Origin: Pirellulales bacterium
GTDB taxonomy: Bacteria; Planctomycetota; Planctomycetia; Pirellulales; JAICIG01
NCBI GenBank assembly: GCA_035533075.1
Contig: DATLUO010000142.1
Coordinates: 1-40,047 of the forward strand
Length of the DNA: 40,047 bases
Reading direction: 5' to 3'
The notes beneath the pieces were generated by a model. That model made no database searches and was not told where the DNA came from. It worked only from the letters and a program-made list of their open reading frames with translations. The translations under genes and the position numbers were made by a program. This document shows positions 1 through 40,047 of the stretch, piece by piece (the first letter of the stretch is position 1; the number at the start of each line of letters is the position of its first letter).

Positions 1-139
1 GAGTTCTGCCAGCACCTCCTGCCGGAAGTACCTGCCGCTGCGTTGGTTACGTCCTGACGCGGCCCACGCAGGGCGGCGAAAGCTGTTACCCTGAGATTCC
101 TTGATTTGAACCACGCCCATTTCTTCACAAGCATTTCTA

Positions 140-167
140 CACCCAAGACCCAAGTCCCAAGACCCAA
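140..167. repeat. Heptamer tandem array (GACCCAA)
   Basis: Four consecutive 7-base units read CACCCAA, GACCCAA, GTCCCAA, GACCCAA. It is one of several arrays in this window with a 7-bp period and a locus-specific unit. It lies about 220 bp upstream of the DUF885 start. Confidence 0.8.
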
Positions 168-253
168 GGCGGTCGATCGAAAGTTTTGACCGCAGCCGCG
201 AAGACCGCGATCAAGAAAGAGCGCGTTGCCAGCCGGGCGGCACGTTGCCATCG

Positions 254-291
254 GTGGGCCGGCGCTCGCAAGCTCGCTTGCCCCACCCTAC
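254..291. repeat. REP-like repeat, single half
   Basis: About 38 bp beginning GTGGGCCGGCGCTCGC and ending CCCACCCTAC. It matches the right arm of the paired inverted repeats at 10018, 13312, 21011 and 39975. Only this arm is present. The bases just before it (GTTGCCATCGGT) still resemble the spacer seen in the paired copies, so it is probably a truncated pair. Confidence 0.85.
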
Positions 292-390
292 GGCCGCTCA
301 ATCAATTGGCGGCTGACGGAGCACGAGGCCTACCCTTGCGTCCGGCGGCGGTGTAGCGTAGTTACGTCAACGCTCTCCTGGAATCGGCCC

Positions 391-2157
391 ATGTTGAAAT
401 CATCGTACCTCATTCTCTGCCTCGTGACACTCGTGACCGCCAACAGCCATGCCGCCGACAATGAATTCGATCGGCTCGCCAAGGAGTACATCGACGAGTT
501 CCCCGCGCTGCACCCCGTTTCGGCGACCCAATTGGGCGACCATCGTTTCGACGGCAAGCTGGACGAAGTCAGCGAGGCGGGCCGTGAGAAAGAAATCGAC
601 TTTTGCCGACGCTATTCGAAGCGTCTCGCGCGGATTCTCCGCAAGGATCTGTCGCGCGATCAACAGGTCGATGCCGCCTTGCTCGACCAGCAGCTCCGCG
701 CCACGATCTGGCAGCTTGAAACGCTCGAAGAATGGGCCTGGAACCCGCTGATTTATACCGGCCTGGCCGGCGACGCCGTATACGGCCTGCTGGCCCGCGA
801 TTTCGCCGCCGAAGCAGAACGCTTGCGGCACGTCGCCGACCGACTGGAGCAATTCCCGCGGATGCTGGCCCAGGTGCGCGAAACGCTCGATGCGACACGC
901 GTGCCCAAGGTGCATGCCGAGACGGCCGTCAAACAGAATCGGGGCGTGCTCAGCATCCTCGAGCAGGAAGTCGAGCCGCTGGCCGGAAAACTCGCTTCGG
1001 CCGACCGCCGTCGCCTCGATCGGGCCATCGCCGCCGCCCGCCGCGAGATCGAGAAGCACCAGCAATGGCTGGAAGAAGAATTGCTGCCTAATGCGGCCGG
1101 CGATGCCCGGCTGGGGCGGAAGCTTTTCGACGAGAAACTGGTCTTCACATTGCAGTCGCCGCTGACGCGCGACGACATCCGCCGCCGTGCCATGAAAGAG
1201 CTGGTCCGGGTGCGCGAGCAAATGTGGACCATCGCCCGCGAAGTCTATCAACGGCGAAATCCCTACACGAAGTTTCCCGACGAGCCGTGCGACGAGTACA
1301 AGCAGGCCATCATTCGCGCGGCCCTGGAGATGGCCTACGCCGACCGGCCCGCGCCGGAGCGAATCGTGGAGACGGCCCGCGAGGCGCTGGCCCGCTGCAC
1401 GGAATTTGTGCGGCAAAAGGACCTGGTCACGGTTCCGGACGATCCGATCGAGATCATCGTCATGCCCGAATTTCGCCGCGGCGTGTCGCTGGCTTACTGC
1501 GACGCTCCCGGCCCGCTCGATGTCGGGCAAAAGACGTTCTACGCCGTGGCCCCGCTGCCCGACGACTGGAGCGATGCCCAGGTGACGTCGTTTCTGCGGG
1601 AATACAACCTGCGTTCGATTTACGATCTGACGGTGCATGAAGCGATGCCGGGGCACTTTTTGCAGCTTGCGGTGGCCAACCGCTGTCCTTCGACGTTGCG
1701 GGCCGTGCTCTCGTCGGGCGTGTTTATCGAGGGCTGGGCGGTGTACACCGAACAAGTCATGGCCGAAGCCGGGCTGCTCGACGGCGACCCGCTGATGCGG
1801 CTCATCGCTCTGAAATGGTATTTGCGCAGCGTGGCGAATGCCCTCATGGACCAGGCGATCCATGTCGACGGCATGGAGCGCGACGAAGCCATGCGGCTGA
1901 TGATCGAAGACACGTTTCAAGAGGAACGCGAGGCGGCGGCCAAGTGGATTCGGGCGCAACTCACGTCCACGCAGCTCTCGACGTACTTCGTCGGTTATCA
2001 AGAGCACCGCGACTTGCGTGAAGAAGCCGAGAAAGCCTGGGGCGATGATTTTTCGCCCAAGCGGTATCACGATGGCGTGATTTCGTTCGGCTCGCCGCCG
2101 GTGCAGTTTGTTCGGGCGCTGCTGCTCGACAAGGAGATTCCCGCAACCAGCGAATAG
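391..2157 (+). CDS. DUF885-family secreted hydrolase/peptidase-like protein
   Basis: A 588-residue protein of the DUF885 family, a group related to zinc-dependent metallopeptidases; the substrate is unknown. The ATG at 391 was chosen over an in-frame start at 226 because it opens directly into a signal peptide (residues 1 to about 22, cleavage after SHA) and because the upstream extension is encoded by a repeat. The diagnostic motif HEAMPGH lies at residues 416-422, giving the HExxxGH-like zinc-binding arrangement typical of DUF885, followed by the Glu-rich segment FIEGWAVYTEQ. Length and motif order fit the family, and nothing looks broken. A periplasmic or secreted location is inferred from the signal peptide. 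The next gene, bioF-like, follows after 17 bases without an obvious Shine-Dalgarno, so the two may be co-transcribed although no functional link is evident. Confidence 0.9.
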   Translation: MLKSSYLILCLVTLVTANSHAADNEFDRLAKEYIDEFPALHPVSATQLGDHRFDGKLDEVSEAGREKEIDFCRRYSKRLARILRKDLSRDQQVDAALLDQQLRATIWQLETLEEWAWNPLIYTGLAGDAVYGLLARDFAAEAERLRHVADRLEQFPRMLAQVRETLDATRVPKVHAETAVKQNRGVLSILEQEVEPLAGKLASADRRRLDRAIAAARREIEKHQQWLEEELLPNAAGDARLGRKLFDEKLVFTLQSPLTRDDIRRRAMKELVRVREQMWTIAREVYQRRNPYTKFPDEPCDEYKQAIIRAALEMAYADRPAPERIVETAREALARCTEFVRQKDLVTVPDDPIEIIVMPEFRRGVSLAYCDAPGPLDVGQKTFYAVAPLPDDWSDAQVTSFLREYNLRSIYDLTVHEAMPGHFLQLAVANRCPSTLRAVLSSGVFIEGWAVYTEQVMAEAGLLDGDPLMRLIALKWYLRSVANALMDQAIHVDGMERDEAMRLMIEDTFQEEREAAAKWIRAQLTSTQLSTYFVGYQEHRDLREEAEKAWGDDFSPKRYHDGVISFGSPPVQFVRALLLDKEIPATSE

Positions 2158-2174
2158 GGCGTACGATTACAGAT

Positions 2175-3371
2175 ATGCCGGGTAATAACGATGCACTTGA
2201 TTGGATCGACGCTGAGCTGGCCGAGTTGGCCGATCGCGACTTGCTCCGCGGGCTACGGACCTACGCGGGCCGGCCAGGGGCCGTGTTGCGGCTCGACGGA
2301 CGCGAATACGTCAATTTCGGCTCCAACGATTATCTTAGCCTGGCCGCGGACGCCCGTTTGGCGCGAGCGGCGGCGCAGACGCTCGACCTCGAGGGCTGCG
2401 GCAGCGGCGCCAGTCCGCTCGTGGTCGGCCACAGTACGGCGCTGGCGCGGCTGGAAGCGCGGTTGGCCGAATTCGAAGCGACCGAGGCGGCCCTGGTGTT
2501 TCCCTCGGGATTCGCGGCGAACCAGGGCACCATCGCCGCGCTCGTCGGGCCGGGCGATGCCGTGTTCAGCGACGAGCTGAATCACGCCAGCATCGTCGAT
2601 GGCTGCCGCCTCTCGCGAGCGGCTGTCCATATCTTTCCGCACGGCGATTGCGCGCGGCTGGAAGAGCAATTGCGCAGCACGGGCTCGGCTCGCCGTCGCC
2701 TGATTGTAAGCGACAGCCTGTTCAGTATGGACGGCGATCTGGCACCCCTGGCCGACCTGGCCAATTTAGCCAGTCGCTACAGTACCATGCTCATGGTCGA
2801 CGAGGCCCATGCCACCGGCGTATTCGGCCGCCACGGGCGCGGCGTTTGCGAAGCATTGGGCGTCGAAAACCGAATCGACGTTCGCGTGGGGACGCTCAGC
2901 AAGGCGCTGGGCGCGGCGGGCGGCTTCGTTTGCGGCCGGCGTTCGCTGGTCGAGTGGCTGCTGAACCGTGCCCGGCCCTATGTCTTTTCCACGGCTTTGC
3001 CGCCGGCCATCGCCGCGGCGGCGATGGCGTCGCTCGACATCGTCGAAAGTACACCGTCGCGGCGCGGCGAGCTGCTCGGACGGGCAGCCCAACTTCGCGA
3101 GCGTCTCGTGGCCCAGGGCTGGAACGTCGGACGCTCGGACAGCCAGATTGTGCCGCTCGTCGTGGGAGCAGCCGCACGCGCGTTGGAGCTTTCGGCGCGG
3201 CTGGCCGAAGGCGGCGTGTGGGCCCCGGCCATTCGTCCGCCCAGCGTGCCCGAAAACGCCTCTCGGCTGCGGATCTGTCTCTGCCACGGGCACGACGACG
3301 CCATGATCGCGAAGCTTTTGGAGGCACTGCAAGCGAAAGCCGCTGTTCCTTGTCATCCGAGTCCCCTGTAG
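2175..3371 (+). CDS. bioF: 8-amino-7-oxononanoate synthase (KAPA synthase) or close alpha-oxoamine synthase
   Basis: A 398-residue PLP-dependent enzyme of the alpha-oxoamine synthase family. BioF condenses pimeloyl-ACP/CoA with L-alanine to give 8-amino-7-oxononanoate in biotin synthesis. Visible features are the substrate-loop motif FGSNDYLSL (residues 48-56), LNHASI with the PLP-stacking His137, the cofactor motif DEAHATG (Asp209, His212) and the Schiff-base lysine in GTLSKALGA (Lys243). Length is normal. No other bio genes are present in the window, so the exact family member (BioF, or 2-amino-3-ketobutyrate CoA ligase, which has very similar motifs) rests on overall resemblance. There is no strong ribosome-binding site. 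It starts 17 bases after the DUF885 gene and is followed 59 bases later by the GT87-like gene. Confidence 0.85.
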   Translation: MPGNNDALDWIDAELAELADRDLLRGLRTYAGRPGAVLRLDGREYVNFGSNDYLSLAADARLARAAAQTLDLEGCGSGASPLVVGHSTALARLEARLAEFEATEAALVFPSGFAANQGTIAALVGPGDAVFSDELNHASIVDGCRLSRAAVHIFPHGDCARLEEQLRSTGSARRRLIVSDSLFSMDGDLAPLADLANLASRYSTMLMVDEAHATGVFGRHGRGVCEALGVENRIDVRVGTLSKALGAAGGFVCGRRSLVEWLLNRARPYVFSTALPPAIAAAAMASLDIVESTPSRRGELLGRAAQLRERLVAQGWNVGRSDSQIVPLVVGAAARALELSARLAEGGVWAPAIRPPSVPENASRLRICLCHGHDDAMIAKLLEALQAKAAVPCHPSPL

Positions 3372-3430
3372 AATCCGATCAATTAGAAAGGGAATTGTCG
3401 ATCGGCTAGTTTCTTACCGGGCGGACCTTG

Positions 3431-4861
3431 ATGAGCGGCAATGGATCACCGCGGTGGCCGTCCTCGTTGCGACTGCGGCCAGAGGAGGAGCATCGTACTC
3501 TCGGCTTGGCTGACGTTCCTGAACGTCTCGGCCGGCTCGACCGGATAAGCCTGGCAAGCTTGGCAATCGCGTTTTTGGTGTTTGGCGGACTGGTGCAGAT
3601 TCGTTCCGCTCTTCTGCCGCGTCGACTGGGCGATTGGAACGTCTTCGCCCGTGCGGCCTGGGCGGCGCGCACCGGCCATGACCTCTACGACGTCAGCGAC
3701 GACAACGGCTTTCACTATCTCTATCCGCCCACCTTCGCCATTTTGTTGGGCCCGCTGGCCGACTCTCCCCCAAACGAGTCCCACGACGGACTGCTCCCCT
3801 ACCCGGTGACGGTTCTCTATTGGTACTTCCTTAATGTGGGGTGCCTGGCCCTGGCGGCCCATTGGCTGGCAAGCGCGTTGGAAGAATCGTCGCCAAGTTT
3901 CCGACGGTATCAGCCGTCGCCGGCTGACCGCCGATGGTGGGGGTTGCGGCTCTGGCCCGCGCTGGCCTGCCTGCCGCCAATTGGGCACACACTGATGCGC
4001 GGCCAGGTGGGAGTGTTGTTGCTGTTGTTGCTCAGCGGCATGATCGTGTCGGCCGTGCGTGGCAGAAGCGTGCGGGCCGGAGGCTGGTTGGCCTGCGCGA
4101 TTTGCCTGAAAGTGATTCCGGCGCTGTTGCTGGTGTATCCAATCTTCCGGCGGGACTTCAAATTCCTGGGCGGATGCCTGGCGGGACTGTTGGTGGGACT
4201 GGTTGCGGTCCCCGTGGCGGCGCGCGGCGTGCGCCAAACGTGCGACGACTATCGTCGCTGGAACCAAGTGATGCTGGCGCCGGCCATCGCCAACGGCAGC
4301 GATACCTCGCGTGCCCAAGAAGTGCTGAATGTGACGGCCACCGACAGCCAGTCGTTGTTGGCGATGTTTCACAACACCTGGTTTCTCGATCGCGACACTC
4401 GGCCGAAGCAGGCCGCACCCTTGACGCGCATGCTGTCTCTCGCGAGCAGCGCTCTTCTTCTTCTCGTTTGGCTGGCAATGATGCGCCGTAGCCGCCAAGA
4501 TGCGGCGTCCACCGTTCTTCTTTTAGGGACGCTCATCGAAGTGATGCTGCTGGCCAGCCCCGTTTGCCACTTGCACTACTTCTGCCTTTCCGTGCCACTC
4601 GTTGCGGGGCTGTTTGCGATCGGCTGGGAGCATTCGACGGCCCCGCGCTTGGGCAAGTGGCTCGGTGCGCTGGTCGTCGTCAATCTCGGCGCCAATGTGG
4701 TGCCGCACTTTCCCGGCATGGAAGTGTGGCGCGACGTCGGGCTGGCCGGCTATGCGGCACTGGTTCTTGTCGCTGCGGCAGCCGTCGTGTTGTGGCGGAG
4801 GAAAGTGCCATCCGACCTTCACAGAGCAGACGCGACGATCGGTGTTCGGGCCGCGGCCTGA
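3431..4861 (+). CDS. GT87/DUF2029-family polytopic membrane glycosyltransferase-like protein
   Basis: A 476-residue integral membrane protein with roughly nine to eleven hydrophobic segments after a cytoplasmic-looking N-terminus of about 40 residues. The segment DLYDVSDDNG followed by YLYPPTFAILLGPLA (about residues 80-108) is the signature of the GT87 (DUF2029) family, polyprenyl-phosphate-mannose-dependent mannosyltransferases and relatives. The acceptor cannot be told from sequence. The ATG at 3431 was chosen; a TTG directly before it (3428) is equally in frame. It ends with a short basic cytoplasmic tail. Downstream is a 314-bp gap, so it is probably the last gene of this rightward set. 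Confidence 0.8.
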   Translation: MSGNGSPRWPSSLRLRPEEEHRTLGLADVPERLGRLDRISLASLAIAFLVFGGLVQIRSALLPRRLGDWNVFARAAWAARTGHDLYDVSDDNGFHYLYPPTFAILLGPLADSPPNESHDGLLPYPVTVLYWYFLNVGCLALAAHWLASALEESSPSFRRYQPSPADRRWWGLRLWPALACLPPIGHTLMRGQVGVLLLLLLSGMIVSAVRGRSVRAGGWLACAICLKVIPALLLVYPIFRRDFKFLGGCLAGLLVGLVAVPVAARGVRQTCDDYRRWNQVMLAPAIANGSDTSRAQEVLNVTATDSQSLLAMFHNTWFLDRDTRPKQAAPLTRMLSLASSALLLLVWLAMMRRSRQDAASTVLLLGTLIEVMLLASPVCHLHYFCLSVPLVAGLFAIGWEHSTAPRLGKWLGALVVVNLGANVVPHFPGMEVWRDVGLAGYAALVLVAAAAVVLWRRKVPSDLHRADATIGVRAAA

Positions 4862-5175
4862 ACGCTAGTGTTTGTCATACGGCCACGCTGGCCGCACGCG
4901 AACCAGCATCGCGCGCGCCGCCCGCAGAGGCGCCTTGGCAGACTGACCTGGGCCGCGACGCGTCTACCACTGCCGATCTCCGCCAAAGACGGCGGAACCC
5001 GTTTATCTTCGCTAACTTGCGCCAGCGCAACCGACTGAGAGCTGCTCGCTTGGTTGCGCCGTTCTCATCAAAACGCGGCCTACGTTGCTCATCTCCTGCG
5101 GTCCGGCATCCTAAATGCCGTGGCGGGGCGGCCAGTTGTCAGTGTCGCCGTCCTTTTTTTCTGGGAGACTCGATC
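4862..5175. other. Intergenic gap with a short hairpin after the GT87 gene
   Basis: No gene is supported here. At 4880-4894 there is a perfect 6-bp stem with a 3-base loop (CGGCCA CGC TGGCCG) 18 bases after the stop. It has no following T-run, so it is only a possible transcription or decay boundary. The 3' end carries GGGAG about 10 bases ahead of the ATG at 5176, which supports that start. No convincing promoter was found. Confidence 0.4.
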
Positions 5176-8100
5176 ATGGGTTCATGGACATTCCGCGCGC
5201 GTTCCACGCAATCCCGCCGTAAGCAACAAAAGAAAACGGATTCCTTGCGGCGAGTCAAGCTCGACCGGCATAACTGTGAACTGCTCGAACCTCGACTTCT
5301 GTTGACCGCCGATCTGGCGATCACGAAAGCGCAAATCGCTCCGCTGTCAGCGGGCGTTCCTGCCGCCGTCTCCCAAGGCGAGATGATCGGCTACCAGATC
5401 ACGGTCGCCAACAACGGCAGCACGGCGGCCAGCGGCACCACCCTTACCGATACCCTTCCGGCCGGCGAAACGCTGCTCGGCGCCAACAACGGCTCCACGG
5501 GAGCATCCCTGCCGTTCAGCGGCGACACCCTCAGCGACAATTTGGGCAGTCTGGCCGCGGGCGCTTCCGCCACCCTCACCATCGACGCACTGGTCAACGG
5601 ACAGGCAGCCGGCACCCTCACCAACACTGCCAGCGTTTCCTCAGCCGACGAGAACGGCGGCCTGCCGATCGTCTCGGCGCCCGTTTCCACCACGATCGAC
5701 TTGCTTGCCAGCACCGCCGCCAGTCTCTCGATTACCAAGACGGCGGCGAACGACAACAGCGTCGTCTCCGTCGGCGGCGGCGAAACGTACACCATTACCG
5801 TCGCCAACAACAGCGCCAACGCCGCCGACAATACCACCGTGTTCGACGTGTTGCCGGCCGGGGCCACATTCGTTTCCGGCACGGTCTCCGGCGGCACGGG
5901 ACCAACCACGCTCTCGGCGCCGACGGGCAACTTGGAGACGATCGACCTGGGAACGCTGGCCGCGAATAGCTCGGCCACCATTACCATGGCGGTCACCGCC
6001 CCCAGCAGCGTGGGCGTGATGGTCAATCAGGCGACCGTGGCCACCAGTTCGGGCAACACCACCGTCGCCAATGCCTCGGCCTCGCTGACCACCGCGGTGC
6101 AAGGAACCACGGCGCCGACCAGCGGCACGGTCGACCTTTCGGTGACGAAATCACTCATGGCCGGCACAAATCCCGCCCTGGGTCTGGGGACCAACGCCAC
6201 GTATGTCGTTACCGTCACGAACAACGGCACCGCCGACGCCACAGGCGTGGTCGTTTCGGACGTGCTGCCCGTCGGCGCTCAATTCATCAGCGGCACGACC
6301 AGCGTCAGCGGCGTGAGCGTGACCAGCAGCAACGGTGTGGCCACGGCCACGCTGCCGACCCTGGCCGCCGGGAGCAGCGCCACGCTGACCCTCACGCTCT
6401 CAACTTCGGCCGTCGGCGCGCTGACCGACTCCGTCTACGTCGAGGGCAATCAACCGGACGCCAGCCAGGCAGACAACGTGGCCACCGCGGCCACGCTGGT
6501 CAACGGCTTGGCGGCGCCCGCCGTCGACCTTTCCGTGACTAAAACCGCCTCGGCCACGACCGGCACCGTCGGCGCCGACCTGACCTACACCATCACTGTC
6601 GCCAACAGTTCGGCCAACGTGGCCACCGGCGTCGTCGCCGAAGACGTGCTGCCGCCGAGCTCCACCTTTGTGTCGGCGACGACCTCGACAGGGGGTTCAC
6701 TTAGCCCGGTGAACGGCGTGCTCGTTGACTCTATCGGCACCCTGGCGGCGAGCGGCACCGAAACGCTGACCGTGACCGTCAAGCCGACCGCCGTGCGAGT
6801 GATCACCAACCAGGCGTTCGTGGCCGGCGATCAGCTCGACACCGATCTCAGCAACAACCTTGCCTCGCTCACGACCGCCGTCGAGGGAACGAGCGCCACC
6901 AACGTCAACCTGGCCATCACCAAGACCGCGGCGAACAACAACGCCGACGTGACATTGGGCGCGAACGAAACCTACACCATTACGGTCAAAAACATCGGCA
7001 CCAATGACGCGACCGGCGTGGTCGTATCGGATGTGCTGCCGGCCACGGCGGGCTTCGTCAGCGGCGTCGCCAGCGTCAGCGGGGCCACCGTGGCCGACAT
7101 CAACGGCACCATCACGGCCGACTTGGGTACTCTGGCGGCCGGCGCCAGCGCCACGCTCACGCTGACCGTCACGCCGACCATGCTCGGTGCAATCACCGAT
7201 ACGGCCTACGTCGAAGCGAACGAGACCGACACCGACCAGAGCGACAACTCGGCGACGGTCACGACGAGCATCGTCTCCCCCACGACTTTGGCAAACCTGT
7301 CGATCCTGAAGGTGACCGCTCCCGATCCCGGCACCGTCGGACTGCCGCTGACCTACACCTTGATCGTGACGAACACCGGTTTGGCGGCGGCAGACAACGT
7401 CGTCGTCAGCGACACGCTGCCCAGCGGTGTGACGTTTGCGTCGGCCACGAGCGACGTCAGCGGCGTCACACCCACCAATTCCAGCGGCTCCGTCACGGCC
7501 GACCTCGGCACCGTGGCCTCCGGGGCCGTGGAGACCGTGACCATCGTCGTCACACCCACCGCGGCGGGCACACTCGACAATACCGCAACCGTGACCACCT
7601 CGACGACCAATGTCAGCACGAATACCTCCTCCACAACCCACACCACCATCAACGCGGTCACCAGCACGCAGGCCAATCTCTCGATCGCCAAGTTTGCGAC
7701 TCCCAATCCGGACACGGTCGGGCAGCTGCTGACCTACACCTTGGTCGTAACCAACACCGGCGCGGCGGCAGACAATGTCGTCGTCAGTGACACGCTGCCC
7801 AGCGGTGTGAATTTTGCGTCGGCCACAAGCGACGTCAGCGGCGTCACGCCCACCAATTCCAGCGGCACCGTCACGGCCGACCTCGGCACCGTGGCCTCCG
7901 GGGCCGTGGACACCGTGACCATCGTCGTCACGCCCACTGCGGCGGGCACGGTCAACAACACCGCCACGGTGGCCACATCCACGACCAATGTCAGCACGCA
8001 CACCTCGGCCACGACGGGTACGACCATCAACCCGGCCGTGCAGGCCAATTTGTCGATCGCCAAGCTGGCATCGCCCAGTCCGGATACGGTCGGCCAGAAC

Positions 8101-9999
8101 CTAACGTACGTGCTGATCGTCAGCAATGCCGGGCCCGCGGCCGCCGCCGACGTGACCGTCAGCGACACGTTGCCCAGCGGCGTCACGTTTGTCTCGGATG
8201 GCAGCGACGTCAGCGGTGCCACGTTGACCAACACCAACGGCACCATCACCGCCAATCTCGGCACGGTGGCGTCCGGCGCGGTCGACACGGTGACCATCGT
8301 GGTCACGCCCACGGCGGCCGGCACGATCAGCAATACGGCGACCGTCTCGACGACCACCGCCAATCCCGGCACTCACACCAGCGCCACCGTTCAGACGACG
8401 ATCAATCCCACCAGCGCCGCGGCGAACCTCTCGATCAGCAAGACGGCTTCGCCCAGCCCGGACGTCGTGGGCCAGGACCTGACCTACACCATCGTCGTCA
8501 GCGATGCCCCCGGCGCGGCGGACGCGGCGGGCGTAACGGTAACCGACGCACTGCCGGCGGGCGCGACCTTCGTCTCGGCCCTGGACACCACCAGCGGCGT
8601 CTCGTTGAGCCCCACCAGCGGCACCCTCAGCGACAACATCGGCACGGTGGCAGCCGGCACGTCGGATACGATCACGATCACCGTCACGCCGACTGTCACC
8701 GGCACGCTCAGCAACACGGCCAACGTCACGACGACCACGCCGAACATCAGCACGCAAACTTCGGCCACCGTGCTGACGATGATTACCACGACCAGTGCCG
8801 CGGCGAACCTGTCGATCACCAAGACGGCCTCGCCCAGTCCGGCAACGGTCGGCCAGGACCTGACCTACACGATCGTGGTGACCAACGCGGCGGGAGCGGC
8901 CGCGGCCGACAATGTGTTTGTGATCGACACCCTGCCCGTCGGCCTGGCGACCTTGGTCTCGGCGCAGGATACCACGCGCGGCGTGGCTCTCACCGCCACG
9001 GGGGCCGCCATCAAGGACGACATCGGCAGCATGGCGGCCGGCACGTCCGACACGATTGTGATCGTCGCCACACCGCTCAAGACCGGCCAGATCACCAACA
9101 CGGCCACGGTCCACACGACCACTCCCAACGCCAGCAACAATACGACGGCGGTGGTCAAGACGCCCGTGAACGCCGTCGCGCCTCCAGCGGGTCCCAGCGC
9201 CTACCTCAACGGTCAGACAGGCGACGGCACCGATCAGACGTTCCTCACGAACCTGTATCGCGAGCTGCTCGATCGCAACCCCGATCAGACAGGATTCCAG
9301 TACTGGTTGAATTTCTTGCAAACCAACGGCGGCACGACCGCCAGCGGCCAAAGCAACGCCGCCACGCGGCAGCAAGTGGTGCAGATCATGCTGCACTCTC
9401 AGGAGTATGAAACGCACTGGGTCGATGCCGTGTTCGACAACTTCCTCACTCGCCGCGCCGATCCGGGCGCGGAGAAATTTTTCGTCAACGAGCTGAACAA
9501 TGGCGTCAGCGAACAAGACGTGCTCGTCGCGGTGCTCACGTCTCAGGAATACTTCGGGCATGGCGGTCCGCACGGCCGCGGCGCTCCTCCGGGGCACGGG
9601 CCGGCGGCGGGAGGTTCCAACGAGGCATTCGTCGATAACCTCTTCGCCGAGTTGCTGGGACGTGCCGCCGATACCGCAAGCGAGCAGTTCTATGTCAATG
9701 CTCTTGACAGCGGCCAGCTCACGCGGGCACAGGTGGCGCTCGACTTCCTGAACTCTCCGGAGGAAGCGCACGATCTGATGATCGCCGCCGGGGCGGGACC
9801 GGTCGGCGCGCCGGGTACCCCGGCCACCGGCTCCTACCCCTTGGCGGTGCTCACTGGGGACGGCTGGGACGACCTCTACTTCCAAGGCAACCTCGATTCC
9901 AGTGCCGTCGATCAGTTCATGAGCGCGCTGGAAACGAACACCTCGTGGCAGACCGTACAGCAACAGATGTTGACGCTGCCGCAATACTTCGGCGGGTAG
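5176..9999 (+). CDS. Giant LEPR-XLL surface protein with ten DUF11 repeats and C-terminal DUF4214 modules
   Basis: A 1607-residue protein. It opens with a basic leader and the motif LEPRLLL at residues 37-43, the LEPR-XLL-type signature of large exported planctomycete proteins. Ten DUF11/TIGR01451-type beta-sandwich repeats follow (about residues 45-1340). Each begins with a variant of ANLSITKTAS and contains Y-T-hydrophobic-V-N and DxLP elements. The C-terminus (about 1350-1607) has DUF4214-like modules, recognised by LYRELLDRNPDQTGFQYW, a related FLTRRADPGAEKFFVNEL segment and LFAELLGRAAD. Repeats 6 to 8 are nearly identical over stretches of DNA, indicating recent tandem duplication. The start at 5176 is set by GGGAG upstream and by the leader; the open frame reaches further back without domain content. 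A cell-surface or matrix role is inferred from the architecture; the ligand is unknown. Confidence 0.9.
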   Translation: MGSWTFRARSTQSRRKQQKKTDSLRRVKLDRHNCELLEPRLLLTADLAITKAQIAPLSAGVPAAVSQGEMIGYQITVANNGSTAASGTTLTDTLPAGETLLGANNGSTGASLPFSGDTLSDNLGSLAAGASATLTIDALVNGQAAGTLTNTASVSSADENGGLPIVSAPVSTTIDLLASTAASLSITKTAANDNSVVSVGGGETYTITVANNSANAADNTTVFDVLPAGATFVSGTVSGGTGPTTLSAPTGNLETIDLGTLAANSSATITMAVTAPSSVGVMVNQATVATSSGNTTVANASASLTTAVQGTTAPTSGTVDLSVTKSLMAGTNPALGLGTNATYVVTVTNNGTADATGVVVSDVLPVGAQFISGTTSVSGVSVTSSNGVATATLPTLAAGSSATLTLTLSTSAVGALTDSVYVEGNQPDASQADNVATAATLVNGLAAPAVDLSVTKTASATTGTVGADLTYTITVANSSANVATGVVAEDVLPPSSTFVSATTSTGGSLSPVNGVLVDSIGTLAASGTETLTVTVKPTAVRVITNQAFVAGDQLDTDLSNNLASLTTAVEGTSATNVNLAITKTAANNNADVTLGANETYTITVKNIGTNDATGVVVSDVLPATAGFVSGVASVSGATVADINGTITADLGTLAAGASATLTLTVTPTMLGAITDTAYVEANETDTDQSDNSATVTTSIVSPTTLANLSILKVTAPDPGTVGLPLTYTLIVTNTGLAAADNVVVSDTLPSGVTFASATSDVSGVTPTNSSGSVTADLGTVASGAVETVTIVVTPTAAGTLDNTATVTTSTTNVSTNTSSTTHTTINAVTSTQANLSIAKFATPNPDTVGQLLTYTLVVTNTGAAADNVVVSDTLPSGVNFASATSDVSGVTPTNSSGTVTADLGTVASGAVDTVTIVVTPTAAGTVNNTATVATSTTNVSTHTSATTGTTINPAVQANLSIAKLASPSPDTVGQNLTYVLIVSNAGPAAAADVTVSDTLPSGVTFVSDGSDVSGATLTNTNGTITANLGTVASGAVDTVTIVVTPTAAGTISNTATVSTTTANPGTHTSATVQTTINPTSAAANLSISKTASPSPDVVGQDLTYTIVVSDAPGAADAAGVTVTDALPAGATFVSALDTTSGVSLSPTSGTLSDNIGTVAAGTSDTITITVTPTVTGTLSNTANVTTTTPNISTQTSATVLTMITTTSAAANLSITKTASPSPATVGQDLTYTIVVTNAAGAAAADNVFVIDTLPVGLATLVSAQDTTRGVALTATGAAIKDDIGSMAAGTSDTIVIVATPLKTGQITNTATVHTTTPNASNNTTAVVKTPVNAVAPPAGPSAYLNGQTGDGTDQTFLTNLYRELLDRNPDQTGFQYWLNFLQTNGGTTASGQSNAATRQQVVQIMLHSQEYETHWVDAVFDNFLTRRADPGAEKFFVNELNNGVSEQDVLVAVLTSQEYFGHGGPHGRGAPPGHGPAAGGSNEAFVDNLFAELLGRAADTASEQFYVNALDSGQLTRAQVALDFLNSPEEAHDLMIAAGAGPVGAPGTPATGSYPLAVLTGDGWDDLYFQGNLDSSAVDQFMSALETNTSWQTVQQQMLTLPQYFGG

Positions 10000-10017
10000 C
10001 TAGCCCAAAAAATCGAC

Positions 10018-10177
10018 GTAGGGTGGGACCAGCGAGCTTGCGAGCGCCGGCCCACCATCGCGAGGCGTCGGGCGTCAGACATCAGGCATCGGATTGTTCG
10101 CCCTGACGCCTGACGCCTGAAACCTGACGCCTCAAATCGGTGGGCCGGCGCTCGCAAGCTCGCTGGTCCCACCCTAC
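10018..10177. repeat. REP-like inverted pair with a long spacer
   Basis: The left arm (10018-10055, beginning GTAGGGTGGGACCAGCGAGC) and right arm (10140-10177, ending TGGTCCCACCCTAC) are reverse complements over about 38 bp. The spacer is 84 bp, much longer than the roughly 20 bp of the other pairs, because a heptamer array has expanded in it. It starts 18 bases after the stop of the giant surface protein, so it may act as a transcript end or 3' stabiliser. Confidence 0.9.
10065..10135. repeat. Two opposed heptamer arrays inside the REP-like pair
   Basis: Four units at 10065-10092 (GCGTCGG, GCGTCAG, ACATCAG, GCATCGG) are followed, after 8 bases, by five units at 10101-10135 (CCCTGAC, GCCTGAC, GCCTGAA, ACCTGAC, GCCTCAA). 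The second set is approximately the reverse complement of the first, so this segment can itself fold into a hairpin nested within the REP-like stem. Confidence 0.8.
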
Positions 10178-10436
10178 GTCTTCGCCGGTCACGCAGAGCT
10201 TTCTCGCGCGCCGCCGCGCCGTTAACCTCGATGGCCTCGGCAACGTTTCACAAACGATTGTAGCGATTAGTCCATGTTTTCCACGGACATTGTGTGCTGC
10301 GAAGTGTTCCTAGCGACAGAGACGATAGTTCCAGCAGTGTCAACGGGACTTCCTCGTTGGGACGTACTGCGCTTTCGCCCGTCGCCGGCGTCGGACGAGT
10401 CGCGGTCTACCTCGATACACTCGAAGAGCGTGCGGC

Positions 10437-11723
10437 ATGAACGTGCAGCGTATTCGATGGGCGGGACTCGCACTTCTCCTGCCGCTGGTGGTAGCGGGCA
10501 CGGTCCGGGCCGATGGACTGATCCGCGACGGCCTGGGGGCCATCTCCGAGGGCCGCGGCGGCACCAACATCGGCTTCGCCGACAACGGCGCCGTGCTGTA
10601 CGACAATCCCGGCGCGTTGGTCAACGTGGCCGGCAACGGTCTGGCCGACATCGACGTCGACACCGTGATTCCGCAGGTACATTACACCGACACCAAGCCG
10701 AACAACGTTAATTCCGCCGTTCGTCCGATTCCTACGCCCGAATTGGCCTTCATTCAGCGCAGCCGCGACCGGCAATGGGCCTGGGGGATCGGGGCGTTCG
10801 CGCCGGCGGGCTTTGGGGCTTCCTACCAGTTCCAGAATTCGTTTGCCGGGCCGCAGAAGTATCAGTCGCTCGACGGGCTGGGCAAGTGCTTGGCCGGCCT
10901 CTGCTACCGCGTGACCGACCGGCTTTCCATCGGCGGCAACCTCGGATTTGGCATCAACTATCTCGACCTGCAAGGGCCGCTCTATCTGCAAAACGGCGCG
11001 TTGGCGGGAGCGCCAACCATCGTCAACTTGCAGAACACGGGCGTGGCGCCCACCGGCGGATTCGGGATTCAGTACCTTTTGAGCCCCAAGACGACCATCG
11101 GCCTGAACTACATCAGCGAGACGCGATTCAAAATGGGCGGCAACATGGACGCCATGGCCTTCGGCTTGACGCCGTTTCCCATTTACACCAAGTTTGCGGC
11201 GACGACCGACCTGGTCTGGCCGCGTTCGCTCGGCATCGGATTTGCGCACCGCTTCAACTCCCGTAACGTGCTGGCCATCGATACCATCTGGTACGATTGG
11301 TCGAACGCCTTCAACCAGGTGAACGTGAACCTGACGAATCCCACGAACCCCATGGTCGGCGCGGTGGCGGGACAGGCCAATGTTCAGCGGTTGCCTTTGA
11401 ACTGGCGCGACACGGTGTCGCTCCGAGTGGGCTACCAATGGATGCCCGACGGTGTCAACATCTTTCGCTGCGGCTATGTTTATCACGCCAGCCCGGTGCC
11501 CTCGGGCACGATCACTCCTTATACCGACGGTATCATGACGAACACCTTCAGCTTGGGTTACAGCCGAAAAATCGGGCGAGCTTATCTCAACGCCGCCTAC
11601 CAATACATGTTTGGCCCGACGCGGAGCGTCGGCACGAGCGCCTTGACGGGCGGCGACTTCTCGAATAGCACGCTGCACGCTCAGGCACACGTCGCTTCGC
11701 TCGGCGTGTTGGTGCCCTTCTAA
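10437..11723 (+). CDS. FadL/OMPP1/TodX-family outer membrane protein
   Basis: A 428-residue outer-membrane beta-barrel of the FadL family, which carries long-chain fatty acids or other hydrophobic compounds across the outer membrane. A signal peptide is clear (residues 1-22, cleavage near VRA/DG). The mature start DGLIRDGLGAISEGRGGTNI, followed by FADNGAVLYDNPGALV (about residues 42-57), matches the N-terminal hatch region where FadL members carry an NPA/NPG element. The rest alternates polar and hydrophobic residues and ends in a terminal strand finishing in Phe (LGVLVPF), as expected for BAM substrates. The substrate cannot be deduced. The TAA stop overlaps the stop codon of the convergent GNAT-like gene. 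Upstream 10178-10436 shows no other gene and no clear promoter. Confidence 0.9.
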   Translation: MNVQRIRWAGLALLLPLVVAGTVRADGLIRDGLGAISEGRGGTNIGFADNGAVLYDNPGALVNVAGNGLADIDVDTVIPQVHYTDTKPNNVNSAVRPIPTPELAFIQRSRDRQWAWGIGAFAPAGFGASYQFQNSFAGPQKYQSLDGLGKCLAGLCYRVTDRLSIGGNLGFGINYLDLQGPLYLQNGALAGAPTIVNLQNTGVAPTGGFGIQYLLSPKTTIGLNYISETRFKMGGNMDAMAFGLTPFPIYTKFAATTDLVWPRSLGIGFAHRFNSRNVLAIDTIWYDWSNAFNQVNVNLTNPTNPMVGAVAGQANVQRLPLNWRDTVSLRVGYQWMPDGVNIFRCGYVYHASPVPSGTITPYTDGIMTNTFSLGYSRKIGRAYLNAAYQYMFGPTRSVGTSALTGGDFSNSTLHAQAHVASLGVLVPF

Positions 11724-12919
11724 ATCGGCCGCTCGTAGATGCGGTAGGTCTTGTAGCGGCGGCCCCCCACGGCCTCGATCGTGCGATTGATCAGGTCGTT
11801 GTCTTCCAGGGTCCAACTCAACTCGGCCCCGGTGAAGCCGGCATGATGCTTGGCGCATTCCAGGGTCCGCAGGATGAGCAGGTCGGCGACGCCGCGTCGC
11901 CGGAACGGCTCGAGAATGCCCAGCGCCATCAACCTGGCCGCCTTGATCCGCCGACGGTTGAGGAAAAGCCGCAGCAGTCCCAGCGGAAGGCCCCAGTTGA
12001 ACAGCCGGCCGTCGAGCGGGCGAATGGCCTCATTCAGGTCGGGCAAGGTCATCGAAAAGCCGACCGGCTCGCCGTCGACCTCGGCCAGCAGCAGCCAGTC
12101 CGGCACGGCAATCACTTTGAGGTGCTTGGCCAGGTCGTGAAACTCGGCGTCGGTCATCTTGACGAAGCCCCAATTCCGCTCCCAGGCCGCGTTGTAAACG
12201 GTCTTGCAGCGCTCGATTTCGGCGTCCAGATCGTCGAAGCGGAGCGGACGCACCTGCACCCGCCCGCGGGCCGCCAGCCGTTCCGCGCGCCGCCTCCAGA
12301 CGGACAGCATGTCGTGAGAGTCGTCGAACCACCAGGCGAAAAGGTCTTTCACCTTGCTCAGGCCGCACGACAGCAGCAGGCGTTCGTAATAGGGCGGATT
12401 GTGTCCCATCATGATCCGCGGCGGCGTATCGAAGCCCTCCACCAGCAACCCGCAAGGATAGTTGAGCGAATAATCGATCGGACCGCGGATGAGGTTGCGC
12501 CCGCGATCGCGCAGCCAGTCGGCGGCGGCGCCGATCAGGGTCTGCGCCACGTGTTCATCGTCGATGGCTTCGAACATCCCGAAGCAGCCGAGGTTGCTGG
12601 CGTGCTCGCGGTTGTAATTCGGATCGTCGCTGACCAGCACGCGGCCCACGGGCTCGTCGCCGCGGTAGGCCAACAGCGCGGCGGCGGTCCCGTGCTGATA
12701 AAACGGATGACGCCGCGGATTGATGAAGTCGCGGCGCTCGATCAGAAGCGGCGGCACCCAGCAAGGGTCCGAGCGGTAGATGCGCCACGGAAAGCGGACG
12801 AAGGCTTCTCGCAACCGCCTTCCCTGGACCTGGCAAATGCGCAGATCGGTACGTTGGGCGGGCCGGGCTTCCCTGCTCCGTTCCGCCAAGTCACTTTCCA
12901 TCGTCGGTCTGCTTGGCAT
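11720..12919 (-). CDS. GNAT-fold acetyltransferase-like protein (YghO-type)
   Basis: A protein of about 399 residues resembling the conserved GNAT-like family that includes E. coli YghO; the function is unknown. Recognisable segments are the N-terminal FVRFPWRIYRSDPCWVPPL, the RIMMGHNPPYYERLL region in the middle, and near the C-terminus an acetyl-CoA-loop-like LEPFRRRGVADLLILRTL, which carries the R/Q-x-x-G-x-A/G character of GNAT motif A. The start is uncertain: the frame is open back to 13015, but residues there have no family character. The ATG at 12919 was taken, and 12901 is an equal candidate. No good Shine-Dalgarno helps. Its stop (11720-11722) shares bases with the FadL-like gene's stop, so the two transcripts converge with no room for a terminator. 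Confidence 0.75.
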   Translation of the reverse strand: MPSRPTMESDLAERSREARPAQRTDLRICQVQGRRLREAFVRFPWRIYRSDPCWVPPLLIERRDFINPRRHPFYQHGTAAALLAYRGDEPVGRVLVSDDPNYNREHASNLGCFGMFEAIDDEHVAQTLIGAAADWLRDRGRNLIRGPIDYSLNYPCGLLVEGFDTPPRIMMGHNPPYYERLLLSCGLSKVKDLFAWWFDDSHDMLSVWRRRAERLAARGRVQVRPLRFDDLDAEIERCKTVYNAAWERNWGFVKMTDAEFHDLAKHLKVIAVPDWLLLAEVDGEPVGFSMTLPDLNEAIRPLDGRLFNWGLPLGLLRLFLNRRRIKAARLMALGILEPFRRRGVADLLILRTLECAKHHAGFTGAELSWTLEDNDLINRTIEAVGGRRYKTYRIYERPI

Positions 12920-13104
12920 AAAGGGACGGTTTCCGGGACCCTCGCGGCCAAGTCGCGCATGGCCCATCGCTGAGTGTAGGAGTGTAGCATAGAGGGCCGG
13001 CAGCATCGGGCACAAGAGGGAACCATCGGCTATTGCGTCGCCCGATTCCGCCCTTAGAATAAAGATGTAGTGGCCATTGTCAGCGATTTTGAAAGGTTGC
13101 AGCC

Positions 13105-13293
13105 TTGCTTACCGAACAAGAAGTGTCTCGCAGTTGGCGCAAGCTGTTCGTGAAGACGGAAATCACCGCCGATACTTTCGTCCGGGCCGAAGCCCTGCTC
13201 GACGAGCTCCGTTGCGAAAGCCCCTTGCGGCACCGGCTCGGCAACGAGCTGGAAGAGCTTCGCCAGCTTCACAAGGTCGGCGAAGCCGTCTGA
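13105..13293 (+). CDS. Small 62-residue protein of unknown function
   Basis: The frame starts with TTG at 13105, preceded by AAAGG about 9 bases upstream. The product is a charged, mostly helical 62-residue polypeptide (SWRKLFVKTEITADTF, then an amphipathic helix ending in LRQLHKVGEAV) with no membrane segment and no motif I recognise. Codon use resembles the neighbouring genes, with G/C-ending third positions. It lies alone between the divergent GNAT-like gene and a REP-like pair that begins 18 bases after its stop. It may be a small conserved planctomycete protein, but that is not shown by the sequence. Confidence 0.55.
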   Translation: MLTEQEVSRSWRKLFVKTEITADTFVRAEALLDELRCESPLRHRLGNELEELRQLHKVGEAV

Positions 13294-13311
13294 TTCGCGC
13301 CGGCGAGGGGT

Positions 13312-13407
13312 GTAGTGTGGGACCAGCGAGCTTGCGAGCGCCGGCCCACCGATAGCGACGTCGTTTACGGTGGCCCGGCGCTCGCAAGCTCGCTGGTCCC
13401 ACCCTAC
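13312..13407. repeat. REP-like inverted pair between convergent genes
   Basis: Left and right arms of about 38 bp are reverse complements, separated by a spacer of about 20 bp containing GACGTCGTTTACGG. The pair sits 18 bases after the stop of the 62-residue gene and 18 bases from the stop of the convergent Pil-type operon, where a bidirectional terminator would be expected. The left arm has one change (GTAGTGTGGG for GTAGGGTGGG). Confidence 0.9.
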
Positions 13408-13425
13408 GCCTGCCGAAGCGCGGCA

Positions 13426-15459
13426 CTACCGTCCGCGCCGGCGTGGTTTGTCCGGAATCTGGTCGAAGTTATTGAACCCGGTTCCTCCTCCGGGAACATT
13501 GCCTTGCTGGGCACGGTCTTCCTCGCTCGGCGGCGATTGGTTCTTGGCTTCGGCTTCTTCCGTCTCGAAAACCCCGGCATCGCTCGCTTGCAGCAGCGCC
13601 TTCATCTCGCCGTCGTTGTCCAGCACGAGAATGTGGCCGGGGATCTTCGACGATTTCGCGTTGGGCAGCTTGTCGCCTCCGAACATGTCCAGCACCACCG
13701 CGTTCGTTTCGAAATCCACCTTTGCCAATCGCTTCTTTTGGGGAGCTTGCGGATCGGGGAGTCCGACCTCGGCTTCCTGCTTGTTGAGCACCGACCCGCG
13801 GCTGACGTCGAACACCTTTCGCACTTCGGCCGCCTCCGTGGCGTCGAACTTCTTGGCCAGCACCTGGCCCGTGGGCTCGCCCTTGCCGGGCGACACGCTG
13901 ACGCCGCCCGCCAGCAACCGATTGCCGGCAATCACAGCCACCGGCGGCGAGGGCTGCGACCAGTCGGCCTCGCGCGTCTCTCCCTTTTGGTACTCGTAGT
14001 TTTCGAGGTAGCGCGCAGCAATGCGGGCATTGGGGTTTCTCAGCACCAACTTGATGCGGTAGCGGTAGGTTTTGCCCGGCTCAATGCTGAAGTCAAAAAA
14101 GCGAAACAGGCGATGCTCGACCACCGGGCCCGTCGGCCTGGCCGGCCCGCCCATGCCTGGCATTCCGCTGTAAGCGCCGCCCGCCATGGCGCCGTAATCG
14201 GGCATCATCCCCGTCTGTCCGCCGCCCATACTCGTTTGATTGCCCTGCTTGGCACGGCCCAGGTCGCTCAGGCTGCGCGACTTGGATTTCTTCTTCGTCG
14301 GGTCGTCGGCGTCGCTGGCCACCGGCTTCTTTTCCATGATCTTGGTACGAGGATGGACGATTTTTTCCTTGTCGTGGTTGGCGAACACCAGCGGCGGTAG
14401 CGGCCAGGTCAGATCCGGGTCGACAAACCGTTTGTCGACCACCGGGTCCGGGTATTCCGCGCCCCATTTCAAATAGTCGTCCACGGCCTCCTCAACGTTG
14501 ACCGCTTCCCAGTCGCCTTGTTGATCGCCGTTCACCTCCGCCCGCTCGATTTTGGGATACATGTACCGCGGATAGTCAAGCCTCGGATCATAAGACCGCG
14601 CGTCGCGGAAGGTGTTTTGATATTCAGTGTATTGTCGCCAATAAGGAATCGCTCCCACCAGGCAGATCCAATAGCGGCCCTCAACGTGGGATCCCGCCGG
14701 GGGCTGCGTGATCACGACCTTCTCCGTGATTTCCGGTTTCCGCACGGGTACGACGGGCTTGGCGACTTCAGGCTTCTTCGCCTTACTCCGCGTTCTGGCA
14801 GTTCGGCGGCCGCGCCCCTGCCCCATTCCAGGGCCCATCCCCATGCCAGGCCCCATCCCCATTCCAGCACCCATACCCATACCAGACGACATGGCATTCT
14901 GCATGGATTCCATCATCCGTTGCTGTTCTTGGGCGTAGTCATCGGACATGCCCGCGCCCGACATGGGCCCAGCCATTGCCGCTCCCATGCCCATGCCCAT
15001 TCCCATCCCCATCTCATCGTCCCCCGCGCCCGCCAGCCGTACCACGCCGCCTTTTTCATTGATGGCAATGCCGCCGTAACCGGGAAACGCCATCGGCTCT
15101 TCGAGCGCAAAGAACTTCGGTTCCTGGCGCCGCTGCTGTCGCAATTCGTACGGCAAGCTGAGCGGCTCGACCGCGAAGAAGTGAGCATCGACCGGAGCGG
15201 GGCCGACCGCCCCCAGGTTGCTGAAATTCGGGACGCCCGGCAAATCGGCGAACTTGTCGGGTGGCGTCTTCGATTCGACCTCTTGCGAGATCTTGTCGGC
15301 CAAGGCTTTCAACTCGTCGGGCTTCTTCTCGTAAGGCTTCCACTTGAATGCCGACCAACAGATCATGAGAAAGGCGAAAATGAATCCGCAGAAGACGATT
15401 TTCTCCACGTGTTCGAGAAAGAACGCCTTGAGCTGGACTGAATTGAACTTGGCCTTCAT
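13426..15459 (-). CDS. Single-pass membrane protein, third gene of the PilM-type operon
   Basis: A 677-residue protein not assigned to a family by sequence alone. Residues 1-19 are cytoplasmic, 20-38 form a transmembrane helix, and the remainder is periplasmic. Residues roughly 150-220 are low-complexity and very rich in Gly and Met (runs of GM dipeptides), followed by a basic/Pro segment. A folded C-terminal part contains FFDFSIEPGKTYRYRIKLVL and a region of short strands, then a Pro/Gly/Arg-rich tail. The start is supported by AAGGAG 8 bases upstream. Its place in the operon, after the pilM-pilN fusion, and its single anchor suggest it takes a PilO- or PilP-like position in a type IV pilus or secretion-type assembly; this is inference. 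It ends 18 bases before a REP-like pair. Confidence 0.7.
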   Translation of the reverse strand: MKAKFNSVQLKAFFLEHVEKIVFCGFIFAFLMICWSAFKWKPYEKKPDELKALADKISQEVESKTPPDKFADLPGVPNFSNLGAVGPAPVDAHFFAVEPLSLPYELRQQRRQEPKFFALEEPMAFPGYGGIAINEKGGVVRLAGAGDDEMGMGMGMGMGAAMAGPMSGAGMSDDYAQEQQRMMESMQNAMSSGMGMGAGMGMGPGMGMGPGMGQGRGRRTARTRSKAKKPEVAKPVVPVRKPEITEKVVITQPPAGSHVEGRYWICLVGAIPYWRQYTEYQNTFRDARSYDPRLDYPRYMYPKIERAEVNGDQQGDWEAVNVEEAVDDYLKWGAEYPDPVVDKRFVDPDLTWPLPPLVFANHDKEKIVHPRTKIMEKKPVASDADDPTKKKSKSRSLSDLGRAKQGNQTSMGGGQTGMMPDYGAMAGGAYSGMPGMGGPARPTGPVVEHRLFRFFDFSIEPGKTYRYRIKLVLRNPNARIAARYLENYEYQKGETREADWSQPSPPVAVIAGNRLLAGGVSVSPGKGEPTGQVLAKKFDATEAAEVRKVFDVSRGSVLNKQEAEVGLPDPQAPQKKRLAKVDFETNAVVLDMFGGDKLPNAKSSKIPGHILVLDNDGEMKALLQASDAGVFETEEAEAKNQSPPSEEDRAQQGNVPGGGTGFNNFDQIPDKPRRRGR

Positions 15460-15533
15460 GTTTGGCTCCTTGTCTCTGTTCGCCCACCGCTTCGCTGTTT
15501 AGTTCCACCGCCGCTTTGCACCGGGCTCGCCGC

Positions 15534-17189
15534 TCACCGCCCCATCGGCCCGCCGCCCATGCCCGGACCGCCCATGCCCGGTCCGCCCATGCCCGGTCCG
15601 CCCATTGCTCCGCCTGCGCCCCCCATCGAAGTCCCCGGCACTTTCACTCTCGTCGTCGGCACACCGAACGACCGCGTCTCCGGCGACCCGGCGGCGCCGG
15701 TGCCAAGCTTGGTGATGTCGGGCGGATCGTAGAGGTAGATGACGCCGCTCAACTCGACCAGGGCGTCGTAGACGGTCGTTTCCACTCCGCCATCGAGCAG
15801 TTCCATGCCGCCCATGCCCATTCCGCCCATGCCCATGCCGCCCATGCCTGGACCGCCCATGCCTGGACCGCCCATCGCCGAACCGCCCATGCCCGGACCG
15901 CCCATCGCCGAACCGCCCATGCCCGGATCACCCATGGGGCCGCCCATCGCCGAACCGCCCATGGCCGGACCACCCATGCCCATGGGCGTCCCACCCCCCA
16001 TGCCCCCTCCAAATCCGCCGCCCGCCGAGGCCCCCGAATCGGCCTGCAGCATCTGCACTCGTACCTGGCGGGTTTCGATCGGCAAGTCGGCGTTGGCACA
16101 GGCCGCGATCAGGTCGGGAATTCGGCGCTGGTCCATGACGAACTTCATGTAGACGAACATCTGCTTGAATTCGGCGAAGGGCTGAGGATCACCCGCCTTC
16201 AGCGGCTGGCCCTTTTCATCCAGGTAGCGCCCTTCCAGCCAGTCGTTGTCGTTGTTGGCAGCGCCACCACCACCTGTCATCGCGGCCATCGCCGCGCCGG
16301 CTGCCCCTCCCTCAGGCATTGCCCCGCCCGCCGCGGCGGCCGCGGCGCCGGCCATCCCCATCCCCCCCATGCCCATCGCGCCGCCGGCGCCACCGGGGAC
16401 GACGGCATTGGCCTTGTCGGGCGTCCAAATCGCTGCGCCGGACTCCAGCGACGCATCGATCGCCCACTGCGCGATGTCCAGCGTGAGGATTTCCTTGACG
16501 GGCGCCTTGAGAGAGTCGGTGGCGCCGACATTGACCGAGTCGATCACTTTGATGAGCGACTCGAACAACCAGGCATCTTCTTGAATCAGACGCACGCGCG
16601 CGGTCGAAGGCGCGGCGTCCTGCGTGAAGTAGCGAGAAACAATCGCCTCTCGCCGCTCGGGCTTCCAGACCACCAGGCCCTCGTATTCGACGGCGCGGTT
16701 CTCGCCGTCGGCGGTCTCGGCCTCGTCCGCCTTCGTTTTCGGCCGGCGAATGTTGGCTTGCTCCAGGATCTCCTCCCATAAGGGCCGCACCACTTTTTCG
16801 TTGTAGAAGATGCGGACGTAATCGGGAATCGGTTCATCGGGCCGCAACCGGTTGAGGTCGACCGTCGGATTCAATTCAAGGGGAGGCCATATAAACAGGG
16901 CCACCTGCCGCTCGTAGAGCTGTTGCCAGGCTGCGAACACCCGCTTCTTCAGGTCCTCGTGCAGGCCGCCGATTTTCTCGGTGAACTGCGGATTGGCATT
17001 GTCCGGGGCGCTGGCGCCTTGTACCGCTTTTTCGGCACTGGTGATGGTGTTCTTGTCGGCCTCGTATCTCGTCGCCAGCGCGCCGGAGGCCTTCATCCAG
17101 ACGACGACCGAGGTGAGCACGACGATGGCGGCCAGAATCCAGAAATGGTGCTTCTTGGCCACGCCCAAATAAACTTTGACTTGGTCCAT
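15534..17189 (-). CDS. Gly/Met-rich single-pass membrane protein, second gene of the PilM-type operon
   Basis: A 551-residue protein with a short cytoplasmic start, one transmembrane helix at about residues 16-32, then a helical, partly coiled-coil-like periplasmic region (about 40-110) and an unrecognised middle. Residues about 395-470 and 530-551 are long runs built from GGPGM, GGSAM and GGMGM units, low-complexity sequence encoded by near-repeats at 15541-15620 and 15800-15990. Topology resembles PilN/PilO-type inner-membrane alignment proteins, and because PilN is already fused to PilM here, PilO is the likeliest equivalent by position, without motif proof. The start is fixed by AGGAG 8 bases upstream, and only 2 bases separate it from the upstream gene's stop, so translation is probably coupled. 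Confidence 0.75.
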   Translation of the reverse strand: MDQVKVYLGVAKKHHFWILAAIVVLTSVVVWMKASGALATRYEADKNTITSAEKAVQGASAPDNANPQFTEKIGGLHEDLKKRVFAAWQQLYERQVALFIWPPLELNPTVDLNRLRPDEPIPDYVRIFYNEKVVRPLWEEILEQANIRRPKTKADEAETADGENRAVEYEGLVVWKPERREAIVSRYFTQDAAPSTARVRLIQEDAWLFESLIKVIDSVNVGATDSLKAPVKEILTLDIAQWAIDASLESGAAIWTPDKANAVVPGGAGGAMGMGGMGMAGAAAAAAGGAMPEGGAAGAAMAAMTGGGGAANNDNDWLEGRYLDEKGQPLKAGDPQPFAEFKQMFVYMKFVMDQRRIPDLIAACANADLPIETRQVRVQMLQADSGASAGGGFGGGMGGGTPMGMGGPAMGGSAMGGPMGDPGMGGSAMGGPGMGGSAMGGPGMGGPGMGGMGMGGMGMGGMELLDGGVETTVYDALVELSGVIYLYDPPDITKLGTGAAGSPETRSFGVPTTRVKVPGTSMGGAGGAMGGPGMGGPGMGGPGMGGGPMGR

Positions 17190-17191
17190 CG

Positions 17192-19669
17192 CTATTTCTC
17201 CTGCTTTATCGGTTCGTCGGTCTTGACGGGGGTATCGGTCGCGCCGTTGGCGGCCGCCGGCGGTGCCGCGTCGGCGGCATCGGCTGTTTTGCTTGGCGGC
17301 GCGGCGGGGGCCTCATCGGCCGCCGCTTCGCCCGCTGCCGCCTGCACCGCTGGCGCGTCGGCCGGACCGACTGCGCCGGGATAGAGTTGCACGAGCTCCA
17401 CCATGGTGTCCGGCTTCGGCACCTGCCAGCAGAACTGCAGAAAAAAGTCGTAGCGCGGAGCGTCAATGAGCGTCTTCTCGGCTTGACCGCCGCCGGCCGC
17501 GCCCGGCATGCCAGGCATGGGCGCATTGGCCCGGCCCGCGGCGGGCTTCGCTTTTTTGCCGGCCCCGGCCTTGTCGTCCTTTCCGTTGGAGGGCTTTTGA
17601 GGCTCCTCTTGCACGGCGTCTATCCAGAGCTTGTACTTGAAATCGATGTTTTTCGTCGAAATCAACACCGGATGTCCAATGCCCAGCTTCTTCAACGGAA
17701 AGCTGGTCGGTCCGCCTTCCCAGCGCTCTTCCAGCGGCAGGGGGATCTCGTCCTGCATCAGGTTTTTCAATAAGGTTCTGGCGACGAACGCCGCGCCAAA
17801 ATCGCCGCCCTGCGGATTGTGATAGTGATACCCTCGCAACTCGAAGACCCAGCCGGGACCCGTGGGCGGTTCATTCGCCGCGGCGGCTGGCGCGGCGGCC
17901 TCAGCAGGTGCCGCCGGCGCGCCGCCCGCAGCAGGTGCCGCGGGCGCGGCCGGACCGGCCGGCGGTGCGGCGCCGCCACCGGGCTGTCCGTCAGCCGGAG
18001 CAGGTGCGACAGCGGGGCCGGGCTGTGCGCCATTCGCGGGCGCGGCCGGGCCGGCCGGAATTCCGTTGGCCGCGGCGGCGGGACTCCCGCCCATCAGTTC
18101 CGAAAGCGGCCGGTCGTAGGCCTTGACGCCGCCGTACCAAGTGCCCAGGTCGGGGTAGTAGACGCAGGTGATGCGATCGATGTTGATCTCATTGCGCTGC
18201 GTGATCTCTTTGGGCCGCTCCATCCCAGGCGGGGTCCGCGGAAGACAAAGATTGACCGCCTTCATCAGCTTCAACCAAATGTCGCGCCCCACGACGTTCT
18301 GAATAAAGCCCTCGCCGATCTTGGTGGTCTTGCTGTACTTTTCCTTCGCGGCCTTGAAATCCGTTTGATAGCCGTTGACTTTCGTCACCACGGCATTGGC
18401 GGCCTTGACCTGTGGGTCCCAGCCGTTCTCCATGGCCACGGAGTTGGCGGCCACCCAGTGCATGAAATAGCTCACGCCGCAGCCCAGCAAAAGCGCCGCG
18501 GCCGCTCCCACCGCCCAGGGACGTTTCTCGCGGATCAACCGCTCTTGAGTGATCTCGCGCGGCAGCAGGTTCGTCTGCACGCGCGTCTCGCGCAGCGCCT
18601 GCAACGTGAGCCCGTAGCAGACGCCAAAGGCCGGCACGTTTTCTTTGAAGGCCGGCGCGTCGACCACCGCCGAACCCGTCAGCCCGCGAAACGACTCCAA
18701 GCGCACCAGGTCGAAACCCAGGTTCTGGGCCAAATACCGTTGCAGGCCGGGCAGCTTCATGGCGTTGCCCAAGGCCACCGCCCGTTTGATCTTCGCCCGG
18801 CGGTCGAGATTGGTGAAAAAGCTGATCGAGCGCTGCACCTCGGTGAGCAGGTCGTTGAACACCGGCCGCATCGCCTGGAACAAGGCCTTGGGGTCTTCGG
18901 CCTGGGTGGCGTTGCGCTTCAAATGCTCGGCCGAAGCGAAGGTCAGCTTCAACTCTTTGGTCAGCGCCTTGGTGAAGTGGTTGCCGCCGATCGGGATGTT
19001 CCGCTGCCACACGCGGAAACCGTTCGTCACCACCAGATCGGTCGTGTCGGTGCCCAGCGAAATCAAAATGACCGATTCGGGCGGACTCTCCGCGTCGTAT
19101 TCCTCCGCAGGCGGCAGGTTCTCCATTTGGTCGAAGGCCACGAAGTTATACAGGGCCAGCGGCGTGAGCTGCACGATATCGACTTCGATGCCGGCTTCGT
19201 TGAACGGCTTCAGGGCCCGATAGACCTGGTCGCGCTTCATGGCGAACAGACCCACCTCGGTCTCCATGGCGAAGCCCTCGATCACGCTGCCGCCGACCAT
19301 CGTCTGGAAGTCCCAGACGACGTCTTCCAGCGCGAAGGGAATCTGCTGCCGCGCCTCGTACTTGACGATGTCGGGGATCTTTTTGGCCTCGACGGGCGGC
19401 AGCTTGATGAAGCGGGTCAGGCCGCTTTGCCCGCTCACCGAGACCACCACGCGGTCGCCGCGCACGCTGTTGCGCGAGAGGAACTGCTTCAGCGCGTCGC
19501 GCACCAGCTCGACCGGATCGACGTCGGGCTGGCTGAGGATTTTGGGATACTCGATGTAGTCGAAGGCGTCAGCGGTGACCTTCGACGGTTCTTCGTGGGG
19601 GCGGCAGCGCAGCGCCTTCAGCGCGCACTGGCCAATGTCGATGCCCCACACGGCGTCAGTTTTCGCCAT
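17192..19669 (-). CDS. pilM: PilM-PilN fusion protein, type IV pilus/secretion inner-membrane platform
   Basis: An 825-residue protein. Residues 1 to about 360 are an actin-like PilM domain: GIDIGQCALKALR near the start, KLPPVEAKKIPDIVKYEARQ with the IPFALEDVVWD segment (about 89-120), SLGTDTTDLVV (204-214) for nucleotide phosphates, and the IPIGGNHFTKAL strand (225-236). At 367-370 comes NLLP, the short cytoplasmic motif by which PilN docks in PilM, here covalently joined, followed by a transmembrane helix (384-404) and a PilN-like periplasmic region. That region is interrupted by a long Ala/Pro/Gly linker (about 530-620) and ends in an acidic Ala/Pro tail. In classical systems PilM and PilN are separate. 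The start is supported by AAGGAAA upstream. This is the first gene of a three-gene leftward operon. Confidence 0.9.
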   Translation of the reverse strand: MAKTDAVWGIDIGQCALKALRCRPHEEPSKVTADAFDYIEYPKILSQPDVDPVELVRDALKQFLSRNSVRGDRVVVSVSGQSGLTRFIKLPPVEAKKIPDIVKYEARQQIPFALEDVVWDFQTMVGGSVIEGFAMETEVGLFAMKRDQVYRALKPFNEAGIEVDIVQLTPLALYNFVAFDQMENLPPAEEYDAESPPESVILISLGTDTTDLVVTNGFRVWQRNIPIGGNHFTKALTKELKLTFASAEHLKRNATQAEDPKALFQAMRPVFNDLLTEVQRSISFFTNLDRRAKIKRAVALGNAMKLPGLQRYLAQNLGFDLVRLESFRGLTGSAVVDAPAFKENVPAFGVCYGLTLQALRETRVQTNLLPREITQERLIREKRPWAVGAAAALLLGCGVSYFMHWVAANSVAMENGWDPQVKAANAVVTKVNGYQTDFKAAKEKYSKTTKIGEGFIQNVVGRDIWLKLMKAVNLCLPRTPPGMERPKEITQRNEINIDRITCVYYPDLGTWYGGVKAYDRPLSELMGGSPAAAANGIPAGPAAPANGAQPGPAVAPAPADGQPGGGAAPPAGPAAPAAPAAGGAPAAPAEAAAPAAAANEPPTGPGWVFELRGYHYHNPQGGDFGAAFVARTLLKNLMQDEIPLPLEERWEGGPTSFPLKKLGIGHPVLISTKNIDFKYKLWIDAVQEEPQKPSNGKDDKAGAGKKAKPAAGRANAPMPGMPGAAGGGQAEKTLIDAPRYDFFLQFCWQVPKPDTMVELVQLYPGAVGPADAPAVQAAAGEAAADEAPAAPPSKTADAADAAPPAAANGATDTPVKTDEPIKQEK

Positions 19670-19805
19670 GGCTGGGTTTCCTTAACTCTGTCCGTTCGCC
19701 ATTCGGGCGGATGATCGCGCCCGATCGGCAAACCCAGCGCCGTTGGTCGAAGAAACAACGACCGAAGACGGGCAACGAAACGGCGCAGGGATGCCTACAA
19801 AGATA

Positions 19806-19835
19806 ACTCTATCGCCTCGACAAGGGCGTTGTCAA
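19806..19835 (-). promoter_or_regulatory. Predicted sigma70-type promoter of the PilM-type operon
   Basis: On the minus strand TTGACA (19830-19835) is followed after 18 bp by TAGAGT (19806-19811). The -35 is a perfect match and the -10 matches four of six. It would give a leader of about 130 bases before the pilM-pilN start at 19669. The promoter is divergent from the rpsL promoter about 80 bp away. Confidence 0.6.
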
Positions 19836-19912
19836 CTCAATTCTCGTCCGCCAGCGGTTGATTCTAGCCGCGATTGGCTCACCCAGACCAAGGAAGGTGA
19901 CGCCCTATAGCC

Positions 19913-19941
19913 TTGACAGGCAACCGGCACCGCGCTAGATT
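19913..19941 (+). promoter_or_regulatory. Predicted sigma70-type promoter of rpsL
   Basis: TTGACA (19913-19918), a 17-bp spacer and TAGATT (19936-19941) lie about 40 bp ahead of the rpsL ATG. The -35 is consensus and the -10 matches four of six. The same TAGATT hexamer with a 17-bp spacer precedes the ycjX-like gene. Confidence 0.8.
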
Positions 19942-19983
19942 GGCGGATTGCAATGAACTTGGCATGCCACCCTGCCGAAACCG

Positions 19984-20352
<369 letters not shown>

Positions 20353-20369
20353 TTAAAATTGCAGAGGGA

Positions 20370-20481
20370 TTGGGGGTTGGGTGTTAGGGGTTGGGGACTG
20401 AGAATTCCCAATCCTAATCCCCAACCCGCAACCCGCAACCCCCAACCCCCAACCACCAACCACCAACCCCCAACCCCCAAC
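20370..20481. repeat. Inverted heptamer arrays filling the rpsL-rpsG spacer
   Basis: On the right, nine units of 7 bases run without a gap from 20419 to 20481 (CCCCAAC, CCGCAAC, CCGCAAC, CCCCAAC, CCCCAAC, CACCAAC, CACCAAC, CCCCAAC, CCCCAAC). On the left, about 20370-20396 holds four or five degenerate GGGTTGG-type units, the reverse complement. The rpsL-rpsG mRNA would carry a long G-rich/C-rich stem. The array ends 9 bases before the rpsG ATG and leaves no Shine-Dalgarno. Confidence 0.9.
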
Positions 20482-20490
20482 CCCTCATTC

Positions 20491-20961
20491 ATGGGCCGCA
20501 TAACCGCCAGCCGCGAAAAACTCGTCCCCGACCCCAAGTTTGGGTCGCTCTTGGCCGCCAAGTTCATCAACTGTCTGATGCACGACGGCAAGAAGGCCAC
20601 CGCTCAGCGGGTGTTCTATTCGGCGCTCGACATCATCAAAGAAAAAGTGAAAGACGTCGAGCCGATCGAAGTGTTCACGCAAGCCGTCGAGCACGTGAAG
20701 CCGGAGGTCGAGGTGCGTTCCAAGCGCGTCGGCGGTGCGGCGTATCAGGTGCCGATGCAAGTCAACCGCATGCGGCAGCAGTCGTTGGCGATCCGCTGGA
20801 TTCTGTCAGCCGTCCGCGAGAAGAAGGGGCGGCCGACGCACCAGAAACTGGCCGACGAGTTGGTGGCCGCCTACAACCGCGAAGGCACGGCCGTCACCAA
20901 GCGCGAAAACGTGCATCGCATGGCCGACGCCAACAAGGCGTTTGCCCACTTCGCCTGGTAG
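20491..20961 (+). CDS. rpsG: 30S ribosomal protein S7
   Basis: A 156-residue S7, the assembly-initiating protein of the 30S head. Conserved segments include LVPDPKFGS near the start, [29 protein letters not shown] and the C-terminal [18 protein letters not shown]. The open frame extends upstream, but that part is translated from the heptamer array and is not protein-like; the ATG at 20491 gives the family's usual length and N-terminus ([10 protein letters not shown]). The start has no Shine-Dalgarno because the array runs almost up to it. No fusA or tuf follows: 50 bases later there is a REP-like pair and then csrA on the other strand, so this is a two-gene str fragment. Confidence 0.97.
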
Positions 20962-21010
20962 CGGCCTGGCGCTTTGGCCGTGGTACATCGAGGAATGGGG
21001 CAAAAACGTC

Positions 21011-21106
21011 GTAGGGTGGGACCAGCGAGCGTGCGAGCGCCGGCCCACCATAAACGACGTTGCCAACGGTGGGCCGGCGCTCGCAAGCTCGCTGGCCCCA
21101 CCCTAC
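21011..21106. repeat. REP-like inverted pair between rpsG and csrA
   Basis: Two arms of about 38 bp in inverted orientation with a spacer of about 20 bp (containing GACGTTGCCAACGG). It starts 49 bases after the rpsG stop and lies between convergent genes. Its last bases supply the csrA stop codon (CTA on the plus strand at 21103-21105). Confidence 0.9.
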
Positions 21107-21312
21107 ACCCCTCTCGATCGATCGACGGCGTCCGATGCGCAATCGATCGCGGCTGCCAGCGGCTCACCGGTGAGCTCCCTGCGCAGAATGCTGAGATGCG
21201 GCGGCGCCTCGATGCCGATCCGCACGGTGCCTTGCCCGACGCGGACCACTGTGATCGTGATGTCGTCGCCCACTTGAATGCTTTGGTTGACCTTACGCGT
21301 GACGACTAACAT
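21103..21312 (-). CDS. csrA: CsrA/RsmA-type RNA-binding regulator
   Basis: A 69-residue CsrA, a homodimeric RNA-binding protein that represses or stabilises mRNAs by binding GGA-containing hairpins. The N-terminus MLVVTRKVNQSIQVGDDI and the core RIGIEAPPHLSILRREL (about residues 31-47, with the RNA-contacting arginine of the IEAP...I-R-E segment) are typical. The start at 21312 is fixed by a perfect AAGGAGG 8 bases upstream; a seven-codon upstream extension overlaps that site and is rejected. Residues after LRREL are a low-conservation tail whose last codons and stop come from the REP-like repeat, so the repeat has redefined the gene's 3' end. No flagellar genes or fliW are nearby. Confidence 0.93.
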   Translation of the reverse strand: MLVVTRKVNQSIQVGDDITITVVRVGQGTVRIGIEAPPHLSILRRELTGEPLAAAIDCASDAVDRSRGV

Positions 21313-21373
21313 GGACGGCCTCCTTGCTGGCATGGAACGGGTTGGTTTTTGCCGCCCGGCGATGGAGCGGGGC

Positions 21374-21407
21374 TGCTAGCATACAAGTGCTAGCACTCCC
21401 AGTGCAA
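21374..21407 (-). promoter_or_regulatory. Possible csrA promoter overlapping two TGCTAGCA palindromes
   Basis: On the minus strand TTGCAC (21402-21407), 18 bp and TATGCT (21378-21383) form a moderate sigma70-like pair. The palindrome TGCTAGCA occurs at 21374-21381 and again at 21388-21395, exactly 14 bp apart, overlapping the -10 and the spacer. The arrangement would suit a repressor operator between csrA and the divergent Sua5/TsaC-type gene. Confidence 0.4.
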
Positions 21408-21437
21408 GCAGTTTTCTGCTGGCAGTCTTAAGACCTT

Positions 21438-22475
21438 ATGGAAACAGAAGTTATCGCGATCGACCCCGTTACGCCGCGGCGCGGTCCCCTGGCCCGTGCG
21501 GTGGAGGTTTTGCGTCGCGGCGGACTGGTCGCCTTCCCCACCGAGACTGTCTACGGCCTCGGCGCCAACGCGCTCGACATCGCCGCCGTGGCAAAAATCT
21601 TTGCCGCCAAAGGCCGTCCGGCCACGAACCCGATCATCGTGCATGTTGCCAGTTCGGAGCAGGTCAGCGAGGTAGCGGCACAGTGGCCGCCCCTCGCACA
21701 GGCATTGGCCGAACGCTTCTGGCCCGGCCCGCTTACGCTGGTGCTGCCGAAGAATCCCAGCATCAACGATATCGTGACAGGGGGTGGAGACACGGTGGCG
21801 GTCCGTTTGCCGGCACATCCGGTTGCCCGGGGGCTGATCCGGGCCGCGGGGCTGCCCATCGCCGCGCCCAGCGCGAATCTTTCCACGCGCGTTAGTCCCA
21901 CGCGGGCAGAGCACGTGCTTCGCGGACTGGCCGGATGTATCGACTTGCTGCTTGACGGCGGCCCCACAGCCGGCGGACTGGAATCGACGGTGCTCGATTT
22001 GACAACCACACCGCCCATGCTGCTGCGGCCAGGCCTGGTCTCGCCGCAGGAGATCGAGGAGGTCATCGGTCCCATCCAGCGACTTCGCATTCCCGATATA
22101 TTGCTGCCGTCCAGCCCCGCCCGTTCGCCGGGCATGCTCCGTCGGCACTATGCGCCATCGGTGCCGTTGGAGTGTCTTTCCGCAAGCAGGCCGCGCGTGG
22201 AAGCGCTTTGCCGGGCCGGGCTGCGAGTCGGTTGGCTGACGCTCGGCCCGGCGGCACGCGACGAACAGAGCGGCCTCTTCGCGATCGAATTACCCGCCGA
22301 TCCGGCCGGTTACAGCTCGCAGCTTTATGCGGCATTGCACACGCTGGAGGCACTGGCCCCCGATTGGATCGTGGTCGAATTACCGCCCGATGGAGAAGCC
22401 TGGTTGGCCGTCCGCGACCGCCTCCGCCGCGCGGCAACCGAGCCAATCCGGCAGTTTGGAATTGGACGCCCATGA
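21438..22475 (+). CDS. L-threonylcarbamoyladenylate synthase, Sua5 type
   Basis: A 345-residue Sua5/TsaC-family enzyme that makes threonylcarbamoyl-AMP from threonine, bicarbonate and ATP for the t6A37 modification of ANN-decoding tRNAs. The catalytic YrdC-like domain covers about residues 10-215, with VAFPTETVYGLGANA (residues 31-45), KGRPATNPIIVHV (about 57-69), FWPGPLTLVL and the nucleotide-binding PSANLST segment. A shorter C-terminal Sua5 domain follows a linker with SPGMLRRHYAP, which makes it the long Sua5 form rather than the short TsaC. The gene is divergent from csrA over 125 bp. Other t6A genes (tsaB, tsaD, tsaE) are not in the window. It could be written sua5 or tsaC; the symbol is left blank because usage varies. 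Confidence 0.92.
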   Translation: METEVIAIDPVTPRRGPLARAVEVLRRGGLVAFPTETVYGLGANALDIAAVAKIFAAKGRPATNPIIVHVASSEQVSEVAAQWPPLAQALAERFWPGPLTLVLPKNPSINDIVTGGGDTVAVRLPAHPVARGLIRAAGLPIAAPSANLSTRVSPTRAEHVLRGLAGCIDLLLDGGPTAGGLESTVLDLTTTPPMLLRPGLVSPQEIEEVIGPIQRLRIPDILLPSSPARSPGMLRRHYAPSVPLECLSASRPRVEALCRAGLRVGWLTLGPAARDEQSGLFAIELPADPAGYSSQLYAALHTLEALAPDWIVVELPPDGEAWLAVRDRLRRAATEPIRQFGIGRP

Positions 22476-22734
22476 ACGAACGGAATGAACGGTTCCGACG
22501 GACACTTCGGTGGCCGGGGCAGAAGCTGGCCGCGATCGATCCGTCCATTGCAATACGCGCCGCCGGCCAGCGATGCCCCGGTGGTGGCGCTACCGGGGCA
22601 TCGCCGCCGCGGAGCGGTTTGCGCAGAACTGCCCGGTCGGCGCGGCTCTGCCCCAGCCACCACCTTTGTCTCAGCGACGTCCATCCTGTGATCAACCAAA
22701 TACAAACTGCTGGACGACAGCATAGGCACTAGAC
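22476..22734. other. Gap with an 11-bp hairpin (22572-22602)
   Basis: No gene is supported. A perfect 11-bp inverted repeat (GATGCCCCGGT at 22572-22582 and its complement at 22592-22602, 9-base loop) lies about 100 bases after the Sua5-type gene. It lacks a T-run, so it may be a factor-dependent terminator or an RNA-processing hairpin. No consensus promoter for the UbiD gene was found. Confidence 0.45.
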
Positions 22735-24570
22735 ATGGGCTACCGCACGCTGCGCCACTGCCTCGACGACCTGGCCGCCCACGGGCAACTGGTGCGCATC
22801 GAGGAGCCGGTCGATCCACACCTGGAGGCGGCCGAAATCCAGCGGCGCGTTTTTCAAGCGGGCGGCCCGGCCATTTTTTACGTCCGACCGAAGGGATGCG
22901 ACTTTCCGCTGGTCAGCAATCTTTTTGGCACCCTCGATCGCGTGCGCTTTCTGTTCCGCGACACGCTCGACGACGTCCGCCGACTGATGCAGCTCAAGAT
23001 CGACGCGGCGGAAGTCTTGCGGCGGCCCGCGCATTGGTTGGGCGCCGTCAAGACCGGTCTGCACGCGCTGCCGCGGCGTGTGAAGCGGGGCGCAGTGCTG
23101 GCCCACGAAACCTCGCTCGCCAACTTGCCGCAGGTCCAATCGTGGCCCGACGACGGCGGGCCGTTCATTACCTTGCCGCAGGTCTATACCGAAGACCCGT
23201 GGCGGCCCGGCTGGCGGCATTCGAACCTGGGAATGTATCGCATTCAGCTTGCCGGAAACCAGTATCAGGCCGGCCGCGAGGTCGGGCTGCACTACCAGAT
23301 CCATCGCGGCATCGGCGTGCATCATGCCGCGGCCATCGAGCGGGGCGAGCGGCTGCGCGTCAACGTCTTCGTCGGCGGTCCGCCGGCCCTGACCGTGGCC
23401 GCCGTGATGCCGCTGCCCGAAGGTGTGCCGGAACTTGCCTTTGCCGGCGTGCTGGGCGGCCGCCGCGTGCCGCTGGTGTTGCAACCCGGCTGCCCGGCGG
23501 TCCACGCGGAGGCCGACTTCTGCCTGACCGGTTACGTCGATGCCGATCGGCTGCTGCCCGAAGGGCCGTTTGGCGATCACCTGGGCTACTATTCCCTGAC
23601 CCACGATTTTCCGGTGCTGGTGGTGGAGCACGTCTATCACCGGCCGGAAGCGGTTTGGCCGTTTACGGTGGTCGGCCGGCCGCCGCAGGAAGACACGGCC
23701 TTCGGCCAGTTCATCCACGAGCTTACCGGCCCGGTCATTCCCAAGGTCGTGCCGGGCGTGCGGGCCGTACACGCGGTCGACGCGGCGGGCGTCCATCCGC
23801 TGCTGTTGGCGATCGGCAGCGAGCGATACGTGCCGTATGTTGAACGGCGGCAACCGCAAGAATTGCTGACGCAGGCCAACGCCATCCTGGGACAAGGCCA
23901 GATGTCGCTGGCAAAGTACCTGTTGATCGTGGCCCATGAAGACCGGCCCGCGCTTGATATTCACGACGTGGCGGCGTTCTTCGAGCACCTGCTGGAACGA
24001 ATCGACTGGACGCGCGACATGCACTTTCAGACCCGCACCACCATCGACACGCTCGACTATTCCGGCGGCAAGCTGAACGAAGGCTCGAAGTTGGTGATGG
24101 CGGCGGTGGGGCCGGCGCGGCGCGAGTTGCCGCGGGAACTGCCGCCCGACCTATGGCTGCCCGACGGTTTTCGCGGTCCGCGTATCGCCTTGCCGGGCGT
24201 GCTCGTCGTGTCCGCGCCGCCCTACAACCCCGCGGCCGCGAACGAATCTTTGTCGGGTTTTGCCGGTGCATTCGACGAGCGGCAGCCGATCGACCGCTTT
24301 CCGTTGATCGTGCTCGCCGACGACGGCGATTTCACGGCCCGGACGCTGAACAACTTCTTATGGGTGACGTTTACGCGCTCGAACCCGGCCGCGGATATCG
24401 AAGGCATCGGCAGCTTCGTGCATGAAAAGCACTGGGGATGTCGCGGCCCGCTGGTGATCGACGCTCGTCTCAAGCCGCATCACGCGCCGCCGCTGCTGGC
24501 CGACGCCGCCGTCTCCCGGCGTGTCGACGCACTGGCCGCACCCGGCAAGCCGCTGCACGGGATCATTTAG
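22735..24570 (+). CDS. UbiD-family decarboxylase (prenylated-FMN dependent)
   Basis: A 611-residue member of the UbiD (3-octaprenyl-4-hydroxybenzoate carboxy-lyase) family, which decarboxylates aromatic or alpha,beta-unsaturated acids with prenylated FMN made by UbiX. The metal- and cofactor-binding region NLGMYRIQL carries the conserved Arg (about residue 169), and the catalytic segment PEGPFGDHLGYY carries Glu276 and Asp281, the E-x4-E/D pair of the family. The protein is about 120 residues longer than E. coli UbiD, with the extra length mostly in the C-terminal half. The physiological substrate (quinone precursor or other acid) is not evident, and no ubiX or menaquinone/futalosine gene is adjacent. 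Its last 8 bases overlap a decaying SDR fragment on the other strand. Confidence 0.88.
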   Translation: MGYRTLRHCLDDLAAHGQLVRIEEPVDPHLEAAEIQRRVFQAGGPAIFYVRPKGCDFPLVSNLFGTLDRVRFLFRDTLDDVRRLMQLKIDAAEVLRRPAHWLGAVKTGLHALPRRVKRGAVLAHETSLANLPQVQSWPDDGGPFITLPQVYTEDPWRPGWRHSNLGMYRIQLAGNQYQAGREVGLHYQIHRGIGVHHAAAIERGERLRVNVFVGGPPALTVAAVMPLPEGVPELAFAGVLGGRRVPLVLQPGCPAVHAEADFCLTGYVDADRLLPEGPFGDHLGYYSLTHDFPVLVVEHVYHRPEAVWPFTVVGRPPQEDTAFGQFIHELTGPVIPKVVPGVRAVHAVDAAGVHPLLLAIGSERYVPYVERRQPQELLTQANAILGQGQMSLAKYLLIVAHEDRPALDIHDVAAFFEHLLERIDWTRDMHFQTRTTIDTLDYSGGKLNEGSKLVMAAVGPARRELPRELPPDLWLPDGFRGPRIALPGVLVVSAPPYNPAAANESLSGFAGAFDERQPIDRFPLIVLADDGDFTARTLNNFLWVTFTRSNPAADIEGIGSFVHEKHWGCRGPLVIDARLKPHHAPPLLADAAVSRRVDALAAPGKPLHGII

Positions 24571-24810
24571 TTCCCTTCAACATCCGCTGCAGCTCGTCCC
24601 ACTGTTCGCTCGTGACGGCCTCGAGATAGTTGAATTCGCCGGCGGCCCGGACCCATTCGCCGCCGTCGATGCGGATGCAATCACCGTTGATGTAACCGGC
24701 ATAATCGCTGAGCAAATACGCGGCCAGGTTCGCCAGTTCTTCGTGCTCGCCCACGCGGCCCAGCGGTATTCGCTGCCGCGGATCGCCAAGCTGCTTGAGT
24801 GCGTCGGGCA
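24563..24810 (-). pseudogene. C-terminal remnant of a 2,4-dienoyl-CoA-reductase-like SDR
   Basis: The minus strand encodes about 80 residues (MPDALKQLGDPRQRIPLGR to the end QRMLKGTK) that correspond to residues 203-283 of the complete SDR at 35701-36552. Over 240 bp the DNA of the two copies is the same at more than nine positions in ten by eye. The Rossmann domain, NNAAG and catalytic SxxxK parts are absent: homology stops at the shared GCGTCGGGCAT, where an unrelated gene piece begins. The fragment overlaps the UbiD stop. It is a truncated paralog rather than a working gene. Confidence 0.85.
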
Positions 24811-24983
24811 TGAGCACCGGCCCCGACGACTTTCTTACCAAGCCGTTTCACCGCGACGAGCTGCAGGTCCGCCGCCGCGCCGGCGCGCGCGTTACGCGGC
24901 TGATCCGGGAGCTCAACGAGACCAACCGGCGGATGCACCGCGGCCTGGCCGCGGCGGGCCAGATTCAACGATCGTTTCTGCCG
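24811..24983 (+). pseudogene. Fragment of a receiver-PP2C (RsbU-type) response regulator
   Basis: The plus strand reads GPDDFLTKPFHRDEL, then about 25 residues of linker helix, then AGQIQRSFLP. The first part is the end of a receiver domain (the conserved Lys-Pro after beta5) and the last is the opening of an RsbU/SpoIIE-type phosphatase domain, the usual layout of such regulators. The phosphorylated Asp side and the whole phosphatase are missing. Both ends abut other fragments, so the gene is dead. Confidence 0.7.
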
Positions 24984-25129
24984 ACCACGAAGCCATCGCC
25001 AATGAAGTGGCGGCACGGCAGGGCGCATTCGACACGACAGGCGCGTTTCGCTCGGCCTGGCACCGCCTCAAGGGGGCAAACCCGATCTCGGTCGACGACT
25101 ACCTGAACAGCCGCTTGCCGCAACCATGA
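24983..25129 (+). pseudogene. Unidentified gene 3' fragment
   Basis: In a different plus-strand frame from the regulator fragment, about 48 residues run from DHEAIANEVAARQGAFDT through AWHRLKG to the end DDYLNSRLPQP and a TGA stop. It looks like genuine C-terminal coding sequence (charged helices, G/C third positions) with no start of its own. I do not recognise the family. It begins where the regulator fragment stops. Confidence 0.5.
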
Positions 25130-25541
25130 CCGCTTTCGCGAACGCGGCATCGTTTGGTTCGCGGCGGCTTGTTGGCTTGCGGCGGTCGCCTGAGCTCGCG
25201 CGTAGGATCTGGGTTCATTCGCCGTCGGAGTAGGCCGCGTTCGGATCTTAGTCCGGCTCACCGCCGATTCCAGGCGGCTGGCCGCGGTGGCGTCAGCCAC
25301 ATCCCTCTTCCCTCATCCTTCATCCCTCATCTCTCGTCTCCCAGGTACGACCATCCCATGCTTCGCTCCTCAGTCAGCGCATCTTAGCCTCTCCGCGCGG
25401 CCAAACACATCCGTTTGCCGGCCCGTCGGTTTTGTCGTCCTGAGCAAGAACGCTAATCGGCGCGAATCAACGCTAACGGCGTGGGCAGGGACTGCCGCAA
25501 CGATCCGTTGAAACACACGTTATGAATCGGCAAGGAATGAT
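25130..25541. other. Intergenic region before the ycjX-like gene
   Basis: No gene is supported. The stretch contains the heptamer array at 25300-25341 and a direct repeat AACGCTAA at about 25450 and 25470. The composition is ordinary for the window, and the long open frames on either strand have no domain character. Confidence 0.5.
25300..25341. repeat. Heptamer tandem array (CATCCCT)
   Basis: Six consecutive units: CATCCCT, CTTCCCT, CATCCTT, CATCCCT, CATCTCT, CGTCTCC. The array is pyrimidine-rich on the plus strand and degenerates toward its right end. Confidence 0.8.
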
Positions 25542-25570
25542 TTGCAGGCCGGCGGCGAACCGCCTAGATT
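25542..25570 (+). promoter_or_regulatory. Predicted sigma70-type promoter of the ycjX-ycjF-like pair
   Basis: TTGCAG (25542-25547), a 17-bp spacer and TAGATT (25565-25570), with the same -10 hexamer and spacing as the rpsL promoter. It lies about 75 bp ahead of the ycjX-like ATG. Confidence 0.65.
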
Positions 25571-25650
25571 ATGGTTTGCCACGCTGGCCAATGCCTGTCG
25601 TCGTCGTTGAGATGACGAAGCCACGCGCGACGTGAGAGAACGATTCCGAA

Positions 25651-27084
25651 ATGGCCGCAACCCTTCCTGCGCTGATTAAGCACTTGCGCCGCGTCGCAAT
25701 CGTCGGGCTGCCGAACTCCGGCAAGACCGTGCTCCTCACGTCGCTCCTGATCCACCTCGAGAACAGGTCGGCCGCACTGACCGATGGCGGAAAATGGCAG
25801 ATCAGGAGCTTTCGGCCACAACGCGAACGGACGATCGGCAAACAATTGCCCGAGTTCCCGTACAAGAGCTATCGCACCCACCTTCGCGACAACTGGGTAT
25901 TTCCCTCGAAGACGACGAGCGAGACCGTCTTCTCCTTCGATTTGGATTTGTCGAGTGGCCGCGGGCAGAAGGAGTACCAGGTCGACCTGCTCGATGTGCC
26001 CGGCGAGCGATTCTATGACATCGCCATGTGCGGATGCGACTATGGCCAATGGTGCGACGAACTGGAAAGATCGTGGCAGGACGAGCCGCACCCGGCTATG
26101 GAGACATACCGAAAGCTGTTCGACGCGCCGCCAGCGGAAGTCGAAGCGCCGGCGATCATCGCGGCGTACCGGACGCTTCTCGCCGAACTGATTGCCGATT
26201 ACCGGACCTCGATCGCCCCGTCCAGCTTTCGCGTGAGCGCAAGCGCCAACACGGTCCGCGGCCGCACACCCAGCGCGATCCTCGCCAGCGCCGAAGCGAA
26301 TCCGTGCGGCGTTTCGCCCGGCTGCCAGTTTGCGCCGATCTTCGGCGAGCACCGAACGAAGTTCGAGACGATCGCGACCACGATGAGCAAGAACTACGAC
26401 GCCTACCGAGAGAACGTCGTGCTGCCGCTGTTCCGAGAGCTTAAGGTTTGCGATCGACTCGTGCTGCTGATCGATGTGCCGAACCTTCTCGCGTCCGGAG
26501 CGGGTGCGATTTCGGACCAGACCCACCTCATTGAACAAGTGTTGAGGGCTCTCGTCCCCGCCAGGCAAGGAGTCTGGCGCTCGCTCGGCCGCGGCCTGCG
26601 CGACCTGGGGCTGAACATCGCATCCACGGTCAATCTCTCCCTGCGGCCGGGGCAAGTTGAGCGCGTGGCCTTCGTCGCGACCAAGGCGGACGTCGTCGCG
26701 GTGTCGGACGTGCAAGAGAACCGGCTGTCCACCCTGCTTCATCAGTTGGTGCAACCCACGTGCAATTATCTCAACGGCATCGAGCCTGAGGAGTTCGTGA
26801 TCAGCGCAGTCAAGTCGACGACGAATGCCGACAAGCCCGACGACGAGACTTCAGGCCACCTCTACGGGCGGCTGCAATTCGACTTCGGCACCGATCCCCC
26901 GACGCGGCGCAAGCCCACCGACCCGAAGGTGGACTACGACGTGCCGCGCCTTCCCAAAGAATGGCCGCACAGCTTGAGCGGCGGATACTCGTATCCGCCG
27001 GTCTTTCCCGACATCCCGCAGCTCCGCATGGTTTGCCCGAAGGAAGAGCAACTTAAGAAACTGTTTGACTTCATCATCTCGTAA
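25651..27084 (+). CDS. YcjX-like P-loop GTPase (DUF463 family)
   Basis: A 477-residue nucleotide-binding protein resembling E. coli YcjX, similar in length. The Walker A motif GLPNSGKT is at residues 19-26; a switch/Walker B-like DVPGE is at about 115-119, followed by the Cys-containing YDIAMCGCDYGQW; and the base-specificity motif TKAD is at 344-347. The family motif VGLxNSGKTVLLTSL and the LLDVPGERFYDI region argue for YcjX rather than Era/Obg types. In gamma-proteobacteria ycjX and ycjF sit in the phage-shock region; here the partner follows immediately but no pspA, B or C is present. Function in cell-envelope or stress biology is suggested only by that pairing. It is cytoplasmic, with no signal or membrane segment. 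Confidence 0.8.
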   Translation: MAATLPALIKHLRRVAIVGLPNSGKTVLLTSLLIHLENRSAALTDGGKWQIRSFRPQRERTIGKQLPEFPYKSYRTHLRDNWVFPSKTTSETVFSFDLDLSSGRGQKEYQVDLLDVPGERFYDIAMCGCDYGQWCDELERSWQDEPHPAMETYRKLFDAPPAEVEAPAIIAAYRTLLAELIADYRTSIAPSSFRVSASANTVRGRTPSAILASAEANPCGVSPGCQFAPIFGEHRTKFETIATTMSKNYDAYRENVVLPLFRELKVCDRLVLLIDVPNLLASGAGAISDQTHLIEQVLRALVPARQGVWRSLGRGLRDLGLNIASTVNLSLRPGQVERVAFVATKADVVAVSDVQENRLSTLLHQLVQPTCNYLNGIEPEEFVISAVKSTTNADKPDDETSGHLYGRLQFDFGTDPPTRRKPTDPKVDYDVPRLPKEWPHSLSGGYSYPPVFPDIPQLRMVCPKEEQLKKLFDFIIS

Positions 27085-27136
27085 GACCCGCCGTCGCCGA
27101 CCTAGGTGGCCGGCACACGCGGGGAAAGGAGCCTTT

Positions 27137-28336
27137 GTGCCCCCCGAAGATCTGGACGACATGGTTGGCATCCCGGTTCGCGCGCCACGGCCGGTCTCGC
27201 AAGAGCCTCGAACGGTGTCGAGCGCATCGACCGCGGAACCCGCCGGGCGAAATGCGGCCGACGAGGCCATCCCTCTCGGCAAGCCGGCGTCGGTGCGCGA
27301 GGTATCCCTTGAGGTACAGCGGCGGCGGGACGAGCAAAGCGAGGCGGAAGAAGCGGACGCGGCCCTGCAAAAAACGTTGCGAGCCGAGACAGAGCGCGCG
27401 GGCGCGACGCTGCGCCGCGCTTTCCGTGGATTCGTTATCACAGCCGTCGCGGTCGTCGCCGGCCTGGCGGGCTTGATGTTATGCACCCAGTTGATCCAGG
27501 CGATTCAAATCTTGACGACCTGGCCGACCTGGCTGCAAGTGATCGGCTGGCTTGCTCTGGGCGTCTGCTGCCTGCTTTTGCTTTGGTCGCTGGGGCGACT
27601 GCTGTGGTTTGTCGCTCGTTTCCGGCAAAGCCGGCCCATCGCTCGACGGCTGCTCGACGAGCGCGAGCACCTGCACGAACTCGCCAAGCACGTTCACGCC
27701 GCGGCGAGGGAGCAATTCGGCGCGTTCATGCGAGAATACCCGCTCGACGACGCTGCGCAGCTTGCGTTTCTGCGAATCTGGGGGCTTTCCGAGCGCGAAT
27801 TCGAAATGATGCGGCGCAAGCGGGCGGACCTGTTGGAGCCGGGCAACCTTCAGGACTCAAGATCGTGGCAAGAAAGTTTTGAAACCTGCTTCTTGGTTCC
27901 GCTCGATGCTTCGGCCACCAAGATCATCCGCCGGTATGCCATCCTGACGGCGACGAAGACAGCCATTTCGCCGTGGGCATTGCTCGACATGGCGATCGTG
28001 ATTTACATGGGCACGTCGATGCTCGGTTCGCTCTGCCGCGTCTATCAACTTCGCGCCGGTCCGCTCGACATGCTCTATCTCTTCGGCCTGGTGATGGGCC
28101 AATCGTTCTTTGCCGGCGAGCTCGAAGAGCACAGCGAGGAGGTCGCCTCGTGGCTTAGCGACCCGGTCGCTAGCCTTTTTCACGGCGTGCTCGGCGATTC
28201 GACCGCAATCGATTCGTTTCTGCCGGGCGTCGGCAAGATCGCAGGCAAAGCCGGCCAGGGCATTGCCAACGGCCTGTTGCTTAACCGCATCGGCCGCAAC
28301 GCCTGCAAGCTCTTGCGACCATTAAGTCCCGCTTGA
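27137..28336 (+). CDS. YcjF-like membrane protein (DUF697 family)
   Basis: A 399-residue protein. The N-terminal 70-80 residues are charged and Pro-rich, followed by a conserved RRRDEQSEAEE-type helix. Two transmembrane helices (about residues 96-120 and 134-158) flank the LQVIGWLALG turn. The C-terminal half (IIRRYAILTATKTAISPWALLD, then glycine-rich helices to the end) matches the DUF697/YcjF layout. The start is GTG at 27137, chosen because AAAGGAG lies 6-8 bases upstream; a TTG at 27065 would overlap the YcjX-like gene by 20 bases and give a basic extension. It forms a transcription unit with the YcjX-like GTPase, as in E. coli. The membrane anchor suggests it recruits the GTPase. Confidence 0.75.
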   Translation: MPPEDLDDMVGIPVRAPRPVSQEPRTVSSASTAEPAGRNAADEAIPLGKPASVREVSLEVQRRRDEQSEAEEADAALQKTLRAETERAGATLRRAFRGFVITAVAVVAGLAGLMLCTQLIQAIQILTTWPTWLQVIGWLALGVCCLLLLWSLGRLLWFVARFRQSRPIARRLLDEREHLHELAKHVHAAAREQFGAFMREYPLDDAAQLAFLRIWGLSEREFEMMRRKRADLLEPGNLQDSRSWQESFETCFLVPLDASATKIIRRYAILTATKTAISPWALLDMAIVIYMGTSMLGSLCRVYQLRAGPLDMLYLFGLVMGQSFFAGELEEHSEEVASWLSDPVASLFHGVLGDSTAIDSFLPGVGKIAGKAGQGIANGLLLNRIGRNACKLLRPLSPA

Positions 28337-29053
28337 CGCCCTCCCCGGCTTCACGCACCATTGACGGGCTAAGATGCCGCGCCCGACAAGGTTTCTCACG
28401 CCTGGTTCATCCGGTGGAAAGCACGACGCGTCAGCTAACCACGTCCGGCGCTCGACAGCGGCGTTGACTGTTCCGCAGTGTTCTTTGATTCCCGGACGGC
28501 AATACCTGAGCGGCAACGGAAATAATGCAGCCGTTTCAGCGCAAAACTGATAACCGCAACACTTGGGCGGCAGCTGCAACTCAAAAATAATCCGGCCGCT
28601 TCGCAACTCTCTGTTTTTCCTTTTCCGCGGCAACATCGCGGATTTGAGTCTTTTCATTCTGTCGGCGATTTTATGATCACGCGGCGATTTAATTTAAAAC
28701 TGAGGCGTCAACACGCCAATCAGATCGTATTTCGATGGATATCCCGCTGCAACCGAGAATCAGATTCAAAATAAACTAGCGATGCGCCGTTCACTTGAAT
28801 TATTGGCAATCGTTTCTATGCCTATTTTAATCAATTGGCTGCTTTGCATAACTGCCGAGAACGGCTTTTTATCGGCAATTATGGCCCGTTCCGATGGCCG
28901 TCGAGGGGGCGGCTCGCACCACGTTCCCATTTACCAGGTGTCCACCATGATCGTTCGATCGCGTTGCACAGTGAAACCGCCGCGTTCGCGAATTCGCGCC
29001 GCTATGATTCACCACATCGGGGCCGTTAGACCGCGTGTCTGGAGAACATTCTC
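28337..29053. other. Long gene-free gap with AT-richer centre
   Basis: Over 700 bases with no supported gene. From about 28500 to 28900 the A+T content is clearly higher than in the flanking DNA, with runs such as GATTTAATTTAAAAC. A short stem with T-run (GCCG AGAA CGGC TTTTT, around 28855-28872) and GGCGT CAAC ACGCC (near 28705) were noticed. It marks the entry into an accessory stretch that runs to 34.4 kb. Confidence 0.4.
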
Positions 29054-29632
29054 ATGCCAAACACCTACCTGCATACAGCCATCCTATCGTCGTTCGTAGA
29101 CGGACCCAACATTGACGGCGTGCTCGGAGAAATCTTGGGCCACATGCCCGAGAGCGAGGAGCGGCCGCGTTGGGATCGCGTCAAGCGGTTCCTTCCGTCG
29201 ACTGGGAAGCCGGTCTTCGCCATGAACGGAGAGCACTTCACCGAAAAGGCATACTCATTCTTCAGGGCGATGACATACATGGGCTATGACTTCAAAGCCG
29301 TTCCACCAACAGAACGTTCCAGCACGAATGAAGACCCCGTTGACAACTACATCAAGGATCGCCTTGACGCGGCTCTAACAGAGCAGGTCGCCGGCCGCCC
29401 ACAGCATATAACGCTTCTATCGCACGACCACTTCCACGCCGTGACACTCGCTCAGATCGTCGATGCTGGGGGCAGCATCGCATTGATCGGTTTCCCGGAG
29501 TGGTTGGCGCCTGACCTCCTGGCACTTGAAGGTGATCGTTGCGAAGTGCTCGATCTTGAGCGGGACGTCGGTGCCTTCTCGTATCGACTGCCGCGGCCGT
29601 ATCTACCGCGAGGGGGCCGGCGAGCCGTGTGA
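29054..29632 (+). CDS. NYN-domain protein, putative PIN-like ribonuclease
   Basis: A 192-residue protein with the layout of NYN (N4BP1/YacP-type) PIN-fold nucleases. VDGPNI at residues 15-20 holds the first catalytic Asp16 and Asn19, EDPVDNYIKDRL (93-104) supplies the central acidic helix, and LLSHDHFHAV (121-130, Asp125), followed by AGGSIALIGFP, matches the SxDxDF-then-beta strand of the family. The usual second Asp of SDxDF is His here, so activity is not certain. The start ATG has GGAGA 9-10 bases upstream, within an inverted repeat GAGAA-CA-TTCTC. No antitoxin-like partner is adjacent. Codon use is less GC-biased than the housekeeping genes, consistent with acquired DNA. Confidence 0.65.
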   Translation: MPNTYLHTAILSSFVDGPNIDGVLGEILGHMPESEERPRWDRVKRFLPSTGKPVFAMNGEHFTEKAYSFFRAMTYMGYDFKAVPPTERSSTNEDPVDNYIKDRLDAALTEQVAGRPQHITLLSHDHFHAVTLAQIVDAGGSIALIGFPEWLAPDLLALEGDRCEVLDLERDVGAFSYRLPRPYLPRGGRRAV

Positions 29633-29844
29633 ATAAGCGACACACGAGGATGGATTTCGGCCTGCCGTCGCTGAGCTGCGGCGTGCGGACGGTGTCTGGC
29701 GATCTATCGTGCGATTAGCGTCAAAGACTTCGGGGCCGGTAGCGAATCAGGATAATATCGGGGCCAAGCCAACTTTAGGCAGGATCACAACGCCCTACAA
29801 CCAGCAACAATCGGGTGGCTGCAAGAGCCTCAAACGGTGAATCA

Positions 29845-30198
29845 ATGAACGTACAAGAATTCGTCTGCGAGTCGCTGCTCCAAATTGCGAGGGCAGTTGT
29901 CCAAGCGAACAAGGAGTTTGCTGCGATCTCGATTGCTGCACAAGCAAATCCGCCGGGAGTTCTCTTCGAATCGGATGCCGGCACAAGGCATGCGGCCGTT
30001 CCGGATACGCATGCAATTCACTTCGACATCGCGGTCACGGTTGCCTACTCTGCAGAGAAAACGAGTTCCAAAAAAGCCGGTCTCGCATTAACAGTTGTGT
30101 CTGGAGGCCTCGACACCGCAAACGCGTCGGATTCGTCGAGCTCCGCCACATCCCGCATCAGATTCGCAGTGCCGCTGAAACTCCCTCGGCCGGCTTGA
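29845..30198 (+). CDS. Small beta-rich protein, Trypco2-like
   Basis: A 117-residue protein. The first 25 residues are an amphipathic helix (EFVCESLLQIARAVVQAN). Then two beta-hairpin-like segments follow: IHFDIAVTVAYS, and KAGLALTVVSGGL with the ending SRIRFAVPLKLP. This order resembles small proteins annotated as trypsin-co-occurring (Trypco2-like) domains, which occur near proteases and defence genes; no protease is next to it here. The assignment is by general resemblance only. The ATG at 29845 was preferred to one 10 codons earlier because the helix begins there. It lies 212 bases after the NYN gene and 229 before the J-domain gene, with no gene visible in either gap. Confidence 0.55.
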   Translation: MNVQEFVCESLLQIARAVVQANKEFAAISIAAQANPPGVLFESDAGTRHAAVPDTHAIHFDIAVTVAYSAEKTSSKKAGLALTVVSGGLDTANASDSSSSATSRIRFAVPLKLPRPA

Positions 30199-30427
30199 CG
30201 GTCTTTGAAGAAGCCAGGACGCGCCGCTGCCCATTTGGGTATTCGGCCGCCGACTGATTCTATTGTGAGGCGGTATCTTGAGTGAGAAAGAGAATGGGTC
30301 GGTTTACTGGCACAAGGTTGAGCTGGCAAGTTTTCGCGGATATATTCAGAGCATTCGGCTGAGCCGAGCTGTCGTTGCCGCCGGCTTTTCGTGATTCTCG
30401 CCGCATCGTCCGGTGTTGGAGCTTTTT

Positions 30428-31222
30428 ATGTCGCAGAAATGCGCCCAGTCAGGTTGCGGCTTTCATTTGCCAGACAACTACCCACTCCCGTTTTGCCCGT
30501 GGCACGCCGCCCCTGGCAAGGGCTTGGTTAAGGTGGTCGGCGCAGTCGGCCTTTGTGCGCTTGGAGTTGGCGGCTTCTACGCCTTTGGCAAGGTCCGGGA
30601 TGCGATTCGGAAGCGAGCGGAACAGGAGGTTTTGGAACGGAATGCCGAAGAGACAGCCGAGGTAAAAGAGCCGCAGATGGACAACGACGGCTTTCACAGT
30701 GCGGCTTGCTCAAATGGCAATGGATTTGACCCATACAAGATCCTTGGAGTGGGACGCTCGGCTTCCGTTGACGAAATCGAAGCCGCGTATCGCGAACGCG
30801 CTCTGAAACACCATCCCGACCGCGGGGGCGACGGTTGGGCCTTTGAGCAGGTTCACGCGGCTTACCAGCAGATACGGCCCAGCATTTCTCGCCGTGCCGC
30901 GTCGGCCGGCGCAGTCGTTGTCGCAACGAGAGAGCGGCCAGCATTGCGCGTTCTGAGGCCAAAGCCGGCGGTGCCTGCGGCGCATCCGCCTGTGGCGGAC
31001 GTTCCCAAAGCGACACGTAAAGCGAAGAGCGCGGTGCTCGCTGCGCTACTTGCGTTTTTGTTCGGCCCGCTAGGAATGCTCTATAGCGACGCTCGAGGAG
31101 CGATTGTGCTATTCGCCATCGACTTTGTACTGCTGCTGCCGACGTTCGGCCTGATATTGTTTGTCACATGGCCTGTCGGAATTGCCTGGGCTGTGGTCGC
31201 GGCCAACAGCAATAGCACTTAG
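30428..31222 (+). CDS. Membrane-anchored J-domain protein with a zinc-knuckle-like N-terminus
   Basis: A 264-residue protein in four parts. Residues 5-26 hold C5, C10, C23 and H26, a possible zinc site. A transmembrane helix lies at about 34-55. A DnaJ domain at about 99-150 contains FDPYKILGV and the HPD tripeptide at 129-131 that stimulates Hsp70 ATPase. A C-terminal pair of hydrophobic segments (200-220 and 225-258) includes FGPLGMLYSD, resembling a TM2-type domain. The J-domain would lie on one face of the membrane between the anchors. The start ATG follows GGAG with 6-base spacing; a GTG five codons upstream is the alternative. It could recruit DnaK to a membrane client; the client is unknown. 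Confidence 0.75.
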   Translation: MSQKCAQSGCGFHLPDNYPLPFCPWHAAPGKGLVKVVGAVGLCALGVGGFYAFGKVRDAIRKRAEQEVLERNAEETAEVKEPQMDNDGFHSAACSNGNGFDPYKILGVGRSASVDEIEAAYRERALKHHPDRGGDGWAFEQVHAAYQQIRPSISRRAASAGAVVVATRERPALRVLRPKPAVPAAHPPVADVPKATRKAKSAVLAALLAFLFGPLGMLYSDARGAIVLFAIDFVLLLPTFGLILFVTWPVGIAWAVVAANSNST

Positions 31223-31234
31223 TGGAGAGCACGT

Positions 31235-31603
31235 TTAGGCCGCTTCGCCTTCGCGGCCATTGCCAGGGCCGGGCGGCCGAACGACCAATCCGTTGGCCGC
31301 CAGTGCTTCGCTGGCGCGGGCAATGAGCGATTGCGCCGCGGACAAGACCTGCGGCGATTGCAGAACCTTGCCGACGAGATCGACCAATTCCTGATCGCTG
31401 TCCGCGCGATTGACGGGTTTCTTGGTGACACCCGACAAGGGAGCTTGCTGGGCTTCGATAAACTCGCGCACGCTCGCCAGCCCCGTTGGTCGAAAGACTT
31501 CCGTGTCGACGACTGCGGGATAGGCCACGTCTCGGCCGTGGGCCAACACCAGCACGCGGTGGCGATAGCCGTCTAAGTGGGCGACGCAGGGGCTGGAAGT
31601 GTC
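31235..31603 (-). pseudogene. 3' fragment of an unrecognised gene
   Basis: The minus strand is open from 31603 to the stop at 31235 and reads like coding sequence (HRVLVLAHGRDVAYPAVVD, then SVREFIEAQQAP, helices and a Pro/Gly-rich end). It has no plausible start before an internal GTG at 31555. Upstream the sequence changes into palindromic repeats, so the front was probably lost. I do not recognise the family. It is convergent with the J-domain gene, 12 bases away. Confidence 0.45.
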
Positions 31604-31642
31604 TTAAAGTTGGGTTGGTCTTGCCGACGCTGCGTTCGACCC

Positions 31643-31872
31643 CATTGAGCTTGCCTCGATGGTGAAGCAGATGGTGAGCTAGACGGCGCCCTCGCACCAA
31701 CGCCTACTTCGACCCCATCCGGCTTGCCCGGATGGTGAAGGAGATCGCCCTGCTACCGTAGCCGAGAACAATCTTATTCACCATCCAGGCAAGCTGGATG
31801 GGGCCTCATCACTCGCCTGTCGCAGCGTTGACTAGCCCGCCATCTCGTGTACCATCCGCACAAGGCGGATGG
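31643..31872. repeat. Cluster of four short palindromic repeats (second REP-like family)
   Basis: Four related hairpins in alternating orientation: around 31643-31662 (CATTGAG CTTGC CTCGATG), 31715-31735 (CCATCCGG CTTG CCCGGATGG), 31781-31802 (CCATCCAGGCAAGCTGGATG) and 31852-31872 (CCATCCGCACAAGGCGGATG). Stems vary by compensating changes while the CCATCC/GGATGG ends stay. The last copy lies inside the 3' end of the retropepsin-like frame. Confidence 0.8.
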
Positions 31873-32084
31873 GGTCCGTCGAAGGCCGTCAATTCGTATT
31901 CTTCGCCAGCGGCGGCATCAACGCCCAGGCTCTCAAGCGATGATCGTGGCAGCAAGGTCACGTCAGCGCCCGAATCGATGAGCATCGGCACATCGGCGGC
32001 CGAGCGGCCGCTTAAGGGATCGCGGAGGACGACTCTTGCCACAGGAGCCGGAGGGTCGAAGCACGCCGCGTCATAGGCCGGCAT
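31809..32084 (-). CDS. Truncated retropepsin-like aspartic protease
   Basis: A 91-residue frame. Residues 8-69 match the first half of a single-domain retropepsin-like protease: FDPPAPVARVVL, then VPMLIDSGADVTLL with the catalytic DSGA at 37-40, which dimerises to form the active site in this fold. From residue 70 the family sequence stops and the reading frame passes through a palindromic repeat (HPPCADG), ending soon after, so the C-terminal strands and the hydrophobic-Gly motif are missing. It is likely inactive. The start overlaps the preceding antitoxin-like gene by 14 bases, a coupled arrangement. I interpret it as a repeat-truncated gene. Confidence 0.6.
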   Translation of the reverse strand: MPAYDAACFDPPAPVARVVLRDPLSGRSAADVPMLIDSGADVTLLPRSSLESLGVDAAAGEEYELTAFDGPHPPCADGTRDGGLVNAATGE

Positions 32085-32286
32085 CGGGGCTTTCCACAAG
32101 AACTTCCTTTTCGAAGTCGGCGGCTTGCTCGGGGCGGGCCAATCGAGGGCTGCCCATGTAAAGTGTGGTCCTTTCCTCAACGCCGGGAACAACCACATAG
32201 ACCTTGGCGTTCTCCGGCAGACGGACATCCGCGGGCAACCTGACTTGCCCATTCTCGACCGTGCCCTCAACCGTTGTCACGCTCAT
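32071..32286 (-). CDS. Small antitoxin-like protein upstream of the protease fragment
   Basis: A 71-residue protein: MSVTTVEGTVENGQVRL, then LPENAKVYVVVPGVEE (a swapped-hairpin or DUF104/AbrB-like beta unit, residues about 5-36), then SPRLARPEQAADFEKEV. The start has GAGGG 4-5 bases upstream; a 13-codon extension is rejected. Proteins with this opening are common as first genes of toxin-antitoxin-like or retropepsin pairs in cyanobacteria and planctomycetes; the assignment is by resemblance. The gene after it is the truncated protease, overlapping by 14 bases. A second, N-truncated copy occurs at 32891-33172. Confidence 0.65.
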   Translation of the reverse strand: MSVTTVEGTVENGQVRLPADVRLPENAKVYVVVPGVEERTTLYMGSPRLARPEQAADFEKEVLVESPDAGL

Positions 32287-32403
32287 GAAACCCTCGTTCA
32301 CCGAATCCAAGCCTAGCAACTTCAACGTATTATATCGCCGGATTGGCCATTCGAGTCTTCAAACTCGCGGGCTAGTTCGGCGGGCCGTTCGAGGACTGGC
32401 AAT

Positions 32404-32795
32404 TCAGGATTCGTCGCTTGCCGACTCGCCAAGCCCCAACTCGTCCAATGATGCTGCCGACAGCAGGGCGCAGCCCAGTTCCGTCAAACGATCGCTTGAC
32501 CAAGTCTCCAGGCGGGCCATAGCCGCTGGCGGCAATGATCCAAAGCGGGATTCAAGCAGCTTCCCCATCAGTTCGCGCTGTCCTTCCAGCTTGCCTCGCG
32601 CCACGCCGCGCTGCTCGACGTGGTCCAATAAACCCAATTCCATCGCTTGCACTCCTGGATCTGAATGGTTACGGAGCATTTCCTCGAACTCTTGCCGCTG
32701 CCGAAGTCGAATCTGGCGGCCCAGGTGGGGAAAAAGAGCCAGAAGAACTCGGCGAAGAACTCTTTCAGCAGTTTCTTAAAACGCGGATCGTGCAT
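32404..32795 (-). pseudogene. Rpn/PDDEXK nuclease-transposase remnant with internal deletion (DUF4351 end)
   Basis: The minus strand begins with MHDPRFKKLLKEFFAEFF and LFFPTWAARFDFGS, the N-terminus of Rpn-type (recombination-promoting nuclease) PD-(D/E)XK proteins. Near 32700-32710 the frame changes, and the other frame reads RQRQEFEEMLRN, a QRGVARGKLEGQRELM linker, then LLESRFGSLPP and LG(C)ALLSAASLDELGL, the DUF4351 C-terminus of the same family. The nuclease core of some 170 residues is absent. A deletion thus joined the two ends out of frame. Confidence 0.75.
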
Positions 32796-32890
32796 CGGTT
32801 TTCTCTCTCGGGCGGCCGGATCAGCGGCGGCGTCGCATTGCCGAGCAACTCCCCTTCGTGGGTTTCCAGGCCCGGTCGGAACATAACTCT

Positions 32891-33172
32891 TCAATCGTCG
32901 GCCTCGTCAACCAGTGCAGCGTCTGCTCCGAGGTCGGGTGGGTTCCCGCTGAATTCACCGTTCCGCGCCTGCTCCAACCCGCGCCGCACGGCGGCCATTG
33001 CCTCGGGGTTTCGGTAAAGCCATGCCTCCCGTTCCGGAATGGCGAGGACTTCCTTTTCGAAGTCGGCGGCTTGATCGGGGCGGGCCAATCGAGGGCTGCC
33101 AATGTAAAGTGGGGCCCTTTCCTCAACGCCGGGAACAACCACATAAACCTTGGTGTTCTCTTGAACGGGCAT
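32891..33172 (-). CDS. Second antitoxin-like protein, N-terminally shortened
   Basis: A 93-residue protein paralogous to the one at 32071-32286: ENTKVYVVVPGVEER and SPRLARPDQAADFEKEVL are shared at about 90% DNA identity over 120 bp. It then continues into a C-terminal REAWLYRNPEAMAAVRRGLEQA segment, typical of longer antitoxin-like members, and ends acidic. The first beta strands of the fold are missing: the ATG at 33172 comes just before ENTKVYV, and no Shine-Dalgarno is present. It may be a decayed first half of a toxin-antitoxin pair; the downstream toxin is not found. Confidence 0.5.
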   Translation of the reverse strand: MPVQENTKVYVVVPGVEERAPLYIGSPRLARPDQAADFEKEVLAIPEREAWLYRNPEAMAAVRRGLEQARNGEFSGNPPDLGADAALVDEADD

Positions 33173-33776
33173 CACGGCACCGAAATGGTTTGAAGCGAGC
33201 GATTCACGAAGCGTCGCGGCGCCCTCTGCGCGGCGAATGATCGGCCTTATCGCGAACCGTCCCCTCGGTATTCTCGCGACGCGCGCGGCCCCGTGCAAGC
33301 GATTTTCGCCGAGAAACTGCGAGCGGCGGCTTTAGCGTCGCGCTTGGCTCAGATGACCGGGCCTTGCGGACCGCGTGCGGCTAATCGATGATGGCTGCCA
33401 AGCGACCAATGATGTTCTGCCGCGATGCGAACGCGAACAGGATTCCATCCGGCTGGTGCGGCCGAACTGGGGCTATTTATAACGGCGACGAGGCCGGGCG
33501 GCAGAGGTCGAAGAGGCCCGATCGCGGGAGCTTCGCCGCGCTGCTGGCCGCGTACATCGGGCTGAGCGCAGCGGCGGTGGTGTGGTATTAAGGGCGGGGT
33601 TGGTAGTTGGGGATTGGGGATTGGGGGTCCAGCGTTCGGGGTTCAGGAAAGGCGGAGGGCAGAAGGCAGAAAGATGCCCGCGGGACCGAAAGGCCAGCGT
33701 CAAGGATGCCCGAGTTGCCAGTGGGCAAGCACCGGCGGACCGGTTTTGTGCGGGTGCGCGGCGAAGGCGTCGGACG
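33173..33776. other. Gene-free stretch with a degenerate heptamer array
   Basis: No gene is supported. The left part (33173-33300) may be decayed coding sequence linked to the antitoxin-like gene. The array at 33599-33675 is listed separately, and the segment after it (33676-33776) shares no recognisable element with its surroundings. Confidence 0.4.
33599..33675. repeat. Degenerate heptamer array (GTTGGGG/ATTGGGG)
   Basis: Eleven units keep a 7-base phase: GTTGGTA, GTTGGGG, ATTGGGG, ATTGGGG, GTCCAGC, GTTCGGG, GTTCAGG, AAAGGCG, GAGGGCA, GAAGGCA, GAAAGAT. The unit drifts along the array while the period holds. The tail shares GGTTCAG, GAAGGCA and GATGCC with the array at 34584. Confidence 0.75.
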
Positions 33777-34175
33777 TCAGGGCGAGAGCCAGTCGTCGAG
33801 CCGCAGGCCAGGGATGCTTTGGAAGTCCGCGGTGTTGTGCGTCACCAGGGTCAGATTGTGGAGCCTGGCCACCGAGGCGATCATAAGGTCTGTTTCTGGA
33901 ACGACGATGCCTTGTTGCAACAACCCGCCCTGGAGCACGCCGAATTCATGCGCACAGCCCGAATCGAAATCAAGGACCGCCAGTTCCTGCAGTAAATCAG
34001 CAATCAACGCAAGCAATTTCGCAGGATTGGGATGCTTGTACGCTCCAGAGTATAACTCCGCCAGAACTATCGTCGAGCTGGCGATGCCGCCCGCGTACTG
34101 AAAGAACCGATGCGCCAAGCCGGCGGGACGCCGCATGTGGGCCGAGCAGATGTTCGTGTCGAGGAGGTGGGTCAT
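33777..34175 (-). CDS. vapC: VapC-type PIN-domain toxin
   Basis: A 132-residue PIN-domain ribonuclease of VapC type, which cleaves tRNA or rRNA sites. The acidic residues of the active site are in place: Asp6 in HLLDTNI, Glu40 in VLAELYSG, Asp96 in PETDLMIA and Asp117 in NTADF, with Asn114 of the THNTADF motif. It starts at 34175, overlapping the upstream antitoxin stop by 4 bases (ATGA), the common arrangement for antitoxin-first pairs. The frame is open further upstream only as an overlap with the antitoxin. Length and motifs are normal, so this pair looks functional. Confidence 0.9.
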
Positions 34176-34414
34176 TCGCCGTCCAGTTGCGGGCGGCGCT
34201 GGACCTTGCGGGCTTTGTGAACCTGGTCCATGATCGCGTCCCAGTACGGATCGTTGGCCAATGCGCCGGCCGTGCGAAGAATTCCTGCACCCCATTCTTT
34301 TACGGATGGCTTGACCTTCACCTGGACTTCAACCTCTTGCCCGTCTGCCACGCCGGGATCCTCGCTGAGCTCGATTGTTCTTCCGTGGATGATGCCGTGC
34401 ATTGATTTGATCAT
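34172..34414 (-). CDS. VapB-like antitoxin, partner of the PIN toxin
   Basis: An 80-residue protein upstream of and overlapping the PIN toxin by 4 bases. The N-terminal part ([18 protein letters not shown], then [12 protein letters not shown]) resembles the small beta-domain antitoxins that partner with PIN toxins, and the C-terminal part ([22 protein letters not shown]) is a helical tail that would cover the toxin active site. ATG 34414 was chosen, with 34402 as alternative; a longer frame to 34504 has no family character. As antitoxin and DNA-binding partner it would be expected to autoregulate the operon. Confidence 0.8.
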
Positions 34415-34583
34415 CGTTAGCAAACCTCGCTTCCAACGGCTGGCCCCCAGCCGGTTTCGCCATGAATGTTTTCGGGCGTAATCCCCGGCCAGCAGGTCTT
34501 CCAACTGGGTTCAGCAACGTCATCCCGATGCCCCATGTTAGCATGAACCAGCCGCCGAGGCATGACAAGTTTGCAAACTGCAG

Positions 34584-34632
34584 GCATCAGGGATCAGGGA
34601 TCCCGGGTTCAGAAAGGCAGAAGGCAGAAGAG
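34584..34632. repeat. Degenerate heptamer array (GGATCAG to AGAAGGC)
   Basis: Seven units in phase: GCATCAG, GGATCAG, GGATCCC, GGGTTCA, GAAAGGC, AGAAGGC, AGAAGAG. It overlaps in unit content with the array at 33599-33675, although that one lies across the vapBC genes, so the two may descend from one sequence. Confidence 0.65.
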
Positions 34633-34761
34633 ATGCCTGTCGAACCGATCGGCCGGCACCAACATGAAAGGGCGCAAAGTGGCATTTTGTTTACGTTTGG
34701 CACGCGGATAGCTGCAAAACAACGGCATGCTGGATTCCGGCCAAATTGGCAGGCATGGATC

Positions 34762-34838
34762 AGTGGTTAGTGGTTAGTGGTTAGTGGTTAGTGGTTAGTG
34801 GTTAGTGGTTAGTGGTTAGTGGTTAGTGGTTAGTGGTT
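34762..34838. repeat. Perfect heptamer tandem array, 11 x AGTGGTT
   Basis: Eleven identical 7-base units without a mismatch, 77 bp. Perfect homogeneity points to a recent expansion or ongoing homogenisation. It is followed at 34846-34861 by the perfect 16-bp palindrome CCACAACATGTTGTGG. Confidence 0.95.
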
Positions 34839-35700
34839 AGATCGACCACAACATGTTGTGGCTCTCACGACGAGAACCACAAGATGTGCGAAGATGGCCA
34901 ACTGCGAACATAATGAGTTGCCGTGACGCGAAGATCAGCATCGCGCTGGCGAGACGCAGGCGGTAGGCTGCGATGCCGAGCGGCAAAGTTGGCCATCTTC
35001 GCCGGCGCACGGGGTTTTTGGCATTCGGGCAGGCGAGACGCCTGCACCACAAGGTCGTTGGAACTTGGCAGCCTTCGAAATCGGTTGGCAGCCTTTGAAC
35101 TCCAAAGTCCACGCCTTGTCGCCGCGCCTCGATGGCTCGGCGCGGCAAAGCGCACAATTTCCGTCAGATCGCGTTCAAACCGGCGGGCGCCAGGCGGCGC
35201 AAGTGCTTGTGTAGAAAAGGTTTCGGCTGGCGTCGCCGCCGAAACAAAAGGGGGGATTCTGTTGCGCTCCGCCGCGCGCGGCGGACGACCATGCAACTCG
35301 CCGCCGCGCGCGCCGGGGTCGCGACGGCCCGTGCCTTCCGGCCGGCAGGGCGGAGGCGACACGCGTGTCGCCTCGATCGCACGAGAGAAGGCGGACCGAG
35401 CCAAGCCGTAAGCGACGCCGCCGCCACCAGCGCGGCCGGGGGCGACCGCTCGACGGCCAGGCCGGAGAGGGGCAAATGCGTCGCGCGCGACGTTTTTGCC
35501 GGCGCCTCGTACCTTCCGGCGGGAGGCGCCGACGCGACACGCGTGTCGCATGGAAGACATCACTCCCAGGGCCTGCATGAGCGGGGGGATAATTGATCAT
35601 ACCGCACTGGTATCGACCATGGCATCCGCTTCGTATCGCCGCACCGCCGACTTCTTGAGTTTCTTCCGACCGCCGCCAAAATGTGATACCCTGGACCACA
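34839..35700. other. Gene-free, palindrome-rich region
   Basis: Several hairpins and no convincing gene. A 15-bp inverted repeat (34889-34903 and 34987-35001, CGAAGATGGCCAACT) encloses 83 bp with a further internal inverted repeat. GCAGGCG AGA CGCCTGC lies around 35039-35055. A perfect 22-bp palindrome centred on ACACGCGTGT is at 35353-35374, and a shorter version, GCGACACGCGTGTCGC, is at 35534-35549. The last two are preceded by similar CCTTCCGGC sequences, so they are copies of one repeat. Long open frames on both strands here have no domain content. Confidence 0.7.
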
Positions 35701-36552
35701 TCACTTTCCCCTCAACGCCCGCTGCAACTCGTCCCACTGTTCGCTCGTGACGGCCTCGAGATAATTGAATTCGCCGGCGGCGCGGACCCATTCGCCGCCG
35801 TCGATGCGGATGCAGTCGCCGTTGATGTAACCGGCATAATCGCTAAGCAGATACGCGGCCAGGTTCGCCAGTTCTTCGTGCTCGCCCAGGCGGCCCAACG
35901 GTATTCGCTGCCGCGGACCGCCAAGCTGCTTGAGTGCGTCGGGCATCAGCCGCGACCAGGCGCCTTCGGTGGGGAAAGGGCCGGGCGCGATGGCGTTGGA
36001 GCGGATGCCGTACTTGCCCCACTCGCTGGCCAGCGACTGCGTGAGCGCCAGCACGCCGGCCTTGGCCACCGCCGACGGAACGACGAAACCGGAACCGCTG
36101 GTGGCATACGTGGCCACGATGTTCAAGATGGCGGCTTTCGTACACTCGGCGATCCAGCGTTTGCCGAAGGCCAGCGTCGCGTGAAACGTGCCGTAGAGTA
36201 CGATGTCGACCACCGCGTGAACGGCGTTGTAACTCAGCCGTTCCGTCGGGCAGATAAAGTTGCCGGCGGCGTTGTTCACCAAGCCGTGTACCGTGCCGAA
36301 GCGATCGTACGCCGCGGCCACGAGTGCGTCGATCTGACCGGTGTCGCGCACATCGCAGGGCTGGGCGAGCACGTGCCCGCCCGTTTCCTGCTGGATTTCC
36401 GCGGCGGTCTCATCGAGCACGTCTTGGCGACGGCCGCAGATGACGATGTTCGCCCCCAGGCCCGACAAGCAGCGGGCCATCGAGCGGCCCAGCCCCGTGC
36501 CGCCGCCGGTGATGACAATGGTGCGGTCTTGGAAGGTGCCTGGTTTGAGCAT
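35701..36552 (-). CDS. 2,4-dienoyl-CoA reductase-like short-chain dehydrogenase
   Basis: A 283-residue SDR resembling mitochondrial/peroxisomal-type 2,4-dienoyl-CoA reductases, which use NADPH to reduce dienoyl-CoA intermediates of unsaturated fatty acid beta-oxidation. The cofactor motif TGGGTGLG is at residues 15-22, CGRR (39-42) suits NADPH, NNAAGNF is at 93-99, and the active site is S-A-V-A-K (Ser160-Lys164), a serine where typical SDRs have Tyr (YxxxK), as in the dienoyl-CoA reductases. The GPFPTEGAW loop and IDGGEW near the end are typical. A heptamer array begins 3 bases upstream of the ATG and leaves no Shine-Dalgarno. A truncated copy of the last third occurs at 24563-24810. Confidence 0.85.
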   Translation of the reverse strand: MLKPGTFQDRTIVITGGGTGLGRSMARCLSGLGANIVICGRRQDVLDETAAEIQQETGGHVLAQPCDVRDTGQIDALVAAAYDRFGTVHGLVNNAAGNFICPTERLSYNAVHAVVDIVLYGTFHATLAFGKRWIAECTKAAILNIVATYATSGSGFVVPSAVAKAGVLALTQSLASEWGKYGIRSNAIAPGPFPTEGAWSRLMPDALKQLGGPRQRIPLGRLGEHEELANLAAYLLSDYAGYINGDCIRIDGGEWVRAAGEFNYLEAVTSEQWDELQRALRGK

Positions 36553-36555
36553 GGG

Positions 36556-36590
36556 AGGGTTCAGGGTTCAGGGTTCAGGGTTCAGGGTTC
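36556..36590. repeat. Perfect heptamer array, 5 x AGGGTTC, at the SDR start
   Basis: Five identical 7-base units; on the minus strand these are GAACCCT repeats that end 3 bases before the SDR initiation codon. This places the array in the 5' untranslated region of that gene, where a ribosome-binding site would be. Confidence 0.95.
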
Positions 36591-36643
36591 AGAGATTCCG
36601 GCTCGAGGATTGGCGACCCTTGACGCATTTGGCCTGTAAAGTG

Positions 36644-36699
36644 TTGACGCGTCAAGTCTGCGTGCGGAATACCCAACCTCGCGGGCCGTATGCTACAAT
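36644..36699 (+). promoter_or_regulatory. Possible operator and extended -10 ahead of the DUF3775-HEPN pair
   Basis: A perfect 12-bp palindrome TTGACGCGTCAA (36644-36655) has a further half-site TTGACGC 24 bp upstream (around 36620). Downstream, TGCTACAAT (36691-36699) is an extended -10 (TGN then TACAAT); no good -35 stands at the usual distance. It may be an autoregulated promoter for the next two genes. Confidence 0.35.
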
Positions 36700-36742
36700 G
36701 TTGCTTGGATTTCCTGTTCGGCAGATCGGCGAAGGAGGAGGC

Positions 36743-37162
36743 ATGCAGCTTTCAGAAACCGTCGCAAAAGTGATTGCTCTCGCCACAGCAATCGACGACT
36801 ACTGGGATATCGAACTTCCGAAGCGGCATGCGAATTACCCCTTGGTTTCGCCGGGCGAGGACTCAGGACCACCGCCGCCGGAAGAACAGGAGCTGAGCGA
36901 TCTGTTGACGGGCCTACCCGAAGACCAATTATATAAATTGGTCTTGCTCGCACATCTCGGCCGAGGAGGCTTTGGAACGGACGATCTACCGGGGCACTAC
37001 GAGGACATGGTGGAACGATTCCCGACGACCGAAGAGGCAGTTGCGCAGATGCTGGGCATGGGGGGATTGGGCGACTACCTGGTGGACGGTCAAGCCAAAC
37101 TCGAAAAGAGCGGGACCGACATCGATCACCTGATGCTTTCGCCGATCGATGCACGCCGTTAG
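36743..37162 (+). CDS. DUF3775-family protein
   Basis: A 139-residue protein with the features of DUF3775: an N-terminal helix (LSETVAKVIALATAIDDYW), a Pro/Glu linker, then LPEDQLYKLVLLAHLGRGGFG (about residues 58-78) and the C-terminal LGDYLVDGQAKL. The family has no established function. The ATG is fixed by GGAGGAG 5-8 bases upstream; the longer open frame runs back into the SDR shadow. It is followed by the HEPN gene after 30 bases, in the same direction and with its own ribosome-binding site, so the two look like an operon. The small acidic first gene and larger nuclease-like second gene recall antitoxin-toxin order, but no DNA-binding motif is visible in the DUF3775 protein. Confidence 0.8.
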   Translation: MQLSETVAKVIALATAIDDYWDIELPKRHANYPLVSPGEDSGPPPPEEQELSDLLTGLPEDQLYKLVLLAHLGRGGFGTDDLPGHYEDMVERFPTTEEAVAQMLGMGGLGDYLVDGQAKLEKSGTDIDHLMLSPIDARR

Positions 37163-37192
37163 AGGGTCGCCGGCCTTGCCGAGGAGCACCGT

Positions 37193-37765
37193 TTGTCGTC
37201 CAACGCTTTTTCAATTCATTTGGAAGAACTATTGCTCGATGCGGACGAACTGAACGACGCGCACATCGCACTCAGAACCCACAAGCCTGGGCGACAATAT
37301 CGGCTTGCTGCGCTGAACCGTGCCGTTGTCATCATGAGCGTCTCGGCATGGGAGTCCTATGTCGAGGAACTGATGACAGAATCCGTTCGTGCTCTGCGAC
37401 CATCGGGGCCCTCTCTCGGAACGTGGCCGGCGCTGAACACTTACGTGTTGGGGTTGCTCGGTAACTTCCACACGCCGAACGCCGCCCGAGTCGAGAGGCT
37501 TGTTCATAGTTGTCTCGGACTTGGCGATATACAGCTTTCGTGGGCATGGCAGAGTTGTAACTCCGCGCAGGCGGTGCGACGTCTCGCCGACGCGATGACA
37601 TACCGCCACGAAATCGCACATGGCGTCAATCCACGGCCAATCATCCACAACCGTTATGCGAGGCGGTTGCCCGAATTCTTCCGGCGGTTGGCATTCTGCA
37701 CGGATAATGCGGTTCGCGATCACTTGGTAGGCGTTCATGGCCTTCAATTCCCATGGCCGCCGTAG
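37193..37765 (+). CDS. HEPN-domain protein with Rx4H motif (RiboL-PSP-HEPN-like)
   Basis: A 190-residue mostly helical protein. LNRAVVIMSVSAWESYVEEL (residues 41-60) resembles the first long helix of RiboL-PSP-HEPN domains, and YRHEIAHG carries R138 and H143 in the R-x4-H arrangement that forms the active site of HEPN ribonucleases. The remainder is helical with conserved-looking aromatic positions. The start is TTG at 37193 supported by GAGGAG upstream. The neighbour is the DUF3775 gene directly ahead. HEPN proteins often act in toxin-antitoxin or phage-defence systems; that role is an inference here, as partner and target are not shown. Confidence 0.75.
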   Translation: MSSNAFSIHLEELLLDADELNDAHIALRTHKPGRQYRLAALNRAVVIMSVSAWESYVEELMTESVRALRPSGPSLGTWPALNTYVLGLLGNFHTPNAARVERLVHSCLGLGDIQLSWAWQSCNSAQAVRRLADAMTYRHEIAHGVNPRPIIHNRYARRLPEFFRRLAFCTDNAVRDHLVGVHGLQFPWPP

Positions 37766-37846
37766 GTGCCTGGGGGAACGCCCCTGTCGTGCTCTCGCCA
37801 GCCAATCTATATTGCAGCTTTCGACCGCATAGTGATTCACGCCCCG

Positions 37847-38902
37847 ATGCCCGCCATTCCCGCCGACCAACTGACTGAATTCGCCACCGAACTGCTCGCC
37901 AAAGGAGGCGTCGGCGTCGAGGAGGCCAATCTCGTGGCCCACAGCCTGGTCGACGCCAACCTGCGCGGCCACGATTCGCACGGCGTGATGCGCACTCCCT
38001 CGTATCTCGAGTGGGTCGCCAAAGGCGATGTCGTCCCCAACGCCCCGTTCACGGTCGTCAAACAATCGCCTACGTCGCTGGTGGCCGACGGCGGCTGGGG
38101 CTTCGGACAAACGCAAGCCCGCAGGCTCACGGAGGCGTTGATCGTCAAGGCCCGCGAGTCGGGCAGCGGCATCGGAACGCTGATTCGCTGCGGACACATC
38201 GGCCGGCTGGGCGAGTATTGCGAACAGGCCGCCGCGGCCGGGCTGGTCTCGATGGTGATGGTCAACACACACGGCCACGCGCGGCGAGTGGCGCCGCCCG
38301 GCGGCAAAGCGCCGCGGCTGGGAACCAACCCGCTGGCCTTCGGCGTGCCCGCCGACCAGGGGCCGCTGGTGCTCGACTTCGGCACCAGCGCCACGGCCGA
38401 AGGCAAGGTGCGCGTCAAAAAGATCGCCGGGCAGCTTTGTCCCGACGGATGGTTGCTCGACGCCGGCGGCAAGCCGACGAACGATCCCAACACATTGTAT
38501 GCCGATCCGCCCGGCACCATTTTGCCCATGGGCGGCCCGCAGGCCTACAAAGGCTTCGGTCTGGCACTGATGGTCGAGATTTTTGCCGGGGCGCTGTCGG
38601 GCGGAGTGACCATTCGCGAGCGGCCGGTCAATCAGAACGGCAATTGCGTCTTCATGCTGTTGGCCGCTCCTGAACACTTCGGCGGGCAGGCCCATTTTGC
38701 GGCCGAAGTGGCGCAGTTGAGCCGCTTCGTCCGCGATTGCCCGCGCGTGGCGGGAATCGACGAGATTCAGCTTCCCGGCGATCCGGAGCGGCGCGTGCTG
38801 GCCGAGCGTCAGGCGCGCGGCGTACCGCTGGATGAGGGCAATTGGAAGCAGTTGACCGCGCTGGCGGAACGGCTTGGTGTGGACGTTCCCTCGGCGGCCT
38901 AG
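37847..38902 (+). CDS. Malate/L-lactate dehydrogenase-family oxidoreductase (Ldh2 type)
   Basis: A 351-residue member of the MDH/LDH2 (YlbC/ComC-like) family of NAD(P)-dependent 2-hydroxyacid dehydrogenases, distinct from classical lactate dehydrogenase. The N-terminal AxxxDLRGHDSHGVMR motif with the catalytic His (about residue 45) is clear, followed by cofactor-region sequences such as GWGFGQ, RCGHIGRLGEYCE and the central LGTNPLAFGVP. The substrate among malate, lactate, sulfolactate and related acids cannot be told. The ATG at 37847 was chosen over an upstream in-frame alternative because the family N-terminus begins here. It is followed 2 bases after its stop by the lipoprotein gene, suggesting co-transcription. 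Confidence 0.85.
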   Translation: MPAIPADQLTEFATELLAKGGVGVEEANLVAHSLVDANLRGHDSHGVMRTPSYLEWVAKGDVVPNAPFTVVKQSPTSLVADGGWGFGQTQARRLTEALIVKARESGSGIGTLIRCGHIGRLGEYCEQAAAAGLVSMVMVNTHGHARRVAPPGGKAPRLGTNPLAFGVPADQGPLVLDFGTSATAEGKVRVKKIAGQLCPDGWLLDAGGKPTNDPNTLYADPPGTILPMGGPQAYKGFGLALMVEIFAGALSGGVTIRERPVNQNGNCVFMLLAAPEHFGGQAHFAAEVAQLSRFVRDCPRVAGIDEIQLPGDPERRVLAERQARGVPLDEGNWKQLTALAERLGVDVPSAA

Positions 38903-38904
38903 GT

Positions 38905-39960
38905 ATGCATAACGCAGCAATCCAAAATCCAAAATCCAAAATCCAAAATGGCGGAGCCCTGTTGCTCGCTCTGGCATTTGTCGCCGGCTGCACCCGCCAA
39001 CAAGAGCAAGAGGTGGTGGTCTATTCTGCGCTCGATGCCGAATTCTCGCGGCCGATTCTGGAACAGTTCGAGTCGCAGACGGGCATCAAAGTGTTGCCGA
39101 AATTCGACGTCGAATCGAACAAAACGCTGGGGCTGACGCAGGCCATTATCGCCGAATCAGCCCAGCGGCCGCGGTGCGACGTTTTTTGGAACAACGAAAT
39201 CCTCAACACGCTCCGGCTGGAAGAACGGGGGCTGCTGGAGGCGTATCGGCCGAAGATGGCCGACACGTTCCCGGCCATCTATCGCTCCCAGAAACGAACC
39301 TGGCACGGCTTCGCCGCTCGTGCGCGGGTGCTGTTGGTGAACACGGAGCTGGTGGCCGGCGACGAACTGCCCGGCTCGATCGACGATCTGACCGACGAAA
39401 AGTGGCGCGGCCGTTGCGGCCTGGCCAAGCCGCTGTTCGGCACCACCGCCACGCACGTGGCTTGCCTGTTTGCCCTGCTTGGCGACGAGAAGGCAAAGCG
39501 GCTATTGAGTGAGATCAAGGCCAACGAAGTGCAAGTTTTCGCCGGCAACAAGCAAGTGGCGCAGGCCGTCGCCCAGGGCCAGCTCGCGTTCGGGTTCACC
39601 GACACCGACGACGCCATGATCGAGCTGGAAGAAGCGCAGCCCGTGAAGATCGTTTACCCCGACCAGCAGGAAGGCGGCATGGGCACGCTGTTCATTCCAA
39701 ACACGCTGGCGATCATCAAAAGCTCATCGCACTCGGTCGAGGCGCGGCAGCTCGTCGATTACCTGCTGACGCCGGCCATCGAGGTGGAACTGGCCCGCGG
39801 AGCGAGCGCTCAGATTCCGCTCTGCTCGAAGGTCGATGTTCCGCTCCGGGTCGAGACGCCTCACACGGTGCGACCGATGGCGGTCGATTTTTACAAAGCG
39901 GCCGACAAGTGGGACGCGGCGGCCCGCTTCGTGCGCGATCTGTTTGCGGGCGCGGATTGA
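38905..39960 (+). CDS. Iron-type ABC transporter substrate-binding lipoprotein
   Basis: A 351-residue family-1 solute-binding protein, resembling Fe(III)-type binding proteins (FutA/Fbp class). A lipoprotein signal is evident: a short n-region, the hydrophobic segment ALLLALAFVAG and the lipobox Cys29. The mature part has VVYSALDAEFSRPIL at its start, DVFWNNEILNTLRLE, and LINTELVAGDELPGSIDDL with the LTDEKWRGR hinge. No permease or ATPase lies in the remaining 87 bases of the window. The ATG at 38905 is 2 bases after the dehydrogenase stop. Codons 6-14, in the signal n-region, are a tandem heptamer array, so a unit change would shift the reading frame. If that happens, TTG at about 38962 would be an in-frame fallback. 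Confidence 0.85.
   Translation: MHNAAIQNPKSKIQNGGALLLALAFVAGCTRQQEQEVVVYSALDAEFSRPILEQFESQTGIKVLPKFDVESNKTLGLTQAIIAESAQRPRCDVFWNNEILNTLRLEERGLLEAYRPKMADTFPAIYRSQKRTWHGFAARARVLLVNTELVAGDELPGSIDDLTDEKWRGRCGLAKPLFGTTATHVACLFALLGDEKAKRLLSEIKANEVQVFAGNKQVAQAVAQGQLAFGFTDTDDAMIELEEAQPVKIVYPDQQEGGMGTLFIPNTLAIIKSSSHSVEARQLVDYLLTPAIEVELARGASAQIPLCSKVDVPLRVETPHTVRPMAVDFYKAADKWDAAARFVRDLFAGAD
38920..38947. repeat. Perfect heptamer array, 4 x ATCCAAA, inside the lipoprotein signal coding region
   Basis: Four identical 7-base units, 28 bp, translated as IQNPKSKIQ. Because 7 is not a multiple of 3, gain or loss of one unit frameshifts the gene. Confidence 0.95.
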
Positions 39961-39974
39961 CAGTTGCCGAAGTC

Positions 39975-40047
39975 GTAGGGTGGGAGCGAGCGAGCTTGCG
40001 AGCGCCGGCCCACCGTAATGGACGTCGCCAACGGTGGGGCGGCGCTC
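39975..40047. repeat. REP-like inverted pair, cut by the window end
   Basis: The left arm starts 14 bases after the lipoprotein stop, the spacer contains GACGTCGCCAACGG, and the beginning of the right arm is cut by the window edge. The arm has one local difference (GTGGGAGCGAGCGAGC against GTGGGACCAGCGAGC). Confidence 0.9.

Follow-up and report, generated by a model that had tools for sequence, protein, structure and literature searches.

The heptamer repeat in the spacer between the ribosomal protein genes rpsL and rpsG of this Pirellulales bacterium almost certainly belongs to a class of arrays that occurs genome-wide. The sequence shows that unit length in this class is fixed at 7 bp and unit sequence is free. 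The polarity is fixed as well, the strand reading outward from a gene being G-rich at the gene border. We lean towards the view that the arrays come from polar, recurrent growth in spacers and that the hairpin they can form is a by-product.

The rpsL–rpsG spacer and its predicted hairpin

Within the window, by which we mean the whole stretch of 40,047 nucleotides analysed, the spacer and its flanking genes are arranged as follows:

19984..20352, + strand: rpsL (ribosomal protein S12), 122 aa, stop codon TAG ending at 20352
20366..20396, + strand: G-rich arm, four to five degenerate heptamers (GGGATTG, GGGGTTG, GGTGTTA, GGGGTTG), directly 3' of rpsL
20397..20421, + strand: middle without units, separating both arms (ACTGAGAATTCCCAATCCTAATCCC)
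20419..20484, + strand: C-rich arm of CCCCAAC-type units, 9.4 copies, ending 6 nt short of the rpsG ATG
20491..20961, + strand: rpsG (ribosomal protein S7), 156 aa, ATG at 20491

The rpsL gene showed 82-100% identity to rpsL of relatives among the matches listed. With the rpsL TAG ending at 20352 and the rpsG ATG at 20491, the spacer has the 138 bp given in the original prediction, and the nine CCCCAAC-type units claimed to face four to five G-rich units were found at 20419-20484 and 20366-20396, respectively. TRF described the C-rich arm as a period-7 repeat of unit CCCCAAC with 9.4 copies and 93% matches. The predicted fold of the spacer RNA (−57.2 kcal/mol) was stronger than the mean of shuffled sequences (−39.4, z −5.71) and was equalled by none of 200 shuffles, so that the proposed strong mRNA stem stands as a prediction. 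The stem does not end 9 bases before the rpsG ATG as had been stated, since pairing in the fold extends to 4 nt and the repeat to 6 nt before it. Direct reading of the 20 bases before rpsG revealed no SD-like motif, in agreement with the claimed lack of a Shine-Dalgarno sequence. An SD-like 4-mer precedes only 34% of the 778 ATG starts in the genome (17% after shuffling), and an SD-less rpsG start is therefore ordinary here.

Between 20200 and 20600 we found neither an intrinsic terminator (a GC-rich stem with a U-run behind it) nor a sigma-70-like promoter, and both candidates were rejected; no promoter was thus found in this interval that would give rpsG a leader without the repeat. A known RNA family was likewise rejected, as no Rfam covariance model matched over its gathering score in the whole window. 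The suggestion that the stem blocks read-through translation gained no support from the sequence, the spacer being open in the rpsG frame from a TTG at 20359. This open frame spans the whole spacer and rpsG (20359-20961, 200 aa), and automatic annotation may consequently add a false N-terminal extension to S7.

The spacer was compared at 99 planctomycete loci, after 11 of 110 had been dropped (two duplicates, five without rpsL or rpsG and four with spacers over 400). That this spacer is short in most bacteria was loosely true here, the planctomycete median being 85 bp, but 22 of the 99 were at least 138 bp long. A period-7 array with a score of at least 11 was present in eight of these 99 spacers, with different units each time, and arrays are thus found in some relatives; at the same score, periods 5, 6, 8, 9, 10 and 11 were found in none of them. 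The array nearest to rpsG was C-rich in eight of the nine spacers with a score of at least 8, the exception being locus L081. Stable folds (z below −3) were predicted for 11 of 83 folded rpsL–rpsG spacers, both with and without heptamers. In the sister genome, G001, the spacer also carries a heptamer, but of a degenerate CCACCAG type over 53 bp vs. CCCCAAC over 138 bp here, so neither the array nor the CCCCAAC unit is conserved. Together with the similar arrays that occur at about 96-123 per Mb genome-wide, this leaves the idea that the spacer tunes S7 against S12 unsupported. Four array-bearing rpsL–rpsG spacers among the named loci compare with 6 array-bearing ones among 361 predicted spacers of any type, a comparison of small numbers that is confounded by length and poor gene calls.

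Beyond rpsG the window holds an inverted REP-like element at 21010-21105 (GTAGGGTGGGACCAGCGAGC...GCGAGCGCCGGCCCACC and the complement), and closely similar sequence adjoins arrays in other contigs (L137, L138, L143 and L148). This element and another gene follow rpsG at 20961-21440, and in G001 an EF-G-like reading frame, judged by eye, lies about 100 bp past rpsG. The str operon seems to be split in the window, unlike in G001.

Heptamer arrays in the window and the genome

Elsewhere in the window TRF located seven more period-7 arrays, each with a unit of its own:

141..168, + strand: array of unit ACCCAAG, C-rich on the + strand
10102..10132, + strand: period-7 array of unit CCTGACG
25302..25340, + strand: array of CATCCCT type
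33607..33626, + strand: short period-7 array of unit TTGGGGA
34762..34840, + strand: array of AGTGGTT, 11.3 perfect copies
36556..36592, + strand: array of AGGGTTC; the CCCTGAA family is the commonest in the genome
38919..38949, + strand: array of AATCCAA

In 1,005,794 bases of the same genome (a 1.006-Mb subset of pieces picked by contig number, regardless of repeats), arrays with a score of at least 14 numbered 97 at period 7, vs. none at periods 4 and 5, two each at periods 6 and 8, and three at period 9. This was further supported by a smaller own-genome sample, where 34 period-7 arrays were found vs. 0 in a resampled-sequence control. The density of period-7 arrays was 96-123 per Mb (scores 14 and 11), which extrapolates to roughly 800 to 1,050 arrays in the 8.54-Mb genome. 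A 1.40-Mb sample, made up of 81 own-genome pieces of which 18 came from contigs chosen for a CCCCAAC match, with the window as one more chosen piece, held 197 arrays with 45 main units, the most frequent being AACCCTG (49 of 197) and AAAATCC (36 of 197). A canonical G4 motif was present in 48 of the 197 and missing from 149. The 21-mer made of three CCCTGAA units has 390 overlapping matches in the genome. Of 196 genomes of the order, 15 contain it and none contains the 21-mer with its letters in reverse order. Other planctomycetes were poorer in such repeats, with 10 period-7 arrays in 1.23 Mb around rpsG.

Other repeats were seen in passing. One contig of this genome, G000, starts inside a 168-bp CCCTGAA array (L152 1-168), and such arrays probably break the assembly. 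An intergenic segment at 22504-22661 of the window has more than 10 matches of 68-94% scattered over G001 and is a dispersed repeat family. At 7319-8345 TRF found a 378-bp tandem repeat with 2.7 copies within a large gene (5176-9999), which probably encodes repeated protein domains.

To see how arrays differ between G000 and G001, orthologous spacers were compared in an operon read by eye as flagellar (L148 14209-19806 vs. G001:C66). At L148 15032-15156 G000 has an array pair of AAGACCC type; in G001 stop and start are about 8 nt apart there. The next compared spacer carries AAGGCAG arms in G000 vs. no array in G001, the third AAGGCAG vs. AACCCTG, and the fourth AACCCTG in G000 vs. a GTGAGTG arm facing an AAAATCC arm in G001. 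Because the same spacer of the sister genome is either array-free or filled with another unit, the arrays are recent and continually renewed in this operon and in the rpsL–rpsG spacer.

Polarity at gene borders

Gene borders were taken from a simple, purpose-written gene finder and the distances are approximate; 19 starts among 879 predicted genes were moved owing to array overlap, and the 31 of 197 arrays that fell within predicted genes were excluded from the border counts. Arrays inside long predicted ORFs (L130 14802-18233, L133 17961-19206 and L135 7781-10101) represent either real gene insertions or false ORFs. The 148 arrays flanked by a neighbour at either side lay a median of 18 nt from the nearest border. 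Arrays were densest in co-directional spacers, including those of operons such as str and flagellar.

Among the skewed arrays no more than 60 nt from a border, the outward-reading strand was G-rich in 97 of 107, while 10 broke the rule and three more arrays were unskewed. Within this distance the rule was kept in convergent (8/8) and divergent (10/10) spacers and by 48 of the 55 skewed arrays on the stop side; beyond 60 nt it was kept by 26 of 38. Isolated skewed arrays followed it as well (37 of 42). The arrays at 20366 and 20422 of the window fit this pattern, in which the G-rich strand is the non-coding one before starts and the coding one after stops. If the outward strand is G-rich at each border, two arrays in one spacer must read 5'-G-rich ... 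C-rich-3' on both strands. Indeed, the G-rich array lay to the left of the C-rich one, read on either strand: the 57 pairs of neighbouring arrays within 150 bp in the 1.40 Mb were distributed as GC 43, CG 0, CC 8, GG 5 and G= 1. In the subset picked without regard to repeats the pairs were GC 29, CG 0, CC 6 and GG 3, and in the relatives G001, G043, G050 and G078 they were GC 24 and CG 1, the pieces of the last three having been chosen for holding the CCCTGAA unit. At a lower threshold C-before-G clusters made up 2 of 187 in the own genome and 3 of 103 in other genomes.

The arms of 22 of the 43 GC pairs share no 7-mer, which shows that the polarity is not hairpin-dependent, and the hairpin was rejected as the common denominator. 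In line with this, the arm-to-arm duplex energy per nt was −0.55 for unlike arms and −0.63 for random G and C arrays, vs. −1.46 for like arms. Matching arms were still commoner than chance (21 of 43 vs. 14.8% of random draws), and the arms of one spacer thus tend toward a common origin or later matching. A canonical G4 was rejected as the common denominator because the motif is present in only 48 of 197 arrays. General border composition was rejected as the cause, since array-free spacers are nearly unskewed (−0.024 and +0.017 vs. −0.192 and +0.147 in array-bearing ones). Coding constraint in the form of stop codons in one orientation was rejected after inspection by hand of the listed units, in which, varying with the unit, stops fall on one strand, on the other or on neither. 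Taken together, we are confident that the polarity is independent of the hairpin and of the canonical G4.

Possible origin and meaning of the arrays

The reading that we find best, with somewhat more confidence than doubt, is that of polar and recurrent array growth in spacers, and it is favoured because a single cause would then cover both starts and stops, along with convergent spacers and unlike arms. A polar process with a 7-nt step would lengthen G-rich 3' ends, and growth from both sides would run toward the middle of the spacer, akin to a head-to-head fusion of two telomere ends; where matching units came to stand on both arms, as at rpsL–rpsG, the transcript could form a strong hairpin. 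In telomere fusions G-rich 3' ends meet head to head, and the G-rich strands of the array pairs meet in the same way here (GC 43 vs. CG 0; 24 vs. 1 in relatives). Tentatively, we infer that polar end-growth by a putative enzyme might be what causes the arrays. Growth from the middle is weakly suggested by 17 composite clusters, in which the outermost arms match in seven and the innermost in two. Nested composite arrays, with AGGGTTC-type units outermost on both sides and others within, were seen at L131 8244-8408, L201 15877-16056 and L216 13477-13613; the one in L201 has one further C-side segment beyond the outer units.

Several points weigh against polar growth. No growth enzyme was identified; three RVT_1 (reverse transcriptase) matches over cut-off do lie in the genome. 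The rule is broken by 10 of 107 border arrays, a few C-before-G clusters appear at the lower threshold, and the excess of matching arms would also be predicted by selection for hairpins. Since every border is either a start or a stop, selection directed at borders predicts the same counts, and counts alone cannot separate it from growth polarity.

One form of such selection, which we regard as rather unlikely, would keep arrays as border elements for one-way braking of RNA polymerase. A polymerase leaving a gene in either direction would make G-rich RNA first, leading to R-loops or G-quadruplexes and slower run-off into the neighbour, while one entering a gene would meet C-rich sequence and pass unhindered. 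This accounts for the polarity at starts, at stops and in convergent and divergent spacers, and for unlike arms and isolated arrays too. However, 149 of 197 arrays have no canonical G4 motif, orthologous spacers do without arrays, and the density is highest in co-directional spacers, operons (str, flagellar) included, where a brake would be unwelcome.

Neutral slippage, where the replicative polymerase expands seeds anywhere by 7 nt and arrays survive only in spacers, is in our opinion unlikely. Most arrays do lie outside predicted genes, and the available part of PMC4692102 quotes an idea that links 7-nt units to the polymerase footprint. To explain the polarity, selection would have to purge the wrong orientation for two separate reasons, namely damage to translation or mRNA from a G-rich leader upstream of a start, or from C-rich sequence downstream of a stop; yet the rule is equally strong at borders of convergent genes, which include no start (8/8), is kept on the stop side (48/55), and array-free spacers have almost no such skew. 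Slippage alone also leaves unexplained how the same units came to stand at hundreds of sites, as illustrated by the 390 overlapping matches of three CCCTGAA units.

A more specific version of polar growth is quite unlikely as it stands: a putative enzyme would add freely chosen G-rich 7-nt repeats to 3' ends at spacer breaks, and the extended ends would then be joined head to head. The units could be supplied by a set of templating RNAs or by copies of existing arrays. Ku-dependent joining was rejected, as Ku is present in 12 of 39 genomes and absent from the array-bearing G005, G018 and G023.

The model of the original prediction, in which a dedicated hairpin acts as attenuator or translational control and sets S7 against S12, we hold to be very unlikely. 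The strong hairpin predicted 4 nt before the rpsG ATG and the start without SD-like motif are in its favour, but the array is just one among many in the genome, is not conserved at this spacer, comes with neither a U-tract terminator nor a promoter, and has no G-arm in the 53-bp spacer of the sister genome. With the class genome-wide and the spacer not conserved, an rpsL–rpsG-specific control hairpin was rejected as the main reading; the hairpin is most likely a by-product of array growth and any effect on S7 incidental. Fold-back copying, in which a palindrome would form through snap-back copying of one arm from the other, is hardly credible, for although half of the pairs have a unit common to both arms, the other half are unlike and variant units lack mirrored order (only one of 36 like pairs beats unit-order shuffles at 0.05), and it was rejected on that ground.

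Cyanobacteria carry heptanucleotide STRR repeats, and to our knowledge an excess of heptamers between genes has been recorded in bacteria without an accepted cause. The closest likeness is to the heptamer repeats of Xanthomonas (GGGAATC) and Nostoc PCC 7120 (GGGGA(T/C)T) described by Rehm et al. 2015 (PMC4692102), for which, in the available part of that paper, the border rule is reported without a function found. Those repeats too have 7-bp units, are intergenic (within 50 bp of gene borders), carry their G-rich sequence on the non-coding strand upstream of starts and on the coding strand downstream of stops, vary in length and sequence between relatives and, in Xanthomonas, form inverted pairs in convergent orientation. 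Exact 7-bp units, a mostly intergenic position at borders, the strand rule and inverted convergent pairs are all seen here. In contrast, the work there covered one type of G4-forming unit per genome, as far as the accessible text of PMC4692102 goes, and in a different phylum; here the 1.40 Mb hold 45 main units with no single G4-forming consensus (48 of 197 with G4), G4 motifs are missing from most arrays, and the arms are unlike in half of the facing pairs.

Other systems share single traits, as far as the available parts of these papers show. The TAACTGA heptamers of marine Beggiatoaceae (PMC4679880) lie just before starts, mostly without a ribosome binding site and in a preferred orientation, but have a single unit, no G/C bias, two to six copies and one inverted case. 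Geobacter metallireducens (PMC2700814) has several families of heptanucleotide elements in one genome, but with four or five copies and within genes too, and a polarity rule was not found in the accessible text. The repeats of Subirana and Messeguer (PMC8161180, PMC6749651) combine constant unit size with variable sequence and include heptamer-derived satellites in some bacteria, but measure 52 or 20-21 nt in Bacillus, and border polarity was not found in the portions available. DRT10 (PMC12632851) is a bacterial enzyme that makes tandem-repeat DNA by telomerase-like repeat synthesis, but, according to the part available, it uses a protein primer and an RNA template, and the period in the example given is 9 nt.

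We found no description of such arrays in planctomycetes in the literature searched, subscription papers lying mostly outside it. What is new is the occurrence in this phylum, with many units in a single genome and with unlike arms, the last two of which separate polarity from structure. With the hairpin and the canonical G-quadruplex removed as common basis, polar growth or border-directed selection remain, and the two differ in what they predict for arrays newly arising in culture. Operon hairpins of this kind should not each be taken for regulators. If the enzyme-based version of polar growth were true, these planctomycetes would build part of their intergenic DNA by a bacterial equivalent of the healing and fusion of telomeres.

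Follow-up and report, generated by a model that had tools for sequence, protein, structure and literature searches.

The window, by which we mean the whole 40,047-nucleotide stretch of DNA that was analysed, contains a gene for a DUF3775 protein followed on the same strand, after a gap of 30 bp, by a gene for a HEPN protein (table 1). Both open reading frames are real genes, and their products exceed the curated Pfam cut-offs for the respective families. The DUF3775 protein matches PF12616 over residues 48-120 (E = 1.1e-7; 32.1 bits against a cut-off of 27 bits), and the HEPN protein matches PF18735, HEPN_RiboL-PSP (E = 2.7e-10; 40.9 bits against a cut-off of 28.4 bits), with a best stretch that spans just residues 13-63 and a second stretch that is also present. 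PF12616 is the only Pfam model that the DUF3775 protein matches above cut-off, and neither a nucleotidyltransferase match nor a DNA-binding domain was found in it using Pfam. The HEPN protein carries the catalytic motif R138-x4-H143 (letters RHEIAH), both residues of which are invariant in all 15 linked HEPN proteins of our 15-member alignment, and its TTG start is supported because homologues start with M/V-P-S-N-A. NCBIfam gave no match for the pair, and sequence searches of the PDB gave nothing useful. The sequence-only reading of this DNA had described a two-gene unit of a 139-aa DUF3775 protein and a 190-aa HEPN protein with R138 and H143, 30 bp apart and each with a ribosome-binding site; the open reading frames and Pfam matches agree with this description, and both ribosome-binding sites are visible in the sequence. 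The genome that contains the window (8.5 Mb) encodes one HEPN protein of this kind and one DUF3775 protein.

Table 1. Features of the DUF3775-HEPN locus, in window coordinates
Feature	Position	Strand	Remarks
12-bp perfect palindrome TTGACGCGTCAA, candidate operator	36644-36655	.	Sole exact match in the window
Extended -10-like element TGCTACAAT	36691-36699	+	About 45 bp upstream of the DUF3775 start
Ribosome-binding site of DUF3775, AAGGAGGAGG	36732-36741	+	Read from the sequence
DUF3775 gene	36743-37162	+	ATG start, TAG stop, 139 aa; PF12616
Ribosome-binding site of HEPN, GAGGAG	37181-37186	+	Read from the sequence
HEPN gene	37193-37765	+	TTG start, TAG stop, 190 aa; PF18735

The extended -10 element and the palindrome to which the sequence-only reading had drawn attention both exist, but a sigma-70 scan called no promoter at the former, and the palindrome is unsupported as an operator because it is not conserved in the regions upstream of the other pairs described below (15 pairs compared). 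A similar TACAAT lies upstream of the pair in genome G932. Because DUF3775 has no recognisable DNA-binding domain and no operator is conserved, classic type II autoregulation is unsupported. Two further repeats were observed in this part of the window, namely a run of GGGTTCA heptanucleotide repeats (36557-36592) between an SDR gene and the DUF3775 promoter region, and a perfect 10-bp inverted repeat with a 5-bp spacer (AAGACCAATT-ATATA-AATTGGTCTT; 36921-36945) within the DUF3775 coding sequence.

Structures predicted using AlphaFold2 have a mean pLDDT of 90.3 for HEPN and 91.5 for DUF3775. In a VIA-align search with the HEPN model, the best 18 matches by Z score (9.1 to 6.9) were nearly all HEPN-type proteins and included 2hsb (Z 9.1, rmsd 4.0, 123 residues), 4nqf, HEPN/MNT toxins, the prophage protein HepS, and Csm6. 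For a bundle of helices, a Z score near 9 is moderate, so that the fold match on its own is moderate evidence, and Foldseek alone gave no significant match for the model; therefore, we base the assignment to the HEPN family on three things taken together, namely the Pfam match, the motif, and the succession of HEPN structures among the matches. The DUF3775 model is compact and all-helical, and a fold search of the PDB found nothing above Z 4.8 and no solved relative, which is not proof of a new fold. A phage PRTase-CE protein from a viral library was considered as a structural relative of DUF3775 and was not relied on (E 0.35, TM 0.52).

A lack of recurrent linkage of the two genes in other genomes had been named beforehand as an outcome that would refute the proposal; the linkage does recur, and it is strict for intact HEPN copies. 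We surveyed planctomycete genomes, ran one pattern scan across the GTDB genome collection, and searched collections of plasmids, phages, and viral contigs. In the GTDB collection we found only two close relatives of the HEPN protein (73% and 57% identity), each with a DUF3775 gene directly upstream; the hosts of loci L002 and L003 are planctomycete MAGs. A search with a DUF3775 alignment in the family of one close relative yielded a fourth pair (G542), and in total we identified 15 intact pairs in 14 planctomycete genomes (the window, G526, G527, G542, G801, G932, G771, G902, G898, G920, G711, G918, G876, and G900, which has two), all with both genes on the same strand and DUF3775 always first. 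The intergenic gaps range from 1 to 71 bp (1-39 bp in 11 pairs; 30 bp in the window, 71 bp in G526, 24 bp in G527, and 42 bp in G542), and identity to the window proteins is 46-73% for HEPN and 31-59% for DUF3775, based on alignments of 15 and 18 members, respectively. In the plasmid, phage, and viral-contig collections there was no DUF3775 match and only distant HEPN proteins were present, with no close viral HEPN. Because there are 15 intact pairs the linkage is far beyond chance, and the explanation that the two genes are accidental neighbours can be dismissed as already refuted by the number of pairs, by DUF3775 identity that falls as low as 31%, and by the differing surroundings.

The genes that flank the pair vary by locus and include those encoding an FMN-binding protein, PEP mutase, class II tRNA synthetase, Omp85, M20 peptidase, and a protein kinase, and no third gene recurs beside the pair across loci. 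GC3 of the pair is below the median of its neighbours at 13 of the 15 loci, as compared using gene calls from a simple codon-bias heuristic; the exceptions are G900 C442 and G526, where three and one neighbour genes, respectively, were compared. The varied flanks, the lack of a third gene, and the low GC3 fit a mobile two-gene cassette. In the window, a gene for a malate/L-lactate dehydrogenase (ldh_2) starts 81 bp past the HEPN stop on the same strand, an arrangement that would also suit a pair belonging to a downstream ldh_2 operon. Although ldh_2 is present in 40 of 57 related genomes, the pair lies beside it in none of the 19 best relatives inspected, which refutes this explanation as a conserved arrangement and makes it very improbable overall; co-transcription of the pair with ldh_2 in the window's genome alone is possible. 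With no conservation of the neighbourhood, it was not feasible to demonstrate an empty insertion site next to ldh_2.

The pair could also serve housekeeping RNA processing or regulation with no role in conflict. Only two loci share flanks (L077 and L084, in G902 and G898); both have the pair after a class II tRNA synthetase gene, which is one case of vertical retention and shows that such retention of the pair is possible. However, the distribution is patchy, with DUF3775 matches in 20 of 347 genomes sampled from the class of G526 and in one of 146 genomes from the order of the window, and the pair is present more than once in G900, disrupted by transposases in G882, low in GC3, and devoid of conserved context. 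We therefore consider a housekeeping role improbable.

Phylogenetic analysis placed the linked HEPN proteins in one clade apart from eight unlinked relatives (95/99 support, 96% of bootstrap trees), with three of the unlinked sequences being long-branched and unsure in their placement. HEPN is more conserved than DUF3775 in all 105 comparisons (mean identity 0.55 vs. 0.38), the distance matrices of the two proteins correlate (r = 0.61, Mantel p = 0.0003), and third codon positions hold most of the differences in the genes of the pair. DUF3775 is acidic in 14 of the 15 pairs, including that of the window (pI 4.3). A YWDxELPKxHPxYPLV segment of DUF3775 is replaced in G918, G876, G805, and G884, and the two intact HEPN proteins of this group, those of G918 and G876, group together as a separate subclade (100/99); replacement of the segment together with the HEPN subclade is consistent with co-adaptation of the partners, which these sequence comparisons may reflect.

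To examine the linkage from the side of HEPN as well, we queried the sample of 347 genomes with both proteins. All 14 intact members of the HEPN clade recovered with the HEPN alignment have DUF3775 directly upstream and none lacks it, a result behind which there are few loss events; three distant HEPN proteins of other groups (G889, G785, and G736) without DUF3775 were found in the same search. Four further HEPN copies are not part of a working pair, and all of them are broken. In G805, DUF3775 is intact and HEPN is disrupted by a frameshift and a TAG codon. In G882, DUF3775 is disrupted by an in-frame stop as well as by a transposase insertion, and the start of HEPN is cut by a second transposase (DDE_Tnp_1_4), with the remainder 302 kb away beside another copy of the element. 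G844 and G832 contain HEPN fragments. Intact DUF3775 genes without HEPN, on the other hand, occur in three places (G900 C385, G884, and G876 C484, the last being divergent). Given the broken HEPN genes and the orphan intact DUF3775 genes, it is the antidote-like gene that persists without its neighbour, whereas the nuclease gene does not persist alone; this asymmetry rests on few events, because the losses in G882 and G844 could reflect no more than decay of the whole locus. Some of the orphans have neighbours of their own. The intact DUF3775 gene of G900 C385 adjoins a C-5 cytosine DNA methylase gene (L089, 6491-8149) in a genome with two complete pairs, and the divergent DUF3775-like gene of G876 C484 (L091, 2900-3313) is immediately preceded by the gene for a phage terminase large subunit, and G876 has a complete pair elsewhere; this divergent gene is possibly a phage-borne antidote.

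Given these results, we favour the reading, with a probability of roughly 0.58, that HEPN is an RNase toxin or abortive-infection effector restrained by DUF3775. The sequence-only reading had proposed a toxin-antitoxin or defence module, and the gene order, tight coupling, catalytic motif, faster-evolving upstream gene, acidic DUF3775, and loss pattern all fit that proposal, whereas its palindrome gains no support as an operator. By the criteria used for type II toxin-antitoxin systems, the genes constitute a small, close, co-directional, and recurrent pair (15 intact pairs), and HEPN, as the putative toxin gene, is not found intact without DUF3775, the putative antitoxin gene (0 of 14 in the 347 genomes, with few loss events). 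On this reading, the pair would be a self-contained two-gene module that spreads horizontally, in which DUF3775 is encoded first and is probably translated from the same message as HEPN. From what is known of the family, HEPN would be a metal-independent RNase that acts as a dimer through R138 and H143. DUF3775 would bind HEPN and keep it inactive. If DUF3775 were then lost, degraded, or displaced, as might happen when a phage infects the cell, HEPN would be released and could cut RNA and stop growth.

In the main rival to restraint by DUF3775 the roles are reversed: a defence complex would rely on DUF3775 as its sensor or activating subunit, and HEPN would be silent alone and cut RNA only after recognition of a phage component by DUF3775. 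Phage tail proteins activate Tha and similar HEPN defence proteins that act solo (PMC11087260), HepS, which has been solved bound to the lambda tail tip, is among the structural matches of the HEPN model, and faster evolution of DUF3775 fits a sensor too. On the other hand, a sensor is not expected to persist alone, and the intact DUF3775 genes in three places without HEPN and in one place beside a broken HEPN count mildly against it, as does the position of DUF3775, which is first and tightly spaced as is usual for antitoxins. We consider a sensor role rather unlikely.

Toxin-antitoxin, abortive infection, and CRISPR systems all use HEPN RNases as central effectors, and few partners that control these RNases are known, RnlB being one. 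Across toxin-antitoxin and defence systems, HEPN proteins cut RNA, typically as dimers via R-x4-6-H (PMC7180214, PMC11087260), and are controlled by MNT nucleotidyltransferases, by an RNA antitoxin in the case of AbiF, or by phage proteins in solo systems (PMC7180214, PMC12373285, PMC11087260). The HEPN-MNT systems (type II/VII; HepT-MntA, SO_3166-SO_3165) resemble the pair in being two-gene units with an R-x4-6-H HEPN RNase, and alignment of the HEPN model to toxins of this kind (7ae6, 7bxo, and 8xdj) gives Z about 9; in contrast, the HEPN protein here belongs to PF18735 and its partner has no nucleotidyltransferase match. An MNT-type partner was rejected because DUF3775 matches PF12616 only and its model is all-helical. 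RnlA-RnlB and LsoA-LsoB similarly combine a HEPN-type toxin with a non-MNT protein antitoxin and have a role in phage defence (PMC7180214), but their lengths and partner differ, and the pair has no Pfam or NCBIfam match to the RnlA and RnlB families at E up to 1. Tha and HepS share a HEPN RNase effector with the pair, and HepS aligns to the HEPN model with Z 7.4 over 134 residues; unlike the short HEPN protein here with its constant neighbour, Tha is longer, solo, and activated by phage tail proteins (PMC11087260).

AbiF/AbiD likewise have a HEPN effector, described as a distant relative of the window's HEPN family (PMC3710099), and AbiF of C. difficile is neutralised by an RNA partner (PMC12373285), whereas the conserved partner here is a protein. 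Positions 35700-38000 contain no match to the RNA families described in Rfam at E up to 1, and a known RNA antitoxin for the window's HEPN was rejected on this ground. The same Pfam HEPN family is found in RiboL-PSP-HEPN proteins and in the phage-defence systems PD-T4-2, PD-T4-5, PD-T7-3, and ApeA (PMC3710099, PMC10952713), which also suits a sensor role for DUF3775; PADLOC 2.0.0, which may not include models for these four systems, gave no match for the pair at E up to 1. A 2013 survey of HEPN proteins gives an L-PSP fusion or a ParB neighbour as partners of this family and does not name DUF3775 (PMC3710099). The Acidovorax double-RNase system (PMC10714953) does not appear to involve a DUF3775-HEPN pairing, and the open full-text literature yielded no relevant paper on DUF3775. 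By these comparisons, DUF3775 as a HEPN partner differs from MNT, from RnlB, and from the known RNAs.

If restraint of HEPN by DUF3775 is correct, a role as a conserved protein partner would be the first testable function for DUF3775, and the pair would represent an additional defence or toxin-antitoxin family, found in Planctomycetota. More tentatively, DUF3775 may constitute an unrecognised class of protein antitoxins or gatekeepers whose direct binding silences HEPN RNases with no nucleotidyl transfer involved, and may define a planctomycete anti-phage module, with the orphans, including the one beside a phage terminase, acting as antidotes in trans; we regard this broader proposition as possible, though doubtful.

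DUF3775 is found in unrelated proteins too. In G671, G560, G635, and G644 (L022-L025), a protein of about 300 residues has a DUF3775-like N-terminal region followed by a Cys-containing region without a Pfam match, and no HEPN gene of the linked clade is nearby. A HEPN relative (38% identical) in G191 lies without DUF3775 beside a reverse transcriptase-like gene (L004, 1495-3617), perhaps a defence RT locus, and a distant HEPN relative on a Klebsiella IncC plasmid (L017, 3677-4438) adjoins an integron integrase like a lone gene cassette. Because relatives stand alone in plasmids or beside an integron integrase, HEPN proteins of the wider family need not always have a protein partner. Together with the presence of DUF3775 in unrelated proteins, this counts against the reading that we favour. 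In the window itself, about 2.2 kb from the DUF3775-HEPN pair, a gene for a PIN-domain protein on the minus strand (33777-34295; PF01850, E = 5.7e-13) overlaps a small upstream gene on the same strand without a Pfam match (34172-34504), and these two genes resemble a VapBC toxin-antitoxin system.
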